Part shown: positions 1 through 36,212 of the stretch, piece after piece
How positions within the stretch are numbered: the first letter of the stretch is position 1
How the letters are laid out: each line of letters starts with the position of its first letter
Notes under the pieces: generated by a model
Told to the model about the DNA's origin: nothing
Seen by the model: the letters and a program-made list of their open reading frames with translations, nothing else
Database searches by the model: none
From: a virus
IMG/VR virus record: IMGVR_UViG_3300035698_001164
Location: 1-36,212 of that record
Reading direction: 5' to 3' (one strand)
Length of the DNA: 36,212 bases
Translations under genes and position numbers: made by a program

Positions 1-404
1 ACCGGTGTTGGTGCAACTGGTGCCGACTTTGCAATTCCTGTAGCAATGCTGCCAGGGCGTTTTTTCTTTTGTCTAGAAATACTTTTTGCAATAGCAGCTT
101 TTTCAGCTTTTTCTTTACGATACCGAGCAATGTCAGCTGAGCTTTTGCCTAGTTTTTTCTTTAATGCAGCCTTACGTGCTGCGTCTTCAATTTCTTTTTG
201 TTTGGCATCCCACGCTGCTTGCGGATCCTCTGCTGGTGTTTTCTTTACACTAGGCTTGGATGGATCATAGTCTTGTACTGTTTTTCTAAACTTACTAAGT
301 TTATCTAAACCTGTAGCAACACTAGAAACAGCTTTTCCAGCTTTTTTAAAAAACTCAATCTCTGCTAGCAGGGATTCTTGTATTAGTTGTGCTTTACTTT
401 TCAT
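1..404 (-). CDS. Lys/Ala-rich hypothetical protein, 3' end outside window
   Basis: The reading frame opens at an ATG (404) and runs off the left edge with no stop, giving at least 134 residues. The start MKSKAQLIQESLLAEIEFFKK is amphipathic. The rest is rich in Lys, Ala and Asp/Glu and looks helical or coiled-coil, with a basic stretch (RQKKKRP) near the window edge. It overlaps the end of the upstream gene by 11 bases, so the two are probably co-translated, and a late-type promoter box precedes the pair. I do not recognise the family. A virion or scaffold-like role is only a guess from composition and the late promoter. Confidence 0.6.
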   Translation of the reverse strand, partial: MKSKAQLIQESLLAEIEFFKKAGKAVSSVATGLDKLSKFRKTVQDYDPSKPSVKKTPAEDPQAAWDAKQKEIEDAARKAALKKKLGKSSADIARYRKEKAEKAAIAKSISRQKKKRPGSIATGIAKSAPVAPTP

Positions 405-654
405 TTGTGCGCCTTACCGATCTCGAAAACTTATTTGGATCACGCAATCGAATTGCATTTAATAATTTACGATGTAGATTTTCAGCTTGATCGGCATCGT
501 ATAGCTGTTCAATTTGTTCCATCAGGCGTACTGCACTAGCAATAACATTACTAGCACGAGTCTCAACAACATATTCGCGCTCTTCGAGTTTTTTATAACG
601 CTCAGTATAAATACCATCTAATTCTTCAAAGATGCTTCGAGTCTTTTTTTGCAT
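394..654 (-). CDS. small coiled-coil hypothetical protein
   Basis: 86 residues, charged and predicted mostly helical, with heptad-like spacing in EELDGIYTERYKKLEERE and again around the IEQLYDADQAENLHRKLLNA segment. There are no cysteines, membrane segments or catalytic motifs. The ATG follows AAAGGA by about 12 bases, and a CATAAATA late-type box lies about 20 bases further upstream. It overlaps the next gene (start 404) by 11 bases. The family is not recognised. The size, composition and late promoter fit a small structural or assembly protein, but this is inference. Confidence 0.65.
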   Translation of the reverse strand: MQKKTRSIFEELDGIYTERYKKLEEREYVVETRASNVIASAVRLMEQIEQLYDADQAENLHRKLLNAIRLRDPNKFSRSVRRTNEK

Positions 655-675
655 GACTTTGTTTGTCCTTTTTAG

Positions 676-683
676 TATTTATG
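676..683 (-). promoter_or_regulatory. late-type promoter box CATAAATA
   Basis: The minus strand reads CATAAATA here, one base from the T4 late consensus TATAAATA. It lies 22 bases before the ATG at 654, in the short gap between that gene and the radical SAM gene. It is the only promoter-like element in the gap. T4-like phages use such boxes with gp55-type sigma factors, but no gp55 gene is in this window. Confidence 0.5.
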
Positions 684-710
684 TATATTTTAAAAGTTGT
701 TGCATTAGAT

Positions 711-1649
711 CTAATTGGTTCTCAGTTTGTTGAGATTATCAATGTAGGTTTGGAACTGTGTTTCATTGGCATCCATAGCGCAAGTGCCGCTTGCAGCTTG
801 ACTAGTATAATCATTTTGGTCGCCTTCTTTATTTGTAGAGAAACAATTGACAAACCATTCATCCAAGTCACTTAGATGATCTACATTTAATTTACTGATA
901 GTTCGATTAATACCAAACATCATATTTGACGGTGCAACATCTCTATACCAAAACATGTTACTTTCAACTTGTGCCCAATCTGCGTTTGTACGTTGGTAAT
1001 TAAATCTTTCGCCAACATCGTCAATACTAAAAATCAATTTTACTAGTTTGAACTTACTCCAAAGTTCAAACATACTGTCATTGACTCGGATAGTTCCATT
1101 AGTGTTGTAATACACTGTGCATATCTCAGGATTAGATATACCATTGAGTACATCCTGGTGTATGTCAGTAAATAACGGTTCGCCACCGTTAAAATGCAAC
1201 CATTCTACAGTATCGGTATCTAAGTCTTTTACTAATTCACTAGGATTAAATTTAAAATTATTAAATGTTTTGTAACCTAGTGCAGCAGCATCTTTGCGCC
1301 AAGATGAACTCCATTTATTACTACAGATAACACATTTAAGATTGCAATAATTACCGACATGTATTTCTAAATTTTTTAGTTGATATACATGTTCATCTTG
1401 TCCACTTGACTGTCGACGACTTGTAAGTCCATTTTGTTCATTTTTTACACAATATGCACACGCATTTGGTATCCTATTATTATCAAACTCTGCTCGTACT
1501 TGTTGTAAGTATGGTTGATTGAATAAAGTTGCGTTGTAGTCATACAACTCGGGCGTAGCAACACAACAAGGAGCAACGTGCAACTCAGTTTCTCTTTGCT
1601 CTAAGTAAACAGTATTATACGGCTCGCTGCACTTCCACATATCGGTCAT
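711..1649 (-). CDS. radical SAM protein, twitch-type
   Basis: 312 residues. The radical SAM [4Fe-4S] motif CxxxCxxC is present at C102, C106 and C109 (YCNLKCVIC). It is followed by an FNGGEPL segment, the usual GGEP SAM-binding motif, and a beta-strand pattern ending in LIFSIDD. The N-terminus carries extra cysteines (C7, C28, C29, C64, C67) that could hold an auxiliary cluster, as in radical SAM proteins with SPASM/twitch extensions. The enzyme should cleave S-adenosylmethionine to a 5'-deoxyadenosyl radical. The substrate is unknown. It starts with an ATGA overlap on the helicase gene stop. A second protein of the same layout is at 26669-27661. Confidence 0.85.
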   Translation of the reverse strand: MTDMWKCSEPYNTVYLEQRETELHVAPCCVATPELYDYNATLFNQPYLQQVRAEFDNNRIPNACAYCVKNEQNGLTSRRQSSGQDEHVYQLKNLEIHVGNYCNLKCVICSNKWSSSWRKDAAALGYKTFNNFKFNPSELVKDLDTDTVEWLHFNGGEPLFTDIHQDVLNGISNPEICTVYYNTNGTIRVNDSMFELWSKFKLVKLIFSIDDVGERFNYQRTNADWAQVESNMFWYRDVAPSNMMFGINRTISKLNVDHLSDLDEWFVNCFSTNKEGDQNDYTSQAASGTCAMDANETQFQTYIDNLNKLRTN

Positions 1650-3049
1650 CCGTTTTGTTTAATTCCTGCTAGCATTTGTTTGAGCTTGCTGCTCTGTACA
1701 TCGGCTACCACCTTAGGGGCCTCTTGCGGCATGCTGTTGGTTACGTCTTTCTGCACCATTTGACTTTTTGCTTTAATACCTGCTAGAATACTACTTCCTT
1801 GTGTTCCGCCTTGGTTGCTTTCATCTTCATCAATGCTGCTAATTCGCAAGCTATCAATGTCAAACTCTAATTCAATTTTTTGCCCAACGCCGCTGCTACT
1901 TCTGGTTTTCATTGCTTGTATTTGATAGCGCCCCCGCTCTCGCATAGCTCTACTTGTAAAGATACCAAACACATTATCTGCTGTGTTAATCTTACTAATA
2001 CCGCCCGAAATATGACTGTGATCAAATTCAATTTCTTCAACTGCACTTCTATTTAACTGGCTTGCTGTTACAAACAGAATGTTTAGCTCACGTGCCAAGT
2101 TGCGCAATTCTTCACTCACATACTTGTCTTTAACAAACAAGTCATTTGGACTAACTTTTGCACTAACTGGCATAAGCAAATCTAGATAATCAACTAACAT
2201 AAAGTCAATTTCTTGGCCTTGTTTGATGCTAAGTTCTTTTACAAACGCACGTATGTCATTAACATTGCTTTGTGCTGGCATATATTTAATCTGCAGATTA
2301 CCTGCTTTCTTGCCTGCCATCTTAACTTTCATTTCAACCATATCGAGATCTTTAAACAGTTGCTTAGTTGGCGTGCCAGTTAACATACTGTCAAGTCGCA
2401 TTGCAGTCAAGCCTTCACTAAGCTCTAGTGTGATGTAAACTCCGTTAAGTCCAGCTTCCATCCAATTAACTGCCAAGTTTTGCATAACCAGACTCTTACC
2501 AGAGCCACTACCGCCTGCAAAAATTTGTAGCTCGCCTCTGTTAAATCCGCCATACAACAGTTTGTCTAGATTTGCCCAGCCTGTGCTGTTTTGTCCGTTG
2601 TTGTCTTTAAGGGCCGATAGTCTTGCTCTTGGATCTTCAAAGTAATTTGTACCCAAATCCTTTGTTAAACTTATTTGCACAGCATCTTTGATTAGTTTTT
2701 CAACAGGTGCATACTCGCCCTTTTCCAACAAGTCAGCACTTTGTAAAATTGCACGTTCAAGTTCTTGTCTGCGTGTAAAGCTTTCAAACTCGCCTAAGAA
2801 CCAATCAGTGTGCCCGCTATTGAGATCTGGTATCTCTTGTAAGTCAACACCTGTAACTGCTTTTATCTGTATTCGTTCTGGAAGTGTTTTATGTTCATTT
2901 GCATGATTGTAGATAAACTCAGCAGCTTCCCGCAAGTCTCTATCAAAGTTTTCCATATTAAAAATATTTTGTACCCGCAAGTAGCTTTGTGCATCTTGCA
3001 GCATCATTTCTAAAAATAATTTTTGCACGTCATGGCTATAATCGGTCAT
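1646..3049 (-). CDS. 41: replicative DNA helicase, DnaB/gp41 family
   Basis: 467 residues, close to T4 gp41 (475). The N-terminal helical domain is followed by a RecA-type motor domain with Walker A GGSGSGKS (about 179-186), a LELSEGL segment, and Walker B in FMLVDYLDLL. A DnaB-type SRAMRERGRY region follows. It would form the hexamer that unwinds DNA ahead of the phage polymerase on the lagging strand and load primase (encoded by the gene at 3769-4746). Its stop overlaps the radical SAM gene start (ATGA). The ATG has only a weak AAAAG-type ribosome site, so coupling to the upstream gene is likely. Confidence 0.92.
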   Translation of the reverse strand: MTDYSHDVQKLFLEMMLQDAQSYLRVQNIFNMENFDRDLREAAEFIYNHANEHKTLPERIQIKAVTGVDLQEIPDLNSGHTDWFLGEFESFTRRQELERAILQSADLLEKGEYAPVEKLIKDAVQISLTKDLGTNYFEDPRARLSALKDNNGQNSTGWANLDKLLYGGFNRGELQIFAGGSGSGKSLVMQNLAVNWMEAGLNGVYITLELSEGLTAMRLDSMLTGTPTKQLFKDLDMVEMKVKMAGKKAGNLQIKYMPAQSNVNDIRAFVKELSIKQGQEIDFMLVDYLDLLMPVSAKVSPNDLFVKDKYVSEELRNLARELNILFVTASQLNRSAVEEIEFDHSHISGGISKINTADNVFGIFTSRAMRERGRYQIQAMKTRSSSGVGQKIELEFDIDSLRISSIDEDESNQGGTQGSSILAGIKAKSQMVQKDVTNSMPQEAPKVVADVQSSKLKQMLAGIKQNG

Positions 3050-3053
3050 ACTT

Positions 3054-3776
3054 TTAATTTATTCCTAGTTTGGTCATTTTATGTTTAAGTGATGTCTCGT
3101 AATACAATTTGTTTCCTTCTGCTTCATGGTGCCCATGCCAGTCCTCAGGACTGCTTGCATCTGGTGGTAAATTTATACCTACATTTACACTATAATAGGT
3201 ATTTTCAAAAAGTATACATTTATTATGGTCTATAGCATGTTTAAGAACAAATTCACCAGGCCCCCACCAATTGTCTGTGTCAAGAGGTTTGCCAAGATTA
3301 CAAATTAAATAGTTTGCTTGATTACTATCCAACCATTTTGTTAACAAGTATATTTGTCTAAGTGCTTGTGTTTCATTCCAACTACGATCATTGTGTATAG
3401 TTAACCATTTATCTCCGCCAAGGCCCTGTTCCGATACTATACCCCTATGTGCTTCTATAGTAGTATGGATTTCTGTCCAATCACTGTTAAAAATAGTACT
3501 TGAGTATTGGGTGTCTTTGTGGTCGTCAAATATAGAAATTCGTTCAAGTGGCGGCACCCCAATTATAAAAAAATCTTCTTTCCAAATGTATTCGTATTGG
3601 TTTTGCATGCCAATGAGAAGTTGACACACACTATCAAAACTATTTATTGGTCGACTTACGTTTACAATTTGTTCTACACCTAACTGCTTTCCTGCAAGTC
3701 CCCAAAAACTGTCTTGCGGATCAACACAGTAATGAGGAGTACTATAGCTGTCTCCAAACACATAAAGTTTACTCAC
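3054..3776 (-). CDS. SGNH/GDSL hydrolase-like protein (copy 1)
   Basis: 240 residues. It begins KLYVFGDSYSTPHY, with the block I GDS serine motif of SGNH/GDSL hydrolases. Near the C-terminus is DWHGHHEAEGNKLYYE, which can supply the block V Asp/His. Enzymes of this fold hydrolyse esters or acetyl groups on sugars and lipids, so a surface-glycan deacylase is possible. The start is GTG at 3776, chosen because AAAGGA lies 8 bases upstream. It overlaps the primase gene by 8 bases. A second SGNH gene lies on the other side of primase (4746-5486). Confidence 0.75.
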   Translation of the reverse strand: MSKLYVFGDSYSTPHYCVDPQDSFWGLAGKQLGVEQIVNVSRPINSFDSVCQLLIGMQNQYEYIWKEDFFIIGVPPLERISIFDDHKDTQYSSTIFNSDWTEIHTTIEAHRGIVSEQGLGGDKWLTIHNDRSWNETQALRQIYLLTKWLDSNQANYLICNLGKPLDTDNWWGPGEFVLKHAIDHNKCILFENTYYSVNVGINLPPDASSPEDWHGHHEAEGNKLYYETSLKHKMTKLGIN

Positions 3777-4746
3777 TTAGTTTCCTTTGTAAACGCTTTT
3801 TAAACATTTCAATTTTAATCTTGCTTGTTTCAGCATTGTTGTGTATGTGTAATAAGGTGGTTACTACGCCATATTTTACTACTGCATCATTTACATCTTT
3901 AACATTGTCAGGCCATTCAGGTATGCTTACTTCAAACTTGTTTTCAACAGCATGATCTATTAAACGCAGGCCTGCTTTGTCTTGGTCGGGCACAACAATA
4001 ATCCTGCGTTTTAATTGTTTTAACATTTGTACTTGTTGTGGACTAATCTCGTCGTGCATAACAGCTAACCCACTAATGCTCAGCGCATCAAAAATACCCT
4101 CAGTAACAATGGCGCTAGTCCAATTTGGCTTTTGCAAATCATATCCAAACACATAGCCTGGTTGCTGACTGTTGATAAACTTAGGTGTGCGGGTATCTAA
4201 ATAACGTGATGTGTGCCCAACAATTCTATTTTTATATGTGTACGGAACTACAATTCTATCTCGCGGTCCGCGTTTTTTATCAACTAAAAACGGATATTCT
4301 AGTACTATTTTACGACTTGCTAGATAGTCCAAGTATCGTTGGTGGGCTGTATTATCAGGATCAATTAATTCAATACCTGCCGGTACTTCAGTTTCTTTAA
4401 ACTCAATATCCACATGACGTATTTGATTACGCTTTGTTGTTAAATCTAACAAACTTTTACGTTTAAGACTTTCTAAGTTAAGACGTTCGATATCCACACT
4501 ATCCACACCTACCCAATCGAGAAAGCGCCTAGCTTTGTAACTTACAGGTCTTCCTGGTGTAAAACTAGCAGTAAAACCACAGTTAAAGCAATGATAGCTC
4601 CATTCATCTTCCTGCTGGCGCAAACCGCCACGACTTCTACGATCCGCTGATTCACCGTTGTGGATACAACACGGAGCATTAAAACTAATCCATCCTGAAC
4701 TAGTAGTTTTATGCTTAGAAGGCAAGTAACTGAGTATGTCTAACAT
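3769..4746 (-). CDS. 61: DNA primase, gp61-like
   Basis: 325 residues, near T4 gp61 (342). An N-terminal CHC2-type zinc ribbon is visible: C26/C27 and H29, then C53 and C56 (YHCFNCGF). Toward the C-terminus a TOPRIM domain shows IVTEGIFDAL (the catalytic Glu) and IVVPDQDKAG (the DxD-type metal motif). It makes short RNA primers for the lagging strand with the DnaB-type helicase. It starts at an ATG that shares a base with the stop of the upstream SGNH gene (TAATG) and overlaps the next SGNH gene by 8 bases. The replication order primase-helicase is kept even though SGNH genes flank it. Confidence 0.9.
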   Translation of the reverse strand: MLDILSYLPSKHKTTSSGWISFNAPCCIHNGESADRRSRGGLRQQEDEWSYHCFNCGFTASFTPGRPVSYKARRFLDWVGVDSVDIERLNLESLKRKSLLDLTTKRNQIRHVDIEFKETEVPAGIELIDPDNTAHQRYLDYLASRKIVLEYPFLVDKKRGPRDRIVVPYTYKNRIVGHTSRYLDTRTPKFINSQQPGYVFGYDLQKPNWTSAIVTEGIFDALSISGLAVMHDEISPQQVQMLKQLKRRIIVVPDQDKAGLRLIDHAVENKFEVSIPEWPDNVKDVNDAVVKYGVVTTLLHIHNNAETSKIKIEMFKKRLQRKLSE

Positions 4747-5486
4747 TATGCTATTAGTGTAGCATGGTTTATGTGTTCAATCAAGTGTTTCGATATAATT
4801 TCATGACCTTTTTCGTTCGGATGCCCGCCTTTGGCAAAAACATCACCGTGGTCTTTTATCTTACTTGCAAGGATACTGCGCCAGTTCATCCCTGGGTACA
4901 TTAGACTAGGCACGTTAACTGTCCATTTATTTTCAAGTACATTAAACTGTATTACCGTAGCGCCAGTAGTATGCTGCGCATAATCAAATAAATTAATTGT
5001 TTGCTGGAAGTTGTATTCACTCCATTCTCGATGATAGCTCATTCCCAGCCATAGTTTTTGAAGTTTAAACCAATTTTCATCAATATCTGAATTAGGCTGT
5101 GCTAACCACGTACCGTGCATGTGTCGATTCCATGGTGGGTCTTTCCTGCCTACTTCGTGTAACGGATTAAACCAACTCTGTCTGTTGCTGTCAGTTAATC
5201 CTACTAACCACAATGTATCTTTTAATTCTTCTCTAGAGTTGTTTAATAGCCATTGCAGTGTCCAGCGCATGCTTTCGAGGCTACTACCTGGAAAAGCCAT
5301 GTTTTCAAGTTCAAGCCCATAATGGTTAGCAACTAATCCAGCATAACAATGATCTAGCCGATATTTTTTATTTTCATCATAATGATCACGCATTCCGCTA
5401 TCTGGATAAGCACTGAATTTTGGATCTAATAGTTCGTCGCCATATGTCCAACTATCACCAAATGCTATAATTCGTTTAATGGCCAT
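4746..5486 (-). CDS. SGNH/GDSL hydrolase-like protein (copy 2)
   Basis: 246 residues from the ATG at 5486. The frame is open further upstream to 5525, but AAAGG lies 7 bases before 5486, which also sits just after the previous gene. Block I is RIIAFGDSWTYGDE, and block V is probably GGHPNEKGHEIISKH near the C-terminus. A WLVGLTDSNRQSW segment fits the middle of the fold. The hydrolase is probably an esterase acting on a surface glycan or lipid, but no substrate can be read. It resembles the 3054-3776 gene in layout, so the two may be paralogues. The stop overlaps the primase start as TAATG. Confidence 0.75.
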   Translation of the reverse strand: MAIKRIIAFGDSWTYGDELLDPKFSAYPDSGMRDHYDENKKYRLDHCYAGLVANHYGLELENMAFPGSSLESMRWTLQWLLNNSREELKDTLWLVGLTDSNRQSWFNPLHEVGRKDPPWNRHMHGTWLAQPNSDIDENWFKLQKLWLGMSYHREWSEYNFQQTINLFDYAQHTTGATVIQFNVLENKWTVNVPSLMYPGMNWRSILASKIKDHGDVFAKGGHPNEKGHEIISKHLIEHINHATLIA

Positions 5487-5496
5487 GTAGTACCTT

Positions 5497-6492
5497 TTAT
5501 CTGAAGAGGATCTGTGTAATTTCACCCCTAGTTAACTTTACTTCCGGTACTGTTATATAGCCTTGTCCGGTGGTGACCAGCGAAATACTTGACACTACAT
5601 TACCTGCAACTGTAGCTGTTGCTGTTGCGCCTGTGCCCCGCCCGCCATCAAATACAACGTTAGGATTGCCGGCACCATACCATTCAACTCCGCCACCATT
5701 TAATGTAACATTGCTGATGCTTCCGTTGCTTACTTCGCAAACTGCACTTGCAGCATACCCATATTGGTTAACCTCAAACCGTATCCAGTTGTGTCGTCCA
5801 TCGACATTGACATAATCGCGACTATCTTGATTAACGTAAACTGTTTGTGAGCCAATATCGTACCATGGACCAATTTGCGAATCGCTGCCCTGTGCTTTAA
5901 GATTTCCAGTAAAATTATCAAAGTCAAGTTGGAAGGTTGTTAGTGTGTTGTTGGCCGTATATGCCATGCTGGTATAATTTCTGTTGCCATCAGATGCTGG
6001 GGTGTTTTGCTTAACTGGTGCTGGCAGCTGAAGAATTGTACTTTCAACAAAATTTGGATAAACACCGTCAACAATATCAACTTGTCCTCTGCCGCTGGAA
6101 TATGCATCAGTGAACACTGTTTCAAACAAATCACCACTTGCCCGTTCTAAACTCCAACTAGCATTTTGAGATTCAATACTATCCAAATCTTCAGACGTTA
6201 ACACAACTTTTGCCCGGCCATGCGTTGCTGATAGTACATTCAAGTCCTTAGCAATAAGCAATTCATCGCCGTCTGTGCTAATCATCCTGAATGTGATTGT
6301 GCTGCCCGAGATATTTACGGGTTTTTGGTCCTGGTTGATAAATTCAAATAATATGACGTTATCCACACCTAGGTTTACTTTTAATTTTTTAGCATACACT
6401 GGTTGCCATCTCCTTTGAAAATACGCCCCACTGGTGTCGACTAATAACACCTGTTGCTTTTGCTGATATAAATACACAGTGGTAGAATACAT
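5497..6492 (-). CDS. putative virion structural protein with Gly-rich repeat
   Basis: 331 residues, beta-rich, poor in cysteine. The N-terminal part (about 30-140) alternates hydrophobic and polar residues like baseplate or neck beta-domains. The C-terminal 60 residues contain the GGRGTGATATATV...ISLVTTGQGYITVPEV pattern, which recurs in tail, neck and fibre proteins of marine T4-like phages. The ATG follows GGAG by 9 bases. A CATAAATA late box lies 22 bases upstream, fitting a virion gene. A specific baseplate, neck or fibre position cannot be assigned. Confidence 0.65.
   Translation of the reverse strand: MYSTTVYLYQQKQQVLLVDTSGAYFQRRWQPVYAKKLKVNLGVDNVILFEFINQDQKPVNISGSTITFRMISTDGDELLIAKDLNVLSATHGRAKVVLTSEDLDSIESQNASWSLERASGDLFETVFTDAYSSGRGQVDIVDGVYPNFVESTILQLPAPVKQNTPASDGNRNYTSMAYTANNTLTTFQLDFDNFTGNLKAQGSDSQIGPWYDIGSQTVYVNQDSRDYVNVDGRHNWIRFEVNQYGYAASAVCEVSNGSISNVTLNGGGVEWYGAGNPNVVFDGGRGTGATATATVAGNVVSSISLVTTGQGYITVPEVKLTRGEITQILFR
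6467..6474 (+). promoter_or_regulatory. late-type promoter box TATAAATA
   Basis: Exact match to the T4 late -10 consensus on the plus strand, 45 bases before the ATG at 6520. It lies inside the first codons of the divergent minus-strand gene. Transcription from it would leave a leader of about 40 bases containing the AAGG ribosome site of the downstream gene. Confidence 0.45.
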
Positions 6493-6514
6493 TAATTATA
6501 ACTCCATTACAAGG

Positions 6515-6522
6515 TATTTATG
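6515..6522 (-). promoter_or_regulatory. late-type promoter box CATAAATA
   Basis: Minus-strand CATAAATA, one mismatch from TATAAATA, 22 bases before the ATG at 6492. It overlaps the start codon of the divergent plus-strand gene at 6520, so the two start regions interlock within about 60 bases. Confidence 0.5.
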
Positions 6523-6897
6523 GGCGTAGAGCTATTCGAAAAGATTGCTGAAAGATACCCGTTCATTACTTTCTGCACGTATGCAGGAAATGAGTATGTG
6601 GGCGTGGTACAAAATCGTGACGATCAAATCACCACTATCTATGATTTTGGTGGTATAGTTAACGATCAACTCAAACGAGATTTTATTGAGTTAGCATCGC
6701 AGTGGTGGTGGGAAAGCAATCGTAGCATACCTATCAACATATTCCTCAAGCAAGATTGGGAGCAGTTTAGACCTTATCTTAAGACATTTATTAATAAAGA
6801 TGTAAACATACTGCTTGGACCTGCAACAAGTTTAGCAGAACTTTCACGTAAGAAAATTAAACGCCGTAGTATCACTCTTGTTCGCAGAGTAGATTAA
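6520..6897 (+). CDS. conserved-looking hypothetical protein
   Basis: 125 residues, one of the few plus-strand genes. It has a WWWESNRSIPINIFLKQDW stretch, then a C-terminal basic segment (RKKIKRRS). No catalytic motif or membrane segment is visible. The ATG has AAGG 5 bases upstream. It overlaps the 3' end of the convergent DnaE-like gene by 26 bases. The basic tail could contact nucleic acid, which is inference. I do not recognise the family. Confidence 0.7.
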   Translation: MGVELFEKIAERYPFITFCTYAGNEYVGVVQNRDDQITTIYDFGGIVNDQLKRDFIELASQWWWESNRSIPINIFLKQDWEQFRPYLKTFINKDVNILLGPATSLAELSRKKIKRRSITLVRRVD

Positions 6898-7435
6898 GGT
6901 GTAGTGCCACTAGCGTTGCGTAGCTAATTGCATGACTTTTTTTGAATACAAATCCATCAGTACTATCACCGTCCCACACACTAGCAAATACTTCATCCCA
7001 GGATTTATTTTTTAAATGTGCTTTTCCTGGTCGGATAATTGATATAAATGCAGCCATACGCGGTATGCTGTCTGGCTGCATTTCGTTGAGTAGTTGTGCA
7101 TAGTTACCCACATGCACCAGCTTTTGTACAATTTCACTGTCAGTCCACATCAAGTCCCATTGGGGATCTTTTGCTAACAAGTTGTCGTAGTGTTGCTGAT
7201 CTCGTACTAATGTGTACACACTCATATTAAGAAAATCTAGTTTAAAATATCCACGACTTTGTGCCTCTTCGTATGTGATGTTAGCGCAGTTATTTTGCGC
7301 ATCATACGGAACGGGTGTAACATACACACCTGAGTTGTGACGTCGACCTTGTTCGTTTTGACGGGCTGAAGTACATTGAATTAAATCAATGATTGTTTGC
7401 CTGTCAGCAAAGTCAATGTCGACGTCTGCACTCAT
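6872..7435 (-). CDS. miniature DnaE (Pol III alpha)-like protein
   Basis: 187 residues that line up in order with the core motifs of bacterial Pol III alpha subunits. DVDIDFADR (4-12) matches the PDFDVDF active-site strand; RHNSGVYVTP (32-41) matches KHAGGVVIAP; FKLDFLNMSVYTLV (64-77) matches KFDFLGLRTLTII; the IIRPGK segment (133-138) matches the FRPGPL region; and FKKSHAISYA (164-173) matches FNKSHSAAYA. The three catalytic-type aspartates (D4, D6 and D67) are kept. The PHP, most of the fingers, the beta-binding and the OB domains are absent. Full-length DnaE is about 1100 residues. The gene starts with an ATGA overlap on the upstream membrane-protein gene and shares its promoter. Whether it polymerises, or has become an inactive or regulatory relic, cannot be told. 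Confidence 0.7.
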   Translation of the reverse strand: MSADVDIDFADRQTIIDLIQCTSARQNEQGRRHNSGVYVTPVPYDAQNNCANITYEEAQSRGYFKLDFLNMSVYTLVRDQQHYDNLLAKDPQWDLMWTDSEIVQKLVHVGNYAQLLNEMQPDSIPRMAAFISIIRPGKAHLKNKSWDEVFASVWDGDSTDGFVFKKSHAISYATLVALHLNLLCEQE

Positions 7436-7686
7436 GCTAATTCGCGAATAAACGATGCAATATTTGCTACTGCAAACAACCCTGCTGCATATGTAAACCA
7501 GTGACCTAGACTAGCTTCTGGCATTAGTTCAGTGTATATTGCTTCGCCTAGCACAACGCCACCTTGGTACAATGCATAACAAGCAGTTAGATATGCTGCT
7601 ACTTTTACTATACTAAGATAAAACTTTTTGTCTTTGTGTTTAGGTGTTTTTGCAACTTGCGCTGCCTTTGGTCGAGTTAATCCCAT
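7432..7686 (-). CDS. small membrane protein
   Basis: 84 residues. A basic N-terminus (RPKAAQVAKTPKHKDKK) precedes hydrophobic segments at about 30-48 and 62-78, so an inner-membrane protein with one or two helices is likely. The ATG has a strong AAGGAG 6 bases upstream and a sigma-70 promoter just before it. It is the first gene of a two-gene unit with the DnaE-like protein (ATGA overlap). The function is unknown. Confidence 0.7.
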   Translation of the reverse strand: MGLTRPKAAQVAKTPKHKDKKFYLSIVKVAAYLTACYALYQGGVVLGEAIYTELMPEASLGHWFTYAAGLFAVANIASFIRELA

Positions 7687-7710
7687 TGGTATCTCCTTTA
7701 TGTTGCTTTA

Positions 7711-7739
7711 CTTATAACATATATAATGCAACTTGTCAA
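7711..7739 (-). promoter_or_regulatory. sigma-70 early promoter
   Basis: On the minus strand TTGACA (7739-7734) is separated by 17 bases from TATAAG (7716-7711). It lies in the 56-base gap before the membrane-protein gene starting at 7686. The -35 is a perfect match and the -10 differs at one base. Confidence 0.8.
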
Positions 7740-7742
7740 CCT

Positions 7743-8444
7743 TTACCAGCCTGCTTGTTTAAGTATTTTTTCTGCATATAATTTATCATCGGGGTATTCT
7801 TTAAACTTTTTCTGCCAAAAGTCTGGGTCAATCCAAGGCCATACTATCTTAATCTGATCACCGTTCATATTCTCAAGATAGTCTTGCCCTGACTTGCTGT
7901 TAAACAACAACCACGGACTAATGCGCCCAGTTGATATTGCAAATGCTATGGTGTTTTCGTTTCCATATCGCAAAAAATCATGTGCTGGATTACCAGTTTT
8001 GTCACTCCATTTCATGCTGTACTTGATACCACGCTCAAGTGCATCTTGCAATGCTTCGCGTTTTATGTATTGCTGTAAGTACTCATCGTATACAGCTTCC
8101 TTGCACCAGTGATCTATCTTTTTGTTGTTTGCTAGTATCCACTGTAAAAACTTGGGTACGTTTATAGCGTTAATAGCCTGACAGTGTCTACCCCACTTCA
8201 CAAATGCTTTGTAATACGGGCTTTTAACAAAATCTGCAAATGTTTTTAGTTTAGCACTGCCTTGTGTTGTTTCGTAGAAACGCAAATAGGCTTGTAAACC
8301 TATTTGTACACCTACTTCTTTTTCTTCTTGAAATCTCTTTTTTGGTTCACACAGATGAACAGCTAGACTGTTTTCTCGCTTGAACTCGCGTTTGCAATAC
8401 TTGCAAACATAGACTTCACTTTTTGTCTGCGGTGCCACTATCAC
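7743..8444 (-). CDS. hypothetical protein with N-terminal zinc finger
   Basis: 233 residues. The N-terminus has a C2H2/C2HC-like finger: C14 and C17 (VCKYCKREF), then H30 and C32 (AVHLC). The remainder is aromatic- and Lys-rich and probably helical, ending in a Trp-rich IKIVWPWIDPDFWQKKF segment. The start is GTG at 8444, supported by AAGGA 8 bases upstream, and the gene overlaps the gp62-like gene by 29 bases. The finger suggests DNA, RNA or protein binding. Its place beside replication genes hints at a replication or transcription accessory role, but no family was recognised. Confidence 0.65.
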   Translation of the reverse strand: MIVAPQTKSEVYVCKYCKREFKRENSLAVHLCEPKKRFQEEKEVGVQIGLQAYLRFYETTQGSAKLKTFADFVKSPYYKAFVKWGRHCQAINAINVPKFLQWILANNKKIDHWCKEAVYDEYLQQYIKREALQDALERGIKYSMKWSDKTGNPAHDFLRYGNENTIAFAISTGRISPWLLFNSKSGQDYLENMNGDQIKIVWPWIDPDFWQKKFKEYPDDKLYAEKILKQAGW

Positions 8445-8865
8445 GCATGTATTCCTTCAGTTCGCTATTGGTTACCAATTTACTTAGTAAATCAATTTCA
8501 TCTGCTTTCATTGCAGGATACAACTCCATCAGCGTTTTCTTTGCTATGTTGTTGCCTTTGTCTTTTTTCTTAGGCGCAATCCACTGGTGCTTATGGTTAC
8601 CCATACCTGGACTAACACTTGTTGCACACAACCATTGTAGTTTTGGATGTTTGTTGATGTCAAAGAAATGCTTGTTAAAGCGCTCGTTGCAGGATATCAA
8701 GTAATATTCTTGTAGCTCGCTACTTCCCTGTACACTGCTTCCCCAGCGTATCATCAGATAGTTTGAAAACTTTTTGCGCTCTTCGTCTGTCAGACTGTCA
8801 TAAAAATCTCGATCTTTGCTGTCAAAGCAACGCATTTCATTTGCTATGTTGAGCTTATCGCTCAT
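8416..8865 (-). CDS. 62: probable clamp-loader small subunit, gp62-like
   Basis: 149 residues from the ATG at 8865, which has GGAG 8 bases upstream; the frame is open to 8934 but without a ribosome site. The segment ANEMRCFDSKDRDFYDSL, followed by KKFSNYL, resembles the ANEMN...D...F pattern I associate with gp62 proteins of marine T4-like phages. The C-terminal TLMELYPAMKADEIDLLSKL helix followed by LKEYM is also similar. T4 gp62 (187 residues) joins gp44 to load the sliding clamp. The call is tentative because gp62 diverges fast. The gene overlaps its neighbours on both sides. Confidence 0.5.
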   Translation of the reverse strand: MSDKLNIANEMRCFDSKDRDFYDSLTDEERKKFSNYLMIRWGSSVQGSSELQEYYLISCNERFNKHFFDINKHPKLQWLCATSVSPGMGNHKHQWIAPKKKDKGNNIAKKTLMELYPAMKADEIDLLSKLVTNSELKEYMRDSGTADKK

Positions 8866-9079
8866 TGCGTTTTCTCCAAACTTTATGCAAAAAGTAAAAC
8901 CAAAATCCATTGATAATAGGTTCAACAAATGCATCTACTTCGGCAAGTTCTAAACTAGCACCAGTAATTACTCTTACACAAACAATTGCAATTAGGATAT
9001 GCCCAATGGTGTATACAACAGCAAGTTTAAGACTGCTGTCGCCTGCTAACAGTTTGTATATGTGTTTTACAGAAATCAT
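8855..9079 (-). CDS. DUF2061-like small membrane protein
   Basis: 74 residues with two hydrophobic helices (about 17-42 and 50-66) and a FYFLHKVWRKR end. The pattern of conserved polar residues (VYTIGHILIA, VRVITGA, VEPIINGFWFYFLHKVW) fits the DUF2061 family of small predicted inner-membrane proteins, which usually end in YYxHExxW. Function is unknown in bacteria too. The start forms a TAATG overlap with the upstream gene, and the end overlaps the gp62-like gene by 11 bases. Confidence 0.6.
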   Translation of the reverse strand: MISVKHIYKLLAGDSSLKLAVVYTIGHILIAIVCVRVITGASLELAEVDAFVEPIINGFWFYFLHKVWRKRNER

Positions 9080-9579
9080 TAGAATGCCTGCATGATGTCA
9101 ACAATTTCGCAGTTCCTAGAAATATCTTTAACAAAGTAAACACAACGAGGCTTATAACCATCATCAATTGGAACTGCTAGCATTTGCCCATTCTTTAACT
9201 TTGGTACATACCAAGTTACATCCTGATACACATCAACAATTTCAATATCCAAGTAAGTAGGAGCAAAACTAGTTAACGGATTAAATTCAAAGACTTTGAA
9301 TCCTCTATCGTTAATACTAGTAAGTGCTAGCATCTCTAGATCGCCCACATCTGGCTCTCCAATCAACACTTGCCAGTCAATTGGCATTTTCATAGTAGTA
9401 TTGCCAATTTTAAGCACTAGTGCTGGACTATTAAACGTTTCTAAGAAAATCAACGGAATGTAAAAATGATCTGCATTTGTTGGATCACTGTTGTCAAATA
9501 TTGCAAACCGCATATCGTCAATTTCTTCAGGTAATGTATCCAAATCAAATACAGTATTATCTAGTGTTAATATTCTCAT
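9079..9579 (-). CDS. conserved-looking phage hypothetical protein
   Basis: 166 residues, acidic, beta-rich, without cysteine clusters or membrane segments. It opens MRILTLDNTVFDLDTLPEEI and has a TWYVPKLKNGQMLAVPID stretch followed by a single YFVKDISRNC region. I believe similar proteins occur next to uvsW in marine T4-like phages but cannot name a function. The ATG at 9579 has no ribosome site of its own: the only GGAG serves a five-codon reading frame (9593-9576) whose stop overlaps this ATG as ATGA. Confidence 0.7.
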   Translation of the reverse strand: MRILTLDNTVFDLDTLPEEIDDMRFAIFDNSDPTNADHFYIPLIFLETFNSPALVLKIGNTTMKMPIDWQVLIGEPDVGDLEMLALTSINDRGFKVFEFNPLTSFAPTYLDIEIVDVYQDVTWYVPKLKNGQMLAVPIDDGYKPRCVYFVKDISRNCEIVDIMQAF

Positions 9580-9593
9580 TTTATTTTTTCCAT
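9576..9593 (-). promoter_or_regulatory. five-codon upstream reading frame (MEKIK)
   Basis: ATG at 9593 with GGAG 5 bases upstream encodes MEKIK, then TGA overlaps the ATG of the 9579 gene (ATGA). The downstream gene has no other Shine-Dalgarno, so this minicistron could deliver ribosomes by re-initiation. Confidence 0.4.
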
Positions 9594-9606
9594 AGTAACT
9601 CCAAGT

Positions 9607-9621
9607 TGATAATGATTATCC
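9607..9621. promoter_or_regulatory. Fur-box-like 7-1-7 inverted repeat
   Basis: The plus strand reads TGATAATGATTATCC, differing at one position from the 7-1-7 Fur consensus TGATAATNATTATCA. It spans the uvsW stop codon. No recognisable promoter overlaps it, so it may be a chance palindrome. Confidence 0.25.
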
Positions 9622-11079
9622 ATTCCAGACTAACTTTTCTACAGTAAATGGATAGTTTGCTTCTTTGTAAAACACTTTTCGTTTGGTCAAGTGGCGCTTG
9701 GCAAATTTACAAGTGCTGGTTACATCCCAGATTTGAACGTGGTCTTTATCTTCTGCTTTACGAATACCACGTCCAATACTTTGTATAACTCGTACAAAAC
9801 TTTTACCAGGTTCTAATAGTACCAGATTAAAAATACGTGGTAGATTAATGCCCACGGCTGCAACACCGTATGTTGCAATAATAATCTTACCAGTTGATGT
9901 AGCAATTTCGTCATATTCATCTTGTCGGGCTTTTGCTTTAGTTGAGCCACTTACAAACACAGCGTTGTCACCTAATCTGCTGAGTAGTTCAGTGCCTGCA
10001 CTAATACGATCAACTAGTACAAGTGTATTGCCAGTTTTATTTACTTCATACACCATGTTAGCAATAGTGTCTAACCTGCCTTTATCTTCAAAAAGAAATT
10101 TTAGTTCACTTTGGTAATTTGAAAACTCTGCATTGTCCACTAACTGTACAACATTTACATGACAGTTTGCAAGTACGCCTTTTTCCTGTAGACTGCTAGC
10201 ACTAAGTTGATTGATCACCGGGCCTAGACTACAGTGTATCGCCTGGAATTCAAATTGCTCTTTAGGGACTGTACCTGTTAACCCCCAACGCAGTGGTATT
10301 TTACTCATTACCCCAGTTAACAATGTTTTTAGTGCGTCTGCTTTAGCCATGTGCACTTCGTCAACAATAACAGCTACCACGTCCTCTAAGAAATCGTGTA
10401 TAGTAATGTCCACTGTGTGATTCTTGGTATTCTTTAGCAACACATTCAAACTTTGCCATGTGCAAATTGTATGCTTGTGTCCAAACTCTTTTCTATCGCC
10501 GTAGAACACACCTACATCTAATTGCATATTTGCATAGTCTGCTTCAGTTTGTGTTACTAGACTTTTGTTTGGTACAATAACAATTGAACGTCCATAATTT
10601 TCAACACGTTCGCTTAATGCAGCAGTCATAATAGTTTTGCCTGCACCTGTTGCAATTTCTTGAATGCACTGTGGGTTTTCTAAAAAACTGTTTACAAGTT
10701 CAACTTGATAGTCGCGCAGCTTAATAGGCTGCCCTACTGCTGGATGATTCTTTGGCCAAAGTATATCAGCATAAGCGTCCTCAGTGACTGGCTCAAACTT
10801 AAACACAGTTTGATATTCTCTGTTGTCTTGCACTTCAATATCGTAGTTAAAGTCTTCAAGTATAGGAATAATATCAGGTAGCAAGTTTAAATATGTACTG
10901 CCGCCCATTTGGAAGTATGCAACTTTGCCGTCCCATCGGCCTAGCCGAACTGCTGGTAAGTATCTTGCGTGTGGTACATCATACTTAAATGTGTTAACTA
11001 GCTTTTTACGAACATCCAGTTCTAGGCCAGTGATTTTTAAGTTAACTTCATCGTTTATTACTAGTGTTGCTGTTCTCAT
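9616..11079 (-). CDS. uvsW: UvsW-type SF2 DNA/RNA helicase
   Basis: 487 residues (T4 UvsW is 587 including UvsW.1). An N-terminal substrate-binding segment (about 1-110) contains RLGRWDGKVAYF. The helicase core shows a Q-motif-like LRDYQVELV, Walker A TGAGKT (144-149), DEVH (240-243), a GLTGT motif III and motif VI QSIGRGIRKA. UvsW drives branch migration and fork regression and switches off R-loop-primed origin use late in infection. The N-terminus overlaps the upstream gene by 32 bases. The ATG at 11079 has only a weak GAGAA site, so coupling is likely. Confidence 0.92.
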   Translation of the reverse strand: MRTATLVINDEVNLKITGLELDVRKKLVNTFKYDVPHARYLPAVRLGRWDGKVAYFQMGGSTYLNLLPDIIPILEDFNYDIEVQDNREYQTVFKFEPVTEDAYADILWPKNHPAVGQPIKLRDYQVELVNSFLENPQCIQEIATGAGKTIMTAALSERVENYGRSIVIVPNKSLVTQTEADYANMQLDVGVFYGDRKEFGHKHTICTWQSLNVLLKNTKNHTVDITIHDFLEDVVAVIVDEVHMAKADALKTLLTGVMSKIPLRWGLTGTVPKEQFEFQAIHCSLGPVINQLSASSLQEKGVLANCHVNVVQLVDNAEFSNYQSELKFLFEDKGRLDTIANMVYEVNKTGNTLVLVDRISAGTELLSRLGDNAVFVSGSTKAKARQDEYDEIATSTGKIIIATYGVAAVGINLPRIFNLVLLEPGKSFVRVIQSIGRGIRKAEDKDHVQIWDVTSTCKFAKRHLTKRKVFYKEANYPFTVEKLVWNG

Positions 11080-11824
11080 AAATTAGTTCTCGCAAATCTT
11101 TACTATTTGTTGGAAATATATCAAGTCCATTACAGCGTATTTCATATCCTTTTTCTCTTAAACAATGTTGTACATATGCTTCATCTATTATGGTTTGACA
11201 TGGAGACTCAGCGTTGCGGTCTTCTAAAACGTCTAGTAACCATGCATTGCATTGATATTGCGAGTTATGATAACGTTGTTGTGCTATCCAATTGCATTGA
11301 TTGCTCTCCATTGTAGCAGTGTCTGCTATCAAAGTCAAGCCCAAACGGTCAATTAAATCTGGAAATACATTTTTATTAAATAGATCCAGTGCTGTTATGT
11401 GTCCCTCAATATTTGGATATGATGCCGTTACGTTATCAACTAACCAAAAACTTATGTATTCTCTTATAGCCCAAGGTTTTGTAATTATTACAAATTCTGA
11501 ATTTGTAATAGTATTCCATTTACATAGGTTTTCTATAAAATTTGGAAAGTTTTTTTGTAAGCTTTCCATTATATTGTTATTGGCTTGTTTCACCAGTTGA
11601 TTGTTTAGGTAATCTAAATAATGCCCCGGGCTTGGTGCAATTATCACATCTGCAGTTTCTTCCATCTTGTGATCGTGCAAAAAATGAGTTTTAGTGTTAA
11701 ACCCATGGCTACTGCCAGTAGATTCAATTTTTATTTCTGCGCCGTTGCCTAAGTTACTATATGCATAAATTGATTGCATAACATAATGCCCATAGCACCC
11801 TGGTCTCCAAGTTACATGTATCAT
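11048..11824 (-). CDS. hypothetical protein, possible P-loop/sulfotransferase-like
   Basis: 258 residues from the ATG at 11824. A TTG five codons upstream (11839) is an alternative, and neither has a clear ribosome site. The protein begins MIHVTWRPGCYGHYVMQSIY, whose WRPGCYGHY segment sits where a nucleotide-binding loop of sulfotransferase-like proteins would. A VIITKPWAIREYISFWL segment follows mid-protein. Several Trp, Tyr and Cys residues occur in the C-terminal third. The evidence is too thin for a firm family. It overlaps uvsW by 32 bases. Confidence 0.5.
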   Translation of the reverse strand: MIHVTWRPGCYGHYVMQSIYAYSNLGNGAEIKIESTGSSHGFNTKTHFLHDHKMEETADVIIAPSPGHYLDYLNNQLVKQANNNIMESLQKNFPNFIENLCKWNTITNSEFVIITKPWAIREYISFWLVDNVTASYPNIEGHITALDLFNKNVFPDLIDRLGLTLIADTATMESNQCNWIAQQRYHNSQYQCNAWLLDVLEDRNAESPCQTIIDEAYVQHCLREKGYEIRCNGLDIFPTNSKDLRELIYENSNTSNKR

Positions 11825-11853
11825 ATTATTAATTACCAAAAGGAAAGTTTAAG

Positions 11854-11870
11854 TCATAATAGTATTATGA
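11854..11870. repeat. 17-bp perfect palindrome
   Basis: TCATAATA-G-TATTATGA: 8-base arms around one base, 30 bases before the ATG at 11824. It could be an operator or an mRNA leader hairpin. A 19-codon reading frame (MKTITVRLSKKDNHNTIMT, ATG at 11911, AAGAGA upstream) runs across it on the minus strand, but its coding status is uncertain. Confidence 0.5.
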
Positions 11871-11926
11871 TTGTCTTTTTTACTAAGTCTAACAGTTATG
11901 GTCTTCATGTAATCTCTTTTATTTTT

Positions 11927-11957
11927 AAAAGGACGGGCAGTATATTTCAACTGCCCG
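11927..11957 (-). terminator. candidate terminator after the AAA+ gene
   Basis: On the minus strand CGGGCAGT-TGAAATAT-ACTGCCCG forms an 8-bp stem (11957-11934), followed by TCC and TTTT. The U-run is short, so termination may be partial. It is the second hairpin after the AAA+ gene stop at 12007. Confidence 0.5.
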
Positions 11958-11966
11958 CCAAGTTTT

Positions 11967-12003
11967 AGATCGTCCAGGAGCTAGACTGTTTAAATGACGA
12001 TCT
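11967..12003 (-). promoter_or_regulatory. 3'-UTR hairpin with anti-Shine-Dalgarno loop
   Basis: AGATCGTC (12003-11996) pairs with GACGATCT (11974-11967), an 8-bp stem with a 21-base loop, 3 bases after the AAA+ stop codon. The loop contains GTCTAGCTCCT, the exact complement of the AGGAGCTAGAC ribosome site just before the same gene's ATG. The hairpin and the complementarity are read directly; the regulatory role is inferred. Confidence 0.5.
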
Positions 12004-12006
12004 GTT

Positions 12007-12822
12007 TTACCTACGGCGCATAACAGTGCTCTCAGCAAGTTCTTTCCAGTTAGGAGAGACTTTTGTAAGATCAGCTATTTTCAGCGCCATACGCAAACTC
12101 ATTTCACGAAGTATGTCTTTCTTTTCATTCATAAAGTCGAGTATTTCGGTTTCTTGTGCTTTGCTAATATCATACCCATTAAACAGTTCACCTGTGTTAC
12201 AAATTTGTTTGATACGCAAGAGCTTGTCACGCATTGTATCTAGTGTAAGATCCAAATAGTGGCAGCGACTCTGCAATGCTTCCAAGTGATCTTGCAGTTT
12301 CCTGCTGCGAATATTTTCAAACTTAACGTTGGTAATGAAGATAACACCACCTTTGAATTCAAACTTATTTGGAATACCTTCTACACGAAGCTTTGCACTA
12401 TCAGCGTTCCAGTGCAGCACACGCTTCTTGCCGCTGTCTAGTGCAGCTTTTAAGATGTTGAGACTAAGCTCGTCCATAAGAACACTATCGCAGTCATCAA
12501 ACACTAATACGTGATTTTTGTCTGCATGCTCAAACAGTTTAGCATAAAGTCCTAGTGCAGTCATTGCACCTTTAACAACTTCGTACTTAATACTTCGGCC
12601 AGCAATTGCATCCATCATTGAACTTTTATCAAGTTCTTTTTCAACACCGTAGCTTTTACCAACACCCGGTGGTCCAGTTACAATCATTGCACGAACATCG
12701 CCGGCAATAACTGCTTTGGTCATATCATGTAGAATGTTAAAGCGGGTTTCAATACGCTTCATTACTGCATCATCAGATTCAAATTTAATTGTATTAGCTT
12801 CTGTTTGTTTTGCGTTACGCAT
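12007..12822 (-). CDS. AAA+ ATPase, possible gp44-like clamp-loader subunit
   Basis: 271 residues. Walker A is GPPGVGKS (50-57), Walker B VLVFDDCD (105-112), a sensor-1-type FITN is near 162-165, and an SRC triplet at 185-187 (LQSRCHYL). SRC is the arginine-finger motif of clamp loaders. T4 gp44 is 319 residues, so this is shorter, and the DEAD/DExx box is DDCD. It could be gp44 or one of the uncharacterised AAA+ proteins common in marine phages. The ATG has AAGGAG 8 bases upstream, with a consensus sigma-70 promoter before it. Confidence 0.75.
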   Translation of the reverse strand: MRNAKQTEANTIKFESDDAVMKRIETRFNILHDMTKAVIAGDVRAMIVTGPPGVGKSYGVEKELDKSSMMDAIAGRSIKYEVVKGAMTALGLYAKLFEHADKNHVLVFDDCDSVLMDELSLNILKAALDSGKKRVLHWNADSAKLRVEGIPNKFEFKGGVIFITNVKFENIRSRKLQDHLEALQSRCHYLDLTLDTMRDKLLRIKQICNTGELFNGYDISKAQETEILDFMNEKKDILREMSLRMALKIADLTKVSPNWKELAESTVMRRR

Positions 12823-12834
12823 GTCTAGCTCCTT
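12823..12834 (-). promoter_or_regulatory. ribosome site of the AAA+ gene
   Basis: AAGGAGCTAGAC immediately before the ATG. It is the target of the complementary loop at 11976-11986. Confidence 0.6.
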
Positions 12835-12864
12835 ACAGTGTTTGCTTTTTCAGCTTATGTATAC

Positions 12865-12893
12865 ATTATAAGATAGTTTTATTGCAATGTCAA
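12865..12893 (-). promoter_or_regulatory. consensus sigma-70 promoter
   Basis: Minus strand TTGACA (12893-12888), 17-base spacer, TATAAT (12870-12865). Both hexamers are perfect. It drives the AAA+ ATPase gene with a leader of about 35 bases. Confidence 0.88.
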
Positions 12894-12927
12894 CCGATAT
12901 TTTTACACCTCACCCATTTACATAACA

Positions 12928-13107
12928 TCATTTTTTACCCTTGGGTTCAGGTTTTGCTTTTGGTGCCTTTGGGCGGCCGCGCTTGCGCTGCCATAGATTT
13001 ATTAACAAATCTTCAGTGCGGGCATTGGGCTCACATACTGTGATCTCATTGCCTTTGGCTAGCCAGGCATCAATTTCTTCTTGCGGAGTGGGTTCATGTA
13101 TTGACAA
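12928..13107 (-). CDS. small AT-hook-like protein
   Basis: 59 residues from a TTG start at 13107 with AGAGGA 7 bases upstream; too short for usual ORF cut-offs. The N-terminal half is acidic (SIHEPTPQEEIDAWLAKG). The C-terminus is RKRGRPKAPKAKPEPKGKK, containing RGRP, the core of AT-hook DNA-binding motifs. A DNA-binding or host-transcription-interfering role is possible but not shown. It is the last gene of a three-gene cluster behind the promoter at 13546-13574. Confidence 0.6.
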   Translation of the reverse strand: MSIHEPTPQEEIDAWLAKGNEITVCEPNARTEDLLINLWQRKRGRPKAPKAKPEPKGKK

Positions 13108-13125
13108 TATAATTTCCTCTATTTC

Positions 13126-13359
13126 TTACTTTTTCTTGCATTTCATAATCATGTTAAGCACTTCTGGATACTTGCCATCCATGTCACTAATCACTGCTTC
13201 AATGGCTTCAAGAATAACTAGTTCGATCAGCACATGAACTTCATCCACAATACCTGACGGCAGCGTGATCATCCATGCTTCCATTTCACTTTCGTACTCT
13301 ATGTCTGAAAGTTTCTCAAGCAATTTTGCTTGTCTTACAGTTAGCCCATTAATTTTCAT
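13126..13359 (-). CDS. small hypothetical protein
   Basis: 77 residues from the ATG at 13359 (AAAGA upstream); the frame is open to 13473 but that part is covered by another gene. It begins MKINGLTVRQAKLLEKLSDI and has a hydrophobic VHVLIELVILEAIEAVI helix and a Lys-rich end. It overlaps the previous small gene by 11 bases. Function unknown. Confidence 0.6.
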   Translation of the reverse strand: MKINGLTVRQAKLLEKLSDIEYESEMEAWMITLPSGIVDEVHVLIELVILEAIEAVISDMDGKYPEVLNMIMKCKKK

Positions 13360-13516
13360 TATTTTGTTCTTTAAACATATGTTTAAGCATCCATCGGTGT
13401 TTATTAAAATAATACTTGTTATCATAATCTGCCGGGCAGCGTGTCCATGCAAAGATTTCATCGCGGTGTTCATGCCATTTATGTAAACAAAACAATCTAA
13501 ATTTTGAATCTTCCAA
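13349..13516 (-). CDS. small basic/aromatic hypothetical protein, TTG start
   Basis: 55 residues from TTG at 13516, with AGGAG 10 bases upstream and a sigma-70 promoter before that. The sequence is rich in His, Trp, Tyr and Lys, for example FRLFCLHKWHEHRDEIF, with a Cys pair (C10 and C27). It ends KEQNNEN and overlaps the next gene by 11 bases, as is typical here. No family recognised. Its place first behind an early promoter fits a small host-takeover protein, which is inference. Confidence 0.55.
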   Translation of the reverse strand: MEDSKFRLFCLHKWHEHRDEIFAWTRCPADYDNKYYFNKHRWMLKHMFKEQNNEN

Positions 13517-13545
13517 ACTGGTGGTACTCCTGTTCTTATACTAAT

Positions 13546-13574
13546 ATACTAGCACAGAACAATGATGTTGTCAA
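13546..13574 (-). promoter_or_regulatory. sigma-70 early promoter
   Basis: Minus strand TTGACA (13574-13569), 17-base spacer, TAGTAT (13551-13546). It serves the three small genes 13516-12928. Confidence 0.75.
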
Positions 13575-13575
13575 G

Positions 13576-13600
13576 AAAAAAGCACCCACAAGGGTGCCTT
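13576..13600 (-). terminator. intrinsic terminator
   Basis: Minus strand GCACCC-TTGT-GGGTGC (13597-13582) with flanking A-T extension, followed by TTTTTT. It ends the 13631-14182 gene and sits directly against the next promoter. Confidence 0.8.
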
Positions 13601-13630
13601 TAACGTTTTTATATTGTGTATTATGCTTGA

Positions 13631-14182
13631 TTATGCAGCAACCCATTGTGCTGGACATCTACCTGTGCAAGTAAGTTCGTCACCTGCGCACACAGTAAAG
13701 AACCAGCCTGCCCATGTTGGGTTAGCCTCGGTACCGGTTGTAGTTTGATCTGCTTCTAGAGTCGGTGCCGCACCATTGATGAGGATAGCCGAACGGTCAG
13801 CTAGTGCTGTATCACTGCCATCGCCGAATGGATCAATATTGCTTGAACTCCAGAAACCTGGACCTATTAACGTATTGTTTGCATCAGTGATCGCATAGTG
13901 GCCCGTCGATGCGTCGGTACTTGCTAGACCAGGTGTACTAAACCACAACGTGCCGACCTTTATCATACCCGAATTAACTGTTACACTCAGTGAGTGCTCA
14001 GTTAACTCAGTTGAACCGGTGTCTTCAAATGTCCAGGTTCCCATGACTTGATAACCTAGAAAGTCATCGTCTGCATTTCCTGCAACAACATCGCCGCTTG
14101 CTACTGTTACACCATCCCAAAGGACGGTCCAGTTTGCGTCAGCAATTTCTACTCCTAGCAGTTTTACTGTTCTCATAACCAT
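13631..14182 (-). CDS. putative virion/adhesion protein
   Basis: 183 residues, beta-rich, low in Lys, rich in Gly, Thr, Ala and Asp, as in phage structural or tail-associated proteins. The ATG at 14182 follows AGGA by 9 bases; a second ATG two codons in is possible. It shows TWTFEDTGSTELTEHSLSV and an unusual C-terminal CAGDELTCTGRC with three cysteines. It stands alone between a GC-rich inverted repeat upstream and a strong terminator downstream, so it is an independent transcription unit. It is next to the sugar island, so a receptor-interaction role is conceivable. Confidence 0.6.
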   Translation of the reverse strand: MVMRTVKLLGVEIADANWTVLWDGVTVASGDVVAGNADDDFLGYQVMGTWTFEDTGSTELTEHSLSVTVNSGMIKVGTLWFSTPGLASTDASTGHYAITDANNTLIGPGFWSSSNIDPFGDGSDTALADRSAILINGAAPTLEADQTTTGTEANPTWAGWFFTVCAGDELTCTGRCPAQWVAA

Positions 14183-14224
14183 AATTGTTTCCTAACTTTA
14201 AATTATATTACCGCAGTGTTAGGT

Positions 14225-14282
14225 GGCCGCAGTTAAGCGTAGCACGACCCGGAAATACTATAGTCACCACGCAACTGCGGCC
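14225..14282. repeat. GC-rich long inverted repeat (hairpin)
   Basis: GGCCGCAGTT (14225-14234) pairs perfectly with AACTGCGGCC (14273-14282); GCGT/ACGC adds four pairs after a two-base bulge. The loop is 28 bases with an inner ACTATAGT palindrome. It fills the gap between the glycosyltransferase stop (14307) and the putative virion gene. No U-run follows on either strand, so a simple terminator is unlikely. Confidence 0.65.
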
Positions 14283-14306
14283 GCGTTAGTGTTATTATAC
14301 ATGTAT

Positions 14307-15053
14307 TTAGCACCAATGTTGATCTATTATATTATCTTTGACTTCGTGTGGGTTGGGATTTCCGTGAAATACTAGTATGCTTGCACCTGGTGGTATCACA
14401 CTATCAGCACCAGGGTCTTTGTGTTTTCTAAAACGGAAATCATATCCACCTTGTGCCACTTGCCAGCGGTAGCTAAGTATTCGATCTGTGCTATAAAAAC
14501 TAACACATTCTTTTACTTTTTCATAGATATAGTCTTGATCTCCGTGCCAAGGACATCTTGGGTTGTTTATTATTGATTTTACATCAAACTCTGTGTACAC
14601 TGTTTTATAGACTTCTGGATTAAACCACATTACACTGCTGTTGATTGAAAATTTATTTCTTTTCATTAAGTATTTAAAATCTCGTGCTGCCCAAAATCTG
14701 TTTGATGGTACCTGCCATAACCAATCAATATTGCCTACAATAACAGTGTCCAAATCAAAGTACAACATTGGACCTGTGTGATATACCGGATTAAACAATT
14801 GCACCTTGTACCACCAACTTTTCTTAGGTCCCCGAACACCGTCCCATTCTTCTAGTTCGTGCTTGATATAAGGCAGCGGAACATGTCGTGTGCTTTCTGT
14901 GTATATATGCATTCTAATCGTAGGAGTAAGATGTCGGCATAAACTTCGGTAAAGTTTGTCCACATACGCCCAGTCGTAGAGTGTGTCGTGTATCAAACAA
15001 GCACAGTCTATTACACCGTCTACTCCAGTAAGTCTTTTAATCTTTTTAGCCAT
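14307..15053 (-). CDS. glycosyltransferase, GT-A fold (GT8-like)
   Basis: 248 residues. The metal-binding DxD is D100-L-D102 in LYFDLDTVIVG, the GT8-type context, and HGNPNPHEV near the C-terminus can supply the late metal-binding His. It should transfer a sugar from a nucleotide-sugar. The acceptor is unknown. ATG with AGGG upstream. The start overlaps the end of the preceding polysaccharide gene by 34 bases. It is the last gene of the island. Confidence 0.82.
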   Translation of the reverse strand: MAKKIKRLTGVDGVIDCACLIHDTLYDWAYVDKLYRSLCRHLTPTIRMHIYTESTRHVPLPYIKHELEEWDGVRGPKKSWWYKVQLFNPVYHTGPMLYFDLDTVIVGNIDWLWQVPSNRFWAARDFKYLMKRNKFSINSSVMWFNPEVYKTVYTEFDVKSIINNPRCPWHGDQDYIYEKVKECVSFYSTDRILSYRWQVAQGGYDFRFRKHKDPGADSVIPPGASILVFHGNPNPHEVKDNIIDQHWC

Positions 15054-15886
15054 AAGCCCTGTTCTATTTCTTCCACAGTGTATTCAGTGTGGCATATTTC
15101 TACAAACCATTGTTCTCTGTCTACCGGTTTAGGGTTTTCAATATGTTCTAAGTGTGTACTAACTGGATATGCAAGACTGTTCGAATCAGTTAGCACATTT
15201 GCGCCGGCAATTGCTGCACTAATGCCAGGTCCGCTACAGTGATTCACTACTGCATGATATCCGTAGTCAATGTTGTATTTGTCATAGGTGTCATCTATTC
15301 TTATAGGTTGTTCCATCGTGCAATTAACAAAGTTTTCCAACATAAATCGATGCAGAGGAATAAATGCAGGACTGCGTGGATGCGGTCTAATTACTATTGG
15401 TCTGTCTGTGTACTTGCGTAGATCAGCAATACTATTCCTGGTCCATGTTACAAGATCAGGCATGTTTTTCCATTGCAAACTTTTACGATGTTGTAGTGCT
15501 AGTAATATACTGTCACTCTTGTGCGGCAACTTAGTTAATTCTAATCCCAGGGCAGCAGGCCTATCCCAGTCTAGGTTTTGCTGATGCCCGTAGTATCCTA
15601 TAGCATTGATATTGTTAACTGCTATCTTCCAGGTTACCTCACGATTGAGTGCCCCAACATCAATTACAATAACTGGCTTGTCTTGGTCATGATAGTGTTC
15701 GTACACACTTTGGTTCTTTGCCATCCGTCCGTTCCACAACACACTCCATATAACCACAGCATCACAATCTAAACTGTTTTCAACTGGTGTTATACCTGCT
15801 GATCTGCAACTGTCAAGGAATGCTTTCATCACAGGGAGACTGTTCTGAGCGCATTGGTCTAAATAATATGCTATGTTAATGATCAC
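15020..15886 (-). CDS. capsule-polysaccharide-type glycosyltransferase-like protein
   Basis: 288 residues from a GTG start. It contains PIVIRPHPRSPAF and a VVNHCSGPGISAAIAGANVL segment, then PVDREQWFVEICHTEYT. These match the RPHP and GxxxxEAxxxGxP-like C-terminal motifs of GT-B proteins such as KpsS/KpsC-like capsule enzymes. The same pattern is in the 17365-18300 gene and the C-terminal half of the 18297-19961 gene, so the three are related. The ribosome site is weak. It is divergent from the plus-strand glycosyltransferase, with 16 bases between the starts. Confidence 0.65.
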   Translation of the reverse strand: MIINIAYYLDQCAQNSLPVMKAFLDSCRSAGITPVENSLDCDAVVIWSVLWNGRMAKNQSVYEHYHDQDKPVIVIDVGALNREVTWKIAVNNINAIGYYGHQQNLDWDRPAALGLELTKLPHKSDSILLALQHRKSLQWKNMPDLVTWTRNSIADLRKYTDRPIVIRPHPRSPAFIPLHRFMLENFVNCTMEQPIRIDDTYDKYNIDYGYHAVVNHCSGPGISAAIAGANVLTDSNSLAYPVSTHLEHIENPKPVDREQWFVEICHTEYTVEEIEQGLWLKRLKDLLE

Positions 15887-15889
15887 GGT

Positions 15890-15897
15890 TATAAATA
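15890..15897 (+). promoter_or_regulatory. late-type promoter box TATAAATA
   Basis: Exact T4 late consensus only 5 bases before the ATG at 15903. With T4-like spacing the transcript would start at the A of that ATG, giving a leaderless mRNA. Confidence 0.5.
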
Positions 15898-15902
15898 CTC
15901 GT

Positions 15903-16733
15903 ATGAAACGTTATACAGTAGTTACCACATTTCATCAGGAGGGCTTGGAATTATACGGCCAACGGATGATTGAATCATTTGAACAGCATTGGCCCGACAG
16001 TGTTGATTTGATTGTTTATACAGAAAATTGCACACCAAAAATAACTAAGAAAAATGTACGTTGCATTGAGCTGCTTAGTGTTAGCAACGAGTGCAAAAGT
16101 TTTGTTGAACGGCATGCTAACAACCCCGAAGCACACGGCGGGTTAGGTCCTCACAACCAAGGCGAGTGGAGTGAACGTAAACATTTTAAATGGCAAGGTG
16201 TAAGATTTTGTTACAAAGTTTTTGCAGTGCACCACGCAGTAAACACTGTTGACAGCGATTGGATTATTTGGTTAGACGCAGACAGCCGAACCCATAGTCC
16301 ATTAAGTGTTGAATTTTTAGACAGTATTAGCCCAGATGATTTTATTGCAACGCACCTGGGGCGAACTGATAGATATCACAGCGAATGCGGATGGGTAGGG
16401 TACAATCGTCGGCACCCGCAGGGCATTGAGTTTATAAACGACTTTGCCGGGATGTACATCAATGACACTATGTTCAATGAACGTGAATGGCATGACAGTT
16501 ACTTGTTTGATGTGCAGAGAAAACATTACCGAGATAACAAAGGTGCAAGCTTTTATGATCTCAATCCCGAACCTGACACCAAAGGACTAGCAGGACACCC
16601 GTTTATTAACAGCAAGCTAGGAATGTATTTGGATCACATGAAAGGCAATCGCAAACAACGTGGACACAGTAAAGCAAAAGAAGTTAAACTGCACAGCGAC
16701 CATCCATATTGGAAGAAGATTTTAAATGTATGA
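15903..16733 (+). CDS. glycosyltransferase, GT-A fold
   Basis: 276 residues from the ATG at 15903; an in-frame ATG at 15873 also exists but would lie upstream of the TATAAATA box. The DxD is D125-A-D127 in WIIWLDADSRTH. Conserved-looking GWVGYNRRHPQG and DLNPEPDTKG follow. It likely transfers a sugar to a phage or host glycan. It is on the opposite strand from most of the island and overlaps the FkbM methyltransferase gene by 8 bases, forming a two-gene unit. Confidence 0.8.
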   Translation: MKRYTVVTTFHQEGLELYGQRMIESFEQHWPDSVDLIVYTENCTPKITKKNVRCIELLSVSNECKSFVERHANNPEAHGGLGPHNQGEWSERKHFKWQGVRFCYKVFAVHHAVNTVDSDWIIWLDADSRTHSPLSVEFLDSISPDDFIATHLGRTDRYHSECGWVGYNRRHPQGIEFINDFAGMYINDTMFNEREWHDSYLFDVQRKHYRDNKGASFYDLNPEPDTKGLAGHPFINSKLGMYLDHMKGNRKQRGHSKAKEVKLHSDHPYWKKILNV

Positions 16734-17376
16734 GAAACATGGCTGGTGGTTTCCAGCCCAAGACACACACTTTGTAGAAATGCTGGATAAGAATATAGAC
16801 AAAGGTTTTGAGCCAGTGTATCAAGAACCTGTGCGCCATAAAAGCTTGCGATATGTAAAGCAAAAAAGTGTTGCACTTGACATTGGGGCAAACATTGGCT
16901 TGTGGAGCAGGGACCTTGCACTGCATTTCACACAAGTTGTTGCATTTGAACCAGTAAGCGACTTTCGTGATTGTTTAGTTAAAAATGTTGCTAACAACAA
17001 TATAGACATTCGTCCTTATGCATTAGGGCCAGAAGACACAACCATTGACATGGTTGTTACCGAAGGTAACACCGGCCACAGTCATGTTGACAACAATACA
17101 ATCGGCAGCGGATCCATTGACATGCACAAGTTGGATAGTTTAGAATTTGATGCTGTTGATTATATTAAAATTGACTGCGAGGGCTATGAACTATCTATTC
17201 TACAAGGTGCAGAGCAAACTATTAAACAGCATCGTCCAGTAATTGTAGTTGAACAAAAACTACACAAGGACACAGGCATTACTAAAAACACACAGTATAG
17301 CAGCGTTGAATTGTTGAAAAGTTGGGGAATGATTCAACTAGCCACTGTGAGAAACGACTGTATACTAGGCTGGTAA
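16726..17376 (+). CDS. FkbM-family methyltransferase
   Basis: 216 residues. SAM-binding motif I is VALDIGANIGLW (49-60), followed by VVAFEPVSDF, and then the FkbM signature IKIDCEGYELSILQGAE. Such enzymes O-methylate sugars or other hydroxyls. Its pairing with a glycosyltransferase suggests that the added sugar is methylated. The start overlaps the previous gene (ATGTATGA). It converges on the minus-strand polysaccharide gene with a 12-base overlap. Confidence 0.88.
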   Translation: MYEKHGWWFPAQDTHFVEMLDKNIDKGFEPVYQEPVRHKSLRYVKQKSVALDIGANIGLWSRDLALHFTQVVAFEPVSDFRDCLVKNVANNNIDIRPYALGPEDTTIDMVVTEGNTGHSHVDNNTIGSGSIDMHKLDSLEFDAVDYIKIDCEGYELSILQGAEQTIKQHRPVIVVEQKLHKDTGITKNTQYSSVELLKSWGMIQLATVRNDCILGW

Positions 17377-18300
17377 GTGCGGTTCAAAGTGTCGATATAT
17401 TTCACCATTTCGACTTTGTGCAATAGTCCAATGTGCTTGACATAAATTATTCAACCACTGTTCTCTGTCTGGCATTCTAGGATTTCCAATATTCCTAGTA
17501 TTATGATTTGCAACGTCCCAAGTAACTGCGCTTTCTTCATTGATAAATGTCGGCACACCCTCTAACACACTCAATACACTGCTTGAACTGTTGTAAAACA
17601 CTGCGGCTTTTGCACCCTTAACATCCTGTTGAAGTGTGCGCTTGGTACTGTCAACGATTTCTACATTTAGATGATTGCCAATTAATGCAGCCCATGGTTT
17701 GTCCACAGTTCCTGGATGCGGACGTATTTTGATATTGGTACTAGTGCAACTGCGTATGAGTTTGAGTGTTTTTTCTATCCAAGCTATTTGATCAAAGCCT
17801 TTGGCATTCCAGCCGTTATCACGCTGCAAACACACCAAGATATGATCACCATAATTTTTCCATGGCTTTAATTCAAGTCCTAATGTATCACGCACCATAT
17901 GCCAATGATTGTGATTGCTAGCACTGTTAGCATATTCACCTTCGTTGTAAAACACACTGCCAAGACTGTAACGCAACCACATGTTTTCGTGTTCTTTGTG
18001 AAACTTAAAGCAACTTCCATCAATGCTCATAACTCTACCGCCAATTGCCTTTTGATGATTAATAATAGCTTCTCTATGATAAATGTGCGGACCACTATAG
18101 CTCATACCGACCCACCCAATGATTACTGCTAGTTTTGCACGATGTAATTGCCGATCACGCAAATTTTCATCAACTAACACACGGGCACCACATTGTCTTG
18201 CGCCGTCTGCAAATGCTCGCATGATCTGTACTTTAATATTATGATTGCGAATCTTTGGAAGACTGCTCAAGTACACAACAACATCATAATCCCACGTCAT
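17365..18300 (-). CDS. capsule-polysaccharide-type glycosyltransferase-like protein
   Basis: 311 residues from the ATG at 18300 (ATGA overlap with the previous stop). It contains NIKIRPHPGTVDKPW, then AVFYNSSSSVLSVLEGVPTF, then MPDREQWLNNLCQAHWT. The order RPHP, YNS...EGxPxF and DREQWxxxxCxxxxT is shared with the 15020-15886 protein. This suggests a GT-B, KpsS/KpsC-like sugar transferase. The acceptor is unknown. Confidence 0.65.
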   Translation of the reverse strand: MTWDYDVVVYLSSLPKIRNHNIKVQIMRAFADGARQCGARVLVDENLRDRQLHRAKLAVIIGWVGMSYSGPHIYHREAIINHQKAIGGRVMSIDGSCFKFHKEHENMWLRYSLGSVFYNEGEYANSASNHNHWHMVRDTLGLELKPWKNYGDHILVCLQRDNGWNAKGFDQIAWIEKTLKLIRSCTSTNIKIRPHPGTVDKPWAALIGNHLNVEIVDSTKRTLQQDVKGAKAAVFYNSSSSVLSVLEGVPTFINEESAVTWDVANHNTRNIGNPRMPDREQWLNNLCQAHWTIAQSRNGEIYRHFEPHLPA

Positions 18301-19961
18301 CTGCTGTAGTTCTCCTGCAAAATATGCCAAGCAGTGCCGTCTTGCATTTCTTTGGGGTTAAACTGATTGTATGCTAAGTTACAACAAAGATTTCTAACTT
18401 CAGAAATAGACGGCATATAAGGACTTGCAATTTTCTTTAAGTCTGTGTTAGCCAATGGCTGTGCTGCATTTGGTCCCATTGTGAACACAGGCTTTCCAAA
18501 TATCAATGCTTCTACCGCAGCAATACTGTTGTAAGTTACCAAACAGTGCACGTCTTGGGATAGTGCCATTTCCATTGTGTCCACATTAACTCGAGCATGT
18601 CGGCTTTGTTTTTCCCTGACTACAATAGGCCTGTCAGTGTGCTGTTTAATTTCATCGATTGTTGCTTCTAACCATTCTGCTAAATCCACATCCCAGTAAG
18701 ACAGTGCTTTTTGACTAGGAGGACACAACAAGATATTTCTCCCTGGGAGATGTCTGTTAATTGTAACACCTGTTTTGAGAAGTCTATCATCTCGGCACTG
18801 TTGGAACAATGGTGCACTGTATTGCAATGCATTTTTAGTAATTCGGTGATATTTTTTATGCTTGCCGTTGCCAAAATAGCCAGTGTCGATGTAGTAAAAA
18901 TCTCGCTCTTCTTCTATGCATCTATGTATTACTTTCTTTTTAGCAATACCTCTTACTACAACTGGTACTGACAAATCAGTTAATTCTACGTGCTTGCTTG
19001 CACCAAACACTCCGTTGGACCCTAATAAAAAACTCTCTACTATTACATCCAACTTCGATTCTCCTTTTGGTTGAGTAACGCCAGCGTTAACAATGCCCAT
19101 ACAGCCTGGGGTATTATGAGATCGTGTAATACGTTCAATGACGTCAATGACACTGTCTTCGCTAAATATACCAAAAGGATCGCAGCGTAGTTTTAATAAA
19201 TCTTTAATATCATTTCTAAGTTTTTCAGGAAGTGTTAAATCACTTGCACTGATTGTGGGATTTTTTAATGTTTCTAAATATTCGTCATAATAGGCATTCC
19301 ACACACTGGCATACGCACAATCTTTATAATTTTCAAACCATGGACCTCCTTCGGTGTAGTGCAAAAGTTTGGGGCGACCGTCACGAGGTTCTACATACCA
19401 GTCAGTTAACCAGTTCCATTCTGGGTTAACTGCGCCAATTTCTCTGTCGTTAAGCCAGCTAAATCTGTGCAAGTATGCACCTGTTATATCTGGGTCGTTG
19501 ACAACATCAACAGTTACTTGTTTATTACTTTTGTGTGCACAATTCCACACAACCATGCTGCTCCAGTTTTTACGTGGATAAACTGTTTGTTGCTGTCCGT
19601 CCATTTTTATACCTTCTTTAGGAGTATAGTTATGTTGAACACAAGTTACTGCTTTTTCAGGATTAACATCCTCAATGAGTTTAGCAATATCGTCTACTAG
19701 TATCATATCACTATCCATGAAGATAGCAGTACCTTGATAATTGTTAAGTGCTGGCACTAAAAAACGGGTGAATGTAAATTCTGTACTTGCAAGAGCATCA
19801 ACTTCGCGACTATAAAATCCACGCATGCGTAAATCGTCTTGTTTTAGAAATTGTATGTCCACCGGAATAGTTGCATGTTTTAATATGCTGTAACGACACA
19901 CATCTGCTGCAATAGGTTCGCGACTGTCCCATCCAATGTAAACTGTGAGAATATATTCCAT
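18297..19961 (-). CDS. two-domain glycosyltransferase: GT8-like + capsule-type
   Basis: 554 residues. The N-terminal GT-A domain (about 1-235) has D83-S-D85 in IFMDSDMILVDD and LLHYTEGGPW, the GT8-like late His region. The C-terminal part (about 290-554) carries RPIVVREKQSRHA, then YNSIAAVEALIFGKPVF starting at 477, matching the YNS...E...G.P.F motif of the single-domain neighbour. So a GT-A and a GT-B-like unit are fused. Two transfers by one chain are possible. TAATG overlap with the gene upstream and ATGA with the one downstream. Confidence 0.75.
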   Translation of the reverse strand: MEYILTVYIGWDSREPIAADVCRYSILKHATIPVDIQFLKQDDLRMRGFYSREVDALASTEFTFTRFLVPALNNYQGTAIFMDSDMILVDDIAKLIEDVNPEKAVTCVQHNYTPKEGIKMDGQQQTVYPRKNWSSMVVWNCAHKSNKQVTVDVVNDPDITGAYLHRFSWLNDREIGAVNPEWNWLTDWYVEPRDGRPKLLHYTEGGPWFENYKDCAYASVWNAYYDEYLETLKNPTISASDLTLPEKLRNDIKDLLKLRCDPFGIFSEDSVIDVIERITRSHNTPGCMGIVNAGVTQPKGESKLDVIVESFLLGSNGVFGASKHVELTDLSVPVVVRGIAKKKVIHRCIEEERDFYYIDTGYFGNGKHKKYHRITKNALQYSAPLFQQCRDDRLLKTGVTINRHLPGRNILLCPPSQKALSYWDVDLAEWLEATIDEIKQHTDRPIVVREKQSRHARVNVDTMEMALSQDVHCLVTYNSIAAVEALIFGKPVFTMGPNAAQPLANTDLKKIASPYMPSISEVRNLCCNLAYNQFNPKEMQDGTAWHILQENYSR

Positions 19962-20752
19962 TATTCAGCGTCCCACCGTGTAATGTCTTCTTCAGACATC
20001 AATTCGCTGTTACCTTTCCATACTTCAACAATGTGAGCAGGTTTGTCGCTGTCGTTGCACCCTTGATGCCATACTCCCTTAGGGATGTTTATAGGCTTGT
20101 CTGGAAAAAGGTCTATCGGTCCGGCTGACTCATCGGTTGGATCAATATCATAGCTAACAACTACATGTGCTGTGCCCGACACCAGGTTCCATGTTTCGCT
20201 GCGATGTTGGTGTTTTTGCATACTAAGTTTACTGTGTGGATTAATAACAAGTTCTTTAACTTGAAATCCATCGCCTTTGTATAGATTGCGATAATGCCCC
20301 CACGACCGGGTTATCTTAGGTGCAGCCCAATCTTTAAGTATCCAACTGCTTGAATTCTTTTTATCTTCACCGCCAACTCCGAACACAAACTCTATATCAC
20401 TTCTTTCACCGTATGCAGTATACTCTGGTGTAGTAGTGTTTGTTCTGTCGCCGCCGTTTGCAAACACAACTTTACAATTTCGTTGCTTGATTCGCAGTAC
20501 TTGTTTAATTGCAGCACAAGCAGTATTATCACTATCATCAAATTCAATAACGTCATCAACTACGCCTAGTTCTCTAATAATAGCAGCTCGTTCTTCAAAG
20601 GGCATAAACGGTCTATCTTTTTTACGGGTTAACCATTCATCAGAATTTATCCCAACAATCAAGCGATCACCTAATTCTTTTGCTGCTTTAAAATAGGCAA
20701 TGTGCCCACTATGCAATGGATCAAATCCACCTGTAACTAATACTACAATCAT
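19961..20752 (-). CDS. nucleotidylyltransferase-cupin fusion
   Basis: 263 residues from the ATG at 20752 (AAGGA upstream, ATGA overlap with the HAD stop). Residues 1-130 form a cytidylyltransferase-like domain with GGFDPLHSGH (8-17, HxGH motif) and GDRLIVGINSDEW, resembling the HldE C-terminal ADP-heptose synthase domain or TagD-type enzymes. Residues about 150-263 form a cupin like the ManC C-terminal mannose-6-phosphate isomerase domain: LSMQKHQHRSETWNLVSG and INIPKGVWHQ. An activating enzyme and a sugar isomerase-like cupin on one chain suggest synthesis of a nucleotide-sugar. Confidence 0.82.
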   Translation of the reverse strand: MIVVLVTGGFDPLHSGHIAYFKAAKELGDRLIVGINSDEWLTRKKDRPFMPFEERAAIIRELGVVDDVIEFDDSDNTACAAIKQVLRIKQRNCKVVFANGGDRTNTTTPEYTAYGERSDIEFVFGVGGEDKKNSSSWILKDWAAPKITRSWGHYRNLYKGDGFQVKELVINPHSKLSMQKHQHRSETWNLVSGTAHVVVSYDIDPTDESAGPIDLFPDKPINIPKGVWHQGCNDSDKPAHIVEVWKGNSELMSEEDITRWDAE

Positions 20753-21102
20753 AGTTGATATCCTTGATTTCTCTTTACGTTCCATGCAATTGCTGTTAAC
20801 AATCCCTCGGGTTTGTCGTCGTTAACAACAATGCGCTCGCCCATTGGCAAGTTAAACAGTATATGGTCATATCGTATTCCGCTTTCCTTGAGAAAAAGTA
20901 GAGTTGCATCTTTCCACTGATCCTCTCGAGCAGTTGTAATTACAATAGTATCATCCATTGGAATCATATCCCACAGTTCAACAACACCAGGCAGCAATGT
21001 ATCGTGCCCGTCGTCAAACAGCCCGTTGTGTTTAAATATAGTTCCATCCAGGTCAAAGAACCATGTGTGTTTTAAATTGTCACTAAGTTTAAATGGTATC
21101 AT
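20749..21102 (-). CDS. HAD-superfamily phosphatase, small
   Basis: 117 residues. HAD motif I is FFDLDGT (D17, D19), motif II-type VITTARE (Thr 56-57), and the motif IV region is NDDKPEG (94-100). It has almost no cap, like small capsule or sugar-phosphate phosphatases. Its place between a sugar-phosphate nucleotidyltransferase-kinase and a nucleotidylyltransferase suggests that it removes a phosphate from a sugar intermediate. GmhB-like activity in a heptose route is one option. ATGA junctions on both sides. Confidence 0.82.
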   Translation of the reverse strand: MIPFKLSDNLKHTWFFDLDGTIFKHNGLFDDGHDTLLPGVVELWDMIPMDDTIVITTAREDQWKDATLLFLKESGIRYDHILFNLPMGERIVVNDDKPEGLLTAIAWNVKRNQGYQL

Positions 21103-22625
21103 TGTATTTTTGTTAACCCTTTGTTTAGCCAGTACAACCCATAATAGAAACTACCAATTACACTGTCAATATCGTCTTTGGCATACCCACTAAGTGCTAG
21201 CCAAATTAACCCGTGCAGCAATTCAATTTTTGCTACACAATCAGGCAATAGTTCTTCAAAAACACCTTCTGCAACGCCAGCAGTAGGTGCAGCAGGCATA
21301 ATGATTTCACAAGTGCCATCGTCAATGTGCAGTTTGAACTTGCGGCGATTAAAGTTGTCATATCCTCCCGCAGCACTGTAGTACACTTTAGCAAAATCAT
21401 ACACCGGATCACCAAACACACCAGGTTCATCAAAGTAACCCCGAGGATCAATAAACCATGCTTTGAGATTGTTATCAATAATTATATTAGAAAAAGTTGG
21501 GTCTCCGTGTATAGGATTAAACCACACTGCTTGTAATGCCGCATTGATTTGCTCCCACAAGTGCAAATGTTCACTGTGAAATATATTGATACACTTCACA
21601 CCATTGACTGTAAAACTTGGTTTATCAAACCCAGGAATAATCTTACTAACGCTGTTTACCCTATTTTGTGTTTTTTCAATGTAAACACGTTTTATTTGAT
21701 CGTTGTTGGCAGGTTGTTGCCCTTTGCTGTGCAGGTCTTGCAGTGTGTATATAATGTCTGCTAGCATACTGCGCTGTTCTCTGTGCGTAAGGTCTTGTAT
21801 TTCCCACACATGCTGGCCCTTAACTCTGGACATCGTGAGATGCTGCGAGTCTGCACCCACGCTTGGTATTCTTTTAAAACCCAAATCACTAATTGCACTG
21901 TACCAAGCATGTTCTTGTTTTATCAAGTGTGCGTAATTTGAGTCAATTGCTTGTTTAACAACAACATCATCTTGGACATCAACTTGGTTAAAGAACCTAC
22001 AAAAACCTAGCTTGCTGTTGTTTGCTTCTATTGTGCCAAAATCGCCAAGTTCTTCTACTTGGTTTGTTGTTATAGTATCAAAGTCTACAACATTTTTACT
22101 AAACCATTTTACAAACTCGCCGCTAGCAGGCGGCTTTGGGATACTAGTCGGTCTGGTGAAATAAAATATACCCGGGACACCATTTGTTTCACTAGGCGAT
22201 TCAACTATTCCAGATGATTGCATGCTCCATCGACAAGTAAATGCATCAGTTAGGTACACAATAGGGCGGTCACAATGTATCGGAAAGTCTGGTAGATCAT
22301 TTATAATCAAGTCGCTCCAGACCAGCAACACTGATTCATCTTCGTGTACCATATCCAGTGCTTGATCAATGCCAGCACATGTGCCTTTTTCATTTGTATG
22401 AATTAGCTTGTATTCAACATCAGGGTGATCAACTTGTAAATAGTTTTCCAATTGGTCATACAAGTAATCACCAATAATAATAAAACGTGCGTCTGAGAAC
22501 TTATCAAACAAATGATACAACAGGGGTTTTCCATGCACACTGACCAAGCACTTGGGTTTGTTCCATGTGTGATGACGCAGTCTACTACCGCGTCCACCTG
22601 CTTGTACTATTACATTCAACGTCAT
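21099..22625 (-). CDS. NTP-transferase + APH/choline-kinase-like fusion
   Basis: 508 residues. The N-terminal nucleotidyltransferase (about 1-220) has VQAGGRGSRLRHHTWNKPK, the GGxGxR...KP signature of sugar-1-phosphate or phosphocholine nucleotidyltransferases, and LLVWSDLIIND with the metal Asp. The C-terminal part (about 230-508) is an aminoglycoside-phosphotransferase/choline-kinase fold: NPIHGDPTFSNIIID (catalytic HGD...N) and AWFIDPRG (metal Asp). One chain could phosphorylate and then activate a small alcohol or sugar, as in LicA/LicC-type pathways. ATGA overlaps both neighbours. Confidence 0.85.
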   Translation of the reverse strand: MTLNVIVQAGGRGSRLRHHTWNKPKCLVSVHGKPLLYHLFDKFSDARFIIIGDYLYDQLENYLQVDHPDVEYKLIHTNEKGTCAGIDQALDMVHEDESVLLVWSDLIINDLPDFPIHCDRPIVYLTDAFTCRWSMQSSGIVESPSETNGVPGIFYFTRPTSIPKPPASGEFVKWFSKNVVDFDTITTNQVEELGDFGTIEANNSKLGFCRFFNQVDVQDDVVVKQAIDSNYAHLIKQEHAWYSAISDLGFKRIPSVGADSQHLTMSRVKGQHVWEIQDLTHREQRSMLADIIYTLQDLHSKGQQPANNDQIKRVYIEKTQNRVNSVSKIIPGFDKPSFTVNGVKCINIFHSEHLHLWEQINAALQAVWFNPIHGDPTFSNIIIDNNLKAWFIDPRGYFDEPGVFGDPVYDFAKVYYSAAGGYDNFNRRKFKLHIDDGTCEIIMPAAPTAGVAEGVFEELLPDCVAKIELLHGLIWLALSGYAKDDIDSVIGSFYYGLYWLNKGLTKIQ

Positions 22626-23347
22626 ATGCTAACAATCCTGTCAGGTAACGGAATGTCCCATAGCATGCCTTTGTTCCAGTAGTACACTCCGTTGACCATG
22701 TCTGGATAATTGTTGTACACATGCTGAAAACTCATGCCACTGAACACAAAACTTTCCAGCTTCCACAGTTTTCTTTCTCGCATACAATGGAATGCAGCAT
22801 CAATGTTACGTGGAAACATGAAGTCACGCATTTCGTCGCCTGTAATTTGTGTTAACTCTGTCCAGTCTAGAGCACTGCGAAACAATGCTACACCAAAGGT
22901 CCAGCCTGCATTGTGTGTACTGTAAAAGTCTAAACTAAATCCATCTAACTTGTGCTCTACTAGATAGTTTTCAGCACTGTGAATTTTATCATTGAGTGCA
23001 TCCCACCTGTGCGTTAAAAACTGTGTGTCGTCTGCGTCAATCATCCAGAAGTTGTCACTGTTGTCTTTGCTTAATTCGAACCCTGTTAGGTTAGCAGTTG
23101 CCATATTACGCTTACGGGGTTTGAGTTCTTTAAGATAACTTACTAAACTTCTATTGCTAGTAACATATTGCGTAGCAGGATAGTCAATGAAGCAAGTGTC
23201 TAATATTTTAGGGCGGCCACCATCTTCTTCGGTTCTGTCACACAATATCCAAGTTGGATAGTCTTTAAACGTTTCTAGCCAAAAACGTAGGCAATGCATA
23301 CCATGCATGTCCATTCTGTCAATTTTTAAAAACACATTAGTTTTCAT
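22622..23347 (-). CDS. glycosyltransferase-like protein, GT-A
   Basis: 241 residues. FWMIDADDTQF carries the DxDD-type metal motif at D104-D107. The N-terminal MKTNVFLKIDRMD and central LVSYLKELKPRKR segments fit a compact GT-A fold. The donor and acceptor are unknown. The gene starts in an ATGA overlap with the upstream gene and ends in an ATGA overlap with the nucleotidyltransferase-kinase gene. Confidence 0.7.
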   Translation of the reverse strand: MKTNVFLKIDRMDMHGMHCLRFWLETFKDYPTWILCDRTEEDGGRPKILDTCFIDYPATQYVTSNRSLVSYLKELKPRKRNMATANLTGFELSKDNSDNFWMIDADDTQFLTHRWDALNDKIHSAENYLVEHKLDGFSLDFYSTHNAGWTFGVALFRSALDWTELTQITGDEMRDFMFPRNIDAAFHCMRERKLWKLESFVFSGMSFQHVYNNYPDMVNGVYYWNKGMLWDIPLPDRIVSI

Positions 23348-23640
23348 TTATAATCTTGCACTGTGTAATACATTGTAACCAGCTGATCCATTAGATTTTT
23401 TAAAGTTGGATATTCTAAACTTAACTCGCACATCTCTTTCCATTCACTGTAGCTTAAAAAGGCACCTTGTGCTCTTGCAACACCGGCAGGGGAGCCGCCG
23501 ATGATCCAACGAGGTATTTTGTTGTACGGGGGGTCACGATAATGAGCGTAGATAACATCGTTACTCTGCTCATATATCAATGCTTCATTTGGTATTAGAT
23601 TTCCCAATTGCTGTTCCACTTGTTCGACGAACAATGTCAT
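23344..23640 (-). CDS. small hypothetical protein
   Basis: 98 residues from the ATG at 23640; the frame opens further upstream inside the cupin gene but without a ribosome site. It begins MTLFVEQVEQQLGNLIPNEA. It then has YNKIPRWIIGGSPAG and FLSYSEWKEMCELSL. No catalytic motif is obvious. It lies between the cupin and a glycosyltransferase and overlaps both, so it belongs to the island. Function unknown. Confidence 0.6.
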   Translation of the reverse strand: MTLFVEQVEQQLGNLIPNEALIYEQSNDVIYAHYRDPPYNKIPRWIIGGSPAGVARAQGAFLSYSEWKEMCELSLEYPTLKNLMDQLVTMYYTVQDYK

Positions 23641-23953
23641 CGTGATTAAATTCCGCCCAGTATAGTTCAAAAGCGACACCGTCTTCTAAACCTTCAAACT
23701 GGTGAATTTTGCCGGGCTTCACTTGCGTAAAGTCCCCAGCTTCAAGAATAGTTTCATCAACTAGTCCTTGATCATCTTGCCAAACTCGAACAAGCATCTT
23801 GCCCGACTCAACAAAGAATCCGTTCCACTTGAATTCATGTGCGTGTTCGCTGCACTTGTATCCTGCGTTGTAATTAATACGGTGAAACTCTAATGCTCCG
23901 TTTGCATGGATTAATTCTGTTCCACCCCAAATCTTTCCTGCTTTAATTCCCAT
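23585..23953 (-). CDS. cupin-domain protein
   Basis: 122 residues from the ATG at 23953, chosen because it forms a TAATG overlap with the previous stop. Cupin motif 1 is CSEHAHEFKWNGFFVESG, and motif 2 is KPGKIHQFEGLEDG. The histidines (HAH...H) and Glu fit a metal site. It may be a sugar epimerase/isomerase-like enzyme or a binding protein. It is unrelated in detail to the cupin half of the 19961-20752 gene. Confidence 0.8.
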   Translation of the reverse strand: MGIKAGKIWGGTELIHANGALEFHRINYNAGYKCSEHAHEFKWNGFFVESGKMLVRVWQDDQGLVDETILEAGDFTQVKPGKIHQFEGLEDGVAFELYWAEFNHDDIVRRTSGTAIGKSNTK

Positions 23954-24711
23954 TATTGTTGCTCCATCCACATGTTGTTCTTGTCTAACCACGGTAATAC
24001 TAAATCTCGTTGTCGCAACATACCATATTTAGATATGCTGTGTACTGCTGTTAATGGTAATAAATTTGTTTCTTCAGCAAGATTATATAAATTTGTAGTT
24101 CTTGGGTCCATTGGTTCAATGTCGCTGCGATACACAACTGCATACAGCCATGGATCACCTATTGTCTTTTTGAAAAACCCACTACGGCAGTCCCATCCAC
24201 TTACTGCTAACATATAGATCAATTGCGGCATAGTATAATGATACTTTTGTTCTAATTTAACATTATACTCAAGAACATTATATTCTGTATTGGTTGTCTG
24301 CGGTACTGCTATGATTAACATTGAATTTTTGTCAGCAACGTGCCACCAATTTGACAATGCTGCGTATGGATTTAATATGTTTTGCAATTGATCGTAGCAC
24401 AATAAAATATCAAAAGGTTTTTTAGTACTATTAAATGTCTCAATGTCGTGATTTTGATATGCAATGCTATCGTGACGTTTATTTAATTTTTCAAACGTAT
24501 TAAGACCAACACATTGGATATTTAAAGGAATTTGGGCTGAATCGTTTGTAGTAGCATCGGCCCACCATGTCATTGTTTCAGCTTCAACATCACAGCCGAT
24601 GTCAAGAACTCTACTAACACTTTCCATGAAATCATCGTATTCTCGAAAATATGATAGAATGTTTTCTAAACAATGATTGTATTTGTCTAAGGGGCTACTA
24701 AACGAGCTCAT
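23953..24711 (-). CDS. class I SAM methyltransferase-like protein
   Basis: 252 residues. Motif I is RVLDIGCDVEAE, preceded by a helical N-terminus; FDILLCYDQLQNILNPY and a VADKNSMLIIAVPQ strand follow the class I fold order. The Gly-rich loop is degenerate (GCDVEAE rather than GxGxG), so activity is uncertain. It is the first gene behind the promoter at 24743-24771 and heads the sugar island. The ATG has AAGGA 9 bases upstream. Confidence 0.75.
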   Translation of the reverse strand: MSSFSSPLDKYNHCLENILSYFREYDDFMESVSRVLDIGCDVEAETMTWWADATTNDSAQIPLNIQCVGLNTFEKLNKRHDSIAYQNHDIETFNSTKKPFDILLCYDQLQNILNPYAALSNWWHVADKNSMLIIAVPQTTNTEYNVLEYNVKLEQKYHYTMPQLIYMLAVSGWDCRSGFFKKTIGDPWLYAVVYRSDIEPMDPRTTNLYNLAEETNLLPLTAVHSISKYGMLRQRDLVLPWLDKNNMWMEQQ

Positions 24712-24742
24712 TTTCTAATCCTTCAAGTGCATTTCAATTTAC

Positions 24743-24771
24743 GTTATATGCACTAGTATGTATCTCGTCAA
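24743..24771 (-). promoter_or_regulatory. sigma-70 early promoter with flanking direct repeats
   Basis: Minus strand TTGACG (24771-24766), 17-base spacer, TATAAC (24748-24743). Two direct copies of CATACTAGT (24779-24771 and 24760-24752) lie against the -35 and in the spacer, a possible operator. It heads the methyltransferase-sugar island. Confidence 0.75.
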
Positions 24772-24781
24772 CTAGTATGGA

Positions 24782-25234
24782 TTAAATTTCAATGTCTTCC
24801 ATTCCGGATGTTCGCAGTCTTACAATGTGCCCCATTTGCCATTGCTTGGTATCTAGGCCTTTCATAATACCTAGATATCGATTACGCAACAATGCAACTT
24901 CGTTGATCAACGTTTCAAAGTCAATCACTTCATCTTCGCCGTCAACATACTTTTCAGCATCTCTACTAGACAACGCACGAGCGTATCCTTCTAGATACTT
25001 TTGAAAGTGTTTTCGACGTATTTTGCGTAACTGTATGTTGAGAAAGTTGAGCACCGCTTCAATCTCTTGTAACTGATTAAAGCGATGCTCAGTAATACCC
25101 GGAAGGGCACTAATATTTTTTTCGACTACACCACCAACTCGACATTCAGCTTTTGCTGCATTAAGCTCTTGCTCAAAGTGCGAAATAAAATTTGGAATAT
25201 TTGCAAGATTTTGCGTGACGCGACCATACCACAT
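24782..25234 (-). CDS. uvsY: UvsY recombination mediator
   Basis: 150 residues (T4 UvsY is 137). The segment RALSSRDAEKYVDGEDEVID, followed by NRYLGIMKGLDTKQWQMGHI and LRTSGMEDIEI, matches the C-terminal helix-hairpin part of UvsY proteins in marine T4-like phages. UvsY loads UvsX onto gp32-covered single-stranded DNA. It lies two genes downstream of uvsX, as in relatives. Its ATG lies 9 bases after the stop of the acidic protein. Confidence 0.88.
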   Translation of the reverse strand: MWYGRVTQNLANIPNFISHFEQELNAAKAECRVGGVVEKNISALPGITEHRFNQLQEIEAVLNFLNIQLRKIRRKHFQKYLEGYARALSSRDAEKYVDGEDEVIDFETLINEVALLRNRYLGIMKGLDTKQWQMGHIVRLRTSGMEDIEI

Positions 25235-25243
25235 TATAGTATC

Positions 25244-25534
25244 TTAATACTCATCGTAGTCAAATTCGCCATCGTCATTGATTAGATCGGCCCTAACATC
25301 GTCATCGATATCATCCTCAATGTCTGATTCGTCGTGCGATCCTGTATAATCTCCTACAGCCATTTTAATAGCGCCGTCAAATTTAAACGCTTCGCGAATT
25401 TCTGCTTCGTCATACGTTTCCATCAGCGTTGCTACTACTGTTTCGGCAGCGTCACGGATATCGCCGTTTTGTAGTAGATGGCTTCTGCAATCTTTCCATA
25501 CGATTGCAGCTAAATCTAGTGGTGTTATTGCCAT
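25244..25534 (-). CDS. small acidic hypothetical protein
   Basis: 96 residues with a strongly acidic C-terminus (ESDIEDDIDDDVRADL then DDGEFDYDEY). The N-terminal half is helical (LDLAAIVWKDCRSHLLQNG). It lies between uvsX and uvsY, with AGGA upstream of its ATG. An acidic tail beside recombination genes could mimic DNA or interact with gp32/UvsX, but this is a guess. No family recognised. Confidence 0.7.
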   Translation of the reverse strand: MAITPLDLAAIVWKDCRSHLLQNGDIRDAAETVVATLMETYDEAEIREAFKFDGAIKMAVGDYTGSHDESDIEDDIDDDVRADLINDDGEFDYDEY

Positions 25535-25537
25535 TGT

Positions 25538-26632
25538 TTATTCCTGTGCTTCGTCAACTAGTGGTTGGGTATCATCTTCAAGTACATCATCTTCTGATAC
25601 ACTTAGCTCTTCTGTTACTTTGTTAAAGTCTGCCATAACTTTATCTAAGCAGCCGCCTTCGTTGCGTTCCCATGCTTTGCGAAACTGTAGAATTTCTTCT
25701 TTGCTGCTTGTTTCAAAACGCAGCCGATTGCCTACTTTTGTTAACAAGCCTGTTGCTTCTGCCAGATCAACAAGCCCTGAGTACGGATTCATACCAGTTT
25801 CATACGGAATTTTAACTTGCACACTTTCAAACGGTTTAGCATAGCGTGTCTTCATAACTTTACATGCTGCACGAATACCTTTTACTTGCGTAATCTTATT
25901 ACCGTCTTCATCTTCTTTGAGTTTTAGTTTGCGCATGGCAACAACAATACTTGATGCATACACAAAGCCTTGCCCACCCGAGATCTTATCATCTGGATCA
26001 AACATATCCTGTGATGCATAAGTGTGGTTGGTACATACCATGCCTACATTATAACTACCAAACATGTTGACTGTGTTACGAACCAACGCTGTTAGTGCTT
26101 TAGGCTTACGACCCAAGTCACCTTTCATATCACCAGCTTCAAACTGATTAACATCAGTTGGCGTCATCATCATGCCAAGTGAGTCAAGCACAAACAGAAC
26201 TTTAGGACGTTCTTCGTCTGCCATTGCTTTGTAGTCTTTCATGAATGTTGAAATTGTTTTAGCAACATCGTCAATCATACTCATGCTTAGTTTCAGCAAC
26301 TTGCTTTCGCTAGTATCAACTCCGAGTGCTTTTAGCCAACTCTCATCAAGTGCGTTTTCTGAGTCAATTAGTACTACAAAGATGCCTTGCTCTTGTGCGT
26401 GTTTTACAATGTTACCTGAAGCAAAGTAACTCTTACCTGCACCTGATTCACCTGCAAACACAGTAACCTTGCCAAGAGGAACACCTCTGTTAAAGTCTCC
26501 CGAGATCAAATAGTTAAGTGCAAAGTTGCCTGTTGAAATCCAATCAGTTGGATCGTGGAAGCCGATTGACAATCCGTCAATGCTTTTTGTAATGTCCTTA
26601 CGGAACTTTGAGATATCAAATGGTTTTGCCAT
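25538..26632 (-). CDS. uvsX: UvsX recombinase (RecA/Rad51-like)
   Basis: 364 residues (T4 UvsX 391). Walker A is GESGAGKS (61-68), with KVLFVLDSLGMMMT as Walker B and MVCTNHTYASQD as the RecA-type sensor region. A GGQGFVYASSIVVAM segment follows, and the C-terminus is acidic. It forms nucleoprotein filaments for strand exchange and recombination-dependent replication with UvsY and gp32. The ATG lies behind a sigma-70 promoter with a 30-base leader. Confidence 0.95.
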   Translation of the reverse strand: MAKPFDISKFRKDITKSIDGLSIGFHDPTDWISTGNFALNYLISGDFNRGVPLGKVTVFAGESGAGKSYFASGNIVKHAQEQGIFVVLIDSENALDESWLKALGVDTSESKLLKLSMSMIDDVAKTISTFMKDYKAMADEERPKVLFVLDSLGMMMTPTDVNQFEAGDMKGDLGRKPKALTALVRNTVNMFGSYNVGMVCTNHTYASQDMFDPDDKISGGQGFVYASSIVVAMRKLKLKEDEDGNKITQVKGIRAACKVMKTRYAKPFESVQVKIPYETGMNPYSGLVDLAEATGLLTKVGNRLRFETSSKEEILQFRKAWERNEGGCLDKVMADFNKVTEELSVSEDDVLEDDTQPLVDEAQE

Positions 26633-26662
26633 ATTGCGTTTTTCCTTGCCTAATATGTTACT

Positions 26663-26691
26663 ATTGTACTATATTTTATCGTTGTTGTCAA
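26663..26691 (-). promoter_or_regulatory. sigma-70 early promoter of uvsX
   Basis: Minus strand TTGACA (26691-26686), 17-base spacer, TACAAT (26668-26663). The -35 and most of the spacer lie inside the last codons of the radical SAM gene. Confidence 0.82.
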
Positions 26692-27661
26692 CTGCCAATT
26701 CCTGAATCCTCGAAATTTGTCGAAGTTTTTCTTGTTTAACAAGAAACTTATTTAATTCATCGTCGTTGTTATCTTCAATTGCTACATACGCTTCGTTGCC
26801 TTGATATCGTTTAGTCAACCAATTTGTTTTTTTGATACTTAGACAATGCGGCGTTTCGAGCAATGCATACCCATGGGGAATGCCTTTGTTTTTAGCATAG
26901 CTGATAATCTGAATTAAATTGTTTAAATTCATTGATGACAACGTTGTCCAAAAATCTAATGTTAAATTTTGATATTTTTTTTGCAAATTGATATATGAAT
27001 CAACAGTCTGCGTATAATTCTTCCATTTTACCGGCCATCTCACATAGTCATGCACATTACCGACTCCGTCAAGGCTTAAAGTTACATTAACATGAACCTG
27101 CTTGTCTAATACTTTTTCAATATTTGGCATGACTTTGTGTCCATTTGTGTTTATACGCAGGTATATCAGATTTGGAGGTAACTCTTGTAAGATTTTTTGA
27201 TAGTTTTTACTGTATGCCGGCTCACCGCCGTTTATGTCTAATTGTAAAATTCTGTCTTGCGGAAATTTTGTAAAAGCCTGATAGTTATCTCGCACAAAAG
27301 GACTTTTATTTAAACTAGCTATTCTAGTACTTAATGTTGACGAACAGCTTAAACATGCACTGTTACAGTAGGTATCTAATACTCCGCCGACAGTTAAATA
27401 CTCTGTATTTTTAACAACAAGGTCAGTGTGTCTTTTTTGAGAGAAATTTCTTATACTTTCTCTGCCGGATTCTTCTGTATCTTTACAACGTTTGCAGTGA
27501 GATGGCCACTCATTGTTAGCAAACTGAGATTGCAAAGGAACTACCCACACATCTGATTCTTCCAGAGTGTTAAATTCAGGTTGAAGAATCATATGGCCGC
27601 ATATGCCAATAGTACCATCACCGTTTACTCGCCTAAAATGTTTTAGTCTAGGGCATTCCAT
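26669..27661 (-). CDS. radical SAM protein, twitch-type (copy 2)
   Basis: 330 residues. CxxxCxxC is at C99, C103 and C106 (YCNSACLSC). DINGGEPAYS gives the GGEP motif, and VNVTLSLDGVG a beta-strand with a catalytic-type Asp. N-terminal cysteines C3, C21, C56 and C59 are spaced like those of the 711-1649 protein, so both probably carry an auxiliary cluster. The substrate is unknown. It overlaps the sulfotransferase gene by 19 bases, so the two are a pair between gp32 and uvsX. Base composition is more AT-rich than the neighbours, which fits a later insertion. Confidence 0.85.
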   Translation of the reverse strand: MECPRLKHFRRVNGDGTIGICGHMILQPEFNTLEESDVWVVPLQSQFANNEWPSHCKRCKDTEESGRESIRNFSQKRHTDLVVKNTEYLTVGGVLDTYCNSACLSCSSTLSTRIASLNKSPFVRDNYQAFTKFPQDRILQLDINGGEPAYSKNYQKILQELPPNLIYLRINTNGHKVMPNIEKVLDKQVHVNVTLSLDGVGNVHDYVRWPVKWKNYTQTVDSYINLQKKYQNLTLDFWTTLSSMNLNNLIQIISYAKNKGIPHGYALLETPHCLSIKKTNWLTKRYQGNEAYVAIEDNNDDELNKFLVKQEKLRQISRIQELAVDNNDKI

Positions 27662-28251
27662 ATTAACTTTGTGTATCCAAATGTATCTTGATAAAGCTCA
27701 CTGTAGTTTTCCTTAATTGTAGTTTGTATAGTACTAAATTCAACTGTTTGATTTAAAAAATTTTCATAAAGTGCACAATCAAGTTCAAGATAATGTTTTA
27801 GCTGATTGTTGTTGCTAAAGTATATATCTAGATCATTGTAACCTATTTGCTTATTGAGATTAATATCTGTTAAACTAGTCAATGAGTCTAAATGATTAAT
27901 TCGGATTTTAGCATTTGTAAATCTATGCAAATTTATAATCCAAAATAACTGAGGACAAAAGTGATTGTTTAGAAAGTAAACATCGTTTACAATTTTGCAT
28001 AATTCTTTTATGTCCACATTAAGTTTAAATGCATATGTTTTTATGCCAGACAAAAATCGTTGATACGGGTCTCTTACAAAGATATCAACAGTATCAAGTT
28101 GTTTAATTTCGTCAAGTGATAATGAACGTATTTTTATTTTTTCAAGTGTAGTGCTACCATTCTTGTGTATCTGATACACAAATCTGCCGTCAGGTAGTTC
28201 AATAACGTTAATTTTGTCAGGAAACAGCTTTTTATCAATTATTGATAGCAT
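27643..28251 (-). CDS. sulfotransferase-family protein
   Basis: 202 residues. The 5'-phosphosulfate-binding loop is visible as IHKNGSTTLEK (30-35 core), and the 3'-phosphate motif as IFVRDPYQRFLSG (R60, S68), the two hallmark motifs of PAPS-dependent sulfotransferases. It is shorter than most carbohydrate sulfotransferases. The acceptor could be a sugar or a peptide. It forms a unit with the radical SAM gene downstream, with which it overlaps. Very AT-rich with Asn/Ile/Leu-heavy coding, unlike gp32 next to it. Confidence 0.78.
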   Translation of the reverse strand: MLSIIDKKLFPDKINVIELPDGRFVYQIHKNGSTTLEKIKIRSLSLDEIKQLDTVDIFVRDPYQRFLSGIKTYAFKLNVDIKELCKIVNDVYFLNNHFCPQLFWIINLHRFTNAKIRINHLDSLTSLTDINLNKQIGYNDLDIYFSNNNQLKHYLELDCALYENFLNQTVEFSTIQTTIKENYSELYQDTFGYTKLIWNALD

Positions 28252-28277
28252 TGGTTACACCCAAGTGTCAGCGTTAT

Positions 28278-28312
28278 TGAGGGCAAGGAAAAAGAAATAA
28301 ACCTTGCCCTCA
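28278..28312. terminator. strong hairpin after gp32
   Basis: TGAGGGCAAGG pairs perfectly with CCTTGCCCTCA, an 11-bp stem around a 13-base AT-rich loop, just after the gp32 stop at 28320. No U-run follows on the minus strand, so it may be a weak terminator, a 3'-end stabiliser, or a processing site rather than a classical terminator. Confidence 0.6.
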
Positions 28313-28319
28313 TTGCTAC

Positions 28320-29309
28320 TTAGTTTGCAGCTTGTCGGCTGCGAATCATAGCAAGAATATCTTCTGCTTTGCTGCTAGGTTCAGCTGCTGCTGCCTGAGC
28401 CACTGGAGCTTCGGCTGCTGGTGCAACATCTGTCCAACCAGTATCAGTTGATGCCGATTCTGCTACTGGTGCTGCCGCTGGTGTTGCTGGTGTTGCTACT
28501 GGTGCAGATACGCCGCTGGCTGGTGCTTGCATACCTGCTGGGCGGAAGTATTGTCCCCAACGCTCTGCATCGTACGATTGACCATCAACACTAGCTTCAA
28601 ACATTTCCTTCATTACTTTGATAGCCGTTTCATCTGGGCGTTTTGGTAAGAAGTCAGCCAAGTTATACAAACCTTGCGATTCGATTGCCTCAGCTTCTGT
28701 TGCAGTAAGTGGTGTTTCTTTGCGAGCCCACTTGCTTGTCGAATAGTCAGCATATCCACCTTTAGCTGTTTTGCTAATGCGGAAGTCCAACCCACGTTCA
28801 TAGTCAGTTGGAAGTTCTTCTAGCTCTGGATCCATCAATGCTGATTTAATAGTTTGAAAGATTTGAGGACCAATAATAAAACGTCGAATTGCTTTTTCAC
28901 TGGTGTCATCCGAGATTGGGTTTTCACGTACAAAACCTTGCATGATGTATGAACGTTTTTTCCAATACTTACGACCCATGTCTTCGAGACTTTTGTCTTT
29001 AAACCATTGACGCACTTCTGTGAGAATTGGACAAGTTTCGCCCCACATTTCGATGCAAGGTACTTGTACTATAACAGTCTTACTATCCATTTGGCCTTTG
29101 ATGCCATTGAATGGAAGTTTAATCATTGCACGTTCCATCCAAAAGAACGTGTTACCATTATCCGAATCAGGAAGGAAACGTAGCACTGCGCTATCGCCTT
29201 CGTTCATATTCCAATGTGGATAAATTGCACCGTCACCGTGTGACTGGTTGTTGCCTTGCTTGTTGTCTGCCGCTGCAAGACGTGCGCGGATTTCTGCTAA
29301 TGAAGCCAT
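28320..29309 (-). CDS. 32: single-stranded DNA-binding protein gp32
   Basis: 329 residues (T4 gp32 301). The N-terminal basic helix is MASLAEIRARLAAADNK. The OB-fold core has FLPDSDNGNTFFWMERAMI and a short Cys pair C85/C93 (CIEMWGETCP), a reduced form of the T4 zinc site. The C-terminus replaces the usual acidic tail with an Ala/Pro/Val-rich linker (about 258-312) and a terminal EDILAMIRSRQ peptide. It coats single-stranded DNA in replication and recombination with UvsX/UvsY. It has its own promoter and a structured leader. Confidence 0.88.
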   Translation of the reverse strand: MASLAEIRARLAAADNKQGNNQSHGDGAIYPHWNMNEGDSAVLRFLPDSDNGNTFFWMERAMIKLPFNGIKGQMDSKTVIVQVPCIEMWGETCPILTEVRQWFKDKSLEDMGRKYWKKRSYIMQGFVRENPISDDTSEKAIRRFIIGPQIFQTIKSALMDPELEELPTDYERGLDFRISKTAKGGYADYSTSKWARKETPLTATEAEAIESQGLYNLADFLPKRPDETAIKVMKEMFEASVDGQSYDAERWGQYFRPAGMQAPASGVSAPVATPATPAAAPVAESASTDTGWTDVAPAAEAPVAQAAAAEPSSKAEDILAMIRSRQAAN

Positions 29310-29332
29310 GTTTTATTTTCCTATATGCCTAC

Positions 29333-29350
29333 GAGTAGCAACTACTACTC
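29333..29350 (-). promoter_or_regulatory. gp32 leader hairpin B, loop TAGTTG
   Basis: Minus strand GAGTAG-TAGTTG-CTACTC: a 6-bp stem with a 6-base loop, 24 bases before the gp32 ATG (29309). The loop is the same as in hairpin A. Confidence 0.7.
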
Positions 29351-29364
29351 TTTTTGATTTAACA

Positions 29365-29380
29365 ATGCGCAACTACGCAT
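29365..29380 (-). promoter_or_regulatory. gp32 leader hairpin A, loop TAGTTG
   Basis: Minus strand ATGCG-TAGTTG-CGCAT: a 5-bp stem with the identical 6-base loop, 14 bases upstream of hairpin B. The stems differ, so the loop is what is conserved. Confidence 0.7.
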
Positions 29381-29408
29381 CTGTGTATTGCTTAACGTAC
29401 ACTATACA

Positions 29409-29437
29409 AGTATACGTGCTTTTATTTAGTCCGTCAA
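29409..29437 (-). promoter_or_regulatory. sigma-70 early promoter of gp32
   Basis: Minus strand TTGACG (29437-29432), 17-base spacer, TATACT (29414-29409). It leaves a leader of about 95 bases containing both TAGTTG hairpins. Confidence 0.82.
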
Positions 29438-29486
29438 CGAAAAAGGTAAAGTTTATTGAGACGATTGAATTGGATTAAATATACAC

Positions 29487-30062
29487 ATGATACATAATAA
29501 CACAAGCACAGCGGAAGTCAACTGTTTTGGGCAAGATAGTGAATTTAAACTTGCGGCGCCAAATTTGTGGTGGTTACATAATGCATTCGACATCGATACA
29601 CTAAAGTGGATGCAAAGCATCTATGTAAACATGGACAATACATTTGAAATAAGTCGGCCACACAACCGCTTACTATTAGCAAACGGTGCCGATTATCAGA
29701 CACTACAAGAAATTGGTCGTATGATAGGTCCACATCTTGAAAAAATGTTGGACCTCAAACTAAACTTAATGGTGTCTAAATTCTGGCTCGACTTGCCAAA
29801 CCTCGTCTGTCTACCGCATGGCGATAGTGCTGAAATTATTGTTACATTGCAAATATATATTGATGTTAAACATATCGAAGACCACGAAGATCGTTTGTAT
29901 GGTGCAGAATTTATGCACGTCAATCCAACAGTTACGGCTCCGCTAGTAGAGAATTGCGGATACCTTAACTTAAATACTGATCAGAAAGTGCATCAAGTTA
30001 TAGGTGGATCCGGCACACGTCAAAGCATAGCATTCCAGTATAACTTAGCTACTGATAGTTAA
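29487..30062 (+). CDS. 2OG-Fe(II) oxygenase-like protein
   Basis: 191 residues. The PHGDSAEIIVTLQIYI strand carries H111-x-D113. Later KVHQVIGGSGTRQSIAFQYN carries H169 and R178, so the HxD...H...R set for iron and 2-oxoglutarate is complete. Such enzymes hydroxylate proteins, nucleic acids or small molecules; they are common in marine T4-like phages. It is on the plus strand between gp32 and the virion block, converging with a second oxygenase-like gene (14-base overlap). AT-rich TAAATATA lies just before the ATG and no clear ribosome site is seen. Confidence 0.7.
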   Translation: MIHNNTSTAEVNCFGQDSEFKLAAPNLWWLHNAFDIDTLKWMQSIYVNMDNTFEISRPHNRLLLANGADYQTLQEIGRMIGPHLEKMLDLKLNLMVSKFWLDLPNLVCLPHGDSAEIIVTLQIYIDVKHIEDHEDRLYGAEFMHVNPTVTAPLVENCGYLNLNTDQKVHQVIGGSGTRQSIAFQYNLATDS

Positions 30063-30612
30063 GCCATAGTGTTTCACGCATGCTGTTTTCTGGTATGCTA
30101 TTCATCATACCATTGAAAATGCGTGGATTATTGCAATATGCAATTGCACTCCTAGGGTCATGAGGAACGTAAACACATTCGTCAGCAGTAATCAGTCGAC
30201 TTGGAGAATGATCATTTTTGCCCATTGCTGTGTTAACATCGTCTGATGTACAAAACGCATATTGGTTTGTGTCGGCTGCTATTGTGCATAACGGAATCTG
30301 TACTTGAAATTTAATGTCACGGTGTATACGATGCATCATAATTTTTGCATGTGATAACGTAATATCAACATACCCAACTTGTGGCGTTAAGTTAACACCG
30401 CAGAGCTCACTAAAGTACGATGCCCAAGAAGCACATATGTCATTTGGTTCTTTGGTTTCAGCCCAATTGGTAAGCAAACGATTGTCATAAATCATTTGCA
30501 ATTTGTTATTTTCTGCGTTTCTGTATAAATTACGAACAAATGCATATTGTTCTTGAGGGAAGAAATCCCTAATCAGCCACAACTGATCAGGGATTATTAT
30601 TTCTGTGGTCAT
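30049..30612 (-). CDS. 2OG-Fe(II) oxygenase-like protein, distal His missing
   Basis: 187 residues. RIHRDIKFQVQIPL carries H97-x-D99, and the last strand is FNGMMNSIPENSMRETLWLNY with R179 for 2-oxoglutarate. The histidine normally preceding that Arg is replaced (GMMN), so iron binding may be weakened or the fold may be non-catalytic. It starts one base after the stop of the 663-residue gene (TAATATG). A strong hairpin spans its early codons (30564-30595). Confidence 0.6.
   Translation of the reverse strand: MTTEIIIPDQLWLIRDFFPQEQYAFVRNLYRNAENNKLQMIYDNRLLTNWAETKEPNDICASWASYFSELCGVNLTPQVGYVDITLSHAKIMMHRIHRDIKFQVQIPLCTIAADTNQYAFCTSDDVNTAMGKNDHSPSRLITADECVYVPHDPRSAIAYCNNPRIFNGMMNSIPENSMRETLWLNYQ
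30564..30595 (-). promoter_or_regulatory. 13-bp hairpin in the early coding region
   Basis: Minus strand AATCCCTGATCAG pairs with CTGATTAGGGATT (one G-U) around the loop TTGTGG. It lies 17-48 bases after the A of the ATG at 30612, where it could slow or gate translation. Confidence 0.55.
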
Positions 30613-30613
30613 A

Positions 30614-32605
30614 TTAGCCTCTAGCTAAGTGTAATAATCTAGTTAATTCTTTTTCTGTTTCTAACATTGGATCGCGGGCTGCTTTTAATGCAGTTTTGCC
30701 TGTGTCAATGTCTGTTACTTCTGTCATGTCTTCATCATCAAGGTCTTGTTGATTTGTGTTAGTAAGTGGTTCTTCTTGTGTTGGATCTTCTACTACTCCA
30801 CGTGTGTCATCTCTGCTTTTTTTCATCTTTGCCTTAAGATCATCTCGGTTTTGTTGGATAGCGGCTAATTGTGCAGTTCTGTTTTTTTGAATAGCAGCTA
30901 ATTGTTCAGTAGGACTTTCATTTATGGAGTCGTTTGCACTAATAAACTTTTCGCCTTGTTTCTCAATCAACTTTTTAAGTGCAACTGCGCCTAGCACGAG
31001 TGCAACTGCTGCGCCAATTTCAAACTTGTTATCAATGAGCATTTGTGCATATTCTTCACCAATTGCGCCTTTGACCCAGTCCCATCCTTGATCCATATAA
31101 TATGCCCCAGTTGCGCCTACTGCAAGTTTACCAGCATGTTTTTTTAGTAGCCATTTTAGTACTGGCCATGCACCTCTTGCTGCTACAAATTTAAGCACCC
31201 ATATTGCTGCTGCTGCAACCGGAACCATTTCATCTAGTTGTTCATCTTCTCCTAAAGGCTTAAAACCTCTAGTACTACCTGTTGGTTGCCCCATTGGAGA
31301 TAGTTCGCTAGTGCCGCCGAGATTACTGCTTGGGCGAGATTGGGGGCGCATGCTAGTTGGTCGTGCCATTGGGCGCATGCTAGTTGCTGGCGCATTTTCA
31401 TTGGTATCGAGCTCAATGCCAAATTCTGCAAGTGTAGCCATTACTAGTGGTCTACAATCAGCATCAGGGTCTGTTTGGCTTAATTCATAAATGTCATCAA
31501 ACAACGAATCATCACCAATTAGACTGTATAATTGTTCTGTTGCATAAGATCCGTCTGGGCCACAACGTAGTGGTTCACGCATAAGTTCTGCTAGTTCTGC
31601 CTTTTGCTCTACTGTCTCAGGAACTGCCCACGTACCTTCGGTGATGCGGTCTGCCCACTGTTCAAAAACATCTGCTTCTTTCATATTTTCTTCCTGTATC
31701 TTTGCTAATATCGGCAGAGCTTCTTCGATACGAGTATCAAGTGTATTTGTTGAAAATACTTCTCTTACCTTGTCAATGGTCTCATCAAGGTCAGTAATTG
31801 CCATTGGATCCCACGATGCAAAGATATCTTTATAGCCTCTGCGACTAATCATTTTCTTTGCTTTACGCTTGAGGTCTGCGTAATGTTTAACTGCATCTTC
31901 TGCAATACGTAGTGCGTCTTCGTTTTGACCAAACGCTTTATTTTTGCTTGCTCTAATAAATTTGCCCAGTGTTGCTATTTCATTAACTGTGTCACTGATG
32001 TGTTGACCAATCTGATCGTATGGGTTGCCGCCTTCTGTTACATGTCTTGCCATTGCTTTACCACCACTGATGCTACGGAATGGCATTTTAAATCTCTCAC
32101 CCACACTGTTTTCTACAAACAAACTTTCAATGTTTCTAAAACGTGCTTCGCCCTCGCCGAGTGCTCTTGAATGTTTTATAATAAGCTTTGCCGGGCCTTG
32201 TTTATTGTAACTGGTTTTATTTGTACCATTCCAGCCTTCAGCTAGCTGTGCCATAGTTTGCATTGAATACTTTAATCTATTCATGCTGTTAAGACCAAAT
32301 GTGTACAAGTTGCGCTTTGCTATATTTCTAATAATTGTAAGGAAGTCATACCAGTCACTACGGTCATCACGTTCCATACCGCGGCCCAGATTGTCGCCGT
32401 AGTATACTTCAATTTCGCTTTCGCCGTTTATTAGAACAACCACTGTTCCGTAATCTTTGTTTTCTGTTTTAAAATTAAACGAAATCAAATCAGCTTCATT
32501 TGCATTCACAGTAGGTTTACCCATAGCATCAAGTGCCTTGGGATCAAAGTCTCGTGTGACTATTGTATCGAAAATTTGTTGTGCTGCGTTGTTATCTTGT
32601 GCCAT
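30614..32605 (-). CDS. large hypothetical protein with repeats, possibly virion-associated
   Basis: 663 residues. The N-terminal 380 residues are mixed alpha/beta and charged. A Pro/Arg/Ser linker has two 9-residue copies (TSMRPMARP, TSMRPQSRP, about 407-424). Two hydrophobic stretches follow (about 470-497, 535-552) with basic residues between. Two 11-residue repeats (TEQLAAIQKNR, TAQLAAIQQNR, from 566) suggest a coiled coil, and the tail is acidic. A membrane-active or injected virion protein is plausible. It lies just downstream of terminase with an AATAAATA late-type box. I do not recognise a named family. Confidence 0.7.
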   Translation of the reverse strand: MAQDNNAAQQIFDTIVTRDFDPKALDAMGKPTVNANEADLISFNFKTENKDYGTVVVLINGESEIEVYYGDNLGRGMERDDRSDWYDFLTIIRNIAKRNLYTFGLNSMNRLKYSMQTMAQLAEGWNGTNKTSYNKQGPAKLIIKHSRALGEGEARFRNIESLFVENSVGERFKMPFRSISGGKAMARHVTEGGNPYDQIGQHISDTVNEIATLGKFIRASKNKAFGQNEDALRIAEDAVKHYADLKRKAKKMISRRGYKDIFASWDPMAITDLDETIDKVREVFSTNTLDTRIEEALPILAKIQEENMKEADVFEQWADRITEGTWAVPETVEQKAELAELMREPLRCGPDGSYATEQLYSLIGDDSLFDDIYELSQTDPDADCRPLVMATLAEFGIELDTNENAPATSMRPMARPTSMRPQSRPSSNLGGTSELSPMGQPTGSTRGFKPLGEDEQLDEMVPVAAAAIWVLKFVAARGAWPVLKWLLKKHAGKLAVGATGAYYMDQGWDWVKGAIGEEYAQMLIDNKFEIGAAVALVLGAVALKKLIEKQGEKFISANDSINESPTEQLAAIQKNRTAQLAAIQQNRDDLKAKMKKSRDDTRGVVEDPTQEEPLTNTNQQDLDDEDMTEVTDIDTGKTALKAARDPMLETEKELTRLLHLARG
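31344..31386. repeat. two direct copies of a 16-base unit, 27-base period
   Basis: GGGCGCATGCTAGTTG occurs at 31344-31359 and 31371-31386, encoding the 9-residue Pro/Arg/Ser repeat in the 663-residue protein. It is a possible slippage site. Confidence 0.6.
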
Positions 32606-32610
32606 AATAC

Positions 32611-32618
32611 TATTTATT
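32611..32618 (-). promoter_or_regulatory. late-type promoter box AATAAATA
   Basis: Minus strand AATAAATA, one mismatch from TATAAATA, 5 bases before the ATG at 32605, overlapping the terminase stop region. With T4-like spacing the transcript would start at or near the ATG. Weak evidence. Confidence 0.3.
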
Positions 32619-34188
32619 AAAACATTGCCACAAACGGCAAAGGTTCAATTTGGTCCTCTCCAAAATCAGTCATGTGTGTATCAAGTTCTTTGTGATATCC
32701 TGTTAAAATTTGCAACATACGAATAGCTAATATTGTAGACATAACTAGATCGTCTGTTTCGCCAGGTTTTGCTGAATAGCTAGTTCCGTGTGCTACAAAG
32801 TTTTTAAATTCTCCTATTAAGCTTCTGCTACGAACTAGCATTTTGTCTGTTTCAACAAGTGTTTTTAACTTTGCACACGCCGACACTTTGCTTTTATTTG
32901 TAGTAGTAAACCCCTTGCGGAAGCGTCTGCCGCTGCCTTTAACAACACTATTGTCACTAAGGAAATATCCAGGTATATTTTGTTCGCCGTACTGATCTAT
33001 AGTAATTAGTGCTGCTTCACCTAGTGTGTTATTTTCAACTGAATAATATATACTTTGCGGATCTTGCACATCGTCATTGATGTGTTTAATAATATCAACT
33101 AATATTCGAATCTGGTCAGGGATAGTAGTTTTATTATGCCTCCACTCAGCTATTTGTTCTGTGGTGTTAGCTTCAAACACTTGAATGGCACTTGGGTCAC
33201 CGCCAGTTCCTAGACTAGGGTCTAGTGCAACTACATAAATTTTACCCTTTTGTGGCTTTTTATACCAACGAACTTGTCCTGTTTTGTATAGCGGCTCAAT
33301 ACCTTCAAGATCAACTAGTTTGGTTGGGGAGATAAGTGTTTCGTCGTTAATAATGAAATCGCAGTCCATTTCGCGTCGGAATCGTTCAACTCCTAATATA
33401 GCACGTTGCTCGTTGGCCCAATCTTCGTCTCTGTCAGGATGCTCTGACCAATATGCTCGATATGCTTTAAACCCATTAATGCCTAGCTCTTTGGTATTAC
33501 CAAATTCATCTTCAGTTTTATTTGCACCTTTCCAAATAAATGCAAACTGATCTTCATCACTGTTCGGTGTGCTAGTAATAATAGCGCCGCCGCCTGTACT
33601 CAACGTAGGTGAGATTGATGTCCAAAATTCTTTAGCAATAGTAGGCCGAACAAATGCAAACTCGTCACAATACAATAATGTAATACTCATACCACGTCCA
33701 GTATTCTCAGTGGTTGTTTGTGCTACAATACGACTTCCGTTATCAAATTCAATACTACCTTTGTTATAGCTCACAACACCAGCTCGTATATGGTTTGGGC
33801 ATGCTTCGTATGCATATCTCACACGTTGCATAATTTCTTGTGCGCCGGCATACTTGTGTGCTGCAACAAGAATTGTACTATCAGGCTTGAACATACCAAA
33901 CCAAAGTAAATAACCAGCTGCACTAGTACTCTTGCCAGTCTGCCGGGGCATCATTGATATTGAAAATCTATTTTCATGATACGTTTGTATCAAACGTTCC
34001 TGGAATTCCCATGGTTTATATTGCAGTTTCCCTTGCACAGGGTGTTGTATAAAAAAGAAATTTCTCATAAAATAGTCAGCGCCAGTTACTGGATCAGCAC
34101 AAGCAGCAAACTCTCGAATTTGGTTTTCAGTGTACTCTTCTTTTTTATGGGGACTCTTGATTAGTACCCCGTCAAGTGATTTGCTCAT
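32617..34188 (-). CDS. 17: terminase large subunit gp17
   Basis: 523 residues (T4 gp17 610). The ATPase has Walker A PRQTGKST (81-88) and Walker B LLYCDEFAF (172-180) with the catalytic Glu. The RNase H-like nuclease shows ALDPSLGTGGD (D323, D331) and a later TDDLVMS motif. It powers DNA packaging into proheads and cuts concatemers. The ATG has a weak AGATAAG site. The HNH gene lies divergently just upstream, with 17 bases between starts. Confidence 0.95.
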   Translation of the reverse strand: MSKSLDGVLIKSPHKKEEYTENQIREFAACADPVTGADYFMRNFFFIQHPVQGKLQYKPWEFQERLIQTYHENRFSISMMPRQTGKSTSAAGYLLWFGMFKPDSTILVAAHKYAGAQEIMQRVRYAYEACPNHIRAGVVSYNKGSIEFDNGSRIVAQTTTENTGRGMSITLLYCDEFAFVRPTIAKEFWTSISPTLSTGGGAIITSTPNSDEDQFAFIWKGANKTEDEFGNTKELGINGFKAYRAYWSEHPDRDEDWANEQRAILGVERFRREMDCDFIINDETLISPTKLVDLEGIEPLYKTGQVRWYKKPQKGKIYVVALDPSLGTGGDPSAIQVFEANTTEQIAEWRHNKTTIPDQIRILVDIIKHINDDVQDPQSIYYSVENNTLGEAALITIDQYGEQNIPGYFLSDNSVVKGSGRRFRKGFTTTNKSKVSACAKLKTLVETDKMLVRSRSLIGEFKNFVAHGTSYSAKPGETDDLVMSTILAIRMLQILTGYHKELDTHMTDFGEDQIEPLPFVAMF

Positions 34189-34205
34189 AATATTACTTAT
34201 CTGCT

Positions 34206-34784
34206 ATGCCAGGTGCTATGCAGTTAAATACTGTTGACATGAATAGTACATTAATATTAGCACCTGATTACCAACCTGTAAGTTTTTTGCCGCTGTCGAC
34301 TATTAGTTGGCAAACAGCAATTAAGTTGTTTTTCCTTGATAGAGTATCTGTGCTAGAATGGCACGACGATTGGGTGGTTCACAGCACAAAGTTGAATATG
34401 CGAGTGCCAGCAGTTGTTGTATCCAATCGAGGATTTAAACGTTCTAGAAAAAAACCACGTTTTACTAGACAAGGATTATATCTCAGGGATGTATACACTT
34501 GTCAGTATTGCGATGAAGTTGTTGGAAAAAAAGACTTGACACTAGATCATGTTATACCAATTAGTCGAGGTGGTAAAACAACATGGGAAAATAGTGTAAC
34601 TGCATGTGGATCGTGCAATTCAAGAAAGGGAAGTTCCCTATGGAAACCAATCAAGCAACCAGTATCACCAGATTATTGGGACATTGCAAATTGTATTAGA
34701 AATATCCCAATGAACATACGCCACGAAAGTTGGCAAAAATACATTGGTGCAACAGATGTAACTGTTACTCGTCTATCTGCTTAG
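34206..34784 (+). CDS. HNH endonuclease
   Basis: 192 residues. Zinc-knuckle cysteines CQYC and CGSCN flank LTLDHVIPISRGGKTTWEN, the HNH signature (DHVIP, N, and H equivalents). An N-terminal LAPDYQPVSFLPLSTISWQ segment precedes it, as in many phage HNH proteins. Later in-frame ATGs at 34218 (AGG 4 bases upstream) and 34239 are possible starts; 34239 begins at MNSTLILAP, where related proteins start. The gene is a likely mobile homing-type nuclease, or a packaging helper like the HNH proteins of other phages, between terminase and the virion genes on the opposite strand. Confidence 0.85.
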   Translation: MPGAMQLNTVDMNSTLILAPDYQPVSFLPLSTISWQTAIKLFFLDRVSVLEWHDDWVVHSTKLNMRVPAVVVSNRGFKRSRKKPRFTRQGLYLRDVYTCQYCDEVVGKKDLTLDHVIPISRGGKTTWENSVTACGSCNSRKGSSLWKPIKQPVSPDYWDIANCIRNIPMNIRHESWQKYIGATDVTVTRLSA

Positions 34785-34905
34785 GCTGAATGTTTCGCAC
34801 AAACTGATCTGCATTAGCTGTATACTCAGCAGGAGTTGGCGCAACCATTGGTTCAGGTTTAGGTTGAGGTTTTCCAAGTCCGCCAATTTTAATACTGTTA
34901 ATCAT
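34765..34905 (-). CDS. small Pro-rich hypothetical protein
   Basis: 46 residues (MINSIKIGGLGKPQPKPEPM start; QIDE end). The N-terminus is followed by a KPQPKPEP proline run and an ADQFVRNIQ segment. The frame overlaps the nuclease gene by 8 bases and the HNH gene by 20 bases, keeping the tight spacing seen elsewhere. The Pro-rich linker plus IGGLG start recalls small phage virion linkers, but no family is recognised. Confidence 0.55.
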   Translation of the reverse strand: MINSIKIGGLGKPQPKPEPMVAPTPAEYTANADQFVRNIQPKQIDE

Positions 34906-35329
34906 CGTGCACAACACCTTCAGCAATCAATCGTGCGCGATTAACTAAGTGTGCTTCTACTAATTCTTTTTTGCTGCCACCATAATAGTCAACAGCATGT
35001 CCTTCAGCAATCATAACTTCTGTTGCTAAACGGCCGTCATCTAAAATAAAGTCTCCCAAGATACGTCCAAACTTGCCTTTCATATCTTCGCCATTCTTAT
35101 TAATTTGTGTTTTAAGAACCGCAGTTTTTCCTAGTAATTCTTTTAATCTTTTCTTTGCAGCAAGACCAAACTTTTTTTCTGTTAAATCTCTTGTTCGGCT
35201 TTCGGGGGTGTCGATTCCCATAATACGCACACGTTCGTTGTGAATCCATATACCAAAACCTAAGTCAATGTCAACATCAACTGTGTCGCCATCAACTACT
35301 TTTACTAGTGTTGCTTTGTATTCGTACAT
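34898..35329 (-). CDS. staphylococcal-type thermonuclease (SNase) homologue
   Basis: 143 residues from the ATG at 35329 (one base after the upstream stop, TAATATG); the frame is open to 35419. KVVDGDTVDVDIDLGFG carries the catalytic/calcium Asp pattern; ERVRIMGIDTPESR is the SNase signature with the Arg and Glu; GRILGDFIL with a later EGHAVDYYGGSKK completes the fold. It should cut DNA or RNA in the presence of calcium. It may degrade host DNA or act in packaging, since it sits upstream of terminase. Confidence 0.88.
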   Translation of the reverse strand: MYEYKATLVKVVDGDTVDVDIDLGFGIWIHNERVRIMGIDTPESRTRDLTEKKFGLAAKKRLKELLGKTAVLKTQINKNGEDMKGKFGRILGDFILDDGRLATEVMIAEGHAVDYYGGSKKELVEAHLVNRARLIAEGVVHDD

Positions 35330-35330
35330 A

Positions 35331-35690
35331 TTATCGAGGATAGCCCTTGAAACCAATAATCGGGCTTGCAGTGTTAACTGCTGGAGGTTCCTGACTTGGC
35401 GATCCATCACCAAAGTCACTGCTACTCATACCAATTTTTGCAAATGCTTTTTTGGCTAACTGTCTTTCTTCATCGGTGTAGGTTCCAACATATCCGTCAG
35501 TACCAATCCAACTTTCGCTGTCAATGTCGTGCTCCATGTTTCCACTTTGATCCATCCCAGCCATTGCAATAGCCGATCTATACAATCCGTAAAACCCATC
35601 AATACGCAGTCCGCCTGGGGAAGCTGATGAAGCAACATGTGACAGTTTGCCTTTTTTATTAGCTTCTCTTATGAATTCACGACTACGCAT
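35331..35690 (-). CDS. hypothetical protein
   Basis: 119 residues from the ATG at 35690, one base after the upstream stop (TAACATG); the frame is open to 35720. It starts MRSREFIREANKKGKLSH, a basic leader, then a Gly/Ser/Asp-rich part (SASPGGLRIDGFYGLYR) and TYTDEERQLAKKAFAKIGM. Leaders of this type (sREFIrEa) occur in marine phage virion and assembly proteins, but no family name can be given. Confidence 0.6.
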   Translation of the reverse strand: MRSREFIREANKKGKLSHVASSASPGGLRIDGFYGLYRSAIAMAGMDQSGNMEHDIDSESWIGTDGYVGTYTDEERQLAKKAFAKIGMSSSDFGDGSPSQEPPAVNTASPIIGFKGYPR

Positions 35691-35691
35691 G

Positions 35692-35982
35692 TTATATATT
35701 CCATACCCCAGCGTCGGCACTTGATGCTACACCTACTTCGGTGGCTGTGGAGTTGGTACCAACAATAGTAAGTTCGTTGCCAACACCTACATATATGTAT
35801 TTTGTGTTGTTAGCAGGAATAACAATTGGAGCACTATAGATAGTGTCTGTGTTGTTATTTGGTTCACCGGCAAGGATTACTTGTGCTGTTACACTATTAC
35901 TACCAGTTGAGATCATTGCTTTATCTGTGGTCCAGGTTTGTGCTGAAATTGCACCTGCATATACTGTTGTTTGACTAGCCAT
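35692..35982 (-). CDS. putative virion surface protein
   Basis: 96 residues, beta-rich and low in charge, dominated by Thr, Ser, Ala, Val and Asn, as in head-decoration or small tail proteins. It contains NTKYIYVGVGNELTIVG and ends in AGVWNI. The ATG follows AAGGA by 9 bases. Its stop is one base from the start of the next gene. The assignment as virion protein rests on composition and location only. Confidence 0.5.
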   Translation of the reverse strand: MASQTTVYAGAISAQTWTTDKAMISTGSNSVTAQVILAGEPNNNTDTIYSAPIVIPANNTKYIYVGVGNELTIVGTNSTATEVGVASSADAGVWNI

Positions 35983-35993
35983 TTATATTTTCC

Positions 35994-36212
35994 TTATACA
36001 ATCTTACTAACAGGTTTAGAACTCCACATGCGGCAACTCCAATATCCTGCTTTGGTTCTGTCCTTCTTGTCTGAACAGTTGTGTCGTGCACGGAAGCTCT
36101 TCTTAGCTGCCGGATTGTCTCTGCGTATTTCCATGTTAGGATCGCCAAAGTTAACCTTCTTTACGTTGCCTGTTTTAGGATCTTTAACATAGACTTTAAA
36201 CTTCTTAACATC
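35994..36212 (-). CDS. C-terminal end of a phage protein (5' part outside window)
   Basis: The last 72 residues are visible. They contain KKFKVYVKDPKTGNVKKV, NFGDPNMEIRRDNP, then RARHNCSDKKDRTKAGYWSC and RMWSSKP. I recall this basic Cys-containing C-terminal module from other marine phage proteins, but no function is established. The two cysteines 14 residues apart with His nearby might bind metal. Confidence 0.6.
   Translation of the reverse strand, partial: DVKKFKVYVKDPKTGNVKKVNFGDPNMEIRRDNPAAKKSFRARHNCSDKKDRTKAGYWSCRMWSSKPVSKIV

Follow-up and report, generated by a model that had tools for sequence, protein, structure and literature searches.

The gp32 protein of bacteriophage T4 is a repressor of its own mRNA: it nucleates on a pseudoknot in the leader and from there extends across UUAAA repeats (PMC3014915, PMC535899). 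T4 gp43, for its part, recognizes a leader hairpin, the loop of which is conserved (PMC3014915, PMC535899). The gene 43 hairpins of T4 and RB69 vary in length between phages and keep their loop bases (PMC3014915). T4 relatives such as RB49 are devoid of the T4 pseudoknot, and no replacement for it is known (PMC3014915, PMC535899). How gp32, a sequence-independent binder of single-stranded DNA, chooses its own mRNA is an old open question.

In this work, we describe an alternative element in the gp32 leader of IMG/VR virus record IMGVR_UViG_3300035698_001164, of which the whole stretch analyzed, 36,212 nucleotides, is referred to as the window. Judging from sequence, its leader hairpins are very probably a docking site that controls production of the single-stranded DNA-binding protein (SSB) in a giant phage. 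With its strong covariation, many natural variants and a second target gene, the element opens this question to direct testing, and it is an example of a recognition element that has moved from one hairpin, and from one gene, to another. The features of the locus, in the order of their coordinates, are the following:

28320 to 29309, minus strand: gene downstream of the hairpins, encoding a gp32-type SSB of 329 aa
29319 to 29323, minus strand: probable Shine-Dalgarno UAGGA, from sequence, about 10 nt before the AUG
29326 to 29330, minus strand: AGGCA element immediately 3' of the proximal hairpin, conserved in the leader alignment
29333 to 29350, minus strand: proximal hairpin GAGUAG-U[AGUU]G-CUACUC, from sequence and predicted fold
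29364 to 29381, minus strand: distal hairpin GAUGCG-U[AGUU]G-CGCAUU, core 29365-29380, with G-U as the outermost pair
29395 to 29417, minus strand: predicted 5' hairpin ACGUAUACU/AGUGUACGU, spanning the -10 region
29409 to 29437, minus strand: sigma-70-like promoter TTGACG-17-TATACT, upstream of both hairpins
29423 to 29428, minus strand: TAAATA, a T4-late-promoter-like motif in the promoter spacer

The SSB matched phrog_1192 (E 4e-67) and, slightly under the cut-off of 26.8, PF08804 (24.5 bits); its identity with T4 gp32 was 22% (BLASTP, E 2e-5). A PDB sequence search gave two weak matches to uteroglobin-peptide fusions at residues 214-260, which were judged spurious. The initial annotation had placed two hairpins with different stems and an identical TAGTTG loop, 14 bases apart, between the gp32 promoter and its ATG. 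We confirmed both hairpins and their 14-nt spacing on the minus (mRNA) strand, and the placement was borne out by the promoter upstream and the phrog_1192 SSB downstream. Taken alone, the promoter sequence is not above chance (0.8 expected in shuffles), and it gains support from its recurrence in relatives. The TAAATA motif was found upstream in 130 of 163 gp32 leaders, against 26 when shuffled, and we infer that it is a late promoter. The 5' hairpin at 29395 to 29417 is the first hairpin of any transcript begun at this motif. Inverted repeats spanning the -10 region, with differing arms and beginning just past TAAATA, occur at the homologous site in many relatives, and this repeat has the appearance of a hairpin at the very 5' end of a late transcript. 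Between gp32 and uvsX, the window carries a radical-SAM-type ORF (phrog_14086) and an ORF with no family match (26669-28251); the two genes are adjacent in RaK2, XbC2 and Phosso.

The direct repeat common to both hairpins is the 8-mer GTAGTTGC, which by itself is not rare (three copies in the window, 1.6 expected), and the evidence therefore rests on its structural setting. A pair of hexaloop hairpins of at least 5 bp with the same loop within 60 nt was never produced by shuffling, whether of the leader (20,000 dinucleotide shuffles) or of the window (300 shuffles); when the test was relaxed to any loop between 4 and 8 nt and to the window as a whole, such pairs appeared in 4 of 100 shuffles. 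Folding of the whole leader was only moderately better than shuffled (z -1.93). Of the 68 GTAGTTGC sites in gp32 leaders, 62 cap a stem of 5 bp or longer; clade (c), where the stems are paired save one or two mismatches, accounts for five of the remaining six. Across three whole genomes, only 8 of 74 sites cap such stems, six of the eight being the leader hairpins themselves.

The exact proximal hairpin was found in 60 IMG/VR stretches, and the hairpin was present in all of the five best gp32 relatives, chosen by protein similarity with the loop ignored. L001 and L002 join a distal stem GATACG/CGTATC to the same proximal hairpin as the window. L003 and L004 have a 10-bp distal stem, GCAAGTAATG/CATTGCTTGT or CATTATTTGT, and the loop of their 5' hairpin is replaced by the loop of the element; L005 has a single hairpin. 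Of 177 distinct gp32 leaders, 44 have the loop, in one, two or three copies each (three in L114) and with 22 different extended stems, 6 to 14 bp long, among them; the counts leave out the L353-type leaders, in which TAGTTG lies in a stem arm and not in the loop. Most leaders of the window clade share the proximal stem and others have GATGAG/CTCATC, while distal stems of relatives include GATACG/CGTATC, GATGCG/CGCATC and other compensated stems, and GGTGTG/CACACC forms a third hairpin in L114 and L141. Long stems occur in two other gp32 clades. The three clades bearing the element are separate on the gp32 tree, with loop constancy partly ascertained in clades (b) and (c), which were found via the loop. 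Gain and loss of the element on this tree amounted to seven label changes, at least four of them forced, a count that is inflated because the mismatch-bearing hairpins of clade (c) were labeled as lacking. This loop is absent from most of the gp32 leaders farther away (identity of about 72% or lower), indicating that the element is clade-restricted. Neither AGUU hairpins nor AGGCA were found in the cultured jumbo phages compared (PA5oct-like, Atu_ph07, RaK2, XbC2, Phosso and Vibrio 2.275), with gp32 up to 55% identical; the Phosso leader has one AGGCT, and most of these phages show some hairpin.

Covariation was measured on 16 distinct stems that could be aligned without internal gaps. All of their paired cells were complementary (100%, against 61% when shuffled), with 41 two-sided changes against 14, and the covariation score reached 0.914 compared with 0.215 +/- 0.048 for shuffled and 0.06-0.20 for slid versions. 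The proposal that a fixed loop on different stems marks a recognized element and not chance, to be tested by covarying stems and an invariant loop in related leaders, is thus supported by the shuffles, the covariation and the near-invariance of the loop: related leaders keep both hairpin and loop, and compensatory stem changes are extensive among them. Moreover, G-U pairs made up 48 of 449 stem pairs, the closing pair excluded, which indicates RNA on the gp32 strand. That the element acts as RNA and is recognized is well supported.

In the predicted fold, a U-G pair closes the hexaloop and leaves an AGUU tetraloop, and we favor the tetraloop description, U[(A/U)GU(U/A)]G, over that of a hexaloop. 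Several of our searches selected on the loop; a scan for GAGTAG-N6-CTACTCGTAGGCA, which left it free, returned TAGTTG 73 times, TTGTTG five times and TAGTAG four times, counts that include near-copies. When leaders were instead selected on the gp32 start, again with the loop unconstrained, eight of the nine distinct ones carried TAGTTG and the ninth TTGTTG. Sister leaders retrieved without loop selection (L008, L011, L276, L286, L301, L326, L330 and L350) have C[AGUU]G, C[AGUA]G or C[AGUG]G, and Y[(A/U)GUN]R describes all of these loops. By sequence and predicted fold, AGUU, AGUA, AGUG and UGUU all conform to the A/UGNN tetraloop pattern (a loop beginning with A or U followed by G, above a closed stem), known from substrates of the yeast RNase III Rnt1, including its occasional U at position 1 (PMC13183374). 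Unlike those substrates, which have a eukaryotic reader, the stems here are as short as 6-7 bp, and the near-relative genomes yielded no phage dsRBD or RNase III gene.

A second conserved component is AGGCA, the most enriched 5-mer of the gp32 leaders. At least two copies were present in 125 of 163 leaders, selected without use of the loop, against 4% when shuffled, and these repeats are more widely conserved than the hairpins. The leaders follow the order promoter, hairpin(s), AGGCA, spacer, AGGCA, Shine-Dalgarno and ATG, with AGGAG also enriched in relatives; in L292, a unit of about 10 nt is repeated six times in tandem, with AGGCA and AGGCT mixed. The window leader retains one clean copy, its second copy, between the hairpins, being degenerate (GTTAAAT where relatives show GTAGGCAAAT). 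Most gp32 leaders of the wider family have other loops with AGGCA kept, so the role of AGGCA, whatever it may be, does not depend on the tetraloop.

Within three genomes of about 300 kb, AGGCA repeats are near-exclusive to gp32 and polymerase leaders. Intergenic AGGCA triplets precede gp32 and, in two of the genomes, the gene of DNA polymerase III alpha (PF07733); others were found at one conserved non-coding region in two genomes and at a cluster on a small-ORF boundary in G001. A scan of gene starts, about 350 genes per genome, returned gp32, the polymerase and one partly coding match; it missed the gp32 leader of G002, which was recovered by the intergenic triplet search. Most of the polymerase III alpha leaders examined have 2-4 AGGCA copies just before the ATG, and a 42-nt piece of gp32 leader including the hairpin precedes this gene in G001, L117 and L134; the polymerase leader of G002 has AGGCA and no hairpin. 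AGGCA might be partly a ribosome-binding sequence, because polymerase leaders have no separate AGGAG.

Directly after one AGGCA triplet lies a conserved stretch of about 450 nt with no large ORF on its own strand (L193, about 13690-14150; G001:133.7k), with homologues in G002 near 314.0k (minus strand) and in G003 near 256k. Searches of this stretch gave no Rfam match, no tRNA or tmRNA and no match in cultured phages, and it is a candidate for a large non-coding RNA. In L111 (2697-4391, minus strand), DNA polymerase III alpha has only 564 aa, with NTPase-like and finger domains, and adjoins a DnaB-like helicase; it is possibly a split polymerase.

The T4/RB69 gene 32 operator is similar to the present leader in gene family, in position and in having a folded 5' part followed by single-stranded repeats up to the Shine-Dalgarno. 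It differs in that one to three tetraloop hairpins are found here with no pseudoknot evident, in the repeat motif (AGGCA here, UUAAA there) and in that AGGCA also precedes the polymerase gene. Nested folding of the window leader gave hairpins only, with no conserved loop complement CAACUA nearby by eye; pairing of the loop with AGGCA or the start region, as a pseudoknot or kissing interaction, was rejected, the complement not being kept across clades by eye. UUAAA or UAAA repeats leading up to the Shine-Dalgarno were not found, a single GUUAAA lying between the window hairpins. The T4 gp32 leader contains neither AGGCA nor AGUU, which fits the earlier suggestion that this phage uses a solution different from that of T4. 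The element here is best read as a probable gp32 translational operator, analogous, not homologous, to the T4 pseudoknot plus UUAAA repeats. The T4/RB69 gene 43 operator shares a conserved-loop hairpin upstream of the Shine-Dalgarno of a replication gene, but in T4 its loop has 8 nt (by folding) and occurs in single copy on gene 43, whereas the loop here is a tetraloop that occurs repeatedly and mostly on gp32, and the polymerase concerned is of the DnaE type. The coat-protein operators of MS2 and Qbeta offer a further analogy, with a portable hairpin, a fixed loop and a largely free stem, in unrelated phages and with an unrelated loop and gene. Rfam covariance models gave no match on the window or leader up to E = 1, and a survey of open-licence papers on gp32 leaders, weak evidence of absence, returned T4/RB69 work only.

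With the same two parts in the same place as in the T4 operator, the most economical reading is that hairpins, AGGCA and ribosome-binding site form an autogenous translational operator read by gp32, a reading by analogy to which we give an even chance. Both hairpins would represent a single RNA recognition element, whose short stem is free in sequence and whose cap is the specific tetraloop U[AGUU]G (variants AGUA and UGUU, and C[AGUN]G in sisters), and the single-stranded AGGCA elements between the hairpins and the ribosome-binding site would be the second part of the operator. When in excess over available single-stranded DNA, gp32 would nucleate on the tetraloop hairpins and spread across the AGGCA-bearing single strand to the Shine-Dalgarno, blocking initiation; through its upstream AGGCA repeats, the polymerase gene may fall under the same control. 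We infer gp32 as the reader, repression as the outcome and AGGCA as the spreading site. A broader proposal, advanced tentatively and with clearly less than even confidence, is that AGGCA plus portable (A/U)GU(U/A) hairpins may constitute a new class of RNA operators in jumbo T4-like phages, by which gp32 would coordinate SSB and replicative polymerase. If so, both would share one translational switch sensing single-stranded DNA.

Another protein could read the same RNA element and thereby regulate gp32 and the polymerase together; candidates are DNA polymerase III alpha itself, a RegA-like phage repressor and a host RNA-binding protein. We consider this possible but rather doubtful. A tetraloop that keeps its shape while the stems vary typically indicates a dedicated reader, T4 gp43 does recognize a hairpin loop (PMC3014915), and the polymerase gene is preceded by a copy of the element and, more generally, by AGGCA repeats; the G002 polymerase leader, with its AGGCA and no hairpin, speaks against it. 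Genes for a dsRBD protein, RNase III (PF00035, PF14622; controls positive) or CsrA were not found in three near-relative genomes (G001-G003), and these phage-encoded readers were rejected, a host RNase III being possible. CsrA/RsmA sites are moreover centered on GGA (ANGGA in a hairpin loop), not AGUU, and the loop here is UAGUUG. Sites of the RegA type lack structure and overlap the AUG (PMC3014915), whereas the element forms a hairpin that lies some 30-80 nt before it; a search with T4 RegA gave no match, an uninformative absence since the control genomes, or the T4 clamp taken for comparison, were likewise unmatched.

A purely structural role, in which the hairpins stabilize the 5' end of gp32 mRNA or hold the leader open for ribosomes, seems unlikely. 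Nearly all gp32 leaders of the family have some hairpin here, with many loops and stems, and gp32 mRNA is required in quantity, yet such a role does not explain why unrelated stems should carry a loop that hardly varies, or why one leader should have this loop at several sites, and to our knowledge AGUU is not among the classic extra-stable tetraloops (GNRA, UUCG). Very improbable is that the inverted repeats are DNA-level features or intrinsic terminators of the opposite strand: a scan calls both hairpins terminator-like on the plus strand, with TTTTT after the proximal one, but the T run is not kept in relatives, which show CTATCATTTG at that position, G-U pairs of the gp32 strand become A-C mismatches on the other, and no convincing plus-strand gene runs into the site. 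As for a chance repeat of GTAGTTGC, suggested by the commonness of the bare 8-mer, its probability is negligible, being refuted by shuffles, covariation and conservation in the 60 IMG/VR stretches.

Other arrangements of hairpins and repeats were observed in the family. The gp32 leader of the cultured Agrobacterium phage Atu_ph07 (L476) has a hairpin, TGTAGATAATTTCTACA, followed by four CACAA-type repeats and the Shine-Dalgarno, the same hairpin-plus-repeats layout with unrelated sequence. An inverse pattern was found in L009, L016, L022, L283 and similar gp32 leaders, where a near-fixed stem, ATCTAA/TTAGAT, carries variable loops and AGGCAAC follows directly after.
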